Of a stretch of DNA of 44,893 nucleotides, positions 1 through 44,893 are shown piece after piece. The notes beneath the pieces were generated by a model. The model was not told the origin of the DNA. It was given only the letters and a program-made list of their open reading frames with translations, and did not search any database. Each line of letters starts with the position of its first letter. Within the stretch, counting starts at the first letter, position 1. Source of the stretch: Nitrospinota bacterium (GTDB lineage: Bacteria > Nitrospinota_A > UBA7883 > JACRGQ01); NCBI GenBank assembly GCA_016212275.1, contig JACRGR010000071.1, forward strand, positions 1 to 44,893. The letters are read 5' to 3'. The position numbers and the translations under genes were made by a program.

Positions 1-1671
1 CTTCACGTTCATCCGTTCGCCGGTCTTGCGCACCTTTATCTCCACTTCGCCGTTCTTCAGCCCCTTGTCCCCCACGATCACCTGCACCGGTATCCCTATC
101 AGGTCCGCGTCGTTGAACTTGAAGCCCGCGCGCTCGTCGCGGTCGTCGTGCAATACTTCGTATCCCGCCGCTTCCAGTTCGGCCTCGATGTTATTGGCCG
201 CGTCCACGATCTCCTTTTTCGAGACGTTCAGCGGCAAAACGGCGATGTGGAATGGCGCGATGGCGTACGGCCAGATGACGCCGTTGTCGTCGTGGCTTTG
301 CTCGATGGCGGCGGCGGCGATGCGCCCGATGCCGATGCCGTAGGTACCCATGACCATGATCTGTTCCTTGCCGTTGGCATCCAGGTACACCGCTTTCATC
401 GCCTTGCTGTATTTCGTGCCCAGCTTGAACACATGCCCCACTTCGATCCCCTTGTGGAATTCCAGTTTCGCTTTTTTGCACCGGGGGCAGGCGTCCCCTT
501 CGCGCACGTTGCGGATGTCGGCCCATTCGGCGGGGGCGAAATCGCGCCCCTCGTTCACGTTGGTGGTGTGGAAGTTGTCCACGTTCGCGCCGGAGACGGC
601 GTTCACCATCCCCTGTATCGAATAGTCAGCGATGATCTTCAGTTTCAGCCCCTGCGGCCCGCAGAACCCCGCGTTGGCTCCCGTGATCTCCTTCACTTTG
701 TCCGGTCCGGCCAGTTCCATTTCGTCCGCGTCCAGTATCCGTTTCAGCTTCGGTTCGTTCACCTCGAAATCGCCCCGCACCAGCGCCACGATATGTTCCT
801 TGCCGCCATTGACGGAGTAGATGAGCGTTTTTATGAAGTGCGTGGCGGGCCGGCCCAGAAACGCCGACACCTCTTCGATGGTCCGCACGTTGGGCGTTTC
901 CACGTCCTTCAGCGGCAATAGCAGACTGCCGGACGTGGAGTGCCGGTGCGGCGCGAGCACCTCCGCCTTTTCGATGTTGCTGGCGTAACTGCACGCGGCG
1001 CAGGAGACGATGGTGTCTTCCCCCGTGTCGGCCAGCACCATGAACTCGTGCGACGACGACCCGCCGATGTTGCCGGTATCCGCCTCCACCGCGCGGAACT
1101 TCAGCCCCGCGCGTTTGAACACGCGCTCGTAGGCGCGGAACATCGCCTCGTACCCTTCGTCGGCGGATTTTTCGTCCGCGTGGAAGCTGTATGCGTCCTT
1201 CATCATGAATTCGCGGGCGCGCATCATGCCGAAGCGCGGGCGGATCTCGTCGCGGAACTTCGTCTGTATCTGGTACAGCGCCAGCGGCAGTTGCTTGTAC
1301 GATTTTATTTCGCGCCGCACCATGTCGGTCATCACCTCTTCGTGCGTGGGGCCGTAGCAAAACTCGTGGTCGTGCCGGTCCTTTATCCGCAGGAGTTCCT
1401 TGCCGTACAGGTTCCAGCGGCCCGTTTCCATCCACAGTTCGGCGGGAACCATCGAGGGCAGGTACGTTTCTATTGCCCCGGCGCGGTTCATTTCCTCGCG
1501 AACGATGTTCTCCACCTTGCGGATGACGCGCAGGCCGTTGGGCAACAGGTTGTACACGCCGGCGGCCAGCTTGCGTATCATGCCGGAGCGTATCATAAGC
1601 CTGTGGCTGGCGGTTTCTGCTTCCGAGGGGACTTCCCTCACCGTGGGAACGAAAAAACGGGTCAGTTTCAT
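1..1671 (-). CDS. proS: prolyl-tRNA synthetase, 3' end cut by window
   Basis: Charges tRNA-Pro with proline in the cytoplasm. Reading the minus strand from the ATG at 1671 gives an open frame that runs off the left edge. The start reads MKLTRFFVPTVREVPSEAE. It is followed by the class II core, with FRDEIRPRFGMMRAREF, MKDAYSFH and a GNIGGSSSHEF stretch. The middle part should hold the bacterial editing insertion, and the last visible residues (VGDKGLKNGEVEIKVRKTGE) belong to the anticodon-binding domain. The 557 codons seen compare with about 570 in bacterial ProS, so only a short C-terminal tail should be missing. The start overlaps the ispG stop by 4 nt (ATGA), so the two genes are probably co-transcribed and translationally coupled. 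Confidence 0.96.
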   Translation of the reverse strand, partial: MKLTRFFVPTVREVPSEAETASHRLMIRSGMIRKLAAGVYNLLPNGLRVIRKVENIVREEMNRAGAIETYLPSMVPAELWMETGRWNLYGKELLRIKDRHDHEFCYGPTHEEVMTDMVRREIKSYKQLPLALYQIQTKFRDEIRPRFGMMRAREFMMKDAYSFHADEKSADEGYEAMFRAYERVFKRAGLKFRAVEADTGNIGGSSSHEFMVLADTGEDTIVSCAACSYASNIEKAEVLAPHRHSTSGSLLLPLKDVETPNVRTIEEVSAFLGRPATHFIKTLIYSVNGGKEHIVALVRGDFEVNEPKLKRILDADEMELAGPDKVKEITGANAGFCGPQGLKLKIIADYSIQGMVNAVSGANVDNFHTTNVNEGRDFAPAEWADIRNVREGDACPRCKKAKLEFHKGIEVGHVFKLGTKYSKAMKAVYLDANGKEQIMVMGTYGIGIGRIAAAAIEQSHDDNGVIWPYAIAPFHIAVLPLNVSKKEIVDAANNIEAELEAAGYEVLHDDRDERAGFKFNDADLIGIPVQVIVGDKGLKNGEVEIKVRKTGERMNVK

Positions 1672-2711
1672 AGTTTGCGGATCTCCTCCATCAGCGCAGT
1701 GTACAGGTTTTCGGACGACTCCTTGCGGAGAATTTTTCCATCCTTGAATATCACGCCGCATCCGTGGCCGCCCGCGATGCCGATGTCGGCCTCGCGCGCT
1801 TCGCCGGGGCCGTTCACCACGCACCCCATGATAGCCACCTTGATCGGCTTTTTAATCTTTTGCAGTTCCGCCTCCGCCTTTTCGGCCATGCCCATCAGGT
1901 CTATCTCGCACCGTCCGCAGGTGGGGCACGAAATAATTTCCGGCGTTATCTGGCGCAGGTGGAGCGATTTCAATATTTCGTACGCCGTGCGCACCTCCAG
2001 CACCGGGTCGGCGGTGAGCGATACGCGGATGGTGTCGCCGATCCCTTCGTTGAGCAGGATGCCGATGCCGATGGCGGACTTGATGGTGCCGCTGAACGCC
2101 GTGCCCGCCTCGGATACACCGACGTGGAGCGGGTAGTCCACCTTCGCCGAGAGCGTGCGGTACGCCTCCAGCGTCTTGGGGATGTCGGACGCCTTGATGG
2201 ACACCTTGATGAGGTCGAAGTTCAGCTCTTCCAAAATGGCGATATGCTCCAGCGCGCTTTCCACCATCGCCTCGGCGGTGGGGCCGCCGAATTTTTTCAG
2301 TTTGTCTTTGGCGATGGACCCGGCGTTCACGCCGATGCGTATTGGTATCTTGCGCTCAGCCGCGGCCTTCACCACCAGTTCCACCCCTTCGCGCGATCCG
2401 ATGTTACCGGGGTTAATGCGCAGGCCGTCCGCCCCCGCCTCGATGGCGGCCAGTGCCAGCTTGTGGCTGAAATGGATGTCCGCGATGAGCGGGAGCGGGC
2501 TTTCCGCCCGGACTGCCTTGAAGACCTCCGCCGCCTGCTCGTCCGGCACCGTCAGGCGCACGATCTCGCAATCCGCCTCTTTCAGCTCGCGGATCTGCGC
2601 GAGGATCGCCTGTGCATCGTGCGGAGAGCGGTTCCCCATTGACTGCACCGCCACGGGCGCGCCGCCGCCGATGGCGACGTTGCCGATATATATCCGCTTT
2701 GTTTTTTTCAT
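1668..2711 (-). CDS. ispG: 4-hydroxy-3-methylbut-2-enyl diphosphate synthase (IspG/GcpE)
   Basis: Catalyses the penultimate step of the non-mevalonate (MEP) isoprenoid pathway, reducing methylerythritol cyclodiphosphate to HMBPP with a [4Fe-4S] cluster. The 347-residue protein has the compact bacterial architecture: an N-terminal TIM-barrel half (VAVQSMGNRSPHDA near residue 20, then LIADIHFSHKLALAA and GLRINPGNIG) and a C-terminal cluster domain. Cysteines CPTCGR and CVVNGPGEA supply the iron-sulfur ligands. It is the first gene of a leftward pair with proS. The region upstream (2712-2872) is shared with a divergent signalling gene. Confidence 0.97.
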   Translation of the reverse strand: MKKTKRIYIGNVAIGGGAPVAVQSMGNRSPHDAQAILAQIRELKEADCEIVRLTVPDEQAAEVFKAVRAESPLPLIADIHFSHKLALAAIEAGADGLRINPGNIGSREGVELVVKAAAERKIPIRIGVNAGSIAKDKLKKFGGPTAEAMVESALEHIAILEELNFDLIKVSIKASDIPKTLEAYRTLSAKVDYPLHVGVSEAGTAFSGTIKSAIGIGILLNEGIGDTIRVSLTADPVLEVRTAYEILKSLHLRQITPEIISCPTCGRCEIDLMGMAEKAEAELQKIKKPIKVAIMGCVVNGPGEAREADIGIAGGHGCGVIFKDGKILRKESSENLYTALMEEIRKL

Positions 2712-2815
2712 TCCCGGATACTTTAACCCGCTTTATGGGGTGAATAAAGCGGTAAGCGCATTTGGCCCCGGTGAAGGCGCAATAGCGGTTTTAGGGAGAA
2801 TAGGGGGCGCTGGGG

Positions 2816-2821
2816 TATAAT
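2816..2821 (+). promoter_or_regulatory. candidate -10 box for the GGDEF gene
   Basis: A perfect TATAAT hexamer lies 52 bases upstream of the ATG at 2873, in the divergent gap between ispG and the GGDEF gene. No convincing -35 hexamer sits 16-18 bases upstream, so this may be a weak or activated promoter. Confidence 0.4.
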
Positions 2822-2872
2822 TTAGGAAGGAGAAGGTACTTTTTCCTGCAACACCGCCGGGCGGAGGAGCGG

Positions 2873-3871
2873 ATGGGCATTCTGGTCATTGGCGAATCTA
2901 AAGAAAACCAGGCACACCTGAAAAAAATCCTGAAAAATGCCGGGTACAAGGACATCGTTGGCGAATCGTCCGCCTACGAGGCGTTCGCCGCTCTCGGCAT
3001 CGGAAAAGGGGGGGAGAACGGCGCCGGAAGGTTCGACCTCATCCTTATAGACTCCGCGCTCTCCGGCATGGACAGCATCGAGACCTGCCGGAAAATACAG
3101 GAAGACGTTCACCTGCAGGACATCCCCATCGTCCTGATGGCCGAAAAGGAAGACGACGAAAGCCTTCACCGGGCTTTTTTGGCCGGGGCGATGGACTACA
3201 TCAAAAAGCCGGTGGACAAAACCGAACTGCTCGCCCGCGTCCACTCCCTGCTCCAACTGAAACAGGAACGCGATCGCAGGCGCGCGCGGGAAAAGGAACT
3301 GCTGGACGCATTGGAGCAGTTACGCAAGGCGAACGGCATCCTGCGGCGGCTATCCGCGATTGATGGGCTGACCGGCCTTGCCAACCGGCGGAACTTCGAC
3401 GAGTTCATGGAAAAGGAATGGCGCCGTGCCCTGCGCGACGCCAAGCCGGTGTCGCTGATCATGATAGACATTGACCATTTCAAGGCGTACAACGACACCT
3501 ACGGCCACCAAGGGGGGGACGACTGCCTGAAAAAAGTGGCCGCCGTCATCATCGAGAACGTGAAGCGCCCCGCCGACTTGGCCGCGCGGTACGGAGGCGA
3601 GGAGTTCGTGGTGGTGCTACCGGACACGAAAACGAAGGGCGCCGAAGAGCTGGCCGAACAACTGAGAAAAAGCCTTCAGGCGGTGGGCATCCCCCACGCG
3701 CGAAACACCGCCGCCCCGGTGGTCACCATCAGTCTTGGCGTGGCCACGCTATTGCCGGAGCGGGGCTTGCCGCCCAGCGAACTTGTCGCGCGGGCCGACA
3801 AAGCGTTGTATGCGGCGAAGGACGGCGGCAGGAACCAGGTGAAAGTCGCGGCGGAAGAGGAGAGGGCGTAA
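2873..3871 (+). CDS. response regulator with GGDEF domain (diguanylate cyclase)
   Basis: Predicted to make cyclic di-GMP from two GTP. Residues 1-125 form a receiver domain with the phospho-acceptor Asp60 (LILID) and the conserved KP turn (YIKKPV, 110-114). Residues 150-325 form a GGDEF domain with an intact active-site motif GGEEF at 241-245 and an RxxD product-inhibition site (RPAD, 232-235) five residues before it. The receiver is unusual. The acidic pair near the N terminus is GE rather than DD (residues 7-8), and the switch Thr/Ser is replaced by Met89. Phosphorylation may therefore be weak or altered. The start has a good ribosome site (GGAGGAG). Three bases separate it from the downstream HPt gene, implying one transcript. 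Confidence 0.93.
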   Translation: MGILVIGESKENQAHLKKILKNAGYKDIVGESSAYEAFAALGIGKGGENGAGRFDLILIDSALSGMDSIETCRKIQEDVHLQDIPIVLMAEKEDDESLHRAFLAGAMDYIKKPVDKTELLARVHSLLQLKQERDRRRAREKELLDALEQLRKANGILRRLSAIDGLTGLANRRNFDEFMEKEWRRALRDAKPVSLIMIDIDHFKAYNDTYGHQGGDDCLKKVAAVIIENVKRPADLAARYGGEEFVVVLPDTKTKGAEELAEQLRKSLQAVGIPHARNTAAPVVTISLGVATLLPERGLPPSELVARADKALYAAKDGGRNQVKVAAEEERA

Positions 3872-3874
3872 GGC

Positions 3875-4183
3875 ATGCCGCAAGAGGGGAAGGTCGCGGT
3901 GCGGGTGGAAAAGGACCTCGCGGGACTGATACCCGATTTTTTGCGGAACCGGGAGGAAGACATACGCACTCTGGGGGATGCGCTGGCGAAAAACGATTTC
4001 AAGGCGGTGTGGAATTTGGGACACAACCTGAAGGGCGCGGGCGGCAGTTACGGGTTTGCCGCCATCACCCGCATGGGGGCGGACATCGAAAAAGCCGCAT
4101 CGGCGGGGGACGCCATCGAAGTGCAACGGCTGGCGGACGAACTGGCCAACTTTCTTTCGCGTGTGGAAATCACCTATTATTAA
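3875..4183 (+). CDS. HPt-domain histidine phosphotransfer protein
   Basis: A 102-residue stand-alone histidine phosphotransfer protein. The signature HNLKGAGGSYGF places the phospho-accepting histidine at residue 50, inside a predicted four-helix bundle. Such proteins shuttle phosphoryl groups between receiver domains or from a hybrid kinase to a receiver. It follows the REC-GGDEF gene by three bases and precedes two receiver-only proteins, so it is probably the hub of a local phosphorelay. No histidine kinase is encoded in this window. Confidence 0.9.
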   Translation: MPQEGKVAVRVEKDLAGLIPDFLRNREEDIRTLGDALAKNDFKAVWNLGHNLKGAGGSYGFAAITRMGADIEKAASAGDAIEVQRLADELANFLSRVEITYY

Positions 4184-4204
4184 AACGAAAAATCATGGAG
4201 CATG

Positions 4205-4254
4205 AACCTCCCCATTTTTCCCATCCTTGCCACGGAGGGGATTGAGGGGTGGTT
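4205..4254. repeat. imperfect inverted repeat before a receiver gene
   Basis: The ends AACCTCCCC (4205-4213) and GGGGTGGTT (4246-4254) are inverted repeats matching at 8 of 9 positions. The interior is C-rich then G-rich. It resembles short dispersed palindromic repeats of other genomes, but only one copy is seen here. Its right half also supplies the GGAGGGG that would serve as ribosome site for a GTG start at 4249. Confidence 0.4.
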
Positions 4255-4278
4255 GAATGCCGGAATTGGCGGGCGGAT

Positions 4279-4677
4279 ATGGGACTGCTGAAAGTGCTGA
4301 TAGCGGAAGACAACAAAAGCGTGCAGGCGTTGTACAACCTCGGCCTGAGCGACGAACGGTACCAGAAGAAATTCGCCTCCAACGGGGAAGAGGCCCTCGG
4401 TCTCTATGGATCATGGGCGCCGGACGTGATCATCCTGGACATCATGATGCCGGTGATGACCGGCTACAACGTGCTGAAGAATATCCGCGAGCGGGAACAA
4501 GAAAGCGGAAAAAGCACCACCGTCATCATGTCCACCGCCATGAGCGATAAAAGCGACATCATGGACTGCGCCCGGCTGGGCATCGAGGGGTACATTATCA
4601 AACCGTTCAAGCACAAGGAACTCGCGGCGAAGGTGGAAAGCTACCACGCCGGCAAACAGGAAAAGAAGGGCGGGTGA
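4279..4677 (+). CDS. single-domain response regulator (receiver only)
   Basis: A 132-residue CheY-like receiver with acidic pocket (LIAEDN, residues 8-11), phospho-acceptor Asp54 in the motif LDIMMP, and KPF at the end of strand 5. There is no output domain, so it must act by protein contact or as a phosphate carrier in a relay. The ATG at 4279 was chosen because it aligns exactly with the start of the neighbouring paralogue. A GTG at 4249 has the better ribosome site and would add ten residues, so the start is uncertain. It is about half identical to the next gene, indicating tandem duplication. Confidence 0.9.
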   Translation: MGLLKVLIAEDNKSVQALYNLGLSDERYQKKFASNGEEALGLYGSWAPDVIILDIMMPVMTGYNVLKNIREREQESGKSTTVIMSTAMSDKSDIMDCARLGIEGYIIKPFKHKELAAKVESYHAGKQEKKGG

Positions 4678-4755
4678 TTTTCCCGGCAGGGACTCCGTGA
4701 CCTGTGGCAAAATGGGAACAGGGAACAACTAATTCCAACACACACCGGGAACAAT

Positions 4756-5139
4756 ATGAGCAAACTGAAAGTGCTGATCGCCGACGACGACAGGGCCGTC
4801 CACAAGATGTACGCGCACGGACTATTGGACGACCTCTACGAAAAAAAGATAGTGGTCAACGGCCAGGAGGCGCTGGAAGTGTTCGAGTCCTGGCGTCCCG
4901 ACGTGGTGGTGCTGGACATCATGATGCCGATAATGTCCGGCTACCAGACGCTCAAGGCGATTCGCGACAAGGAAAAGGGGTCGAAAAAGCCGACCCCCGT
5001 GGTGATGGTGACGGCGCTTGCCAGCAAGAACGACATCATGGACTGCATCAAGCTGGGCATCCAGGGATACTTGGTGAAACCGGTGAAGCCGCACGAACTG
5101 GCGGAAAAGCTGGAATCCTGCTGTTCCCGGGACGAATAA
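4756..5139 (+). CDS. single-domain response regulator, paralogue of the preceding gene
   Basis: A 127-residue receiver protein with DDD at residues 10-12, phospho-acceptor Asp54 (LDIMMP), the switch Thr in VTALAS, and KPV. Both this protein and its neighbour share the stretch DIMDC-x2-LGI-x-GY after the switch residue, which supports recent duplication. No output domain is present. The ribosome site is weak (GGGAA). As the last member of the REC-GGDEF, HPt, REC, REC series, it is a likely terminal or buffering acceptor of phosphoryl groups. Confidence 0.92.
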   Translation: MSKLKVLIADDDRAVHKMYAHGLLDDLYEKKIVVNGQEALEVFESWRPDVVVLDIMMPIMSGYQTLKAIRDKEKGSKKPTPVVMVTALASKNDIMDCIKLGIQGYLVKPVKPHELAEKLESCCSRDE

Positions 5140-5171
5140 CCCCCTCCACCCGGCCCGCGCTTGACCCTCCG

Positions 5172-5193
5172 CCCGCATTTGCGAAAATGCGGG
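5172..5193. promoter_or_regulatory. perfect hairpin in the rpsF leader region
   Basis: A 9-bp perfect stem (CCCGCATTT with AAATGCGGG) closes on a GCGA loop of the GNRA type. It lies 33 bases after the receiver gene and 82 bases before rpsF. No T-run follows, so it is not a standard terminator. It could be an RNA element in the rpsF leader or an attenuated terminator. A weak promoter (TTGCGA-N17-TACAAA) overlaps its right arm. Confidence 0.45.
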
Positions 5194-5274
5194 ATATGTG
5201 TTACAAATCTCCCCTTACATTAACCCTTGCTCCGTCCTATATGGCCGGGGCTGATAACCAAAAGGAGGAATGAC

Positions 5275-5634
5275 TTGCCTAAGTACGAAGCCGTTATTAT
5301 CGTGGAACCCGAAAAGTCCGAAGAACAGGTCACCCAATTGACCAACGACCTCAAGGCCTTCATCGAAAAGGAAGGCGGCACGGTGGACCACATCGAGCAA
5401 TGGGGCAAAAAGAAGCTGGCCTACACCGTGGGCAAACACCGCTACGGTTACTACACCATGTTCCACTACACCGCCCCCGGCGAAGCCGTGGCCAAGGTGG
5501 AGCGCAACCTGCGGTTGAATGAAACCGTGATCAAGTTCATCACGCTGGGCTATCACCCGCAAACCCTTCTCCGCCCCACGTCGGAAGCGCCCGCGACCTT
5601 CGGCGGCAGGGAAAGGGACAGCTACCGCTACTAA
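5275..5634 (+). CDS. rpsF: 30S ribosomal protein S6
   Basis: Primary rRNA-binding partner of S18 in the small-subunit platform. The sequence PKYEAVIIVEPEKSEEQV, then GKKKLAYTVGKHRYGYY and the basic NLRLNETVIKFITL, are family hallmarks. I chose the TTG at 5275 because a strong AAAGGAGG lies seven bases before it, and it gives the canonical short N terminus (119 residues). A GTG at 5227 would add 16 atypical residues. It opens the rpsF-ssb-rpsR-DUF2232-rplI-dnaB-alr series. Confidence 0.96.
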   Translation: MPKYEAVIIVEPEKSEEQVTQLTNDLKAFIEKEGGTVDHIEQWGKKKLAYTVGKHRYGYYTMFHYTAPGEAVAKVERNLRLNETVIKFITLGYHPQTLLRPTSEAPATFGGRERDSYRY

Positions 5635-5658
5635 ACGGATAAAGGAAAGGACCGGATT

Positions 5659-6072
5659 ATGGCGAGCCTCAACAGGGTGTTCCTGATAGGCAACCTCACG
5701 CGCGACCCCGAACTGCGCTACATCCCTTCCGGCCAGGCGGTCACCACGCTCGGCCTGGCGGTGAACAACCGCTTCGGCTCCGGCGACGACAAAAAGGAAG
5801 ACACGCTGTTCATAGACGTGAACGTGTGGGGCAAGGCCGCCGAGTCCAGCGCCGAATACCTGAAAAAAGGGAGTCCCGTGTTCATCGAGGGACGCCTGCG
5901 CCAGCGCCAATGGGACGACAAGGAAACCGGGCAGAAGCGGTCGAAGATCGAAGTGACCGCCAACACGGTGCAGTTCCTCCCTTCCGGATCGCGCGGCGGC
6001 GCAAAGCCGGCCCCGGGCGGCGGCGACGAGCCGGATATGGCTCCGCCCCCGGACGACGACGTTCCCTTTTAA
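5659..6072 (+). CDS. ssb: single-stranded DNA-binding protein
   Basis: Coats single-stranded DNA during replication, recombination and repair. The 137-residue protein starts MASLNRVFLIGNLTRDPELR and has an OB fold to about residue 105 with the dimer/tetramer strand IEVTANTVQFL. A short Gly/Pro-rich linker follows, and then the acidic partner-binding tip DDDVPF. Its place between rpsF and rpsR is the classic arrangement, tying SSB supply to ribosomal protein expression. The ribosome site AAAGGAAAGGA lies just upstream. Confidence 0.97.
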   Translation: MASLNRVFLIGNLTRDPELRYIPSGQAVTTLGLAVNNRFGSGDDKKEDTLFIDVNVWGKAAESSAEYLKKGSPVFIEGRLRQRQWDDKETGQKRSKIEVTANTVQFLPSGSRGGAKPAPGGGDEPDMAPPPDDDVPF

Positions 6073-6110
6073 CCGAAAACGAAATAACCAATTTATTTAG
6101 AGGATAAGAC

Positions 6111-6365
6111 ATGAGGCCGAAAAGAGACGTAAAGAAGCGGAAACGCAGGACGTTCAATCAAAAAAAGGTGTGCCGGTTCTGCGCCGACAACATCATGTTC
6201 ATTGACTACAAAGACCTCAAGACGCTGAAAGCGCTTACCACCGAGCGCGGCAAGATCATTCCCAGCCGCGTATCGGGCAACTGCGCCAAGCACCAGCGCG
6301 CCGTGACCGAGGCCATCAAGCGCGCGCGCAACATCGCGCTTTTGCCGTTTACGCTGGAGAGCTGA
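6111..6365 (+). CDS. rpsR: 30S ribosomal protein S18
   Basis: Small-subunit platform protein that pairs with S6. The 84-residue sequence has a lysine/arginine-rich N terminus, the motif [15 protein letters not shown], and the conserved [15 protein letters not shown]. It retains cysteines (CRFC and NCAKH), so it belongs to the cysteine-containing, potentially zinc-binding S18 form rather than the metal-free form. It follows ssb by 38 bases with GAGGATAAG as ribosome site. Confidence 0.97.
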
Positions 6366-6420
6366 TTTTCATGCGCCATACGGCGGAGCCGCAAGGCGCC
6401 CTGCCGCCGGGACGGGGCCA

Positions 6421-7419
6421 ATGACCGCCCCGGCCAGCGGCACGATGGAGTTTCCGCACCGGGGCGCGGCCATGAAAGTCGCCGCGCCGGTGCTCAGCTC
6501 CCTGCTGTACCTCTCCATGTTTTACGTCCCGATCGTCGGGTCGCTGTTGAACCCGTTCGCCCCTTTGCCGCTGGTGTACAACTACTTCCGGTATGGGCAG
6601 GTATCCGCCATTTTGGCGGTCGGCATCTCGTCCGCTCTGATCGGCGCGGCGGCGGGGGTTCCCGCGGGGGTATTTTTCGCGCTGAGTTACGGCCTTTTGG
6701 CGCTGGTGATGGCGCGCGGGATCGAACGGCAGATGGAAATTTCCGCCGTGGTTGCTTCCGCCTCGGCGGTGGCATTCGGCGCGACGGCGATCTTTCTGTG
6801 GTTCGCGCTTCCCGGCACCGCCGCCGAAATATATGAATTGTCCCTGAAAATGGTCAATCAGTTCCTTTCCGAGGCGGTGGAAACGTACAAAAAGGCGGGT
6901 ATCCCCGCCGAACAGGTTGAATTCATCACGCAAAACGCCGATAGTATCTCCCGCTGGGTCATCCGGCTTATTCCGGGCACGGCGGCGATGGGGTATTTGC
7001 TGATGGCCGCCATGAACTATGTGGCGTACCGCGGCATGCAGCTACGCTGGACGTTCCTCAAGCCCGCCGGTCCGGCGGACTTGGGGCTATGGTCGCCGCC
7101 GGACAAGATGGTGTTCGCCTTCATCGCGGGGCTGGGGCTGGCGCTGGTGCCGGACGAAGCGGCGCGCGCCGCCGGGATAAACGTGCTTATCCCGGTGATG
7201 GCGGTGTATTTCATCGGCGGTTTCTGCGTTATCCGGTTTTGGTTTGAAAAGGTCCGCGTGCCGAAATTCCTGCGCATGGCGGTGTATCTTCTGGTATTAT
7301 TACACCCGTTTGTTATCGTGGGCGTGGCGGGCACCGGCCTGTTCGACCTGTGGTTTGACTTTAGGAAAATACGCCGCAAAGACGGCATGAAGGAGGAAAA
7401 CAATGGAACTGATACTTAA
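6421..7419 (+). CDS. DUF2232 (YybS-like) integral membrane protein
   Basis: A 332-residue polytopic membrane protein with about eight hydrophobic segments. The first pair spans residues 20-60 and the last lies near 285-310, ending in a short basic tail. The DUF2232/YybS family is usually found between rpsR and rplI, as here, but its biochemical function is not established. The 3' end overlaps the rplI start by 17 bases, so translation is coupled. The ATG at 6421 overlaps the stop of a possible 17-codon reading frame (6371-6424). Internal ATGs at 6445 and 6472 are alternative starts. Confidence 0.88.
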   Translation: MTAPASGTMEFPHRGAAMKVAAPVLSSLLYLSMFYVPIVGSLLNPFAPLPLVYNYFRYGQVSAILAVGISSALIGAAAGVPAGVFFALSYGLLALVMARGIERQMEISAVVASASAVAFGATAIFLWFALPGTAAEIYELSLKMVNQFLSEAVETYKKAGIPAEQVEFITQNADSISRWVIRLIPGTAAMGYLLMAAMNYVAYRGMQLRWTFLKPAGPADLGLWSPPDKMVFAFIAGLGLALVPDEAARAAGINVLIPVMAVYFIGGFCVIRFWFEKVRVPKFLRMAVYLLVLLHPFVIVGVAGTGLFDLWFDFRKIRRKDGMKEENNGTDT

Positions 7420-7909
7420 GGAAGACGTTGAAAAGCTCGGCAAGGCCGGGCAACATGTGAAGGTGAAGGGCGGCTACGGCAGGAATTACCTGCTCCCGCA
7501 GGGGCTGGCGATCGCGGCCACATCCGGCAACCTGAAAGTCATCGAACAGCACATGGTGGTGCGATCCAAGCGGCTGGCCGCTCTGAAGGCGGACGCCGAG
7601 GCTCAGGCGGCGGAACTGAACAAGCTCCACCTCGTGTTCGTGCGCAAAGTGGGCGAAGAGGGCAAGCTGTTCGGCTCTGTCACCGTTTCCGACATCGCCA
7701 AGGAACTGATCAACAACCGCCATTTCCAGCTGGACAAACACAAAATTCACCTCGACGTGGTGCTGAAACAGGTGGGCGAACACAAGGTGCAGATAAAGCT
7801 CCACCCCGAAGTCGTGGCCGAGATCACAGTGGAAGTGAAGGCCGAGGCGGAAGAAAAAGCCCTTGTTGAAGAAGCGAAAACGGAAGACCAACCCGAAGCG
7901 GCCGAGTAA
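7403..7909 (+). CDS. rplI: 50S ribosomal protein L9
   Basis: Binds 23S rRNA near the base of the L1 stalk and helps maintain reading frame. The N-terminal domain is clear (MELILKEDVEKLGKAGQHV, then GYGRNYLLPQGLA), followed by the long connecting helix and a C-terminal domain ending in KIHLDVVLKQVGEHKVQIKL. The protein is 168 residues, about 20 longer than usual, because of an acidic tail rich in Glu and Ala. AAGGAGG lies just before the ATG, inside the DUF2232 gene. Confidence 0.97.
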   Translation: MELILKEDVEKLGKAGQHVKVKGGYGRNYLLPQGLAIAATSGNLKVIEQHMVVRSKRLAALKADAEAQAAELNKLHLVFVRKVGEEGKLFGSVTVSDIAKELINNRHFQLDKHKIHLDVVLKQVGEHKVQIKLHPEVVAEITVEVKAEAEEKALVEEAKTEDQPEAAE

Positions 7910-7915
7910 TCCCCC

Positions 7916-9298
7916 ATGTCCAGCGAACCCCAACCGATAAACGCCGTTGGGGTGGGGCGGGTTCCGCCCCAGAACGTCGAGGCCGAGCAATCGGTTCTCG
8001 GCGGCATCCTGTTCGATAACGCCGCCATGGCCCGCGCGGCGGAGCACCTGAAAACCGGGGAAGAATTCTACCGGCCCGGCCACCGCCTCATCTACGCCGC
8101 CTATCTCGACCTCTACGAGAAAGGCGAGCCGATAGACATGATGACGGTCGCCGAGCGGCTCCGCAAGAAAAAGCAACTCGACGAGGCGGGTGGCCTCGAC
8201 TACCTTGCCCAATTGATGGAGCTTATCCCCACCGCGGCCAACGTGGGCATCCACGCGAAGATCGTCAAGGAGAAACTCCTCCTGCGCAAGCTCATCACCA
8301 CCGCCGCCGAAGTGGTCTCGCTGGGATACGAAGACAGCGAGGAGGTGGACGAGGTGATAGACCGCGCCGAGCGGATGATATTCGACCTCGCCGAAGAGCG
8401 CATCCAAAAGGGCTTCCGCAACATCAAGGAAGTGGTCAACGACACCATAAAAGACATCGAGCGGCTGTTCGACCGCAAGGAGCTTATCACCGGCCTGGCG
8501 ACCGGCTACCGGAAGTTCGACGAGATGACCGCCGGCTACCAGCCGGGCGACCTGATCATCATGGCGGGCCGCCCCTCGATGGGCAAGACCGCGATATGCA
8601 TCAACATGGCGGAGTACATGGCCATCGAACAGGAAAAGGCGGTGGCGTTCTTCTCGCTGGAAATGGGCGCCATGCAACTCATCCTGCGCATGATCTCCTC
8701 ATTGAGCCATATCTCGATGCACAAGATACGCACCGGCTACCTGGCACAGAACGATTGGCCCCGCATCACCAGCGCGGCCCAGCACCTGTACGAGGCGAAG
8801 ATACACATAGACGATTCTCCCGTGCAGTCCGTTCTCGACATCCGCTCGAAAGCGCGGCGGCTGAAGGCCGAGGGGGCACTGGACATCATCATCATCGACT
8901 ACCTGCAACTAATGCACGGGCGGGCCAATTCGGAAAGCCGCGTGCTGGAAATTTCGGAAATAACGCGCGGCCTGAAAGGGCTGGCGCGCGAGCTGAACGT
9001 GCCGGTCATCGCCATTTCCCAGCTCTCCCGCAAAGTGGAAGAGCGGCCCAATAAACGTCCGATGCTCGCCGACCTGCGCGAGTCCGGCTCCATCGAGCAG
9101 GACGCCGACATCGTGTCGTTCGTCTACCGCGAAGAGTATTACAATCCCGACAAAAACCCCGGCCTGGCCGAGGTCATCATCGCCAAGCAGAGGAACGGCC
9201 CCGTGGGCACCGTGCAACTGGCGTTCAACAAGGAATGCACGCGGTTCGACAACCCGGCGTTCGACGCGCCCCAGTTCGATACCGAACTGTCGGAGTAG
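7916..9298 (+). CDS. dnaB: replicative DNA helicase DnaB
   Basis: Hexameric 5'-3' helicase of the replication fork. The 460-residue protein has the N-terminal primase-interacting domain (VPPQNVEAEQSVLGG near residue 20) and a RecA-like C-terminal motor. Walker A is GRPSMGKT at 218-225, Walker B is in IIIIDYLQLM, and the arginine-finger region follows ISQLSRKVEERPNKRP with DLRESGSIEQDAD. It starts six bases after rplI. No intein or insertion is present. The rplI-dnaB-alr order is common in several proteobacterial-type lineages. Confidence 0.97.
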   Translation: MSSEPQPINAVGVGRVPPQNVEAEQSVLGGILFDNAAMARAAEHLKTGEEFYRPGHRLIYAAYLDLYEKGEPIDMMTVAERLRKKKQLDEAGGLDYLAQLMELIPTAANVGIHAKIVKEKLLLRKLITTAAEVVSLGYEDSEEVDEVIDRAERMIFDLAEERIQKGFRNIKEVVNDTIKDIERLFDRKELITGLATGYRKFDEMTAGYQPGDLIIMAGRPSMGKTAICINMAEYMAIEQEKAVAFFSLEMGAMQLILRMISSLSHISMHKIRTGYLAQNDWPRITSAAQHLYEAKIHIDDSPVQSVLDIRSKARRLKAEGALDIIIIDYLQLMHGRANSESRVLEISEITRGLKGLARELNVPVIAISQLSRKVEERPNKRPMLADLRESGSIEQDADIVSFVYREEYYNPDKNPGLAEVIIAKQRNGPVGTVQLAFNKECTRFDNPAFDAPQFDTELSE

Positions 9299-9372
9299 CC
9301 GTTGGAAAGCCGTATTGGGGGAAACTTTTTGAATAAAGGTCCTCTCAATTGGCTCTCCCAAGGGGCATTCCC

Positions 9373-10473
9373 ATGTTGAAAGTCCGCATTGACCTCGCCG
9401 CGTTCCGGCACAATTACCACGCCGTCAAAACGCTCGTGGGGGAGAAGGTGGCGGTTCTGCCGGTCATCAAGGCGGACGCTTACGGGCACGGCATGTTGCG
9501 CTTGGCGGAGGAATGCCTGAAACTCGGCGCGCCGATGCTGGGCGTGGGGACGATAGAGGAAGGGATAGCGCTCCGGCGGCACAAGGTCGCGTCGCCGGTG
9601 CTTTTGCTGGACGGCATTTTCACGGAGCAGGCGGAAGAGGCGTTGAAATTCCATTTGACCCCCGCCGTGTTCACCCTTGAGGTAGCCAAGGAACTCAACC
9701 GCATCGGCAGAAAGAAAAATAAAAAGATCGCCGTTCACCTGAAGTTCGATACCGGCATGAGCCGCTTGGGGTTCACCATGGCGGAAAGCAAAGACACGCT
9801 GGCGCAGGTGGCAAAGATGAAGAACCTCCATGTGGAAGGGATAATGACCCACCTCGCGTCCTCCGGCGACCTGCAATCGCCGCAGACGGAGCATCAGCTG
9901 ATGCGGTTCAACGCCGTGCTGGAAGAGGCGAAACGCAACGGAATGAAATCGGTGTACGTCCATTCAGCCAACAGCGGCGCGATACTCAATTTCAAACAAT
10001 CGCATTTCACGATGGTGCGGCCCGGCATCGTGCTGTACGGCGCGCCGCCGAACGAGGTGAAAGGGGTGGAGTTCAAACCGGTGATGACCGTGACCAGCAG
10101 GCTGGTCTCGGTGAAAGAGGTTTCGCAGGGGGAAGGGGTGGGGTACAACGCCACTTACATCACCCCGCGCAAAAAGCCGGTGGGAGTGGTGATGGGCGGC
10201 TATGCGGACGGCGTGAACCGGCTCCTTTCCAATCGCGGCACCGTGATCGTGCGCGAAAGGGCGGTGCCGATAGTCGGGAACGTCTGCATGGACGGTTTCA
10301 TGGTGGATCTGAGCCGCGTATCCGGCGCGAAAGCGGGGGACGAGGTCGTGCTGTTGGGCGGCGGCTACGAGGAAACGTCGGTGGAAAAATGGGCGGACCT
10401 GGCGAACACGATCCCGTATGAGATTCTTTGCCACCTCGGCACCGGTCCCCGCGTCCAGCGCGTATTTAAATAA
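9373..10473 (+). CDS. alr: alanine racemase
   Basis: PLP enzyme that makes D-alanine for peptidoglycan. The pyridoxal lysine is Lys33 in VIKADAYGHG, and the second catalytic base is Tyr258 in VGYNATY. The substrate-contact region GNVCMDGFMVD is intact. I chose the ATG at 9373, which has AAGGGG eight bases upstream and gives 366 residues, typical of the family. A TTG at 9349 would add eight residues without a good ribosome site. It is the last gene of the rightward rpsF unit and converges with glnD. Confidence 0.96.
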   Translation: MLKVRIDLAAFRHNYHAVKTLVGEKVAVLPVIKADAYGHGMLRLAEECLKLGAPMLGVGTIEEGIALRRHKVASPVLLLDGIFTEQAEEALKFHLTPAVFTLEVAKELNRIGRKKNKKIAVHLKFDTGMSRLGFTMAESKDTLAQVAKMKNLHVEGIMTHLASSGDLQSPQTEHQLMRFNAVLEEAKRNGMKSVYVHSANSGAILNFKQSHFTMVRPGIVLYGAPPNEVKGVEFKPVMTVTSRLVSVKEVSQGEGVGYNATYITPRKKPVGVVMGGYADGVNRLLSNRGTVIVRERAVPIVGNVCMDGFMVDLSRVSGAKAGDEVVLLGGGYEETSVEKWADLANTIPYEILCHLGTGPRVQRVFK

Positions 10474-10485
10474 TTTTCGCGCAAT

Positions 10486-10510
10486 CCCCTGCGGGACATT
10501 TCCGTCGGGG
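10486..10510. terminator. hairpin between convergent alr and glnD
   Basis: CCCCTGCGG and CCGTCGGGG pair with one mismatch around a seven-base loop. TTTT lies on the left and AAAA on the right a few bases away, so it can serve as a modest bidirectional terminator for the converging genes. Confidence 0.6.
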
Positions 10511-10512
10511 CG

Positions 10513-13088
10513 TTAAAACACAGTGTGGGCAAGGGCCTTGTGGATCCCCTCGCGTATCTCTTCCAGCCGTTCGGGGTTGGTCACTTTCCGGTTGCCCGGC
10601 TCGCTGACGTAGAACGTATTGACCGCCTTTTGTCCCTCGGTGGCGATGCGGGCCGATACGATGTCCAGCCCCAGCGAACTCAGGGCGCGGGTGATGTCGT
10701 ACAGCAGTCCGATGCGGTCGCGCGAGATGGTCTCGATGACGGTATGATCGTACGAAACGTCGTTGAGCACTTTCACCAGCGCGTCCACCTGCGCCGCGTG
10801 CTGTTGCGCGATTACCGTTTTTTTCCGGCTCCGCATCAGGTCGTCCACTTCCTTTTCGCCCCCCAGCACGCGCTTCATTTCCGCGTCCACCCGTTCCCAA
10901 AAAGGGGCGTCGTTCATCGGTTGTCCGTTCGGCCCGTTCACGCGGAAAAAGTCCACCGCCACGTCCTCCTTGTGCGTGAGGATGTGCGACCGCAGGATGT
11001 CTATGTTCCGCGCGGAGAGGGTGCCGACGATATGGAACAAAAGCCCGATCCTGTTTTTGCACAAAATGGCCAGCTCCCCCGGCTCGGTGCCCGCGCCGGG
11101 CCGGTAGCGGGTGAACACCACCGGCTGTTTTTCCATGAACTCGGCGAACGCCGCGCCGTCGCGCACCACGTCGTCCGGGGTGCGCATGAAAAAGTATTTG
11201 TCCGGCATACCCTTGATGAACCGCGCCAGTTCCGGCGTCATCTTTTCCTGCGGCACCAGCCGCCCCGGCGCCAGCCACTGGAGCGGATCCTTCCCCTCGA
11301 AGTAGGTGGAGGCCATCGCGAACAGTTCCTTGAGCAATAGCCCTTTCCATGAATTCCAGATGGCGGGTCCCACCGCGCAGGTATCGGCGTAGGTGAGCAT
11401 GTACAGCCGCTTCAGGGTCTCGTCGTCTCCCACCGTTTCGCAAAATTCGATGATGGTCTTGTGGTCGTGCACGTCGCGCCGCTGGGCGATGTTGTTCATC
11501 AAAAGGTGCAGGCGCACCAGCTTTTCCACCGTCGCCACGTCGGCTTCGCTGTACCCCAGCCGCCGCACGATCTCCGGGTCTATTTTTTCCTCTTCGGCGT
11601 GGTGTCCGTCCCCTTTGCCGATGTCGTGCAATAACAGGGCAAGGCGCACCAGGTCCTTGCGCGGCTCGGCCTCGTGCAGGGCGCGCAGAAGGTCGCACTC
11701 CGGCTTTTCGTTGCGCTTGAGGTTATCGAACTCGCTGATGGCGCGGAAGGAGTGGTCGTCCACCGTGAACTTGTGGTACAGGTCGAAGGGGGTCAGGTAG
11801 CGTATCGGGTGGAACTCCGGCACGATGGCGGTCATCAGCTTGCTGTCGCGCAGTAGCTCCAGAGCTTTCACCGGCTCGGCCAGTTCCAGTATCCCGCGCA
11901 GTCCGCGTCCCAGCGTGAGGTAGTCCGGTTTTTGTTGTTTCCACAGCCGGCCCGCTTCCTCCAGCGTTTTTCGCAGGCCGTGGGAGGGCTGAAGTTCTTT
12001 TTCCACCATAAGCGAAAGGATTTTGAACAGCGTGTCCGGATTGTCCGCTATCTGTTGAGCGGAGAGTTCTTTTACGAATATCTCGTCCTCCCCCGCGAAG
12101 ATGTTCGGGGCCAGTTCGCGGTGGCGGAGCTTGATGAGGAACATCTGCGCCTTTGTGCGGTAGCGGCGCGCCTGGTCCTGCACCGAGTGGCACAGGCGGT
12201 ACACCGTGTCGGCGCTCCGGTAGTAGGTGCCCATCATCCGCAATACCGGCGCGTCGCCTTCGCCGGTGAAGCCCAGCCGCTGGGCCACGCGGGGCTGAAT
12301 GCCGTAATCGAACTGGTTGTGCGGGCTTTTGGTGAGGAAGTGGATGTCGTTGCGCACGCGCAGGATGAAGTCCACCGCCTTTTCCGCCGCCTTCGCCTCT
12401 TCGTGTTTTATCAGGCCTCGCTCCAAAAGGCCGTTCACGCCGCCGTGCACGTCGTACCGTGCCGCCGCCGCCCACAGCGCCACATGGTAATCGCGCAGTC
12501 CGCCGGGCGATTCCTTCACGTCCGGCTCGGTCAGCAGGCAGGAGTTCTGGCTTTTTTCGTGGCGCAGTTCCGTTTCCACCCATTTTTCTTTCAGGAAGCG
12601 GTCCACCCCTTTCAACGCCACCCCCTTGCGGAAGCGGTATTCAAACCGGTCGAAGACCTCCTTGTTGCCAAGCAAAAGGCGCGCTTCCATCATGGCGGTT
12701 TTGCTGGTCAGGTCGTGCTGGGCTATCCGCAGGCAATCCTCGATGGTGCGGGTGGAGTGCCCCACCTTGAAGCCTACATCCCACAGCGCCGGGATGATCT
12801 TACCGGGAAGCGCGGCGGCGGCGTGGTTTATTTCCTTGTCGTACAGGAATAACAGGTCAATGTCCGAATACGGGTTCAGTTCGCTCCGCCCGTAGCCGCC
12901 CAGCGCCGCCAGCGCGAACGGCAAGTTATCGGTGGCGCCCACGAGCCGGGCGAACAGTTCGGCAATGAGGCCGTCCACCGCTTTTGCCCATGCGTGGCAG
13001 ACCTCGAAGCCGCCCGCGCCGCCAAGATGTTTTTCCTCCAGCCCGGCGCGAAGCGATCTCACCTCCGCCGTGAATTCCGCCGTGGGAC

Positions 13089-13092
<4 letters not shown>
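10513..13092 (-). CDS. glnD: [protein-PII] uridylyltransferase / uridylyl-removing enzyme GlnD
   Basis: Senses glutamine and modifies the PII signal protein, controlling nitrogen assimilation. The 859-residue protein shows the full four-part layout. A nucleotidyltransferase domain carries GGYGRSELNPYSDIDLLFLY near residue 67, and a PII-UTase linker domain follows. The HD hydrolase domain contains LLLHDIGKGDGHHAEEE. Two C-terminal ACT domains hold KNRIGLLFHIVGTLSARNID and SRDRIGLLYDITRALSSLG. Its ATG overlaps the stop of the upstream protease by 4 nt (ATGA), so it is the third gene of a menG-protease-glnD operon. No PII or ammonium transporter gene is nearby. Confidence 0.97.
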
Positions 13093-14188
<1,096 letters not shown>

Positions 14189-14192
<4 letters not shown>

Positions 14193-14878
14193 GGCTTGCG
14201 CGCGGTGATGAGGTCGCTTATCCCGAACGTAAGCGGCGTCACTTTCACTTCCGTGAACCCCGCATTCTCGAAAATGGTTTTCAGTTTGTGGCGGTCCGGG
14301 AATTTCATCACCGAGGCGGGGAGGTACGAGTACGCCTCGCGGTGGCCGGAAATAATACGCCCCGCGAGTGGCAGGAGTTTCGTGAAGTAGAAAAGGTACA
14401 GCGCTTTGACCAGCAGGTTTGAAGGCGTGGTAAATTCCAAAATGGCGATGCGTCCGCCGGGCTTGAGGATGCGGCATATCTCTTTCAATCCCGCGTCGAG
14501 GTCGGCGAAATTGCGGATGCCGTACGCGCAGGCGGCCCCTTCAAACAGGTTGCCGGCGAATGGCAGTTTCAGCGCGTCGCCCCGGCACAGCCGGATCGGT
14601 TTGCCGGAAATTTTTGTTTTTCCCACGATGAGCATTTCGCGGCTGAAGTCCAGGCCCACTATTTTTACTCCGTTCCCCTGGCGGGCGATCTCGCTCGCCA
14701 CGTCGCAGGTGCCGGTGGCCACGTCGAGATACAGGCCGTTTGCGGGGGCCAGTTCGCGTATGGCCTGCGTGCGCCAGCGTTTGTCTATCCCCATGCTCAA
14801 CAGGCGGTTGAGCAGGTCGTAACGCGGGGCGATGTCCGAGAACATGCGCTCTATCTTCGCGGGGTCTTTTTCCACCAT
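14189..14878 (-). CDS. ubiE: demethylmenaquinone / ubiquinone methyltransferase (MenG/UbiE)
   Basis: SAM-dependent C-methyltransferase in the last steps of menaquinone or ubiquinone synthesis. The protein begins MVEKDPAKIERMFSDIAPRYD, with SAM motif I LDVATGTCDVA, motif GLDFSREML and the post-motif ICRILKPGGRIAILEF. Family signature ends (AYSYLPASVMKFPD and FGISDLI) are present. I chose the ATG at 14878 (229 residues) because it matches the family N terminus. The frame stays open to 15001, but that extension is not family-like and would cover the divergent rplV promoter. Whether it acts on MK or UQ cannot be told from the sequence. First gene of the leftward operon with the protease and glnD. 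Confidence 0.93.
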
Positions 14879-14911
14879 GCCGGGTATGATGGCACATCGC
14901 GCGCCGTACGG

Positions 14912-14931
14912 CAAAGCCGGAACAAAGCCGG
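14912..14931. repeat. tandem direct repeat CAAAGCCGG x2
   Basis: Two exact nine-base copies (14912-14920 and 14923-14931) are separated by two bases, so they repeat every 11 bases, about one helical turn. They lie just upstream of the menG start in the divergent gap. This could be a regulator site or chance in GC-rich DNA. Confidence 0.35.
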
Positions 14932-14994
14932 GCGTTGTTTTTTGGGGTATAGCGTGCCCTGTTCCGCGGCGCCGTATTTTCTTCAAAAAAAATG

Positions 14995-15023
14995 TTGACA
15001 ATTTCCCCGCGCATAAATAGACT
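14995..15023 (+). promoter_or_regulatory. sigma70-type promoter of the ribosomal operon
   Basis: A perfect -35 TTGACA (14995-15000) and -10 TAGACT (15018-15023) are spaced by 17 bases, about 67 bases before rplV. A small hairpin (TTCCC/GGGAA, 15030-15045) follows near the expected transcript start. The same TTGACA-N17-TAnnnT form recurs upstream of the sulfur cassette and the envelope operon. Confidence 0.8.
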
Positions 15024-15089
15024 TACGTTTTCCCTGAAACGGGAACATGGTTATAAAACATTGGAATTAACCGGAAGGCAAAGGTTTTA

Positions 15090-15587
15090 ATGGAAACGAA
15101 AGCGGTTGTGAGGTATGCGCGGATGTCGCCGCAAAAGGCGCGTCTGGTGGCCGACCTCGTACGCGGGAAAAAAGTGAACGACGCGCTGAACATCCTGCGG
15201 TTCACGAACAAGGCAACGGCGCGGATACTCTACAAAGTGGTGGCCAGCGCGAAAGCGAATGCCGAGAACAACAATGCGGCCAACGGGGACAACCTGAAGA
15301 TCGAAAAGATATTCGTGGACATGGGACCGGTGATGAAACGCCAGCTCCCGCGGTCGCGCGGACGGGTGGACATGGTCCGCAAACCGTTTTCTCATGTGAC
15401 CGTCGTCCTGACGGAACTGGAAGAAGGCAAAAAGCGCAAAGCGGCCAAAAAGGCCGAGCCGAAAAAGGAAGGCGAAACGGCGGCCCCGAAAAAGGCCGCG
15501 GCGAAGAAGGAAACCGTAGCGGGCGAGACGAAGGCGGAAGCCAAGAAGCCCGCGGCGAAAAAGGCCAATAAGAAGAAGGAATCGTAA
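15090..15587 (+). CDS. rplV: 50S ribosomal protein L22, with long C-terminal extension
   Basis: Lines the peptide exit tunnel. Residues 1-112 match the family (VVRYARMSPQKARLVADLVRG, then MKRQLPRSRGRVDMVRKPFSHVTVVL). About 53 extra residues rich in Ala, Lys and Glu follow (repeats such as KKAAAKKE), where most L22 proteins stop. The tail is probably disordered and solvent-exposed. It is the first gene of the local cluster. The usual upstream genes rpsJ, rplC, rplD, rplW, rplB and rpsS are not here. GGAAGG and AAAGG precede the ATG. Confidence 0.96.
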   Translation: METKAVVRYARMSPQKARLVADLVRGKKVNDALNILRFTNKATARILYKVVASAKANAENNNAANGDNLKIEKIFVDMGPVMKRQLPRSRGRVDMVRKPFSHVTVVLTELEEGKKRKAAKKAEPKKEGETAAPKKAAAKKETVAGETKAEAKKPAAKKANKKKES

Positions 15588-16283
15588 GTGGGACAGAAGA
15601 CGCATCCGATAGGGTTCCGGCTGGGGGTCATTAAGCCGTGGCTTTCGAACTGGTATTCCGTGAAGAATTACGCCCGGCAACTCCATGAAGACCTCGCGCT
15701 CCGCAAATATATAAAGAAGGTGCTTTTCCACGCGGGCATCTCCAAGATAGAGATCGAGCGCCGGACCAAGCAGATCCGTATCAATATCCACGCCGCGCGC
15801 CCGGGCATCATCATCGGCAAAAAAGGGGCCGAGGTGGACATCCTGAAAAACAGCCTGGCGAAAATGATCGGCGACAAGATCGAGCTTTCCCTCAATATCC
15901 TTGAGGTGCGCCGTCCTGAATTGGACGCCCAGCTGGTGGCCGAGAACATCGCCATGCAACTGGAAAAACGCATCGCCTTCCGCCGCGCCATGAAGAAGTC
16001 GGTAACGACCACCATGCGGTTCGGCGCGAAGGGCATCCGCATCAACTGCTCCGGGCGCCTTGCCGGGGCCGAGATCGCGCGCATGGAATGGTACCGCGAG
16101 GGGCGCGTTCCCCTGCACACCCTGCGGGCGGATATCGACTATGGCACCGCGGAGGCGCACACCACGTTCGGCCTCATCGGCGTGAAGGTGTGGCTGTTCC
16201 ATGGCGAAGTGATCAAGCGCAGGGGCGCGGCGGCCGAGGCGGCGGAAGCCGCCCCGGAAGCGGAAACCAAAAAAGCGAAATAG
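15588..16283 (+). CDS. rpsC: 30S ribosomal protein S3
   Basis: mRNA-entry-site protein with KH domain. The 231-residue sequence opens with [17 protein letters not shown] and has the KH motif [11 protein letters not shown]. It continues with the C-terminal domain ([36 protein letters not shown]). The GTG start directly follows the rplV stop with no gap. The last 20 residues are Ala/Glu-rich and variable. Confidence 0.98.
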
Positions 16284-16293
16284 GACGGCACCA

Positions 16294-16719
16294 ATGCTTA
16301 GCCCGAAAAAAGTAAAATACAGGAAAAAACAGAAAGGCCGCAACCGCGGCGTCGCCTACCGCGGCGGCAAGATCAGTTTCGGCACCTACGCCCTGCAGGC
16401 GGTGGTGCCGGGCTGGATCACCGACCGGCAGATAGAGGCGGGCCGCATAGCCATCTCCCGCCATGTGAAGCGCGGCGGCAAGATATGGATACGGGTGTTC
16501 CCGGACAAGCCGGTCACGAAAAAGCCCGCCGAAGTCCGCATGGGTAAAGGTAAGGGCGGCGTGGAAGGCTGGGTGGCCCGGATAAAACAGGGCCGCGTGT
16601 TGTTTGAAATGGACGGCGTGACGCCGGAGATAGCGCAGGAAGCCCTGCGGCTGGCGGCGATGAAACTGCCGATCAAGACGAGATTTATGGATAAGAACCA
16701 AAGAGGCGGATTGCAATGA
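16294..16719 (+). CDS. rplP: 50S ribosomal protein L16
   Basis: 23S rRNA-binding protein near the peptidyl transferase centre and A-site tRNA. The 141-residue sequence shows the family blocks [43 protein letters not shown] and [19 protein letters not shown]. It starts ten bases after rpsC. Its stop overlaps the rpmC start (ATGA), so the two are translationally coupled. Confidence 0.98.
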
Positions 16720-16913
16720 AGGCTGGCGAGATACGGGAAATGAACGAAGCGGAAGCGGCCGCGAAGCTGGAAGACCTCCGGCGCGAATACCTTAACCTGC
16801 GGTTCGCTCACACCACGCAACAGCTGGAGAGCACGGCAAAGCTCCGCCAGGCGCGGCGCGACATCGCCCGGCTCCGCACGATCACGAACGAAAAGAAAAG
16901 GAAGAGGGCGTAA
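16716..16913 (+). CDS. rpmC: 50S ribosomal protein L29
   Basis: Small helical hairpin protein beside the tunnel exit that helps dock trigger factor and SRP. The 65 residues include the signature [22 protein letters not shown] and the second helix [15 protein letters not shown]. It overlaps rplP by 4 nt and ends three bases before rpsQ. Confidence 0.97.
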
Positions 16914-16916
16914 GGC

Positions 16917-17207
16917 ATGGCGGACGTTCAGCACAAGAGAAAGACCCGCGTGGGTCAAGTGGTCAGCAACAAGATGGACAAGACCATCGTTGTGAAGATC
17001 GAGCGCAAGATGCTCCACCCGGTGTTCAAAAAGTTCATCAAGCGGACGAAAAAATATGTGGCCCACGACAAGGACAACAAATGCCAGGTGGGCGACGTGG
17101 TCGAAATAGAAGAAACAAGGCCCATGAGCAAAACCAAGCGCTGGAAAGTCGTTTCCATCGTTTCTTCCATCAGGAGTGAGCATGATACAGCTTCGGTCAA
17201 TTCTTGA
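16917..17207 (+). CDS. rpsQ: 30S ribosomal protein S17
   Basis: OB-fold 16S rRNA-binding protein. Recognisable blocks are [28 protein letters not shown] and the strand [20 protein letters not shown]. The frame runs 26 bases into rplN, giving 96 residues with a slightly extended C terminus beyond the usual 80-90. Confidence 0.97.
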
Positions 17208-17550
17208 AGTTGCCGACAACTCCGGCGCCAAAGAGGTGCAGTGCATCATGGTGCTGGGCGGCTCCTATCGCCGCTACGCCACGGTGGGCGACCTTATCAA
17301 GGTGGCGGTGAGGTCCGCGTCCCCCAATTCGAACATCAAAAAGGGGGAAGTGAAAAAGGCCGTGGTGGTTCGCACGAAGAAGGAACTGGGCCGCGAGAAC
17401 GGCTCCTACATCAAGTTCGACACCAACGCGGCGGTGCTGGTGGATGACGCGGGCGAGCCGGTGGGCACCCGCATATTCGGCCCGGTGGCCCGCGAACTGA
17501 GGAACAAGAAGTTCATGAAGATCGTTTCGCTTGCGCCGGAGGTGCTGTGA
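17182..17550 (+). CDS. rplN: 50S ribosomal protein L14
   Basis: Binds 23S rRNA at the subunit interface (bridge B8). The 122-residue sequence begins [19 protein letters not shown], with [21 protein letters not shown] and the C-terminal [13 protein letters not shown]. The ATG at 17182 is preferred over the GTG at 17176 because AGGAG lies five bases before it and the family starts MIQ. The gene begins inside the end of rpsQ and its stop overlaps rplX (GTGA). Confidence 0.98.
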
Positions 17551-17876
17551 ACGCGCTGAAGGTCAGGAAGGACGACGTGGTGGAAGTGCGGTCCGGCAAG
17601 GACCGTGGCCGGCGCGGGAAGGTGCTTTCCGTGTTCCCGAAGGAAGGGAAAGTGGTGGTGGAAAAGGTGAACGTGGTAAAGCGGCACCAGCGCCCCACCC
17701 AAAAGATGCGCCAGGGCGGCATCATTGAAAAGGAAAACCCCCTTCGCGTGGAAAACGTGATGGTGGTCTGCGCGAAGTGCGATAAGCCGGTGCGCGTGTC
17801 GAAAAAACGGCTTGAGAATGGCAAGAACGTCCGCACCTGCCGCACCTGCGGCGAAGTGCTGGACCTCGTATCATAA
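17547..17876 (+). CDS. rplX: 50S ribosomal protein L24
   Basis: Early assembly initiator of the large subunit. The KOW motif is at the N terminus ([20 protein letters not shown]), followed by [20 protein letters not shown]. The C-terminal half keeps a four-cysteine zinc-ribbon pattern (CAKC at residues near 74 and CRTCG near 100). The GTG start overlaps the rplN stop by 4 nt. Length is 109 residues. Confidence 0.97.
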
Positions 17877-17886
17877 TTGGTGGGAA

Positions 17887-18429
17887 ATGGCGTCACAACT
17901 TCAAGAACAGTATAAAAAAGAGATCGTCCCGGCCTTGATGAAGGAACTGGGGCTTAAGAATGTGTATCAGGTCCCCCGGCTCGAGAAGATCGTGCTGAAC
18001 ATGGGGTTGGGCGAAGCGGTGTCCGACGCGAAGATCATCGAGGGGGGCGTGTACACGCTTACCCGCATCTCCGGCCAGAAACCGGTGGTGCGCTATGCCA
18101 AGAAGGCGATCTCGAACTTCAAGCTGAAGGAGAACGCGCCGGTGGGCGTGAGCGTGACCCTGCGCCGGGACAAGATGTACGACTTCCTCCAGCGGCTGAT
18201 CTCCGCCGCGCTTCCGCGCGTGCGCGATTTCCGCGGCGTTTCCGGCAAGGCGTTCGACGGGCACGGCAACTACACGCTGGGCCTGAAAGAGCAGTTAATA
18301 TTCCCTGAAGTGGAATATGAAAAGATATACAAGGCCAAAGGGATGAACATCTGCATCGTGACCACCGCCAAGACGGACGCGCAAGCCAAGGCGTTGCTCA
18401 TGGCGTTGGGAATGCCGCTGAAGAATTAG
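17887..18429 (+). CDS. rplE: 50S ribosomal protein L5
   Basis: Binds 5S rRNA and P-site tRNA in the central protuberance. The 180 residues include [20 protein letters not shown], the conserved [18 protein letters not shown] and the C-terminal [16 protein letters not shown]. The ATG at 17887 gives the standard length. The same frame stays open upstream into rplX, but that part is a shadow. Confidence 0.98.
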
Positions 18430-18441
18430 AAGGAGCGTACA

Positions 18442-18627
18442 TTGGCAAGGAAAGCGATGATCGTCAAGGCGAACAGGAAACCGAAGTACGGGGTCCGCAA
18501 GCACTCCCGGTGCCCGATCTGCGGGCGCTCGCGGGCGTACCTGCGGAAGTTCAATATGTGCAGGCTGTGTTTCCGGAAACTGGCCCATCAGGGGCTTATT
18601 CCGGGCGTAACGAAATCGAGTTGGTGA
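18442..18627 (+). CDS. rpsN: 30S ribosomal protein S14, zinc-binding type
   Basis: Small-subunit head protein. The 61-residue short form carries two CxxC pairs (CPIC at 24-27 and CRLC at 40-43) that bind zinc. It starts at a TTG preceded by AAGGAG. The zinc form is the ancestral version; no zinc-free paralogue appears in this window. Confidence 0.97.
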
Positions 18628-18636
18628 GGACGGACA

Positions 18637-19032
18637 ATGGTCAATGATCCCATAGCGGACATGCTGACGCGGATTCGCAACGCCATCCTTGCCGGCAAGG
18701 AGCAGGTGAGCGTTCCGTCGTCGAAAATGAAAGTGCGCATCGCGGAAATTCTGCGCGACAGCGGGTACATCAACAGCTTCAAGCTGGTGAAGGACAGCAC
18801 CCAAGGCGTGATCAAGATGAACCTGAAGTACCACGCGCCGCGGCAAAACGCCATCGTGGGCCTGCGGCGGGCCAGCACGCCGGGGCGCCGGATATACATG
18901 AAGGCAAGCGATATTCCCCGCGTCCTCAGGGGTATGGGGATCGCGATAGTCTCCACCAATAAAGGTATTTTAACCGACGCCGAAGCGCGCAGGGAAAAGT
19001 GCGGCGGCGAACTGCTGTGCTACGTTTGGTGA
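18637..19032 (+). CDS. rpsH: 30S ribosomal protein S8
   Basis: Primary 16S rRNA-binding protein of the central domain and, in many bacteria, autoregulator of the spc operon. The 131 residues show DPIADMLTRIRNAILAGKE, the middle PGRRIYMKASDIPRVLRGMGI and the C-terminal ILTDAEARREKCGGELLCYVW. AGGACGG precedes the ATG. Confidence 0.98.
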   Translation: MVNDPIADMLTRIRNAILAGKEQVSVPSSKMKVRIAEILRDSGYINSFKLVKDSTQGVIKMNLKYHAPRQNAIVGLRRASTPGRRIYMKASDIPRVLRGMGIAIVSTNKGILTDAEARREKCGGELLCYVW

Positions 19033-19033
19033 T

Positions 19034-19582
19034 ATGTCAAGAATAGGTAAAAAACCGGTAGAACTGCCCGCGGGCGTGAGCGCCACGGTGGCCGGCCAAA
19101 AAGTGGAAGTCAAGGGACCCAAGGGCGCCCTCTCGTTCAACGTGCGCGAACCGATCACCGTGACGGTGGAAGGTTCGGTGCTCAGCGTCCATCGGCCAGA
19201 CGATGCCCGCCAGAACCGCTCGCTTCACGGGCTGACGCGGGCTTTGCTGGGGAACATGGTGGACGGTGTGTCCAAGGGGTTCGAGACGAAATTGCTCATC
19301 ACCGGCGTTGGTTACCGCGCGTCATTGGAGGGGAAAAAGCTCTCCATGTCGCTCGGATTTTCGCACCCGGTGCATGTGAACCCACCGGACGGCATTTCGT
19401 TCGAGGTGGGAAAAACGCAAACGGACATCACCGTAAAAGGTATAGACAAGGCGCTTGTGGGACAAGTGGCCGCGAACATCAGGAAACTCAAGGAATCCGA
19501 GCCATACAAAGGCAAGGGCATACGCTATGAAGACGAAGTTGTCCGCAGAAAAGCGGGCAAGTCCGTATCAGGCGGCAAATAA
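19034..19582 (+). CDS. rplF: 50S ribosomal protein L6
   Basis: Two-domain protein near the factor-binding site and L7/L12 stalk base. The sequence starts MSRIGKKPVELPAGVSATVA and ends with the typical NIRKLKESEPYKGKGIRY followed by VRRKAGKSV. Length is 182 residues. It begins one base after the rpsH stop. Confidence 0.98.
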   Translation: MSRIGKKPVELPAGVSATVAGQKVEVKGPKGALSFNVREPITVTVEGSVLSVHRPDDARQNRSLHGLTRALLGNMVDGVSKGFETKLLITGVGYRASLEGKKLSMSLGFSHPVHVNPPDGISFEVGKTQTDITVKGIDKALVGQVAANIRKLKESEPYKGKGIRYEDEVVRRKAGKSVSGGK

Positions 19583-19594
19583 GGCATTGGCGGG

Positions 19595-19957
19595 ATGAAT
19601 ACGGTATTGAAAAAGGAACTCAGGGAAAAACGCAGGTTCAGGATCCGCAAAAAGGTGACCGGCACGGCCCAACGGCCGCGCTTGGCCGTCTTCCGGAGCA
19701 ACAAGCATTTCGGCCTCCAGGTGATCGACGACGCGAAGGGGCTTACCCTCGTGTCCGTGTTCACCACCGAGAAGGCGCTCAAGGGCAAATTCAAGGGGAA
19801 CAACATGGCCGCCGCCAAGGAAGCGGGCGCCATTCTGGCCGCGCGTGCCAAGGAAAAAGGGATCACCGCGATGGTGTTCGACCGGAGCGGCTTCGCCTAT
19901 CACGGCAGGGTAAAACAAATCGCTGAAAGTTTGAGGGAAAATGGCATCCAAATCTAA
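19595..19957 (+). CDS. rplR: 50S ribosomal protein L18
   Basis: 5S rRNA-binding partner of L5. The 120 residues contain [20 protein letters not shown], then [17 protein letters not shown] and the end [21 protein letters not shown]. The 3' end overlaps the rpsE start by 17 bases. Confidence 0.98.
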
Positions 19958-20477
19958 TCCTCCGGCGGGCAGGCAACAGGAATCGGAACTGCAACCCGAA
20001 TTCCTGGAAAAAGTAATTTTCATCAACCGCGTCGCCAAGGTGGTGAAGGGTGGTCGGCGCTTCAGCTTCAGCGCGCTGGTGGTCATCGGCAACCGCGAGG
20101 GAACCGTTGGCATCGGCTACGGAAAGGCGAAGGAAGTGCCCGAAGCGATAAAGAAGGCGGTGGCGGCGGCGCGCAAGCACCTTACCACCATCCTCCTGAT
20201 GGACGGCACCATCCCGCACGAGGTCACGGGCCATGCAGGTGCGGGCCTTGTGTTCATGAAGCCCGCATCGAAGGGCACCGGCGTCATCGCGGGCGGTCCG
20301 GTGCGCGCGATCATGGAATCCGCGGGCATCCATAACATATTGACGAAATCCATCGGCTCCAGCAATCCTTTCAACGTGGTGCACGCCACCATGAAGGCGC
20401 TTAAAAGCCTGCGGAGTCCCGATATGATAAAGAAAATACGCGCAACCAACACTGAAACCGCCGAGGTGAAGGAATGA
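19941..20477 (+). CDS. rpsE: 30S ribosomal protein S5
   Basis: Fidelity protein at the mRNA entry channel. The 178 residues include the double-stranded RNA-binding segment ([40 protein letters not shown]) and the C-terminal domain ([33 protein letters not shown]). The stop overlaps the rplO start, so there is no room for rpmD (L30), which normally lies between them. Confidence 0.98.
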
Positions 20478-20914
20478 GACTGCACGACCTGAAACCGGCC
20501 GCCGGTTCGAACAAGCGGCGCAAGATCGTTGGCCGCGGCGTCGGCTCCGGCCACGGCAAGACCTCCACGCGCGGCCACAAAGGCCAGCGCGCCCGTTCGG
20601 GCGGCAAAAAGGGCTTGGGCCTTTTTGAGGGCGGTCAACAGCCGCTGTACCGCAGACTGCCGAAGCGCGGGTTCACGAACATACACCGCGAAGAGTTCAC
20701 CCCGGTCAATTTGGCCAAGCTGGACAAGTTGGCGGAAGTGAAGGAATTCGGTCCGGCCGTTTTTGCCCAGTACGGGCTTGCCGGCAAGAACGACAAGGTG
20801 AAGATACTGGGCACGGGCGATCTAACCCGCGCCATTACCGTGTCCGCCCACAGCTTTAGCGCAAGCGCGCGCCAGAAGATAGAGGCGGCGGGCGGCAAGG
20901 CAGTGGGGATATAG
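20474..20914 (+). CDS. rplO: 50S ribosomal protein L15
   Basis: Late-assembly large-subunit protein. The 146 residues show the Gly/Arg-rich N terminus ([39 protein letters not shown]) and the compact C-terminal domain ending [19 protein letters not shown]. It overlaps rpsE by 4 nt (ATGA) and is followed four bases later by secY. Confidence 0.98.
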
Positions 20915-20918
20915 CTCC

Positions 20919-22229
20919 TTGGCGGCGGACGGCTTCGGCAACATTTTTAAGCTCCCGGAGCTTAAAAAGCGCATAATTTTCACCATCCTGTTGCTGGCGG
21001 TGTACCGCGTGGGAGCGCACATCCCGGTGCCGGGCATAGACGGTTCGGCGCTTGCGGATTTCTTTTCGCAGATGCGCGGCTCCGTGCTCCAATTTTTCGA
21101 CATGTTCTCCGGCGGCGCCCTGCGCCGCTTGACGATCTTCGCGCTCGGCATTATGCCGTACATCAGTTCGTCGATCATTATCCAGCTCCTCACCGTTGCG
21201 GTGCCTTACCTTGAGAAACTGAAAAAGGAAGGGGAACACGGCCAGCGGAAAATAACGCAATACACCCGCTACGGCGCGGTTGCCCTGGCCTCCGTTCAGG
21301 GGCTTGGCATCGCGTTCGGGCTGGAGGCGATGCGCTCCCCCTCCGGGGCGCTCATCGTGCCGGAACCCGGTTGGGGCTTCCGCATCCTCACCGTCATCAC
21401 CCTTGCCGCGGGCACCTCGTTCATCATGTGGCTGGGCGAGCAGATCACCGAGCGCGGAGTTGGCAACGGCATCTCGCTCATCATCTTCGCCGGTATCGTG
21501 GCGGAAATTCCGTCCGCGCTCATCAATTCGATCCGGCTTTTGCAAACCGGGGAACTCACGCCGATCGCTGGCCTGATCGCGCTTGCGCTCATGGTGGCGG
21601 TCGTCGGCGTCATCGTGTTCATGGAGAGCGGACAGCGGCGCATCCCGATACAGTACGCGCGCCGGATGGTGGGCAGGCGCATGTATCAGGGGCAAACCAG
21701 CCACCTGCCGCTGAAAATAAACACTTCCGGCGTTATTCCGCCGATCTTCGCATCGGCGCTCATCATGTTCCCCGCCACCATCGTCGGATTCATCCAAAAC
21801 CCGGCGATGCAGAAAATGGCCACATTGTTGGCGCCCGGCACTCTGCTCCACGTCGTCCTGTATGTGGGGCTGATAATTTTCTTTTGTTACTTCTACACCG
21901 CGGTGGTATTCAACCCCTCCGAGGTTGCCGAGAACATGAAAAAGCACGGCGGCTTCATTCCCGGCATCCGCCCCGGCAAGCCGACCGGCGAATATATCGA
22001 CCGCACCTTGTCGCGCATAACCCTTGGCGGCGCCGGATACCTGGCGCTTGTCTGTGTCTTGCCCGATTTCATGATCAAGGCGTTCAACATCCCGTTCTAC
22101 TTCGGCGGCACGGGGCTTTTGATCGTCGTGGGCGTGGCCATGGACACGATGGCGCAGGTGGAATCGCATCTCGTCATGCGCCAGTACGGCGGATTCATCA
22201 AGGGCGGCAAGATGCGGGGCCGGCAATGA
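20919..22229 (+). CDS. secY: preprotein translocase channel subunit SecY
   Basis: Forms the inner-membrane protein-conducting channel with SecE and SecG. The 436-residue protein has ten predicted membrane segments, starting at FTILLLAVYRVGAHIPVPGI, and the plug region after GSALADFF. Other signatures are SSSIIIQLLTVAVPYLEKL and the cytosolic loop RMYQGQTSHLPLKINTSGVI. The start is a TTG with GGGGA ten bases upstream. The stop overlaps adk (ATGA). Many envelope proteins encoded later in the window depend on this channel. Confidence 0.97.
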   Translation: MAADGFGNIFKLPELKKRIIFTILLLAVYRVGAHIPVPGIDGSALADFFSQMRGSVLQFFDMFSGGALRRLTIFALGIMPYISSSIIIQLLTVAVPYLEKLKKEGEHGQRKITQYTRYGAVALASVQGLGIAFGLEAMRSPSGALIVPEPGWGFRILTVITLAAGTSFIMWLGEQITERGVGNGISLIIFAGIVAEIPSALINSIRLLQTGELTPIAGLIALALMVAVVGVIVFMESGQRRIPIQYARRMVGRRMYQGQTSHLPLKINTSGVIPPIFASALIMFPATIVGFIQNPAMQKMATLLAPGTLLHVVLYVGLIIFFCYFYTAVVFNPSEVAENMKKHGGFIPGIRPGKPTGEYIDRTLSRITLGGAGYLALVCVLPDFMIKAFNIPFYFGGTGLLIVVGVAMDTMAQVESHLVMRQYGGFIKGGKMRGRQ

Positions 22230-22873
22230 ACCTGATATTCCTTGGGCCTCCGGGAGCGGGGAAGGGCACCCAGGCAAAAAAGATCACTGAAAAATACGGC
22301 TACCCCCAAATCTCCACCGGCGACATCCTGCGCCAGGCGGTGAAAGACAAGACGGAAATGGGCCTGAAGGCCAAGTCGTTCATGGACCAGGGAAAACTGG
22401 TGCCGGACGAAGTGGTCATCGGCATCATCAACGACCGGCTTCACGACGCGGACTGCAAGAAGGGGTTCATCCTCGACGGCTTCCCCCGCACCGTGGCGCA
22501 GGCCGAGGCGCTGGGGATCCTGCTTGACAAGCTGGGGACAAAAATACACACCGTGCTGGACCTCGCCGTGGAAGAGGATGAACTGGTAAAACGGCTGACC
22601 GGAAGAAGGACTTGCAAAAAATGCGGAATGGGGTATCATATCTTGTTTACGCCACCTGCGAAGGAAGGGGTCTGCGGCAAATGCGGCGGAGAGCTTTACC
22701 AGCGGGACGACGATAACGAAGGGACCGTGAAAAAACGGTTCCAGGTGTACCGGGAACAGTCGGAACAGCTTGGCGGATATTACAGCAAGACCGGACGCTA
22801 CAAAAAACTGGATGGAACGGCGGGCATAGATGAAGTGTTCGGAAAGATCGAGGAGATCATTGGTGCGGCATGA
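22226..22873 (+). CDS. adk: adenylate kinase, zinc-lid type
   Basis: Balances AMP, ADP and ATP. The 215-residue long form has the P-loop GPPGAGKGTQ (7-16), the AMP site ISTGDILR and the DGFPRT motif. The LID domain carries four cysteines (CKKCG and CGKCG), so it should bind zinc structurally. The ATG at 22226 overlaps the secY stop. An open frame extending far upstream is only the shadow of secY. Confidence 0.97.
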   Translation: MNLIFLGPPGAGKGTQAKKITEKYGYPQISTGDILRQAVKDKTEMGLKAKSFMDQGKLVPDEVVIGIINDRLHDADCKKGFILDGFPRTVAQAEALGILLDKLGTKIHTVLDLAVEEDELVKRLTGRRTCKKCGMGYHILFTPPAKEGVCGKCGGELYQRDDDNEGTVKKRFQVYREQSEQLGGYYSKTGRYKKLDGTAGIDEVFGKIEEIIGAA

Positions 22874-23625
22874 TCATTTTGAAATCTCCCGAAGAGATAG
22901 GGAAAATTCGGGCCGCCGACCGGATCGTGGCGAAAACGCTTATAGCGCTTAAGGAAATGGTGAAACCGGGAATGACGACATTGGAACTTGACCGCGCGGC
23001 TGAAGAAATGGTGCGCGCGGAAGGGGCACGCCCCACGTTCAAGGGGTACCGGGGCTTTCCCGCGGCTTTGTGCGTGTCGGTGAACAGCGAAGTGGTTCAC
23101 GGCATCCCCGGCAAAAAGAAGCTCAAAGAGGGCGACATCGTGAGCCTGGACCTTGGGGCCGACCTCGATGGGTATTTCGGCGACGCCGCCATTACGGTGG
23201 GCGTGGGCGAAATATCCAGCCACGCGCAACGGCTGATGGATGTAACGCGCGAATCGCTGTACAAGGGGATCGAGCAGGCGAAGGAAGGCAACCGGTTGTC
23301 CGACATCTCCCACGCCATTCAGACCCATGTGGAGGCGGCGGGGTTTTCGGTGGTCACCGATTTCGTGGGACACGGGATCGGCACGCAACAGCATGAAGAT
23401 CCGCAGATCCCGAATTATGGGCCGAAAGGCGTCGGGCCGCTCCTCAAGCGGGGCATGGTGCTGGCCATCGAGCCGATGGTGAACGCGGGCGGGCACCAGG
23501 TGAAAGTGCTGGACGACGGATGGACGGTGGTCACGCGGGATGGCGGCCTGAGCGCCCATTTCGAGCATAGCATCGCCGTCATGCCGGAAAAAGCGGACAT
23601 CCTGAGCGAGTATGCGGAGCGGTAA
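22870..23625 (+). CDS. map: methionine aminopeptidase, type I
   Basis: Removes the initiator methionine from nascent proteins. The 251 residues include the metal ligands in [18 protein letters not shown], the His in [19 protein letters not shown] and the Glu residues in [12 protein letters not shown] and AHFEHSIAV. It lacks an N-terminal zinc finger, so it is the short bacterial form. The start overlaps adk by 4 nt. Confidence 0.97.
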
Positions 23626-23627
23626 GG

Positions 23628-23846
23628 GTGGCCAAAGAAAATGTCATCGAGATGGAAGGGACTGTTGTGGAATCGTTGCCCAATGCGATGTTTCGCGTTG
23701 AGCTGGAAAACAAACACGTCGTGCTGGCGCATGTGTCCGGCAAGATGAGGATGCATTACATCCGCATTCTGGCCGGGGACAAGGTGAAGGTGGAACTCTC
23801 CCCCTACGACCTGACGCGCGGCAGGATCACATACCGGTACAAGTGA
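23628..23846 (+). CDS. infA: translation initiation factor IF-1
   Basis: OB-fold factor that occupies the ribosomal A site during initiation. The 72 residues include [39 protein letters not shown] and [18 protein letters not shown]. The start codon is GTG, two bases after the map stop. Confidence 0.98.
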
Positions 23847-23863
23847 TAAAGAGGTGAAGGCAA

Positions 23864-23977
23864 ATGAAAGTGCGGGCGTCGGTAAAACCGATCTGTGAAA
23901 AATGCAAAGTGATACGCCGCGGTGGCGTGGTGCGGGTGATCTGCGAAAACCCCAAACACAAACAACGCCAGGGATGA
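23864..23977 (+). CDS. rpmJ: 50S ribosomal protein L36
   Basis: A 37-residue protein, [20 protein letters not shown] followed by [17 protein letters not shown]. Cys11, Cys14, Cys27 and His32 form the zinc-binding set of the zinc-containing L36 type. The ribosome site is AGAGGTGAAGG. It lies between infA and rpsM, the usual place. Confidence 0.97.
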
Positions 23978-23990
23978 CCGGGAGGATACA

Positions 23991-24374
23991 GTGGCGCGAA
24001 TAGCAGGCATAGACATTCCGAGGGAAAAACGGGTCGTGGTGGCCCTGACCTACATTTTCGGCATCGGACCGGCCACCAGCGAACGGATACTCAAAGAGGC
24101 GGGCATCGAGGTGGCCGTGCGGGTGAAGAACCTCACGGACAACCAGGTGAACATTCTGCGCAACATCATCGAAAAGAAATTGACCGTGGAAGGCGACCTG
24201 CGGCGCAATGTCCAGATGGACATCAAGCGCCTCATGGAGATCGGCTCTTACCGCGGCCTCCGGCACCGCAAGGGACTTCCCGCGCGGGGCCAGCGCACGC
24301 GCACGAACTCGCGCACGCGCAAGGGGCCGCGCAAGACGGTTGCCGCGTCCAAAAAGGTCGCCAACGTAAAATAA
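23991..24374 (+). CDS. rpsM: 30S ribosomal protein S13
   Basis: Small-subunit head protein forming bridges to L5. The 127 residues read [20 protein letters not shown], then [20 protein letters not shown] and the C-terminal [19 protein letters not shown]. The start is GTG with GGGAGGA upstream. First of the alpha-operon genes in the series. Confidence 0.98.
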
Positions 24375-24385
24375 CGGGAGCATAC

Positions 24386-24808
24386 ATGGCTGAAGAAAAA
24401 GATAAAGAAAAAGAGAAAAAGAAACCGGCAAAACCCGCCGCCAAAAAGAAATCGGTGAAGGTGCCGGTGAACGGCGTGGCGCACATCAAGGCCTCGTTCA
24501 ACAACACGATCGTGACCATCACGGATTCGTTGGGGAACGTGGTGTCGTGGGCATCCGCGGGGCATGTGGGGTTCAAAGGCTCGCGCAAGAGCACCCCGTT
24601 CGCGGCGCAGGTGACGGCGGAAAACGCCGCCCGCAAAGCGCGCGACGCGGGTATGATGCGGGTGGACGTATCGGTGAAGGGGCCCGGCGCGGGCCGCGAA
24701 GCCGCGATACGCGCCTTGCAGACCACCGGCCTGACAGTTGAAACCATCCGGGACGTGACCCCTGTTCCCCATAACGGGTGCAGGCCCCCGAAACGTAGAA
24801 GAGTCTGA
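24386..24808 (+). CDS. rpsK: 30S ribosomal protein S11
   Basis: Platform protein near the E site. The core contains [19 protein letters not shown] and [18 protein letters not shown], ending in [17 protein letters not shown]. The first 25 residues are a lysine-rich charged leader ([20 protein letters not shown]), longer than in most bacteria. Total length is 140 residues. Confidence 0.98.
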
Positions 24809-24817
24809 GGAGGTACG

Positions 24818-25444
24818 GTGGCGAGATACAGGGATTCTGTGTGCCGGTTGTGCCGGCGCGAAAATACCAAGCTGTTCCTCAAAGGGGAACGGTGCATGAC
24901 CGCGAAATGCGCCATTGAGCGCAGGGCCTACGCACCCGGCCAGCACGGCCAGCGGCGCGGCAAAATGACGGAGTACGGCATCCAGTTGCGGGAAAAACAA
25001 AAGGCCCGCCGGATTTACGGCATCTTGGAGCGGCAGTTCCGCAAGACGTTCCACAACGCGGAGCGCAAGAAGGGGATCACCGGCGAAATATTCCTCCAGT
25101 TGCTGGAGCGCCGGCTGGACAACACGATCTACCGCCTGGGCTTCGCCAGCAACCGCGTGCAGGCCCGGCAGTTGGTGGGGCACCGGCACATCACGGTGAA
25201 CGGCAAACTGGTGAACCTCCCGTCCTTCACCGTGCGCAAGGGGGACGTGATCGAAGTGGCCGCCAAGAGCAAAAAGATGAAGCATTTCGTGGAACTGCTG
25301 GAAAAGCGCGCGGCCATTACGTTGCCAGCGTGGCTTTCCATCACCGAAGGGGAGTTGAAGGGACAGGTCCTGGATGATCCGAAGCCGGAAGACAGCCGAG
25401 TGCCGGTGCGGGAGCAACTGATCGTCGAATTCTATTCCAAGTAA
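24818..25444 (+). CDS. rpsD: 30S ribosomal protein S4
   Basis: Nucleates 16S 5'-domain assembly and can autoregulate the alpha operon. The 208 residues include an N-terminal zinc site (CRLCRRE, with later Cys in [14 protein letters not shown]), the [11 protein letters not shown] block and an S4 RNA-binding domain ([20 protein letters not shown]). The start is GTG with GAGGAG upstream. Confidence 0.98.
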
Positions 25445-25457
25445 TAAGGAGTGACTG

Positions 25458-26450
25458 ATGAACGCGGTGTTAAGGGAATTTGTTAAGCCGAAGAAGCTGG
25501 AGTGCGTGGAATCTTCCGCGGACGAGACGTATGCCAAGTTCGTGGCGGAACCGCTGGAGCGGGGTTTTGGCGTTTCGCTCGGCAACTCGCTGAGGCGCTA
25601 CCTGCTCTCCTCGATCCCGGGCGCGTCCATCGTGGCCGTAAAGATCGCGGGAATCCACCATGAGTTTTCCACCCTGCCGAACGTCTATGAGGACGTTTCG
25701 GACATCATCTTGAACCTCAAAGAGGTGGTGATCGCGCAGGAAGGGACCGACGCGGTCACATTGACCATTGACGAAAAAGGGAAAAAGGAAGTGACCGGCG
25801 CGGACATCAAGTGCCCTCCCGGCGTGCAGATCGTGAACCCGGACGTTCACATCGCCAGCCTGATGGACAAAAAGTCCGAATTCAAGGTGGAAATGTTCAC
25901 CCGCGTCGGCAGGGGCTATCTTTCCTCGGAGGACATCAAGGTCGAGGAGGCGGACATTTCGGTCATCCCGCTGGACGCGAACTTTTCCCCTATCCGCAAG
26001 GTGAATTTCACGGTGGAAAAGACCCGCGTGGGCGGCTCCGCCGATTTCGACAAGCTGATCCTGGAAGTGTGGACCAACGGCACCATTGACCCGGAGACCG
26101 CGGTCTCCAACGCCGCGCGCATCCACCGAGAGCACATCCAGCTTTTCATCAACGTCGGCGAAGAGGAAGAGGCGCCGCGCCACGAGGCCCGCGCGGAACG
26201 CAAGCGGCCCACCATCAACCTCAACCGGAGCGTTGAGGAACTGGAACTTTCGGTGCGGTCGTACAACTGCCTGCAGAAAGCGAACATCAAAACGATACGC
26301 GAACTGGTCACCAAGACCGACAGCGAAATGCTCAAGACGCGCAACTTCGGGCGCAAATCGCTGAACGAGATAAAGCAGATACTGGGCGAGATGGGCCTTT
26401 CCCTCGGCATGGGCGAGGATGAAGTGCGCACGCTCGACGCGGAACAGTAA
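25458..26450 (+). CDS. rpoA: RNA polymerase alpha subunit
   Basis: Assembly scaffold of RNA polymerase and contact for activators and UP elements. The 330-residue protein has the N-terminal dimer domain (FVAEPLERGFGVSLGNSLRR, YLLSSIPGASIV) and, after a charged linker near residue 240, the C-terminal domain (LELSVRSYNCLQKANIKTIR, TRNFGRKSLNEIKQILGEMG). It follows rpsD by 13 bases with AAGGAG as ribosome site. Confidence 0.98.
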   Translation: MNAVLREFVKPKKLECVESSADETYAKFVAEPLERGFGVSLGNSLRRYLLSSIPGASIVAVKIAGIHHEFSTLPNVYEDVSDIILNLKEVVIAQEGTDAVTLTIDEKGKKEVTGADIKCPPGVQIVNPDVHIASLMDKKSEFKVEMFTRVGRGYLSSEDIKVEEADISVIPLDANFSPIRKVNFTVEKTRVGGSADFDKLILEVWTNGTIDPETAVSNAARIHREHIQLFINVGEEEEAPRHEARAERKRPTINLNRSVEELELSVRSYNCLQKANIKTIRELVTKTDSEMLKTRNFGRKSLNEIKQILGEMGLSLGMGEDEVRTLDAEQ

Positions 26451-26465
26451 AAAGGAGTACAGGCC

Positions 26466-26885
26466 ATGCGGCACTTGAAGGACGGAAGAAAATTTGGCAT
26501 CAACACGGCGCATCGCACCGCGATGTTCCGCAACATGGTGACTTCGCTCCTGCGGTTTGAGAAGATCAGCACCACGCTCGCGCGCGCGAAGGAACTGCGC
26601 CGCTACGCCGAAAAGATGATCACCCTCGGCAAGAAGGGGGACCTCGCCGCGCGCCGCAAGGCCGCAGGCTACCTGCAGGACAAGGCGGTGACGAGCAAGC
26701 TGTTCGCCGCGTTGGGCAAGCGCTATGCGGAACGCAAGGGCGGCTACACCCGCATCTACCGCGCGGGCCTGCGCAACGGCGATAACGCCCCGATGGCGAT
26801 CATCGAGCTGGTGGACCGCGACGTGGCGGCTGAACCGAAGCGGCGGACGCGCAAGGTCGAGGAAGCCGAAGCGGCCGCGAAGTAA
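26466..26885 (+). CDS. rplQ: 50S ribosomal protein L17
   Basis: Tunnel-exit protein and last gene of the ribosomal operon. The 139 residues show [20 protein letters not shown], then [19 protein letters not shown] and [21 protein letters not shown] charged tail of about 15 residues follows the conserved core. The strong terminator at 26950 closes the unit. Confidence 0.98.
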
Positions 26886-26949
26886 CCCCGCTTCTTTTCC
26901 CCTCCTTTTCAAGGTGGGGATACGGTGGTGGTTCTCAAAAAAGCATTTG

Positions 26950-26986
26950 AAGCCGGGCGGTTGAAAAAACCGTTCGGCTTTTTTAT
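26950..26986 (+). terminator. intrinsic terminator of the rplV-rplQ operon
   Basis: AAGCCGGGCGGTT pairs with AACCGTTCGGCTT over 13 positions (two G-T pairs) around an A-rich loop, followed by TTTTATTT. It lies 65 bases after the rplQ stop. Confidence 0.92.
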
Positions 26987-27113
26987 TTCCTTCCATTGGC
27001 CGGGACTTCACCTCTCCAGCCCCGTTGGCTCTATTGGTGTTTTTTTCAGCAAAGGGGGGTAGAATGGCGGGAAGGGGATTCTTGGACTTAACCATTCAAA
27101 GGGGGGGAACGCC

Positions 27114-27317
27114 ATGTTCATTACTGAGAATGAAGCCAAAGACCTTTTCTGTCCGCTGACCTTCGTCGTCCTGGGTGAACAAAAATTCGGACACCGCATG
27201 TTTGAGTGCAAGGGTTCGGGTTGCATCGCATGGCGCTGGGGAGAGAAAAAGCATAAGAACGCCGACACGCGCCGGGGCTTCTGCGGGTTCGCCGGAAAAA
27301 TCCTGTTCAAAGACTAA
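27114..27317 (+). CDS. small four-cysteine protein, function unknown
   Basis: A 67-residue protein with no signal peptide and a strong ribosome site (GGGGGGGAA, six bases upstream). Cysteines 13, 32, 37 and 57 sit in the pattern CPLTF, ECKGSGCIAWRWG and GFCG. The CxGSxCxAWR-like core resembles short uncharacterised proteins I associate with several bacterial and phage genomes, but no function is known to me. Four cysteines suggest zinc or iron-sulfur binding. It stands alone between the ribosomal terminator and a convergent permease gene. A possible -10 (TAGAAT, 27060-27065) lies upstream. Confidence 0.7.
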   Translation: MFITENEAKDLFCPLTFVVLGEQKFGHRMFECKGSGCIAWRWGEKKHKNADTRRGFCGFAGKILFKD

Positions 27318-27327
27318 CGTCACCCGT

Positions 27328-27354
27328 CTGACATGCCGGGTTCCCCGTTGTCAG
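27328..27354. terminator. hairpin between convergent small protein gene and tauE
   Basis: CTGACA pairs with TGTCAG outside an inner CGGG-TTC-CCCG stem, in the gap between two convergent genes. No T-run follows on either strand, so it may stop transcripts poorly or protect 3' ends. Confidence 0.45.
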
Positions 27355-27392
27355 CCGTCCGGTGGAAATACACCGGGGGGATCGCCCGGCCT

Positions 27393-28148
27393 TCAGCTTC
27401 CGGTGAGGCCGCGGTATAAGAGCTGGCTCCCTATGAATACCAGCCAGGCCAATAAGGCCACGCGGAGCGGCTTTGCCGGAACGCGGTTTGCCGTATGGGA
27501 TCCCAAGAAGGAGCCAACCAGGCCGCCGGTCACAAGTTTCGCCATCATCGGCAGGTCTATGTTCCCCATGCCGAAATGCAGTGAGCCGCCCACCGCGGAA
27601 AGCGCAAGGCCGAAGGCGATGTCGGTGCCAATGACGTTGCAGGCGAACAGCGGCGTGGCGTAGAGCAGGAGCAAAGTGCCCAGCGCGCCCGCTCCCGCCG
27701 ATGAAAACCCAACCTCGATACCGATAAAGAACGTGACGACAGGGATGAATTTCGCCAGCTTCTCGGTATTGTGGATGCTTATCCGTTTCCACATCAGGAT
27801 GATGTTCATCAATGCGGACAGCAAAACGATGATACCGACCACGGTAAGCACCGCCAACTTGAGCTTTTTGTCGGCGGCCATGTGCCCCAGCATGAGCGAA
27901 CCGAGGATCACGCCGGGAACGCCACCCGCCATCATGAGCAAAAGGTATTTTTTGTCCACCCTTCCTTTCAGCCAGTAGGAAGCGCCTGCGGGGATCTTGA
28001 CGATGGTGGAAAAGCCGAGCGCGGTGCCGACCGCCACGGCAGGTTCAAGGCCGAGGAAAAGCATCAGCACGGGGGCCGTGACCGTGCCCGCCCCAACGCC
28101 GGTGATGGCGATGGCGAACGCGATGACGAAGCCGATGATTATTTCCAT
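27393..28148 (-). CDS. TauE/SafE-family membrane permease
   Basis: A 251-residue polytopic protein with about eight membrane segments and the TauE/SafE (DUF81) signatures GVGAGTVTAPVLMLFLGL near the N terminus and GVPGVILGSLMLGH. The second repeat carries SSAGAGALGTLLLLYATPLF and GGLVGSFLGSHTA. Family members are implicated in export of sulfite, sulfonates or other sulfur anions. Its position just downstream of the sulfite reductase-TusA-CysH genes supports a sulfur role. A terminator separates it from cysH, so it is probably regulated apart. The ribosome site is GAGGAG. Confidence 0.88.
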   Translation of the reverse strand: MEIIIGFVIAFAIAITGVGAGTVTAPVLMLFLGLEPAVAVGTALGFSTIVKIPAGASYWLKGRVDKKYLLLMMAGGVPGVILGSLMLGHMAADKKLKLAVLTVVGIIVLLSALMNIILMWKRISIHNTEKLAKFIPVVTFFIGIEVGFSSAGAGALGTLLLLYATPLFACNVIGTDIAFGLALSAVGGSLHFGMGNIDLPMMAKLVTGGLVGSFLGSHTANRVPAKPLRVALLAWLVFIGSQLLYRGLTGS

Positions 28149-28170
28149 TTACTCCTCACTCCGATTCCCC

Positions 28171-28199
28171 AAAAAAAATAGCCCCATTTACGGCGGGGC
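28171..28199 (-). terminator. intrinsic terminator after cysH
   Basis: On the minus strand, GCCCC and GGGGC form a five-pair stem around a nine-base loop, followed by TATTTTTTTT. It lies 75 bases after the cysH stop and before the tauE start. Confidence 0.8.
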
Positions 28200-28273
28200 C
28201 AGACCGATATGGAAAAGGGGGTTAACCCAACGGAAGGGCGGTGTTTCCACCGCTTCTCCCGTTAAGTCCTTTG

Positions 28274-28984
28274 TTACTGCACCGTTTCCACGGCCACGGA
28301 CGCCTTCAGCGGGCGCGTGTGGATGCCGCACTCGCCGCCGCACTTGCTGGTGTTTATCCAGCGTCCGGCGCGCTCGTTGTCATCCGCGGTGATCGCCGTG
28401 CAGGGGGAGCACCCCAGCGAGCGGTAGCCGTATTTGTACAGCTCGTTCGTGGGCACCGCGTACACCGCGAGGTACTGCCAAATTTCGCGCTCCTTGAAGA
28501 GCAGGATCGGGTTCAGCTTGATCAGCCCCTTGTCGCGCTCCTCGACCTCCTTGAAGTCGGTGCGGGTGCGGCCCTCGGTGCATCGCAGGCCGGTTATCCA
28601 GCACTCCACGTTCATCTCCTCGATGGCGTGGCGCACCGGCTCCACCTTGTACACGTTACAGCAGGTGTCGGGATCCGTTTTGTACAGGTCTTCCGCGGGG
28701 CGGTCCGATTGGTAGAGTTTCAGGTTCGGGTAATTCTTCATCAGGTTGTACATGTAGTTCTTGGTCTCTTGCGGCTTGAAGGGGGTGGTGATGATGAAGC
28801 CGCGCGCGTCCGGGTTCACCCGGGTGGCGATGTCCCACACGACCATCGAGTCCTTGCCCAGCGAGTTCGCCACCACGGCCTTGTCGCCGTATTTTTCAAA
28901 ATGCTGGCGCAGAAGCCGCTCGGCGCGGGCAACCTTTTCGCCGAAATGAAGTTTATCCACCAATGTCTGCAAATTCTCGCTCAT
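28274..28984 (-). CDS. cysH: adenylyl-sulfate (APS) reductase, CysH family
   Basis: Reduces activated sulfate to sulfite. The 236-residue protein has the PP-loop SLGKDSMVV (41-49), the arginine-containing loop TGLRCTEGRTR and the catalytic C-terminal cysteine in KCGGECGIH (Cys219). Cys108-Cys109 and Cys192/Cys195 (CSPC) are the four ligands of the [4Fe-4S] cluster that marks enzymes preferring APS over PAPS. It is the third gene of the sulfur operon, 18 bases after tusA. No ATP sulfurylase gene is in the window. Confidence 0.94.
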   Translation of the reverse strand: MSENLQTLVDKLHFGEKVARAERLLRQHFEKYGDKAVVANSLGKDSMVVWDIATRVNPDARGFIITTPFKPQETKNYMYNLMKNYPNLKLYQSDRPAEDLYKTDPDTCCNVYKVEPVRHAIEEMNVECWITGLRCTEGRTRTDFKEVEERDKGLIKLNPILLFKEREIWQYLAVYAVPTNELYKYGYRSLGCSPCTAITADDNERAGRWINTSKCGGECGIHTRPLKASVAVETVQ

Positions 28985-29002
28985 AACGTCCTCTTTCCCT
29001 TC

Positions 29003-29248
29003 CTACTGGTTTTTCCGTATCTGGAGGCGGAAGAACGCTTCCCCCTCCTTTTTTACACTTATGACCATGTGTCCCTCCTCCTTTATCTGGATGGAGATGT
29101 TCCGCACCGGCTCGCCGGACTGGCACAAAAGCTCCAGCACCTGGCCGTCGCCGAGTTCCTCCAGCGCCAGCTTGGTCAGCACGAACGACATGGGGCACAC
29201 CTCTTCCGAGATGTCTATGAACTTGTCCGCCGCAATTGTTTCCGCCAT
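29003..29248 (-). CDS. TusA/SirA-like sulfur-carrier protein
   Basis: An 81-residue protein of the TusA/SirA fold. The conserved cysteine lies in EEVCPMSFVLTKLALEEL, where most family members have CPxP; here the second Pro is replaced by Ser. Strands QVLELLCQSGEPVRNISIQI and GHMVISVKKEGEAFFRLQI complete the fold. Such proteins carry persulfide sulfur between enzymes. Of two adjacent ATGs, the second (29248) has proper spacing to AAGGAG. The gene sits between the siroheme sulfite reductase and cysH, so it may handle sulfide or persulfide made there. Confidence 0.87.
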   Translation of the reverse strand: MAETIAADKFIDISEEVCPMSFVLTKLALEELGDGQVLELLCQSGEPVRNISIQIKEEGHMVISVKKEGEAFFRLQIRKNQ

Positions 29249-29256
29249 CATTCTCC

Positions 29257-30300
29257 TTACCGCGCCACCGTTATCTTTTCGGGCAAAACGGGGTTGTTCA
29301 CCAGTTTCGCCGGGCCGATCGCCGTTTTCAGCGCCGCCATGTAGTCCGCCAGCATTCCTTCCTGCTGGAGCAGGTTGCCTATCCGTATCCGGCCTTTGCC
29401 TTCGCCCGCCTTCTTGTACCATTCGATGGTCGCCTCGATGGCGGTCACCGCTTCGTCGTCGGTCAAAAACCTGGCCACGACGGTGCTGTTCACCGGGTGG
29501 CGTCCGTGATGCCCGCCCACGCGCAGGTTGTGGCCCGTTTGCTCCGCCGTCCACGAATAGGTGGGGCAGGCGCGCACACAGTCGGCGCAATACAGGCACT
29601 TCTCCGGCGTGAAGATCGGCTTGCCGGTCTGCGGGTGCGCCTCTATCGCCCCTTCCGTGCAGGCCGAGGCGCAGATGGTGCATCCCGTGCAGTTCTCTTC
29701 ATTCCATTTCGGGAACACCCCGCCCATCAGCCCCAGGTCCGCCGTCGTCGAGCGTATGCAGTCGAACGGGCACCCGGAGAACGAGGTCTTGAACTTGTGC
29801 GGCACCCGTATGCCGAAGAACCGCTTGTTCACGATGTCCGCCATTTTCACGGTGTCGGTCAGGCCGTTCGGGTTGTATTCGCACCCGCCGCAGGCGTTCG
29901 GCACGCGCACGCGGGGACCGCACGAGGCCACTTCCTGGCCCGCTTCCTTAAGCTGGTCCATCAGGGGGCCGAAGTCGTGGTAATCCACATACGGTATTTC
30001 CATTGATTGCCGCGAGGTGAGGTGGACGAAATCGCTCCCGAATTGCTCGGCGGCCTCGACCACCTTTTTCAGTTTTTCGATGGTCATTTTTCCGCCGGGG
30101 CATTTCAGCCGGACGGTGAACTTGTCTTTTTGGCGTTGCTTGATGAATCCGCCGGCGCGCAGTTCGGCGAAGTCTATTTTCCCTTTTTCGTTGCGCCCCG
30201 CTATCTGGGCGTCCACAGTGATCTTCTTTTTTACCTGTTCATCGAGGTTATGATCCACCGCAATCTTCAGTTTTTTCTTGGGTGCCGAGGCTTCGCTCAT
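29257..30300 (-). CDS. small siroheme sulfite reductase with inserted 2[4Fe-4S] ferredoxin domain
   Basis: Predicted six-electron reduction of sulfite to sulfide. The 347-residue protein has a single sulfite/nitrite reductase repeat: the half-domain motif HLTSRQSMEIPYV (near 93-105), then the cluster-siroheme cysteines ACGGC (137/140) and GCPFDC (177/181). Two ferredoxin motifs are inserted after it, CTGCTICASAC (204-214) and CLYCADCVRAC (235-245). This single-repeat layout matches the small assimilatory-type or Dsr-like (Dsr-LP) sulfite reductases of anaerobes rather than CysI or DsrAB. The ATG at 30300 has AAGGGG upstream; one at 30318 lacks a ribosome site. It leads the operon with tusA and cysH. 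Confidence 0.88.
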   Translation of the reverse strand: MSEASAPKKKLKIAVDHNLDEQVKKKITVDAQIAGRNEKGKIDFAELRAGGFIKQRQKDKFTVRLKCPGGKMTIEKLKKVVEAAEQFGSDFVHLTSRQSMEIPYVDYHDFGPLMDQLKEAGQEVASCGPRVRVPNACGGCEYNPNGLTDTVKMADIVNKRFFGIRVPHKFKTSFSGCPFDCIRSTTADLGLMGGVFPKWNEENCTGCTICASACTEGAIEAHPQTGKPIFTPEKCLYCADCVRACPTYSWTAEQTGHNLRVGGHHGRHPVNSTVVARFLTDDEAVTAIEATIEWYKKAGEGKGRIRIGNLLQQEGMLADYMAALKTAIGPAKLVNNPVLPEKITVAR

Positions 30301-30342
30301 TGTTTCCCCTTTTTTCATCCAAAAGGCCGCTAATTGAAAGAA

Positions 30343-30371
30343 AGTTTAATATAACCTAGTTAATCTGTCAA
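30343..30371 (-). promoter_or_regulatory. sigma70-type promoter of the sulfur operon
   Basis: On the minus strand, TTGACA (30371-30366) and TAAACT (30348-30343) are spaced by 17 bases. The predicted start lies about 35 bases before the sulfite reductase ATG at 30300. Confidence 0.78.
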
Positions 30372-30374
30372 CTA
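30357..30374. promoter_or_regulatory. inverted repeat over the -35 box, candidate operator
   Basis: TAGTT (30357-30361) and AACTA (30370-30374) form a symmetric site with an eight-base spacer that covers the -35 hexamer of the sulfur promoter. Placement fits a repressor site, but the regulator is unknown. Confidence 0.4.
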
Positions 30375-30592
30375 TTATTAGCTATACAAAAACGCTTGGT
30401 CGTATTTATATCGCATTGAAAAATAAAGCAAAATATCGCGTGCGCCACAATGGACCAAAAAAAAATCTTATGAACTGATTAGTGTTTGGTATGCCTTGGA
30501 TGGTTTGCAATCAGGAATACGGTAGGGAATTGGTAGGGAATGGAGGGTAAAGGGGGAAAAGCCCGATTATCAGGTCATTTATGGCTGGAAAG

Positions 30593-30628
30593 AAAAAAGA
30601 GCGCGGCCCGCTTTCGCCGACCACGCTC
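30593..30628 (-). terminator. intrinsic terminator for nrdJ
   Basis: Read on the minus strand, GAGCG and CGCTC enclose further GC pairs (GGTC with GGCC-like bases) and are followed by TTTTTT. Outer arms CGCTCTT/AAGAGCG extend it. It lies about 110 bases after the nrdJ stop, beyond three other hairpins. Confidence 0.75.
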
Positions 30629-30646
30629 CCAAACGCTCTTAGGTGG

Positions 30647-30730
30647 GACAGTCAGTTTCGACTGTCATTGCGCCCGCGATGGCGCAAACGGTTGATGCCC
30701 CCGGTATCAATGACAGACAAGATTGTCTGT
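30647..30730. repeat. cluster of three perfect inverted repeats with an alternative pairing
   Basis: Three hairpins stand in a row: GACAGTC/GACTGTC (30647-30666), TTGCGCC/GGCGCAA (30668-30687) and ACAGACAA/TTGTCTGT (30713-30730). In addition CTGTCATTG (30662-30670) is the exact reverse complement of CAATGACAG (30708-30716). The outer hairpins can thus be exchanged for one long stem enclosing the middle. The TGTCATTGCG wording recalls dispersed palindromic repeats of other genomes. Confidence 0.7.
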
Positions 30731-30737
30731 TCTACCG

Positions 30738-33062
30738 TTAACTGCACTTGCTGTAGCCGCACCCCCGGCAGGTCATGCACCCTTCGGCGTATTCCAGCGA
30801 ACCGCCGCAGTCCGGGCAGGCCCCGATGCTGATGGTCGGGTCGTAATGGCCGTGGCCATTGCCGTTCCCATTGCCGTTGCCGTTCGCGGATTTGGCTTTC
30901 GGGTTCTCGCCGCTGAAATCCTTTTTCACCACTCGGGAGAGCGCCTTGCCTATCGCATCGGCGCAGGAGAGCACCTTGCCGCCGTTGTCCCACGCGGGCT
31001 GGTGGCACGATACGCCGATGAGTTGCTTCACCAGTTCGTTCGCGTCAATGCCGGAGCGCATGGCCAGCGACACGAGCCGCCCGATGGATTCCGTTTGCGA
31101 GGCGGCGCATCCGCCCGCCTTGCCGATCTGCACGAACATCTCGAAGGGGTTTCCCTTCTCGTCCTCGTTCACCGTGATGTATATCTTGCCGCACCCGGTG
31201 GTCAGCCGCTGGGTGCTCCCGCGCACCACATGGGGGCGGGGTTTCGGCGTGAGCTTGTGCGCCTCCGCCGCGGTTTCCGCCGGTTTTTTCGATTCACCGG
31301 TCTTGCCGGTGGAAAGCACTTGGCCTTCGCGCGAGCCGTCGCGGTAGATGGTCACGCCCTTGCACCCGAGGTCGTAGGAGAGCATATACGCCTTTTCCAC
31401 GTCTATCTCGGTGGCGCTGTTCTCGAAGTTCACGGTCTTGCTCACCGCGTTGTCGGTGTGTTTCTGGAACGCCGCCTGCATACGGATATGCCATTCGGGC
31501 GAGATCTCGTGGGAGGTGACGAACACGTTGGCGACCTCTTCCGGCACTTCCTTCAGTCCGTGCGCCGTGCCTTTTTGGGCGATGCTCTGCATCAGTTCGG
31601 CGGAGTAGAACCCCTTTTCGCGCGCCACCTGTTCAAATAGCGGGTGGACCTCCACCAGCTTGTCGTTGTCCATCACGGTGCGGATGTAGGAGATGGCGAA
31701 CAGCGGCTCGATGCCGGATGAAACCCCCGCGATGATGGAGATGGTGCCGGTGGGCGCGATGGTCGTGGTGGTGGCGTTGCGCAATTTTTGCGCGCCCGGC
31801 TTGTCGTAGGTGCTTCCCTTGAACTTCGGGAACGCGCCGCGTTTTTCCGACAGCTTTTGCGATGCCTTTTTGGACTCGGTGTTGATGAAGTGCATCACCT
31901 TCTCCGCCATGTCCACCGCCGCCTCGGAGTTGTACGGGATGCCCAGCATGATGAGCATGTCGGCGAACCCCATCACACCCAGGCCGATCTTGCGGTTCCC
32001 CTTGGTCATCTGCTCGATCTTCGTTATCGGGTAGCGGTTCATGTCTATCACGTTGTCCAGGAAATGCACCGCCGAATGCACGATGCGCTCCAGCCCGGCC
32101 CAGTCCAGCTCGCCGCCTTTCACGAATTTCGGCAGGTTGATGGATCCCAGGTTGCACGATTCATACGGCAAAAGCGGCTGTTCGCCGCAGGGGTTGGTGC
32201 TTTCTATCTCGCCCACGTGCGGGGTGGGGTTGTCCCGGTTTATCCGGTCAATGAAGATGATGCCGGGATCGCCGTTCTTCCATGCGTAGTGGACGATCTT
32301 TTCCATAACGTCTTCGGCGTTCAGCTTGCCGGTGGGAGCTTTGGTGTACGGGTCTATCAGGTCGTACTCGCCCTCTTCCATCAGGGCGGTCATAAAGCTG
32401 TCCGTGATGGCGACCGAGATGTTGAAGTTGGTGAACGAGGTTCCTTCCGCCTTGCAGGAAATGAAGTCCATGATGTCCGGATGGTCTACGCGCAGGATGC
32501 CCATGTTCGCCCCGCGGCGCGTGCCGCCCTGTTTCACCGATTCCGTGGCCGCGTCGAACACCCGCATGAAGGACACGGGGCCGGACGACACGCCGGAAGT
32601 GGATTTCACGCGGCTCCCCACCGGTCGTAGGCGCGAAAACGAGAAGCCGGTGCCGCCGCCGGATTTGTGGATGAGGGCGGTGTCCTTGACTGTTTCGAAG
32701 ATGGAGTCCATCGAGTCCTCTATCGGGAGCACGAAACAGGCGGACAACTGCTGGAGTTCCTTCCCGGCGTTCATCAGGGTGGGGGAGTTCGGGAGGAATT
32801 CGAGCGATGCCATCATCCTGAAAAATTCGTCTTCAACCGCGGTCAGGTCGGTATTCGGGGCGAAAAAAGCGTCCGCTTGGGATATGTTCCGCGCCACGCG
32901 GCGGAAGAGCTGAACCGGGGTTTCGATGGTCTTCCCGGCGTCGTCTTTGGCCAGATAGCGGCGCTCCAGCACTTTTACCGCGTTGGCGGAAAGCGCCGTC
33001 TCGTTATCTTTCAGCCCGTTTTCCTTCATTTTGCGCCCTTTTACCGTTATCGTTTCCCCCAT
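30738..33062 (-). CDS. nrdJ: ribonucleotide reductase class II, adenosylcobalamin-dependent
   Basis: Makes deoxyribonucleotides using a B12 radical and so works with or without oxygen. The 774-residue protein has the fold signatures LEFLPNSPTLMNAG (88-100), Cys109 in LSACF and the radical-site trio Asn290, Cys292 and Glu294 in STNPCGEQPL. Cys303 lies in SCNLGSINL. The end carries a Gly/Asn linker (GNGNGNGNGHGH) and a C-terminal cysteine-rich ribbon (CPDCGG, CMTCRGCGYSKC) that regenerates the active site or binds zinc. The ATG at 33062 has GGAAGGGG upstream; Met12 is an alternative. No N-terminal ATP-cone is obvious. Regulation by NrdR is suggested by two boxes in the promoter. Confidence 0.96.
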   Translation of the reverse strand: MGETITVKGRKMKENGLKDNETALSANAVKVLERRYLAKDDAGKTIETPVQLFRRVARNISQADAFFAPNTDLTAVEDEFFRMMASLEFLPNSPTLMNAGKELQQLSACFVLPIEDSMDSIFETVKDTALIHKSGGGTGFSFSRLRPVGSRVKSTSGVSSGPVSFMRVFDAATESVKQGGTRRGANMGILRVDHPDIMDFISCKAEGTSFTNFNISVAITDSFMTALMEEGEYDLIDPYTKAPTGKLNAEDVMEKIVHYAWKNGDPGIIFIDRINRDNPTPHVGEIESTNPCGEQPLLPYESCNLGSINLPKFVKGGELDWAGLERIVHSAVHFLDNVIDMNRYPITKIEQMTKGNRKIGLGVMGFADMLIMLGIPYNSEAAVDMAEKVMHFINTESKKASQKLSEKRGAFPKFKGSTYDKPGAQKLRNATTTTIAPTGTISIIAGVSSGIEPLFAISYIRTVMDNDKLVEVHPLFEQVAREKGFYSAELMQSIAQKGTAHGLKEVPEEVANVFVTSHEISPEWHIRMQAAFQKHTDNAVSKTVNFENSATEIDVEKAYMLSYDLGCKGVTIYRDGSREGQVLSTGKTGESKKPAETAAEAHKLTPKPRPHVVRGSTQRLTTGCGKIYITVNEDEKGNPFEMFVQIGKAGGCAASQTESIGRLVSLAMRSGIDANELVKQLIGVSCHQPAWDNGGKVLSCADAIGKALSRVVKKDFSGENPKAKSANGNGNGNGNGHGHYDPTISIGACPDCGGSLEYAEGCMTCRGCGYSKCS

Positions 33063-33118
33063 ACCGCTACCCCTTCCAGATTCAGTTTATTATGGATAAC
33101 CCACCCGTGCAAACAAAA

Positions 33119-33134
33119 TCACCATATATGGTGT
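33119..33134. promoter_or_regulatory. NrdR-box-like palindrome, proximal
   Basis: TCACCATATATGGTGT contains the perfect palindrome CACCATATATGGTG and follows the NrdR consensus (acaCwAtATaTwGtgt) at most positions. It lies around the predicted nrdJ transcript start, 32 bases centre-to-centre from the distal box. Confidence 0.7.
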
Positions 33135-33142
33135 GTGGAGTA

Positions 33143-33171
33143 GTTATATAGACCTATATCTTGTGCGTCAA
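33143..33171 (-). promoter_or_regulatory. sigma70-type promoter of nrdJ
   Basis: On the minus strand, TTGACG (33171-33166) and TATAAC (33148-33143) are 17 bases apart. The distal NrdR-like box fills the spacer, so bound repressor would block polymerase. Confidence 0.75.
33151..33166. promoter_or_regulatory. NrdR-box-like palindrome, distal
   Basis: GACCTATATCTTGTGC matches the central and right parts of the NrdR consensus, including CTATAT and TTGTG. It lies between the -35 and -10 boxes of the nrdJ promoter. Confidence 0.7.
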
Positions 33172-33359
33172 GGTTTTTTTTGGGCGGGATTTGGCGGGTT
33201 TTTAAGGGGGAAATGGATAACTATCTGATTGTTAAAGAATTGTCAAAAGCATAACAATGCAATAACTCACGTCAATTCAAATACATAGTCAACGTACCCC
33301 AAAAGGGTAAATTTTATAATAGCATTAAAATAATAATATTATGGCTTTGTAGGATGCAA

Positions 33360-33887
33360 TTACGGTTTTTGAGCAGTTTCCGTCTTTATTTCTTCCATCT
33401 GCGCGAAGAGGCGCATGCCGCGATACGCGATGATTTGCCGCTCCCACTGCTGGTAGCCGGGATAGACCAGTTTTATTTTGTGTTTCCCCTCCTTCAACGG
33501 CAGTTGTATCGGCGTGCTTCCCGAATAAAATCCGTCAATCACCACCTCGGCATTGGCGGGTTTGGATTCAAAAAGCACGAACGCTTCGGCGGGCGGGGCC
33601 GGTTTCACGGCGGCTTTCGCGGTTTTTGCTTCATGGCTGGCGGGCATTGCGGCCACCGCATTTTTCTTGGCCAGCGGTTGCACCGTTTGCGCGTTGTTGA
33701 CTTTGGCGGGTTTTTTCACCACGCTTTTGGCTTTTGCAGGTTTCTTCGAGGTCTTTTTCGCGCCGGTTTTTTTGGCCGCCGCCTTTTTCGTTTTTTCCGT
33801 TTCATCGCGCCCATCGGCCATCACGGGCGCGGATAGCGCGAAGACAGCGGCCAGCAAAAGCGCGAAGAGGCGAACGGTGATTTTCAT
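33360..33887 (-). CDS. exported PEGA-domain protein
   Basis: A 175-residue protein with a Sec signal peptide (cleavage probably after VMA, residue 24). A long Ala/Lys/Pro-rich linker (about 30-100, repeated AKK and KPAK) follows. Its C-terminal PEGA domain reads VLFESKPANAEVVIDGFYSG, then STPIQLPLKEGKHKIKLVYP and GYQQWERQI. PEGA domains are small beta-sandwiches found in surface and envelope proteins of bacteria; their ligands are poorly known. The basic linker could bind peptidoglycan or other anionic polymers. It is the last gene of a leftward trio with two FlgO-like lipoproteins, nine bases from its neighbour. Confidence 0.87.
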   Translation of the reverse strand: MKITVRLFALLLAAVFALSAPVMADGRDETEKTKKAAAKKTGAKKTSKKPAKAKSVVKKPAKVNNAQTVQPLAKKNAVAAMPASHEAKTAKAAVKPAPPAEAFVLFESKPANAEVVIDGFYSGSTPIQLPLKEGKHKIKLVYPGYQQWERQIIAYRGMRLFAQMEEIKTETAQKP

Positions 33888-33896
33888 TCCATGCTC

Positions 33897-34448
33897 CTAG
33901 AAGGGCGAAGTCCCTTTGATCAGGTTTTCTATTTCTTCGGTCATCGCCACCTCGAAACTGACGGTGGAAAGCACCTGCGGGGAACGCACGTCAATAAGCC
34001 GCGCATTGATGATGACCGACTTTTGCGTGGCGACGTAGGTGCCGGCCAGCACCGCGCGGGCGTTCGCGCCATCCACCATTTCCGCCGCTTCGCGCGTGAG
34101 GATCAGTTCGCCCACGTCTTTTTTGATGAGCAGGTCCTGCGCGCGGCGCACTTCGATGACGTGGAACCCTTGGCGGCTCAGGTCGTCTATCAGTTTTTCG
34201 GCGATCATCCGCCCGAAGACCGAGGTCTTGGCGAGGTCATTGAGGTCAACGAACGTGCTGACGATGATCGGCAATCCCTCCGGGTGTTGCGGGCGCAGGT
34301 TCTGGTTGATCTCGGACGCCATGAAGCGGGTGCCGAAGCGGTCCTCTTTCTCGGCGGTGGTCACGTTCTTCGGCGCCGAGGAGGGCAGGCTGATGCACGA
34401 CGCCGCCATCAACGCGACTACCGCTGTCGTCAGCAGTTTCTTGTTCAT
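33897..34448 (-). CDS. FlgO-domain lipoprotein (copy 1)
   Basis: A 183-residue lipoprotein with lipobox MAASC (Cys18). Residues 50-175 match the FlgO domain: VSTFVDLNDLAKTSVFGRMI, GFHVIEVRRAQDLL, LTREAAEMVDGANARAVLAG and INARLIDVRSPQVLST. In Vibrio FlgO is an outer-membrane protein linked to the flagellum, but the domain is widespread in non-flagellar lipoproteins and structurally related to the CsgG/TolB-N type. The ATG at 34448 overlaps the stop of copy 2 (ATGA) and has AAGGGTGG upstream. No flagellar genes are nearby. Confidence 0.85.
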   Translation of the reverse strand: MNKKLLTTAVVALMAASCISLPSSAPKNVTTAEKEDRFGTRFMASEINQNLRPQHPEGLPIIVSTFVDLNDLAKTSVFGRMIAEKLIDDLSRQGFHVIEVRRAQDLLIKKDVGELILTREAAEMVDGANARAVLAGTYVATQKSVIINARLIDVRSPQVLSTVSFEVAMTEEIENLIKGTSPF

Positions 34449-35206
34449 TTTTTCCACCCTTCATATTGGCCGTCGGCGCGGTACACTCGTTCCAAGGCAT
34501 TGTCGAAAAGGTCCTTCACCAGCGCATCGTCCTTCTCAAACGTCATTTCCATGTCGGCGGCGGCGATCACCTGCTGGGTGCCGGTGGATACCAGCCGGGC
34601 ATGCACCATCACGGTATTGCCCGATTTTTTGTAAGTGCCCAGCAGAACGGAATCGGCTTTCCATGCGTTCATCATCTCGCCCGTCTCCTCCGTAAGCGCG
34701 TGGGCGCCCACGTTCGGTTGTTGCAGAAGGCGTTTCGCCGCGCGGTGTTCCACCACTTTGAATCCCAGATCGCTCATGTGCCCCATAAGGTTTTCGGTGA
34801 CATATCTGCCAAACGTATTCGAGCGGTTCAGCCGATCCATGTCCACGAAGGTTGCCACCGCCATCGTGGGGTTTTGACCGGTCACTTTGCGGGCCAATGA
34901 GCGGGAGAGCCGGTCAAGATTCATGGTCAACGCTTTTCCCGAAGATATTTCTCCGGAAGCCATTTCACGGATATATATCCCCACTTCTTTCCGGACATAG
35001 GATGGTCCCGTTTCCGCTTCTGTCCGCGTGCCGGAAGTTTGTCCGTCGGCGGTGGCGGCGGTTTCTTTCAATTTCCCCTCTTGCGGGGTGGACGCTTCGG
35101 GTGCGGGAGCGGAACCGCCTCCCATCAGCGATTTGCATGAAACCGCCAAGAGCACCAGTCCGGCAAGCGCTAGAAACCGTGCTTTTTGTTTACCGCTTTT
35201 ACCCAA
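34445..35206 (-). CDS. FlgO-domain lipoprotein (copy 2)
   Basis: A 253-residue lipoprotein with lipobox AVSC (Cys24) and a polar linker of about 60 residues. A FlgO domain follows (VATFVDMDRLNRSNTFGRYV, GFKVVEHRAAKRLL, LTEETGEMMNAWKADSVLLG, VHARLVSTGTQQVIAAADM). It is clearly homologous to copy 1, so the two arose by duplication. I chose the TTG at 35206 because AGGAGGAG lies directly upstream and it gives a normal signal peptide. The frame is open further upstream to 35266. It leads the leftward trio and is divergent from the nine-gene envelope operon. Confidence 0.83.
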   Translation of the reverse strand: MGKSGKQKARFLALAGLVLLAVSCKSLMGGGSAPAPEASTPQEGKLKETAATADGQTSGTRTEAETGPSYVRKEVGIYIREMASGEISSGKALTMNLDRLSRSLARKVTGQNPTMAVATFVDMDRLNRSNTFGRYVTENLMGHMSDLGFKVVEHRAAKRLLQQPNVGAHALTEETGEMMNAWKADSVLLGTYKKSGNTVMVHARLVSTGTQQVIAAADMEMTFEKDDALVKDLFDNALERVYRADGQYEGWKK

Positions 35207-35425
35207 AACTCCTCCTGCCAAGGCGGGATAATCCCCGCGTATGGGTATTGAATCGGCATCTCCCAAAAATTACTTTACCCTTCTTTTTTACTTCGGCTTT
35301 GATTCTGCCAGCTGGTAATAGTTTATTAATATTGACATTCGGGGAGTCACTCGATACATTGACCAGATGAACATAGGGGATGAGTTGAAGCCAACTGGCA
35401 TGAGGGGTTTTCCACGAGGTGATGA
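35207..35425. other. divergent control region of the envelope island
   Basis: The gap separates the leftward FlgO-PEGA trio from the rightward nine-gene unit. It holds the rightward promoter at 35332-35360 and a small perfect stem GCGGG/CCCGC near 35224-35239 in the leftward leader. A clear leftward promoter was not found. Confidence 0.6.
35332..35360 (+). promoter_or_regulatory. sigma70-type promoter of the nine-gene envelope operon
   Basis: Perfect TTGACA (35332-35337) and TACATT (35355-35360) are spaced by 17 bases. The transcript would start near 35367, about 60 bases before the first gene. No other strong promoter is seen until 43881, where the unit ends. Confidence 0.8.
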
Positions 35426-36196
35426 ATGACCTTGGGATGGCGGTTGCCAAAGCGGTTTTTCAAAAAAACCATGTCCATCCTGCTTTCGTGCCTGGTGGTG
35501 CTTGAGACGGCGTGTGCTTCAGCCCCACCCCCACAGCCGGTAGTTTACCATCCCCCTGTCCAGTCCTTACCCGCCAAACAGCGGCCCCCGCTTGTTTTGA
35601 TGCCGTTACGCACCAGTGGCGAGGTGGCGCATACCTCCAAAGAGGTATTCGAGACCTCCTTGAGCGAGGAACTGGGCAAGTATTACACCGTTTACGCGGG
35701 CAAACGGGTTGCGGCGAAGGTGGACGAAGTGTTCGCGCGCCGCTCCGAAGAGGCCAAGGAAGGTGAGCAGTGCGATGACACGAAATGTCTCCGGGACGTG
35801 GCAAACGAGTTCCAGGCCGAATATGTGGCGATCTCCAGCATCAGCCACCAGGCGGGGGGCTACCTGTTGTCGCTGAATATACAGGACATCGTGGAAGACA
35901 AGATGGTGTACTCGAAGTCGGAGCCGTGCAAAGGGTGCGACGAGTACGAAATAGTGGATAAGCTGAAAACCCTGGCGCAGGGGAGCGGGTTGTTTGGCTC
36001 CGTGGCCACCGCGCCAGCGGTGCAACCCGCGCCCCCGCCGGTGCAGGAAGAAAGCAATTGGTGGAAATGGGCGCTGGGCATCCTTATCGTTGGCGGGGTT
36101 GCGGCCGCGGCCGCCGGAGGCGCTGGCTCCTCTTCGTCCTCCTCAAGCGGTGGTGGATCGAGCAGTTCCACCGGAAATATCAGCGTAAGTTGGTAG
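35426..36196 (+). CDS. TolB-N/CsgG-like exported protein with TM and Gly/Ser tail
   Basis: A 256-residue protein. An N-terminal hydrophobic segment ends LETAC (Cys30), a marginal lipobox. Residues 55-190 resemble the TolB N-terminal/CsgG-type domain (PLVLMPL, SLSEELGKYYTVYAGKRV, CLRDVANEFQAEYVAISSIS, GGYLLSLNIQDI). Two cysteine pairs stand out: Cys116/Cys121 and Cys168/Cys171. A second hydrophobic stretch (about 211-231, WWKWALGILIVGGVAAAAAG) is followed by a Gly/Ser run and a final ISVSW. The 39931 gene is a shorter paralogue with the same cysteine spacing. Function is unknown; the fold suggests an envelope assembly or secretion accessory. It heads the operon, six bases before the kelch gene. 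Confidence 0.78.
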   Translation: MTLGWRLPKRFFKKTMSILLSCLVVLETACASAPPPQPVVYHPPVQSLPAKQRPPLVLMPLRTSGEVAHTSKEVFETSLSEELGKYYTVYAGKRVAAKVDEVFARRSEEAKEGEQCDDTKCLRDVANEFQAEYVAISSISHQAGGYLLSLNIQDIVEDKMVYSKSEPCKGCDEYEIVDKLKTLAQGSGLFGSVATAPAVQPAPPPVQEESNWWKWALGILIVGGVAAAAAGGAGSSSSSSSGGGSSSSTGNISVSW

Positions 36197-36201
36197 CGGA
36201 T

Positions 36202-37575
36202 ATGAATAGGCATAAGAACGGTTTGCCAGTCCATTTATTCAGGCGATATGCCTTTGCCGCGGTTATGTGCGCGCTTGCCACGTTGGTCGTTTCATGCGGG
36301 TCGCAGTCGCCGTCGAACGGAGAGACCGGCTCCATTGCCATTGGCATTCAGGTGGGGAACAGTTTTTCCGCCAAACCCGACGCCTCGGCAGGCGGGGAAC
36401 GATGGGCGGTGGATTGCGCCGCCACCGGCATTTCCACCATTTCCGCCTCGGTCACGAATTCTTCCGGCACGTCGGTGAAGACCGGCGGGCCGTGGACCTG
36501 CACCACCGGTAGCGGCACCATAAGCGCGGTGCCGACCGGGACGAATTACACGGTGACATTAAGCGGGAAAAACAGTTCCGGCGCCACCATTTTCACCGGC
36601 ACGAAAACGGGCGTCACCGTCACTTCGGGGGCAACCACCAGTGCGGGCGCCGTCACGCTTTCCGGCGCGGCATGGACCGCCAAGACCTCGATGGGGACTG
36701 CCCGGCACAGGCTTGGGGTTGTCTCCCCCTCTTGCACCAGTTGCACCACCGGAAGCGATGGCGAGCCGATCTACGCGATAGGCGGCCTTACCGACACTAG
36801 CGGGAACGTATCAACGAACAAGGTGGAAATGTTTTCCTCGAATATTTGGACCAGCAAAACCTCGCTGACCACCTCCCGCGGCGGGCTGGCGGTTGCGGCG
36901 GTTCCCGGCACCACCAGTTACGGGAAAATTTACGCCATTGGCGGATGGAACGGCACCAGCATCCTGAATACGGTGGAGGAGTATGATCCCTCCGCCAACA
37001 CATGGACGGCGAAAACGAATATGACCACGGCGCGGGACAATTTCGCCGCCTGCGTGGTGAGCGGCATCGTGTACGCCATCGGGGGGTGGAGCGGCTCCGC
37101 CTATCTCAGCTCGGTGGAGGCGTATAATCCGACCACCAACACCTGGAGCACAAAGACTTCCATGTCGGTGGCGCGCGAAACGCTGACCTGTAGCGTGGTG
37201 AACGGGAAGATATACGCCATCGGCGGCGACAGTTCCACCAACTTCACCCTTACCACCGTTGAAGAATACAATCCCTCGACGAATACCTGGACCACAAAGA
37301 CCAGCATGCCCACCAGCCGGCGCTACCTGACCAGCACCGCGGTGAATAACAAGATATATGTCATCGGCGGCGCGGACAGCACCAACACGGTGTCAAAAGT
37401 GGTGGAGGTTTACGATCCGGCCACCGATACATGGACGACCGGCGTTTCGCTCACCTTGGCGCGAAGCTCGCTAGGGGCCGCCGCCATCACCGTTTCCAAT
37501 GTGGCAAAGATATACTCCATTGGAGGATGGAGCGGCAGTGCGGGCGTGGCGGAAGCGAATGAGTTCATCCCGTAA
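36202..37575 (+). CDS. kelch-repeat lipoprotein
   Basis: A 457-residue lipoprotein (lipobox LVVSC, Cys about 33). Residues 40-155 are a Ser/Thr/Gly-rich beta region of the fibronectin or Big type (VTLSGKNSSGATIFTGTKTG). Residues 160-457 hold six kelch repeats, each with the core IYAIGG or IYVIGG (from residue 190 to 437) and a W near WTAKT or WTTKT. Six blades would close a beta-propeller, usually a protein- or sugar-binding surface. It belongs to the operon with spacing of five bases. The start has only a weak ribosome site (GCGGA), so it is probably translated by coupling. Confidence 0.88.
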   Translation: MNRHKNGLPVHLFRRYAFAAVMCALATLVVSCGSQSPSNGETGSIAIGIQVGNSFSAKPDASAGGERWAVDCAATGISTISASVTNSSGTSVKTGGPWTCTTGSGTISAVPTGTNYTVTLSGKNSSGATIFTGTKTGVTVTSGATTSAGAVTLSGAAWTAKTSMGTARHRLGVVSPSCTSCTTGSDGEPIYAIGGLTDTSGNVSTNKVEMFSSNIWTSKTSLTTSRGGLAVAAVPGTTSYGKIYAIGGWNGTSILNTVEEYDPSANTWTAKTNMTTARDNFAACVVSGIVYAIGGWSGSAYLSSVEAYNPTTNTWSTKTSMSVARETLTCSVVNGKIYAIGGDSSTNFTLTTVEEYNPSTNTWTTKTSMPTSRRYLTSTAVNNKIYVIGGADSTNTVSKVVEVYDPATDTWTTGVSLTLARSSLGAAAITVSNVAKIYSIGGWSGSAGVAEANEFIP

Positions 37576-37613
37576 TCCTCTAGCCGAAGTTTCCGTGGTA
37601 TAAATATCCCCGT

Positions 37614-38702
37614 ATGTGTCCGCGACGAGTCCTGATGGTTGCGGCGGTGGCCGTCCTGTTATATTTCCCAATTCCCGCCGATGCTTTGTTCGGCGACAGT
37701 TGCGATTTCCTGCCGGAAGCTCCGAAACCCGGGTGGGTGAATAACCCCGCATGGTCCGGCGCTCCGGGCCTCTACTATGGCGCGGGGGAGGCGGACAAGC
37801 GGAAAACGGAACAGGAGCAAAAGGAACTTTCGCGTAAAAAGGCGCTGGAATCGCTGTCGCAGAAGATACGGGTGCAGGTGCAAAGCGTGCTCACCCACGA
37901 GGTCAAGAGCAGTTCCACGGGCACCCGCGAGAAATTCGAGCAGGTGGTGGAGCTGAGATCGGAAAAACGCGTGGATGAGGTATTGCGCGGAGTGAAAGAC
38001 GAGGACGTGTGGCTGGACCGCGAGAAATGCGTCCTGCACACGCTGGTGAGCATTTCGCGGGAATCGGTGGAGTCCACCGGCAAATTCAGCGCGATGGCGC
38101 GCCTGTTTGAAGAGGTGAAAAAACGGTCGGCCCCCCGCCGGGTACAGCTTGACCTTGCCACGAACGCCTTGGCTCTGCTGGAGGAAATAGATTTCCGCTA
38201 CGTCCCCGAAGAGGCGGGCAAAGAGCACTTCCGGCGGGAACTGGGCAAGGAACTGGAGCGGGTGAACGCGGAAATGAAGGAGAACGCCTCACGGACGGTG
38301 GTGGCCGTTCTCACATCGGAAAATGCTCCCCCCGCGCTGGCGGAAAAGGTGGGCGACCGCATACGCGGGATCGTTCCCCGATCCGAGCGGATGATGGGTG
38401 TGTGCGAACCGCTAGAGACGTGCCTGCGTTCGGCGGGGGACGACAGCTATGGAAGATTGGTGACGTTGAAAGTCGGCAAATCGGAAGAGCAAAGCGGCTT
38501 GGGAGGGTACAAGGGGACCTTAAGGGTGGAAGCCACCCAATACGACCTGAAAAGCGGCACGGTTCTGCAAGGGCCGGTTGCCGCCAGCGCGCAGGTGATC
38601 TCGTGGGAGCCGGATAAACTCGATTGGGAAAGGGCTCTTAACAAGATAGTGGAAAGCGGGAAACTATCGTTTTTAACCAATGGCAAGGAGGCGGGCAAGT
38701 GA
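37614..38702 (+). CDS. LPP20-like exported protein
   Basis: A 362-residue exported protein with an N-terminal hydrophobic signal (VAAVAVLLYFPIPADA). The segment KPGWVNNPAWSGAPGLYYGA then GEADKRKTEQEQKELSRKKA, ALESLSQKIRVQVQSVLTHE and FEQVVELRSEKRVDEVLRG matches the LPP20 lipoprotein domain (about residues 38-150). A charged helical middle and a beta-rich C-terminal part follow (about 225-350), with DSYGRLVTLKVGKSEEQ. LPP20 domains often accompany FlgO and CsgG-like proteins, as here. No lipobox is evident. An ATG at 37635 is an alternative start; neither has a clear ribosome site. Confidence 0.78.
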   Translation: MCPRRVLMVAAVAVLLYFPIPADALFGDSCDFLPEAPKPGWVNNPAWSGAPGLYYGAGEADKRKTEQEQKELSRKKALESLSQKIRVQVQSVLTHEVKSSSTGTREKFEQVVELRSEKRVDEVLRGVKDEDVWLDREKCVLHTLVSISRESVESTGKFSAMARLFEEVKKRSAPRRVQLDLATNALALLEEIDFRYVPEEAGKEHFRRELGKELERVNAEMKENASRTVVAVLTSENAPPALAEKVGDRIRGIVPRSERMMGVCEPLETCLRSAGDDSYGRLVTLKVGKSEEQSGLGGYKGTLRVEATQYDLKSGTVLQGPVAASAQVISWEPDKLDWERALNKIVESGKLSFLTNGKEAGK

Positions 38703-39190
38703 AAAGGGGCCTGATAGGTTTGGTTACGCTGTTTTTTTTGGCGGCGCCCTCGTTTGCGGCGCGGGAAGGATTGAGCGAGGGGATGGACGCCCCCAATTTC
38801 GTTGGGGAGATGTTGGACGGCAAATATTACAGTTTGGCGCGCGACGGGCGGGGGCCGAAGGTGTTGAATTTTTTTTGGGTGAAGTGCGTGCCCTGCAAGA
38901 AAGAATTGCCGGAACTTGCCGAACTGGAAAAAAAACATCCCGGCGTGAAATTCATTTCGGTGCATACGGAGACCACGCCTGAAAAAGAGGTGAAGGCGTT
39001 TTTGGCCTCGCTGGCGGGACACCCGCGCATAGTGGTGATGTCCACCCGGAAGGTGATGGAGTCGTACCGGTTCAACCAACTGCCGCATACCGTCATTCTG
39101 GACGCGGATAACCGGGTGCGGTTCGTTATCTCCGGGTACACGGATGAAAATATGAGAAAAGTGGAAAGCGCCATCCGGGGCATCGAGTAG
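38699..39190 (+). CDS. TlpA/ResA-type periplasmic thioredoxin
   Basis: A 163-residue exported thioredoxin-fold protein. Signal peptide ends SFAA near residue 21. The redox motif is FFWVKCVPCKKELPEL (Cys63, Cys66), with the cis-Pro region in FNQLPHTVILDADNRV. TlpA-like proteins reduce disulfides in periplasmic partners, including apocytochrome c. The neighbour is a c-type cytochrome fusion and two operon proteins carry paired cysteines, so those are plausible substrates. The GTG start overlaps the previous stop (GTGA) and is preceded by AAGGAGG. Confidence 0.9.
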   Translation: MKRGLIGLVTLFFLAAPSFAAREGLSEGMDAPNFVGEMLDGKYYSLARDGRGPKVLNFFWVKCVPCKKELPELAELEKKHPGVKFISVHTETTPEKEVKAFLASLAGHPRIVVMSTRKVMESYRFNQLPHTVILDADNRVRFVISGYTDENMRKVESAIRGIE

Positions 39191-39193
39191 GTC

Positions 39194-39934
39194 ATGTGGT
39201 GGCGGGGGTTCCGTGCCGCCGTTTTGCTTTTGATCGCGGGGCTGTCCGCTTGCCTGCATACTACGGTGCCCTCGCCCGCTGGGCCGAAAGGAATATTATC
39301 GTTCACCAACTCTTTCCACGACTTTGGCCAAGTGACGGAAGGGGACATCATCAAGCACACGTTTGAATTCACCAATGCCGGCAAGGGGTCGTTGCGGATG
39401 GTGCGGACGGAGAGCGATTGCGGATGCACCACCACGGAGGCGGCCTTCCGCGAATATGCGCCGGGCGAACGGGGCGCGCTGGAAGTGACGATAGATACGC
39501 GCGGCAAGCACGGAATCACGGTGAAATCCGTGAAGGTCTTTTTGGAGAACGCCGAGGAGAACATCGTGGAACTCACGCTCACCGCCCGGCTTGTGCCGCC
39601 GCCCCACCCAAAGGTGGAGAACCGCGCCCATGCGACCACCGATGTGAAATGCAGGACCTGCCACCTGGAATCGGGCGTGGGAATGCAAGGGGCGTTTTTG
39701 TATCACCGCGTGTGCGCCCAGTGCCACGGGCGCAAAGGGGCGGGCGCCGGTGCGCGTGCGTTGAACGACGTTCAATGGCTGGGCGGGGTGGACGACGCAT
39801 TTTTACGCGAGGTGACGGCGAAAGGCCAGCCGGAGAAGGGGATGCCCCCCTTCGTGGAAGGGGTTACGCCGCCGTTGACCGGGGAACAGATGGATTCCCT
39901 TATTGAATACATACGCTCATGGGGGAAACAATGA
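39194..39934 (+). CDS. DUF1573 domain fused to c-type cytochrome, lipoprotein
   Basis: A 246-residue lipoprotein (lipobox LSAC, Cys20). Residues 30-133 form an immunoglobulin-like DUF1573 domain (FHDFGQVTEGDIIKHTFEFT, then ESDCGCTT and YAPGERGALEVTIDTRGKHG). Residues 145-246 carry two CxxCH heme motifs: CRTCH at 153-157 and CAQCH at 174-178. A candidate axial methionine lies in KGMPPF. Two motifs 20 residues apart suggest either diheme binding or one structural pair. Fusion of DUF1573 to a cytochrome is uncommon to my knowledge. It lies between a thioredoxin and a CsgG-like protein and may be an envelope electron carrier or redox sensor. Confidence 0.87.
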   Translation: MWWRGFRAAVLLLIAGLSACLHTTVPSPAGPKGILSFTNSFHDFGQVTEGDIIKHTFEFTNAGKGSLRMVRTESDCGCTTTEAAFREYAPGERGALEVTIDTRGKHGITVKSVKVFLENAEENIVELTLTARLVPPPHPKVENRAHATTDVKCRTCHLESGVGMQGAFLYHRVCAQCHGRKGAGAGARALNDVQWLGGVDDAFLREVTAKGQPEKGMPPFVEGVTPPLTGEQMDSLIEYIRSWGKQ

Positions 39935-40401
39935 AACGGTTTGCGTGGTGCGCGGTTCTGTTCATATTGCTGGGCGCGGGTTCCGCTTTTGCCGGGGACA
40001 AAGAAAAGATCGTGCTCCTGCCGGTTTCCGGTCCGCTGACGGCGGCGGAGAAGGGGCAGTTGGAAAAAAAGCTGGCCGCCGGATTGGGCAAGCGATATGC
40101 GGTCATTGCCGGGCCACAGGTGGAGGAAGCCTTGCGGAAGGCACTGCAGGAGGAAAATCAAAAGGCGATATGCGATCTGGAAGGGTGCTATGTGAAAATA
40201 GCGGGCCAGTTCAAGGCTGAGCTTATTGCCGCCTTTTTGCTGGCACCCCGGATGGACGGAAGCATTAACGTGACGTTCCGGGTGATGAACGTGGTTGAAA
40301 ACAGGGAAGTGTATTCCAGGAGCGCCGACTGCGCGGCCTGCACGGTGTCCAAACTCATCGGCTTGGGCGAAAGCCTCCTGCAGGGGATGGACAAAAAGTA
40401 A
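39931..40401 (+). CDS. TolB-N/CsgG-like exported protein, short paralogue
   Basis: A 156-residue protein with a Sec signal peptide (FILLGAGSAFAG, cleavage near residue 21). The mature part resembles residues 55-190 of the protein at 35426: KIVLLPVSGPL, LGKRYAVIAGPQVEEAL, CYVKIAGQFKAELIAAFLL and VYSRSADCAAC. Cysteine pairs Cys81/Cys86 and Cys134/Cys137 keep exactly the C-x4-C and C-x2-C spacing of that paralogue. It lacks the second membrane segment and Gly/Ser tail. Start overlaps the previous stop (ATGA). Function unknown. Confidence 0.8.
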   Translation: MKRFAWCAVLFILLGAGSAFAGDKEKIVLLPVSGPLTAAEKGQLEKKLAAGLGKRYAVIAGPQVEEALRKALQEENQKAICDLEGCYVKIAGQFKAELIAAFLLAPRMDGSINVTFRVMNVVENREVYSRSADCAACTVSKLIGLGESLLQGMDKK

Positions 40402-40446
40402 AACGCGCCCGGCGGCATTTCGATGGCGGATTCGTATGGAGAGCGG

Positions 40447-42270
40447 ATGAATGAACGGGTGAAGGTCGCGGCGGTGGTCCTTTTCAGCATTATTTCCGCA
40501 GTGGCGCTGGTGCAAAGCAATTTCGCCCGGACGACCGATCTGGCCTTCTATGATCTCCTCCTGAATAAGGTTCCTGGGAAAAATACGCCGGTCAATGACA
40601 TCGCCATTATAGGGATTGACGACGAATCGCTAAAAAAAGCGGATACGCCGCTCATCCTGTGGGTGGGCTTTTTCGCAAAGGCGGTGGACGCCTTGCGCGA
40701 GGCGGGAGCCAAAGCGGTGGTGTTCGACATCATTCCCGCCATTTCGCTTGACCGGTTCGCGCCACAATTGGATCAGGCGTTTTTAAAGGCGATGCGGGAC
40801 GCGAAGGATGCTGGCATGCCGGTCTATTTGGGATTCAAAACCGGCGAAATCGGCGGGCAACTGCCGCACCCGAAGTTCGCGTTTATGGCGAGCGGGCTGG
40901 GCTTCACCAACCTCTATCCCGACGCCGATGGAAAGATGCGACGCCAGAACACATGGTTCGAGGGCCAGGACGGTCAGGTGATCCCTTCGCTTTCGATGGT
41001 GGCCGCAACCGCATACCGGGGCATCCCGCTCGAACAAGAGGCCATCTGCCGCCAACTGGGCATCTGCGGCGAGGGGATGAAGCCCGCGCCCGTGCTGATT
41101 GATTACCGCATCAGCCAGGAGAAGATAGCGGTACATTCCATCTATAACGTGCTCATCAAGGCGCAGAACGGGGATAGTCTGAAGGAAGATTTCGGCGGCA
41201 AGCTGGTGTTCATCGGCCCGATGTCGGAAAAACTGCCGGACAACCACCGCGTTCCCCTCAACCCGCGCGAACCGGGGAACCAGTACACCCCCGGTCTGGT
41301 GATCCAGGCGCAGACCACCGCCACATTGCTCGCGGGCCAGAAACTCACCCCACTGCCGAATCGGCAAAAGGTGGCCATTACGTTGGTGCTTGCGGTGGTC
41401 TCGCTCCTGCTGATGTTCAAGGTGTCGCCGTTGCGGTCTTCCCTGTTGGTGATGATACTGGCTGGTGTGGTCGGCGCGGGGGTTATGGCCGCCTTCGCGG
41501 GGTATGCGGTCCTGCCGCTATCCCCTGTCATTTACGGCCTTATCCTCCCCGCGGGTATCGCGCGCTCCTATCTCTACGTCGCCGAGTACAAACAAATGAG
41601 CGTTCTAAAAAAATATTTCGGTTCCTATGTGAGCAGGGAAGTGATGAAGGACATTCTGAAAAACCCCGAAAAGGTGAATTTCGACGGGAGCTTGGTGGAG
41701 ATCACCATCATGTTCACCGACATACGGAACTTCACCACGCTCTCGGAAAAACTCCAGCCGCCGGAGGTTACGCGCGGGTTGAATACTTACCTTTCCGCCA
41801 TGACCACCTGCATCGTCGCAAGCGGTGGGTATGTGAACCGCTATTTGGGGGACGGCATACTGGCGTTGTATGGCGCGCCAAGCCCTTTGCCGAACAACGG
41901 CGCGCGTGAGGCGGTGCGGGGCGGTTTGGACATGCTCAAGCGGCTGGAGGAACTGAACAAGGAAGAGCTTTTTCCCGGCGTCAAAGAACTGAAGATCGGG
42001 ATCGGTATCCACACTGGCAAGGCGATCGTCGGCAATGTTGGCTGTTTTGAGAAAATGGACTACACTGTTGTGGGAGACAGCGCGAACCTCGCCTCGCGCA
42101 TCGAGGGGCTTACGAAGCAATATGGCGTGGCGATGTTGGTGAGCGAAAGCACCTACGCGCTGGTGAAAGACGTTGTGGAAGCCGATTATGTGGATAGCGT
42201 GACCGTGAAGGGACGCGAACATCCTACCCCTGTTTATCATATAACCTCGTTGAAGGAGGAAACGAAATGA
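40447..42270 (+). CDS. CHASE2-domain class III nucleotide cyclase, inner membrane
   Basis: A 607-residue sensor cyclase. It has one N-terminal membrane segment, then a periplasmic CHASE2 domain (about 25-310, DLAFYDLLLNKVPGKNTPVN, IAIIGIDDESLKK) and three membrane segments (about 315-390). The cytoplasmic cyclase domain follows from residue 415. Metal-binding Asp425 (MFTDIRNF) and Asp469 (YLGDG) are present, as are the transition-state Asn and Arg in GDSANLASR and the Asp of MDYTVVGD. The usual adenine-specifying Lys four residues before Asp469 is Arg465, so substrate choice is uncertain. The ATG at 40447 has GGAG upstream. Stop overlaps the FecR-like gene. Confidence 0.9.
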   Translation: MNERVKVAAVVLFSIISAVALVQSNFARTTDLAFYDLLLNKVPGKNTPVNDIAIIGIDDESLKKADTPLILWVGFFAKAVDALREAGAKAVVFDIIPAISLDRFAPQLDQAFLKAMRDAKDAGMPVYLGFKTGEIGGQLPHPKFAFMASGLGFTNLYPDADGKMRRQNTWFEGQDGQVIPSLSMVAATAYRGIPLEQEAICRQLGICGEGMKPAPVLIDYRISQEKIAVHSIYNVLIKAQNGDSLKEDFGGKLVFIGPMSEKLPDNHRVPLNPREPGNQYTPGLVIQAQTTATLLAGQKLTPLPNRQKVAITLVLAVVSLLLMFKVSPLRSSLLVMILAGVVGAGVMAAFAGYAVLPLSPVIYGLILPAGIARSYLYVAEYKQMSVLKKYFGSYVSREVMKDILKNPEKVNFDGSLVEITIMFTDIRNFTTLSEKLQPPEVTRGLNTYLSAMTTCIVASGGYVNRYLGDGILALYGAPSPLPNNGAREAVRGGLDMLKRLEELNKEELFPGVKELKIGIGIHTGKAIVGNVGCFEKMDYTVVGDSANLASRIEGLTKQYGVAMLVSESTYALVKDVVEADYVDSVTVKGREHPTPVYHITSLKEETK

Positions 42271-42905
42271 GAAACATTTTCGCGTTCGCTGTTTTTGCGC
42301 TGGTTCTTTCCGGATCCGCCCATGCGCGGGACTTTGGCGTGGTGATGGACTTGTCCGGCAAGGCGGCTCTCGCCGGGAAGAAGGGCGCCGCCCTCGACTT
42401 GGGGAAGAACATCGTGGTGGGAGATGTAATTTCGCTTAAGGAAAAAGCATCGGTGACGGTGGTGAGTTACCAAGGTTGCGAAGAGTGGCGCATCGGCGGT
42501 CCCGCATCGGTGACGTTCACCGCGGAAAAGCCGGAACCGGAAAAAGGATCGAAAGGAACGGTTGCCAAGGGCCGCAAGCTACCGGTGTGTTACAAGCCCG
42601 CGGACGTGCAGGCATCCTCCCATGAGCAGGGGGGGCTGGTGCTGATGAACAAGGCGGTGCCGCAGGACCAGATGGAAGGTCCCGCGCCGGTGGAAATGTC
42701 CGGCACGGCGGAGAACGAGGAGATCACGAAAATGCGGCAGGCCTTCAGCGGCGGGAAAGCGGACAATGCGGCGCTGATGACGCTGGTGATGTATGACCTG
42801 CAACGGCGCGACATGGAAAGCGCGCGCCCCTATTACGCGGAACTGAAAAGGCGCGCGCCGGCCTCGGCGTTCGTGAAACGGATGGGCGCTGAATTCGGCC
42901 TGTAA
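42267..42905 (+). CDS. FecR-like exported protein
   Basis: A 212-residue protein with a signal peptide (AFAVFALVLSGSAHA, cleavage after residue 20). Residues 22-90 follow the pattern of FecR-type periplasmic domains (VVMDLSGKAALAGKKGAALD, KNIVVGDVISLKEKASVTVV, EEWRIGGPASVTF). The C-terminal part (about 150-212) is helical and TPR-like. Genes of this kind often sit beside CHASE2 proteins, and here the start overlaps the cyclase stop (ATGA). A ligand-sensing or scaffold role for the cyclase is inference. Confidence 0.75.
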   Translation: MRNIFAFAVFALVLSGSAHARDFGVVMDLSGKAALAGKKGAALDLGKNIVVGDVISLKEKASVTVVSYQGCEEWRIGGPASVTFTAEKPEPEKGSKGTVAKGRKLPVCYKPADVQASSHEQGGLVLMNKAVPQDQMEGPAPVEMSGTAENEEITKMRQAFSGGKADNAALMTLVMYDLQRRDMESARPYYAELKRRAPASAFVKRMGAEFGL

Positions 42906-42933
42906 GGCTTCGGGAAAACAAGGAGGAAAGGCG

Positions 42934-43881
42934 ATGCGGAAATTATTGGTTGCGGCAATTGTGGTGGCGATGTGCGCCGGGCGCGTTTTCGCCCTGGAAC
43001 CCGCGGACGTCTACCGGCAAAAATCCCCGGCGGTGGTGCTGATATTCGCCAAGGTGGATAGCAACTCGCGCAAGGGAGGTTCCGGCTTTTTCATCGCCGG
43101 CAACGGACAAGTGCTTACCAACGCGCATGTGATAACCGGCAACGACGGGCAGGCGCTACAGGAAATACAAGTGTTCATCAAGCCGCCGAAGGTGACCGGC
43201 GATTTTAAAGAAGACCTGCAAGACCGCCATCCCGCGAAGGTGGTGAAGTTCGACCGGGCGTTGGACGTGGCGCTTTTGCAGGTGGAAGACCTGGCCTCCT
43301 CGCCAATGCAAGTGTCGTTCGCCAATTCGGACAACGTGGAAGTGGGGCAGAAAGTGGTGGCGATAGGGCACCCTGAACAGGGGGGGTTGTGGACCCTGAC
43401 CTCCGGGACCATCAGTTCGCGCATCAAGAATATCTCGCGCATCGAGGGGAAAGACATGTTCCAGAGCGACGCCAGCATCAATCACGGCAATTCCGGCGGG
43501 CCGCTGTTCGACACGGACGGCTTGGTGGTGGGGATGAACACCAGCACCGCCCGCATGTCGTCGGACGGCACCGCGATAGTGGGTATCAATTTCGCCCTGC
43601 AATCAAACGTGATAATGAAATGGCTCAACCAGAATGAGGTAAAGGTGGCCGCCGCGGTCCCGCCGAAATCGGCGCAGGCGGAAGCGGCCCGGACGGAAAC
43701 GCCGAAAGCGGCGCCGAAAGAAGCGTTGGAAAAACCCTCGGCCCCCGGCGCGGCCGCGGAAGGCAAGATACTGACCCCGAAGAATCCGTATGAGAAAGAG
43801 GCCCTGGAAAAGACCATCGCCGAGATGGAAGATGTGATTTTGGAGATGCGCGGCAAGGTTAAAAAGCGGATGGGCAACTGA
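42934..43881 (+). CDS. exported trypsin-like (S1C) serine protease without PDZ
   Basis: A 315-residue periplasmic protease with signal peptide (VVAMCAGRVFA, cleavage near 20) and a trypsin-like core. The catalytic triad is His65 (LTNAHVI), Asp111 (ALDVALLQV) and Ser187 (NHGNSGGPL). No PDZ domain follows. Instead there is a linker rich in Ala, Pro, Lys and Glu (about 225-275) and a C-terminal coiled-coil helix (EKEALEKTIAEMEDVILEMR). It is distinct from the HtrA-like lipoprotein at 13089. As last gene of the envelope operon it may process or police the neighbouring proteins. AGGAGG precedes the ATG. Confidence 0.9.
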   Translation: MRKLLVAAIVVAMCAGRVFALEPADVYRQKSPAVVLIFAKVDSNSRKGGSGFFIAGNGQVLTNAHVITGNDGQALQEIQVFIKPPKVTGDFKEDLQDRHPAKVVKFDRALDVALLQVEDLASSPMQVSFANSDNVEVGQKVVAIGHPEQGGLWTLTSGTISSRIKNISRIEGKDMFQSDASINHGNSGGPLFDTDGLVVGMNTSTARMSSDGTAIVGINFALQSNVIMKWLNQNEVKVAAAVPPKSAQAEAARTETPKAAPKEALEKPSAPGAAAEGKILTPKNPYEKEALEKTIAEMEDVILEMRGKVKKRMGN

Positions 43882-43953
43882 CCAAAGAATGGTTATCGGC
43901 GGATTGTGAAGTCCGGGGCAGTCCGCGGATGCCTTTTCCGCGAAGGCGGGCCG

Positions 43954-44874
43954 CTAGTTCTTGCGGATGGAGAGGCTCAGCTTCTGCGTGGTCGTTCCCG
44001 GCCAGTCTATCAACAGCGCACTGGCGATGAACACCGACGAATAAGTGCCGAACCCTATGCCCACCAGCAGGGTGAACGAGAAATCGTGCAACACCTCGCC
44101 GCCGAACACGAACAGCGCGATGACCGTCAGCAAGGTGAGGCCGGAGGTGATGATGGTCCGGCTCAATGTCTCGTTCACGCTTCCGTTCACAAGGTCCGGC
44201 AGTTCCATGTTGCGTTTCAGCCGGAGGTTTTCGCGCACCCGGTCGAAGACCACGATCGTGTCGTTCAGCGAATAGCCGATCACCGTAAGGATGGCCGCAA
44301 GTACCGGCAATGAGAATTCCCTGCCGGTGATCGCAAGCGCCCCGAGGGTGATGATGGTGTCGTGGATGATGGCGATAATGGCGGTGGTGGCGAAGCGGAA
44401 TTCGAACCGCACCGCGAGGTATATCAGGATGCCGATAAGCGAATAAAGCACCGCCAGCAGGGCCTTTATGGTCAGATCCTTGCCCACTTTGGGGCCGACG
44501 ATCTCGGTGCGCTCCACCGTGAAGCTGTCTTTGCCGAATTTCGATTCCAGCGCGGCGACCACCTCTTGCGTGGCGTTTTCCCCTTTTTGTTCCTTTGGCC
44601 GGATGTTGATGAGGATGTCCACCGGTTCGCCGAACTGCTGGATATCCCCGCCCATGCCGGTGACGTCCACGGCGGCGCGCACTTCGTTTATCTGCGGGGC
44701 CGTTTTGAATTTCACCTGCACAAGCGTGCCGCCCGCGAAGTCTATCCCGTATTTCAGCCCGCCGCTGGCGATGAGGACGACGATGGTAAGGAGGATCAGC
44801 GACCCCGAAAAGGCATAGCCGATCTTTTTGTAGCCGAGCCAGTTGACCGTTGGTTTGGTGCCGAAGAACCGCAT
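43954..44874 (-). CDS. secF: protein translocase subunit SecF
   Basis: Partner of SecD that uses proton motive force to finish export through SecYEG. The 306 residues have six membrane segments, the periplasmic P1 head beginning GGLKYGIDFAGGTLVQVKF and the RND-type signature LGALAITGREFSLPVLAAIL then TVIGYSLNDTIVVFDRVREN. The end of the window cuts just upstream, where secD would be expected. The gene converges with the envelope operon. Confidence 0.96.
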   Translation of the reverse strand: MRFFGTKPTVNWLGYKKIGYAFSGSLILLTIVVLIASGGLKYGIDFAGGTLVQVKFKTAPQINEVRAAVDVTGMGGDIQQFGEPVDILINIRPKEQKGENATQEVVAALESKFGKDSFTVERTEIVGPKVGKDLTIKALLAVLYSLIGILIYLAVRFEFRFATTAIIAIIHDTIITLGALAITGREFSLPVLAAILTVIGYSLNDTIVVFDRVRENLRLKRNMELPDLVNGSVNETLSRTIITSGLTLLTVIALFVFGGEVLHDFSFTLLVGIGFGTYSSVFIASALLIDWPGTTTQKLSLSIRKN

Positions 44875-44893
44875 TATACGCTTATCCTATCCA

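Follow-up and report, generated by a model that had tools for sequence, protein, structure and literature searches.

Among the described systems closest to the locus examined here are two groups of envelope proteins. The FlgO/FlgP/FlgT proteins share with it LPP20 and TolB-N-like domains as well as export, and the PelC, CsgG, GNA1162, LpoB and TolB-N proteins, several of which form outer-membrane rings, share the fold of the model of one of its products, that of gene g6. The locus differs from the first group in that its module A (genes g3 to g6) has four cysteines and redox partners and no linked flagellar genes, and from the second group in its Cys4 motif, its many client fusions and the lack of a sequence-level match. 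One of the redox partners contains a DUF1573 domain with a CGC motif; a selenoproteome review (PMC13188914) includes among selenoproteins a form of DUF1573 that has UGC where CGC would stand, and we take this as an argument for thiol redox activity.

The window, by which we mean the whole stretch of DNA analysed (44,893 nt), is the entire contig C54 of a 2.19-Mb metagenome-assembled genome (82.8% complete) from a Nitrospinota bacterium, and its named same-family relatives are Nitrospinales/Nitrospinota genomes. A preliminary description of the sequence had proposed a tightly packed operon of nine co-directional genes behind one strong promoter. Nine + strand open reading frames (g1 to g9) are indeed present at 35426–43881, with intergenic distances of 5 nt (g1–g2), 38 nt (g2–g3), 3 nt (g4–g5), 21 nt (g6–g7) and 28 nt (g8–g9), with the 4-nt overlaps described (g3/g4 and g7/g8), and with an overlap of g5 and g6 as well. 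The promoter fares less well: a candidate sigma-70-like site, TTGACA-17-TACATT, is well placed at 35332..35360 (+) and matches 10 of 12 consensus positions, but such sites are no more frequent than in shuffled sequence (4 found versus 3.5 expected). No known RNA elements were found at gathering scores. Two FlgO genes lie just upstream of the operon in divergent orientation, and these alone match the FlgO Pfam profile PF17680. All eight non-cyclase proteins have hydrophobic N-termini, in agreement with the eight exported products described, and g2 and g5 carry lipobox-like motifs. The kelch, LPP20, TlpA/redoxin, DUF1573 plus cytochrome c, CHASE2 plus cyclase and trypsin assignments are all backed by Pfam; g1, g6 and g8 have no confident Pfam family.

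The nine genes had been read as one machine, and this does not hold, as the operon fuses two separately conserved modules that part in relatives. Module A encodes an LPP20/TolB-N protein, a TlpA thioredoxin, a DUF1573-dihaem cytochrome c and a short TolB-N protein, and module B (g7 to g9) encodes a CHASE2 cyclase, a FecR-like protein and a trypsin-like protease. Scattering of the genes among relatives, which the preliminary description had named as grounds for refutation, is seen for g7–g9, found elsewhere in relatives, but not for g3–g6, which stay united in three phyla; a conserved neighbourhood of the DUF1573-cytochrome and short TolB-N genes, its own proposed check, is present in relatives.

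Two genes precede module A. The product of g1 (35426..36196, +) contains a Cys4 TolB-N-like domain (C116, C121, C168 and C171) followed by a transmembrane helix, a Gly/Ser linker and a terminal ISVSW. A C-terminal NCBIfam model, 'invert_tail', scored 15.6 bits, well under its cut-off of 37 bits, and was rejected. Gene g2 (36202..37575, +) encodes a probable lipoprotein (lipobox-like VVSC) with an Ig-like N-terminal domain and a kelch propeller (1.9e-62), and its Ig-like part recurs in FGE lipoproteins of a same-family genome, G004. It is a candidate sensor or client; it has no TolB-N domain, and gene order is what suggests that it might dock with the proteins encoded beside it.

Within module A, g3 (37614..38702, +) encodes an LPP20 protein (8.4e-08) that ends in a second TolB-N-like domain, overlooked in the preliminary description. 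The AlphaFold2 model has a pLDDT of 78, its Foldseek relatives are FlgT, PelC, CsgG and CT253, and the domain has an invariant cysteine pair of its own (C264 and C270; alignment A6). Gene g4 (38699..39190, +) encodes an exported TlpA/ResA-type thioredoxin (Pfam TlpA/redoxin 3.1e-12), with the AhpC-TSA/Redoxin fold, an export signal and a CxxC motif (CVPC) whose cysteines, C63 and C66, are invariant in 11 homologues. The lipoprotein-like product of g5 (39194..39934, +) is a fusion of DUF1573 (3.6e-21) to a dihaem cytochrome c (3e-09), in which two haem motifs (CRTCH and CAQCH) and the CGC at residues 76–78 had likewise been missed; across 14 homologues there is no variation in the CGC, either CxxCH motif, M217, H138 or H171. 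M217 is likely to be the axial ligand of the CAQCH haem, and a distal ligand may be provided by H138 or H171. The last gene, g6 (39919..40401, +; alternative start ATG at 39931), encodes a stand-alone Cys4 TolB-N-like protein.

That g6 has a TolB-N fold, as had been suggested, is supported by structure prediction and by no sequence profile. Its AlphaFold2 model (pLDDT 82) has Foldseek relatives in PelC, GNA1162, TolB, LpoB, FlgT and CsgG (E 1e-4 to 1e-7; 6.8e-07 to PelBC and 2.6e-06 to TolB), with TM-scores against known TolB-N folds that are only moderate, at about 0.45–0.55. The same assignment extends to g1, the body of which forms one domain family with g6 (HMM E 2e-43). The cysteines of this domain, C85/C90 and C138/C141 in g6 numbering, form two pairs, CDxxxC and CxxC; they rank among the most conserved columns of the alignment, in which 46 of the 50 domains have the full Cys4 set. 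In other proteins the domain has been shuffled onto a variety of partners, which by Pfam include FGE, Lcl_C, Sel1, Tsp/S41 protease, PDZ, cytochrome and YfiO. The Gallionellaceae genome G105 has 21 matches to the Cys4 domain, and the loci read there include fusions with FGE-sulfatase, Lcl_C, Sel1 repeats, Tsp/S41 protease, DUF2846 or DUF4124, yet it has g5 once and one module A. Further fusions elsewhere involve WD40-like repeats (in G008, identified by eye), PDZ, cytochrome c7 and YfiO-like parts. Many fusions beside a single g5 is what one would expect of an adaptor whose copies share a machinery.

Module A is found in Nitrospinota, in Pseudomonadota (Gallionellaceae and other Beta- and Gammaproteobacteria) and in Campylobacterota (Sulfuricurvum). 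In the same family as the window, g3-g4-g5-g6 are adjacent at two loci in G004 and in G007 and G009, and g5-g6 are retained at a contig end in G005. The g5 alignment was used to scan 84,980 species genomes, and this recovered 13 full-length relatives with 47–60% identity. All four genes are contiguous at ten loci, counting the window and also L100, where the contig end truncates the LPP20 gene; contig ends interrupt module A at L103 and L107, g6 is missing next door at L110, and g5 stands without the other three beside it at L105. The order is LPP20-TlpA-g5-g6 in Nitrospinota versus g5-LPP20-TlpA-g6 elsewhere, and the linkage therefore outlives reshuffling and is not merely block inheritance. 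In the g5 tree Sulfuricurvum is nested within Pseudomonadota (support 96/94), which indicates inter-phylum transfer. Full-length g5 was not found on any of 72,556 plasmids, and on that ground we reject plasmid carriage of the module. Every carrier seen here is a metagenome-assembled genome, which we count against the model proposed below. The flanks are alike within the proteobacterial locus pairs L103/L105 and L107/L110, which speaks against mis-binning. That this is a real, conserved system seems to us almost certain.

Occurrence of the Cys4 domain follows that of the module. In the family of G097 (100 genomes) the domain is present in 7 genomes and g5 in the identical 7; in the family of G103 (101 genomes) the domain is found in G103 alone, a module-A carrier. 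Across the 201 genomes the domain is thus present in 8 of 8 carriers and 0 of 193 non-carriers, a count to which a simple p-value does not apply since the genomes are related. The search profile (A9) had rows from G097, G099, G105 and G103 and none from G098, G100, G102 or G104; g5 was searched directly in the G097 family, and its carriage in the G103 family was taken from the 84,980-genome scan. The association is looser in Nitrospinota, where Cys4 domains occur in G003 and G008 although neither has a full g5, so a relay built on g5 would not be strictly required. On this evidence it is probable that module A serves the Cys4 domains.

Module B has a narrower distribution. Gene g7 (40423..42270, +) encodes an inner-membrane CHASE2 class III cyclase (CHASE2 1.5e-34, cyclase 4.8e-23) with its catalytic residues present and a cysteine pair, C209 and C215, in the CHASE2 domain; this pair is conserved in 4 of 4 module-B cyclases and absent from the other CHASE2 cyclases of the same class that were aligned. 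The exported product of g8 (42267..42905, +) has an invariant pair, C71 and C108, in 4 of 4 module-B homologues; its 'FecR-like' label, which we keep as a name, has neither a Pfam match nor profile support. Gene g9 (42934..43881, +) encodes an exported trypsin-like (HtrA-type) protease without a PDZ domain (trypsin 3.6e-31). The module is found in four Nitrospinota genomes, adjoining LPP20-type proteins: in G007 on the contig of module A, some 12 kb away and on the opposite strand, in G009 on a contig other than that of module A, and in both G008 and G009 behind LPP20-type and further envelope proteins. G007 has one CsgG match, which is upstream of its module B. A g8 query gave no match in nine non-Nitrospinota module-A genomes, and the same query was positive in G007, G008 and G009. 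We regard the cyclase as a lineage-specific attachment because g7–g9 lie apart from g3–g6 in relatives and g8 is missing outside Nitrospinota; judged by these comparisons, module B is outside the core system.

We propose that these genes specify a modular envelope adaptor system with a Cys4 platform, docking clients and a thiol-haem relay, a reading to which we give a probability of roughly 0.5. In such a system the TolB-N-like domain with its two cysteine pairs would be the adaptor. Its stand-alone and scaffold forms (g6, g3 and g1) would probably assemble into an oligomeric outer-membrane platform, by analogy with PelC, CsgG and FlgT, and client proteins would dock on it through their own copies of the domain, bringing ligand-binding (the C-type-lectin fold of FGE/Lcl_C, or WD40), repeat (Sel1), PDZ, cytochrome or protease domains. 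A dedicated relay from TlpA (CxxC) to DUF1573 (CGC) to the dihaem cytochrome c, modelled on Mia40-Erv1-cytochrome c, might set the disulfide state of the adaptor, with electrons passing from the adaptor thiols in that order. Motif conservation and gene linkage point to this relay, which we hold to be plausible at slightly less than even odds. DsbB is present in eight proteobacterial carriers, and a private relay is therefore not obviously needed; absence of DsbB, considered as a reason for one, is for the same reason not general. In the window organism the protease, the FecR-like protein and the CHASE2 cyclase could pass the state of the platform to a cytoplasmic cyclic nucleotide. We consider such a cyclase read-out, which the preliminary description had also suggested and for which the CHASE2 cysteine pair speaks, rather unlikely; structural disulfides are an equal possibility for the cysteine pairs in the extracytoplasmic parts of module B, and any conserved periplasmic pair may simply form a structural disulfide or bind zinc.

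The strongest rival explanation is that module A is a small unit for both cytochrome maturation and electron transfer, in which the ResA-like TlpA protein would keep the haem-binding cysteines of g5 reduced so that haem can be attached, and the TolB-N and LPP20 proteins would anchor the cytochrome in the outer membrane for extracellular electron transfer. Among NCBIfam subfamilies g4 is closest to ResA, whose target is apocytochrome c, g5 is itself a dihaem cytochrome, a TolB-N fusion at L103 bears multihaem cytochrome c domains, and several carriers are Gallionellaceae, a family that includes iron oxidisers. Maturation would nonetheless leave the conservation of the TolB-N Cys4 set and the DUF1573 CGC unexplained, as well as up to 21 TolB-N fusions that are mostly haem-free, and we think it a rather improbable account of the whole.

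A second rival arises from the finding that one client is diversified by a retroelement. At L102 a TolB-N-FGE gene adjoins module A and is followed by bAvd (2.9e-19) and reverse transcriptase (RT; 9.8e-15) genes, and a VR/TR pair of 119 nt differs at 20 positions, 17 of which are TR adenines; with RT, Avd and adenine-specific repeats, this gene is the target of a diversity-generating retroelement (DGR). In G008 a TolB-N-FGE gene is also followed by bAvd (1.8e-15) and RT (2.6e-19) genes, and a search for a template repeat there detected none. These loci could reflect immune-like recognition in the envelope, with hypervariable C-type-lectin or propeller sensors mounted on TolB-N and proteases, CHAT-like proteins or cyclases as effectors. 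FGE and Lcl_C are ligand-binding folds, DGR conflict systems with FGE, trypsin and CHAT are known (PMC10907252), a CHAT protein adjoins module A at L103, and the Pycsar cyclase and protease models of PADLOC match g7 and g9. These PADLOC matches are, however, to cyclase and trypsin folds in general, and we reject assignment to a known defence system; moreover the system is exported and not cytoplasmic, and the Pfam-scanned proteins, which cover part of the neighbours, include neither a STAND NTPase nor a MoxR or EAD partner. DGRs are seen at two carrier loci only, the Sulfuricurvum DGR adjoins phage-like genes, and we do not consider DGRs a general feature of the system. Nor does one belong to the window's own system: its genome (83% complete) has no RT match, and the window contains no A-biased repeat pairs. 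The RT on contig C255 of G105 is beside restriction-like genes, and strong RVT_1 matches elsewhere look like other retroelements. Immune-like recognition thus seems to us more improbable still than cytochrome maturation.

Least likely of the three rivals is an outer-membrane ring of the FlgO/FlgP/FlgT type serving motility or surface structures, with structural cysteines and housekeeping redox genes, for while the LPP20 and TolB-N folds, FlgT among the Foldseek matches of g3 and g6, and the divergent FlgO pair upstream would fit it, PF17680 has no match in g1, g3 or g6, FlgO proteins lack the four cysteines, and the module-A neighbours that were read in relatives include no recognised flagellar genes. 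Profiles and neighbours together lead us to reject membership of flagellar FlgOPT or curli systems; the CsgG Pfam profile PF03783, too, has no match in g1, g3 or g6.

The modular adaptor system thus accounts best for what we observe, and the preliminary suggestion that the envelope system is undescribed and includes a redox component is supported by the conserved neighbourhood; full-text searches of open-access PubMed Central for the components turned up no published description of the gene set. What is new is the gene system and the adaptor domain, the individual folds being already known. In its fullest form, with a platform carrying some retroelement-hypermutated clients and a relay that would couple the disulfide state of that platform to respiration and, in Nitrospinota, also to a cyclic-nucleotide signal, the proposal remains doubtful. 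If the adaptor model is correct, the adaptor-based recognition systems of the cytoplasm would have a counterpart in the envelope, and DUF1573-cytochrome proteins would gain a function. The gene set is defined and transferable, its co-occurrence with the domain is exact in two families, and the invariant cysteines can be tested at the bench.

Three further comparisons place the system among those already described. With the DGR variable proteins of Treponema, Legionella and Thiohalocapsa it shares FGE/Lcl_C domains and, at L102, the adenine-specific repeat, bAvd and RT, but here a TolB-N adaptor encoded beside a TlpA/DUF1573-cytochrome cassette carries the variable domain, and most carriers are DGR-free. 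Like the EAD conflict systems, it uses a single adaptor family across many sensors or effectors per genome, although in the envelope instead of the cytoplasm, with a haem-thiol cassette and no NTPase seen. The Mia40-Erv1-cytochrome c and Dsb-TlpA-CcmG pathways resemble it in combining a CxxC thioredoxin, a CxC protein, cytochrome c and twin-cysteine substrates; the proteins themselves are unrelated, and the relay here is a proposal drawn from these shared motifs.

A probable diversity-generating retroelement (DGR) accompanies an adaptor-domain gene in Nitrospinota genome G008, where a gene fusing the Cys4 TolB-N-like adaptor domain to FGE lies with a bAvd gene and a short reverse transcriptase ORF bearing a YMDD motif (L121:4472-7659). 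We looked for a template repeat with these DGR genes and found none, and the element is probably decaying. A separate DGR, with phage-like genes adjoining, is present in Sulfuricurvum G103 (L188:6467-10485); it comprises a reverse transcriptase, an A-biased repeat pair and a large tail-fibre-like target, and the TolB-N system is not linked to it.

In G009, the divergent gene adjoining module A (the counterpart of g3-g6) encodes a single protein in which an N-terminus judged by eye to be LPP20/FlgT_N-like is joined to a DUF900 alpha/beta hydrolase (L056:11360-13105). DsbB (PF02600) had no match in any of the seven Nitrospinota genomes tested (G000, G003, G004, G005, G007, G008 and G009).

Within the window, two FlgO-family proteins and one PEGA-domain protein are encoded divergently on the reverse strand immediately upstream of the operon (33363-35266), and these FlgO proteins lack the four adaptor-domain cysteines. 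The C-terminal tail that ends g1 (36058-36196) consists of a TM helix, a Gly/Ser-rich linker and a terminal V-x-[SG]-W or similar, as in the proteins at L059:542-1255 and L092:14763-16313; NF058595 scores far under its cut-off against this tail type, which could possibly be an unknown kind of C-terminal anchor. Away from the operon, a second HtrA-type protease (13092-14477, reverse strand) differs from g9, the trypsin-like protease of module B, in having a PDZ domain alongside its trypsin domain.
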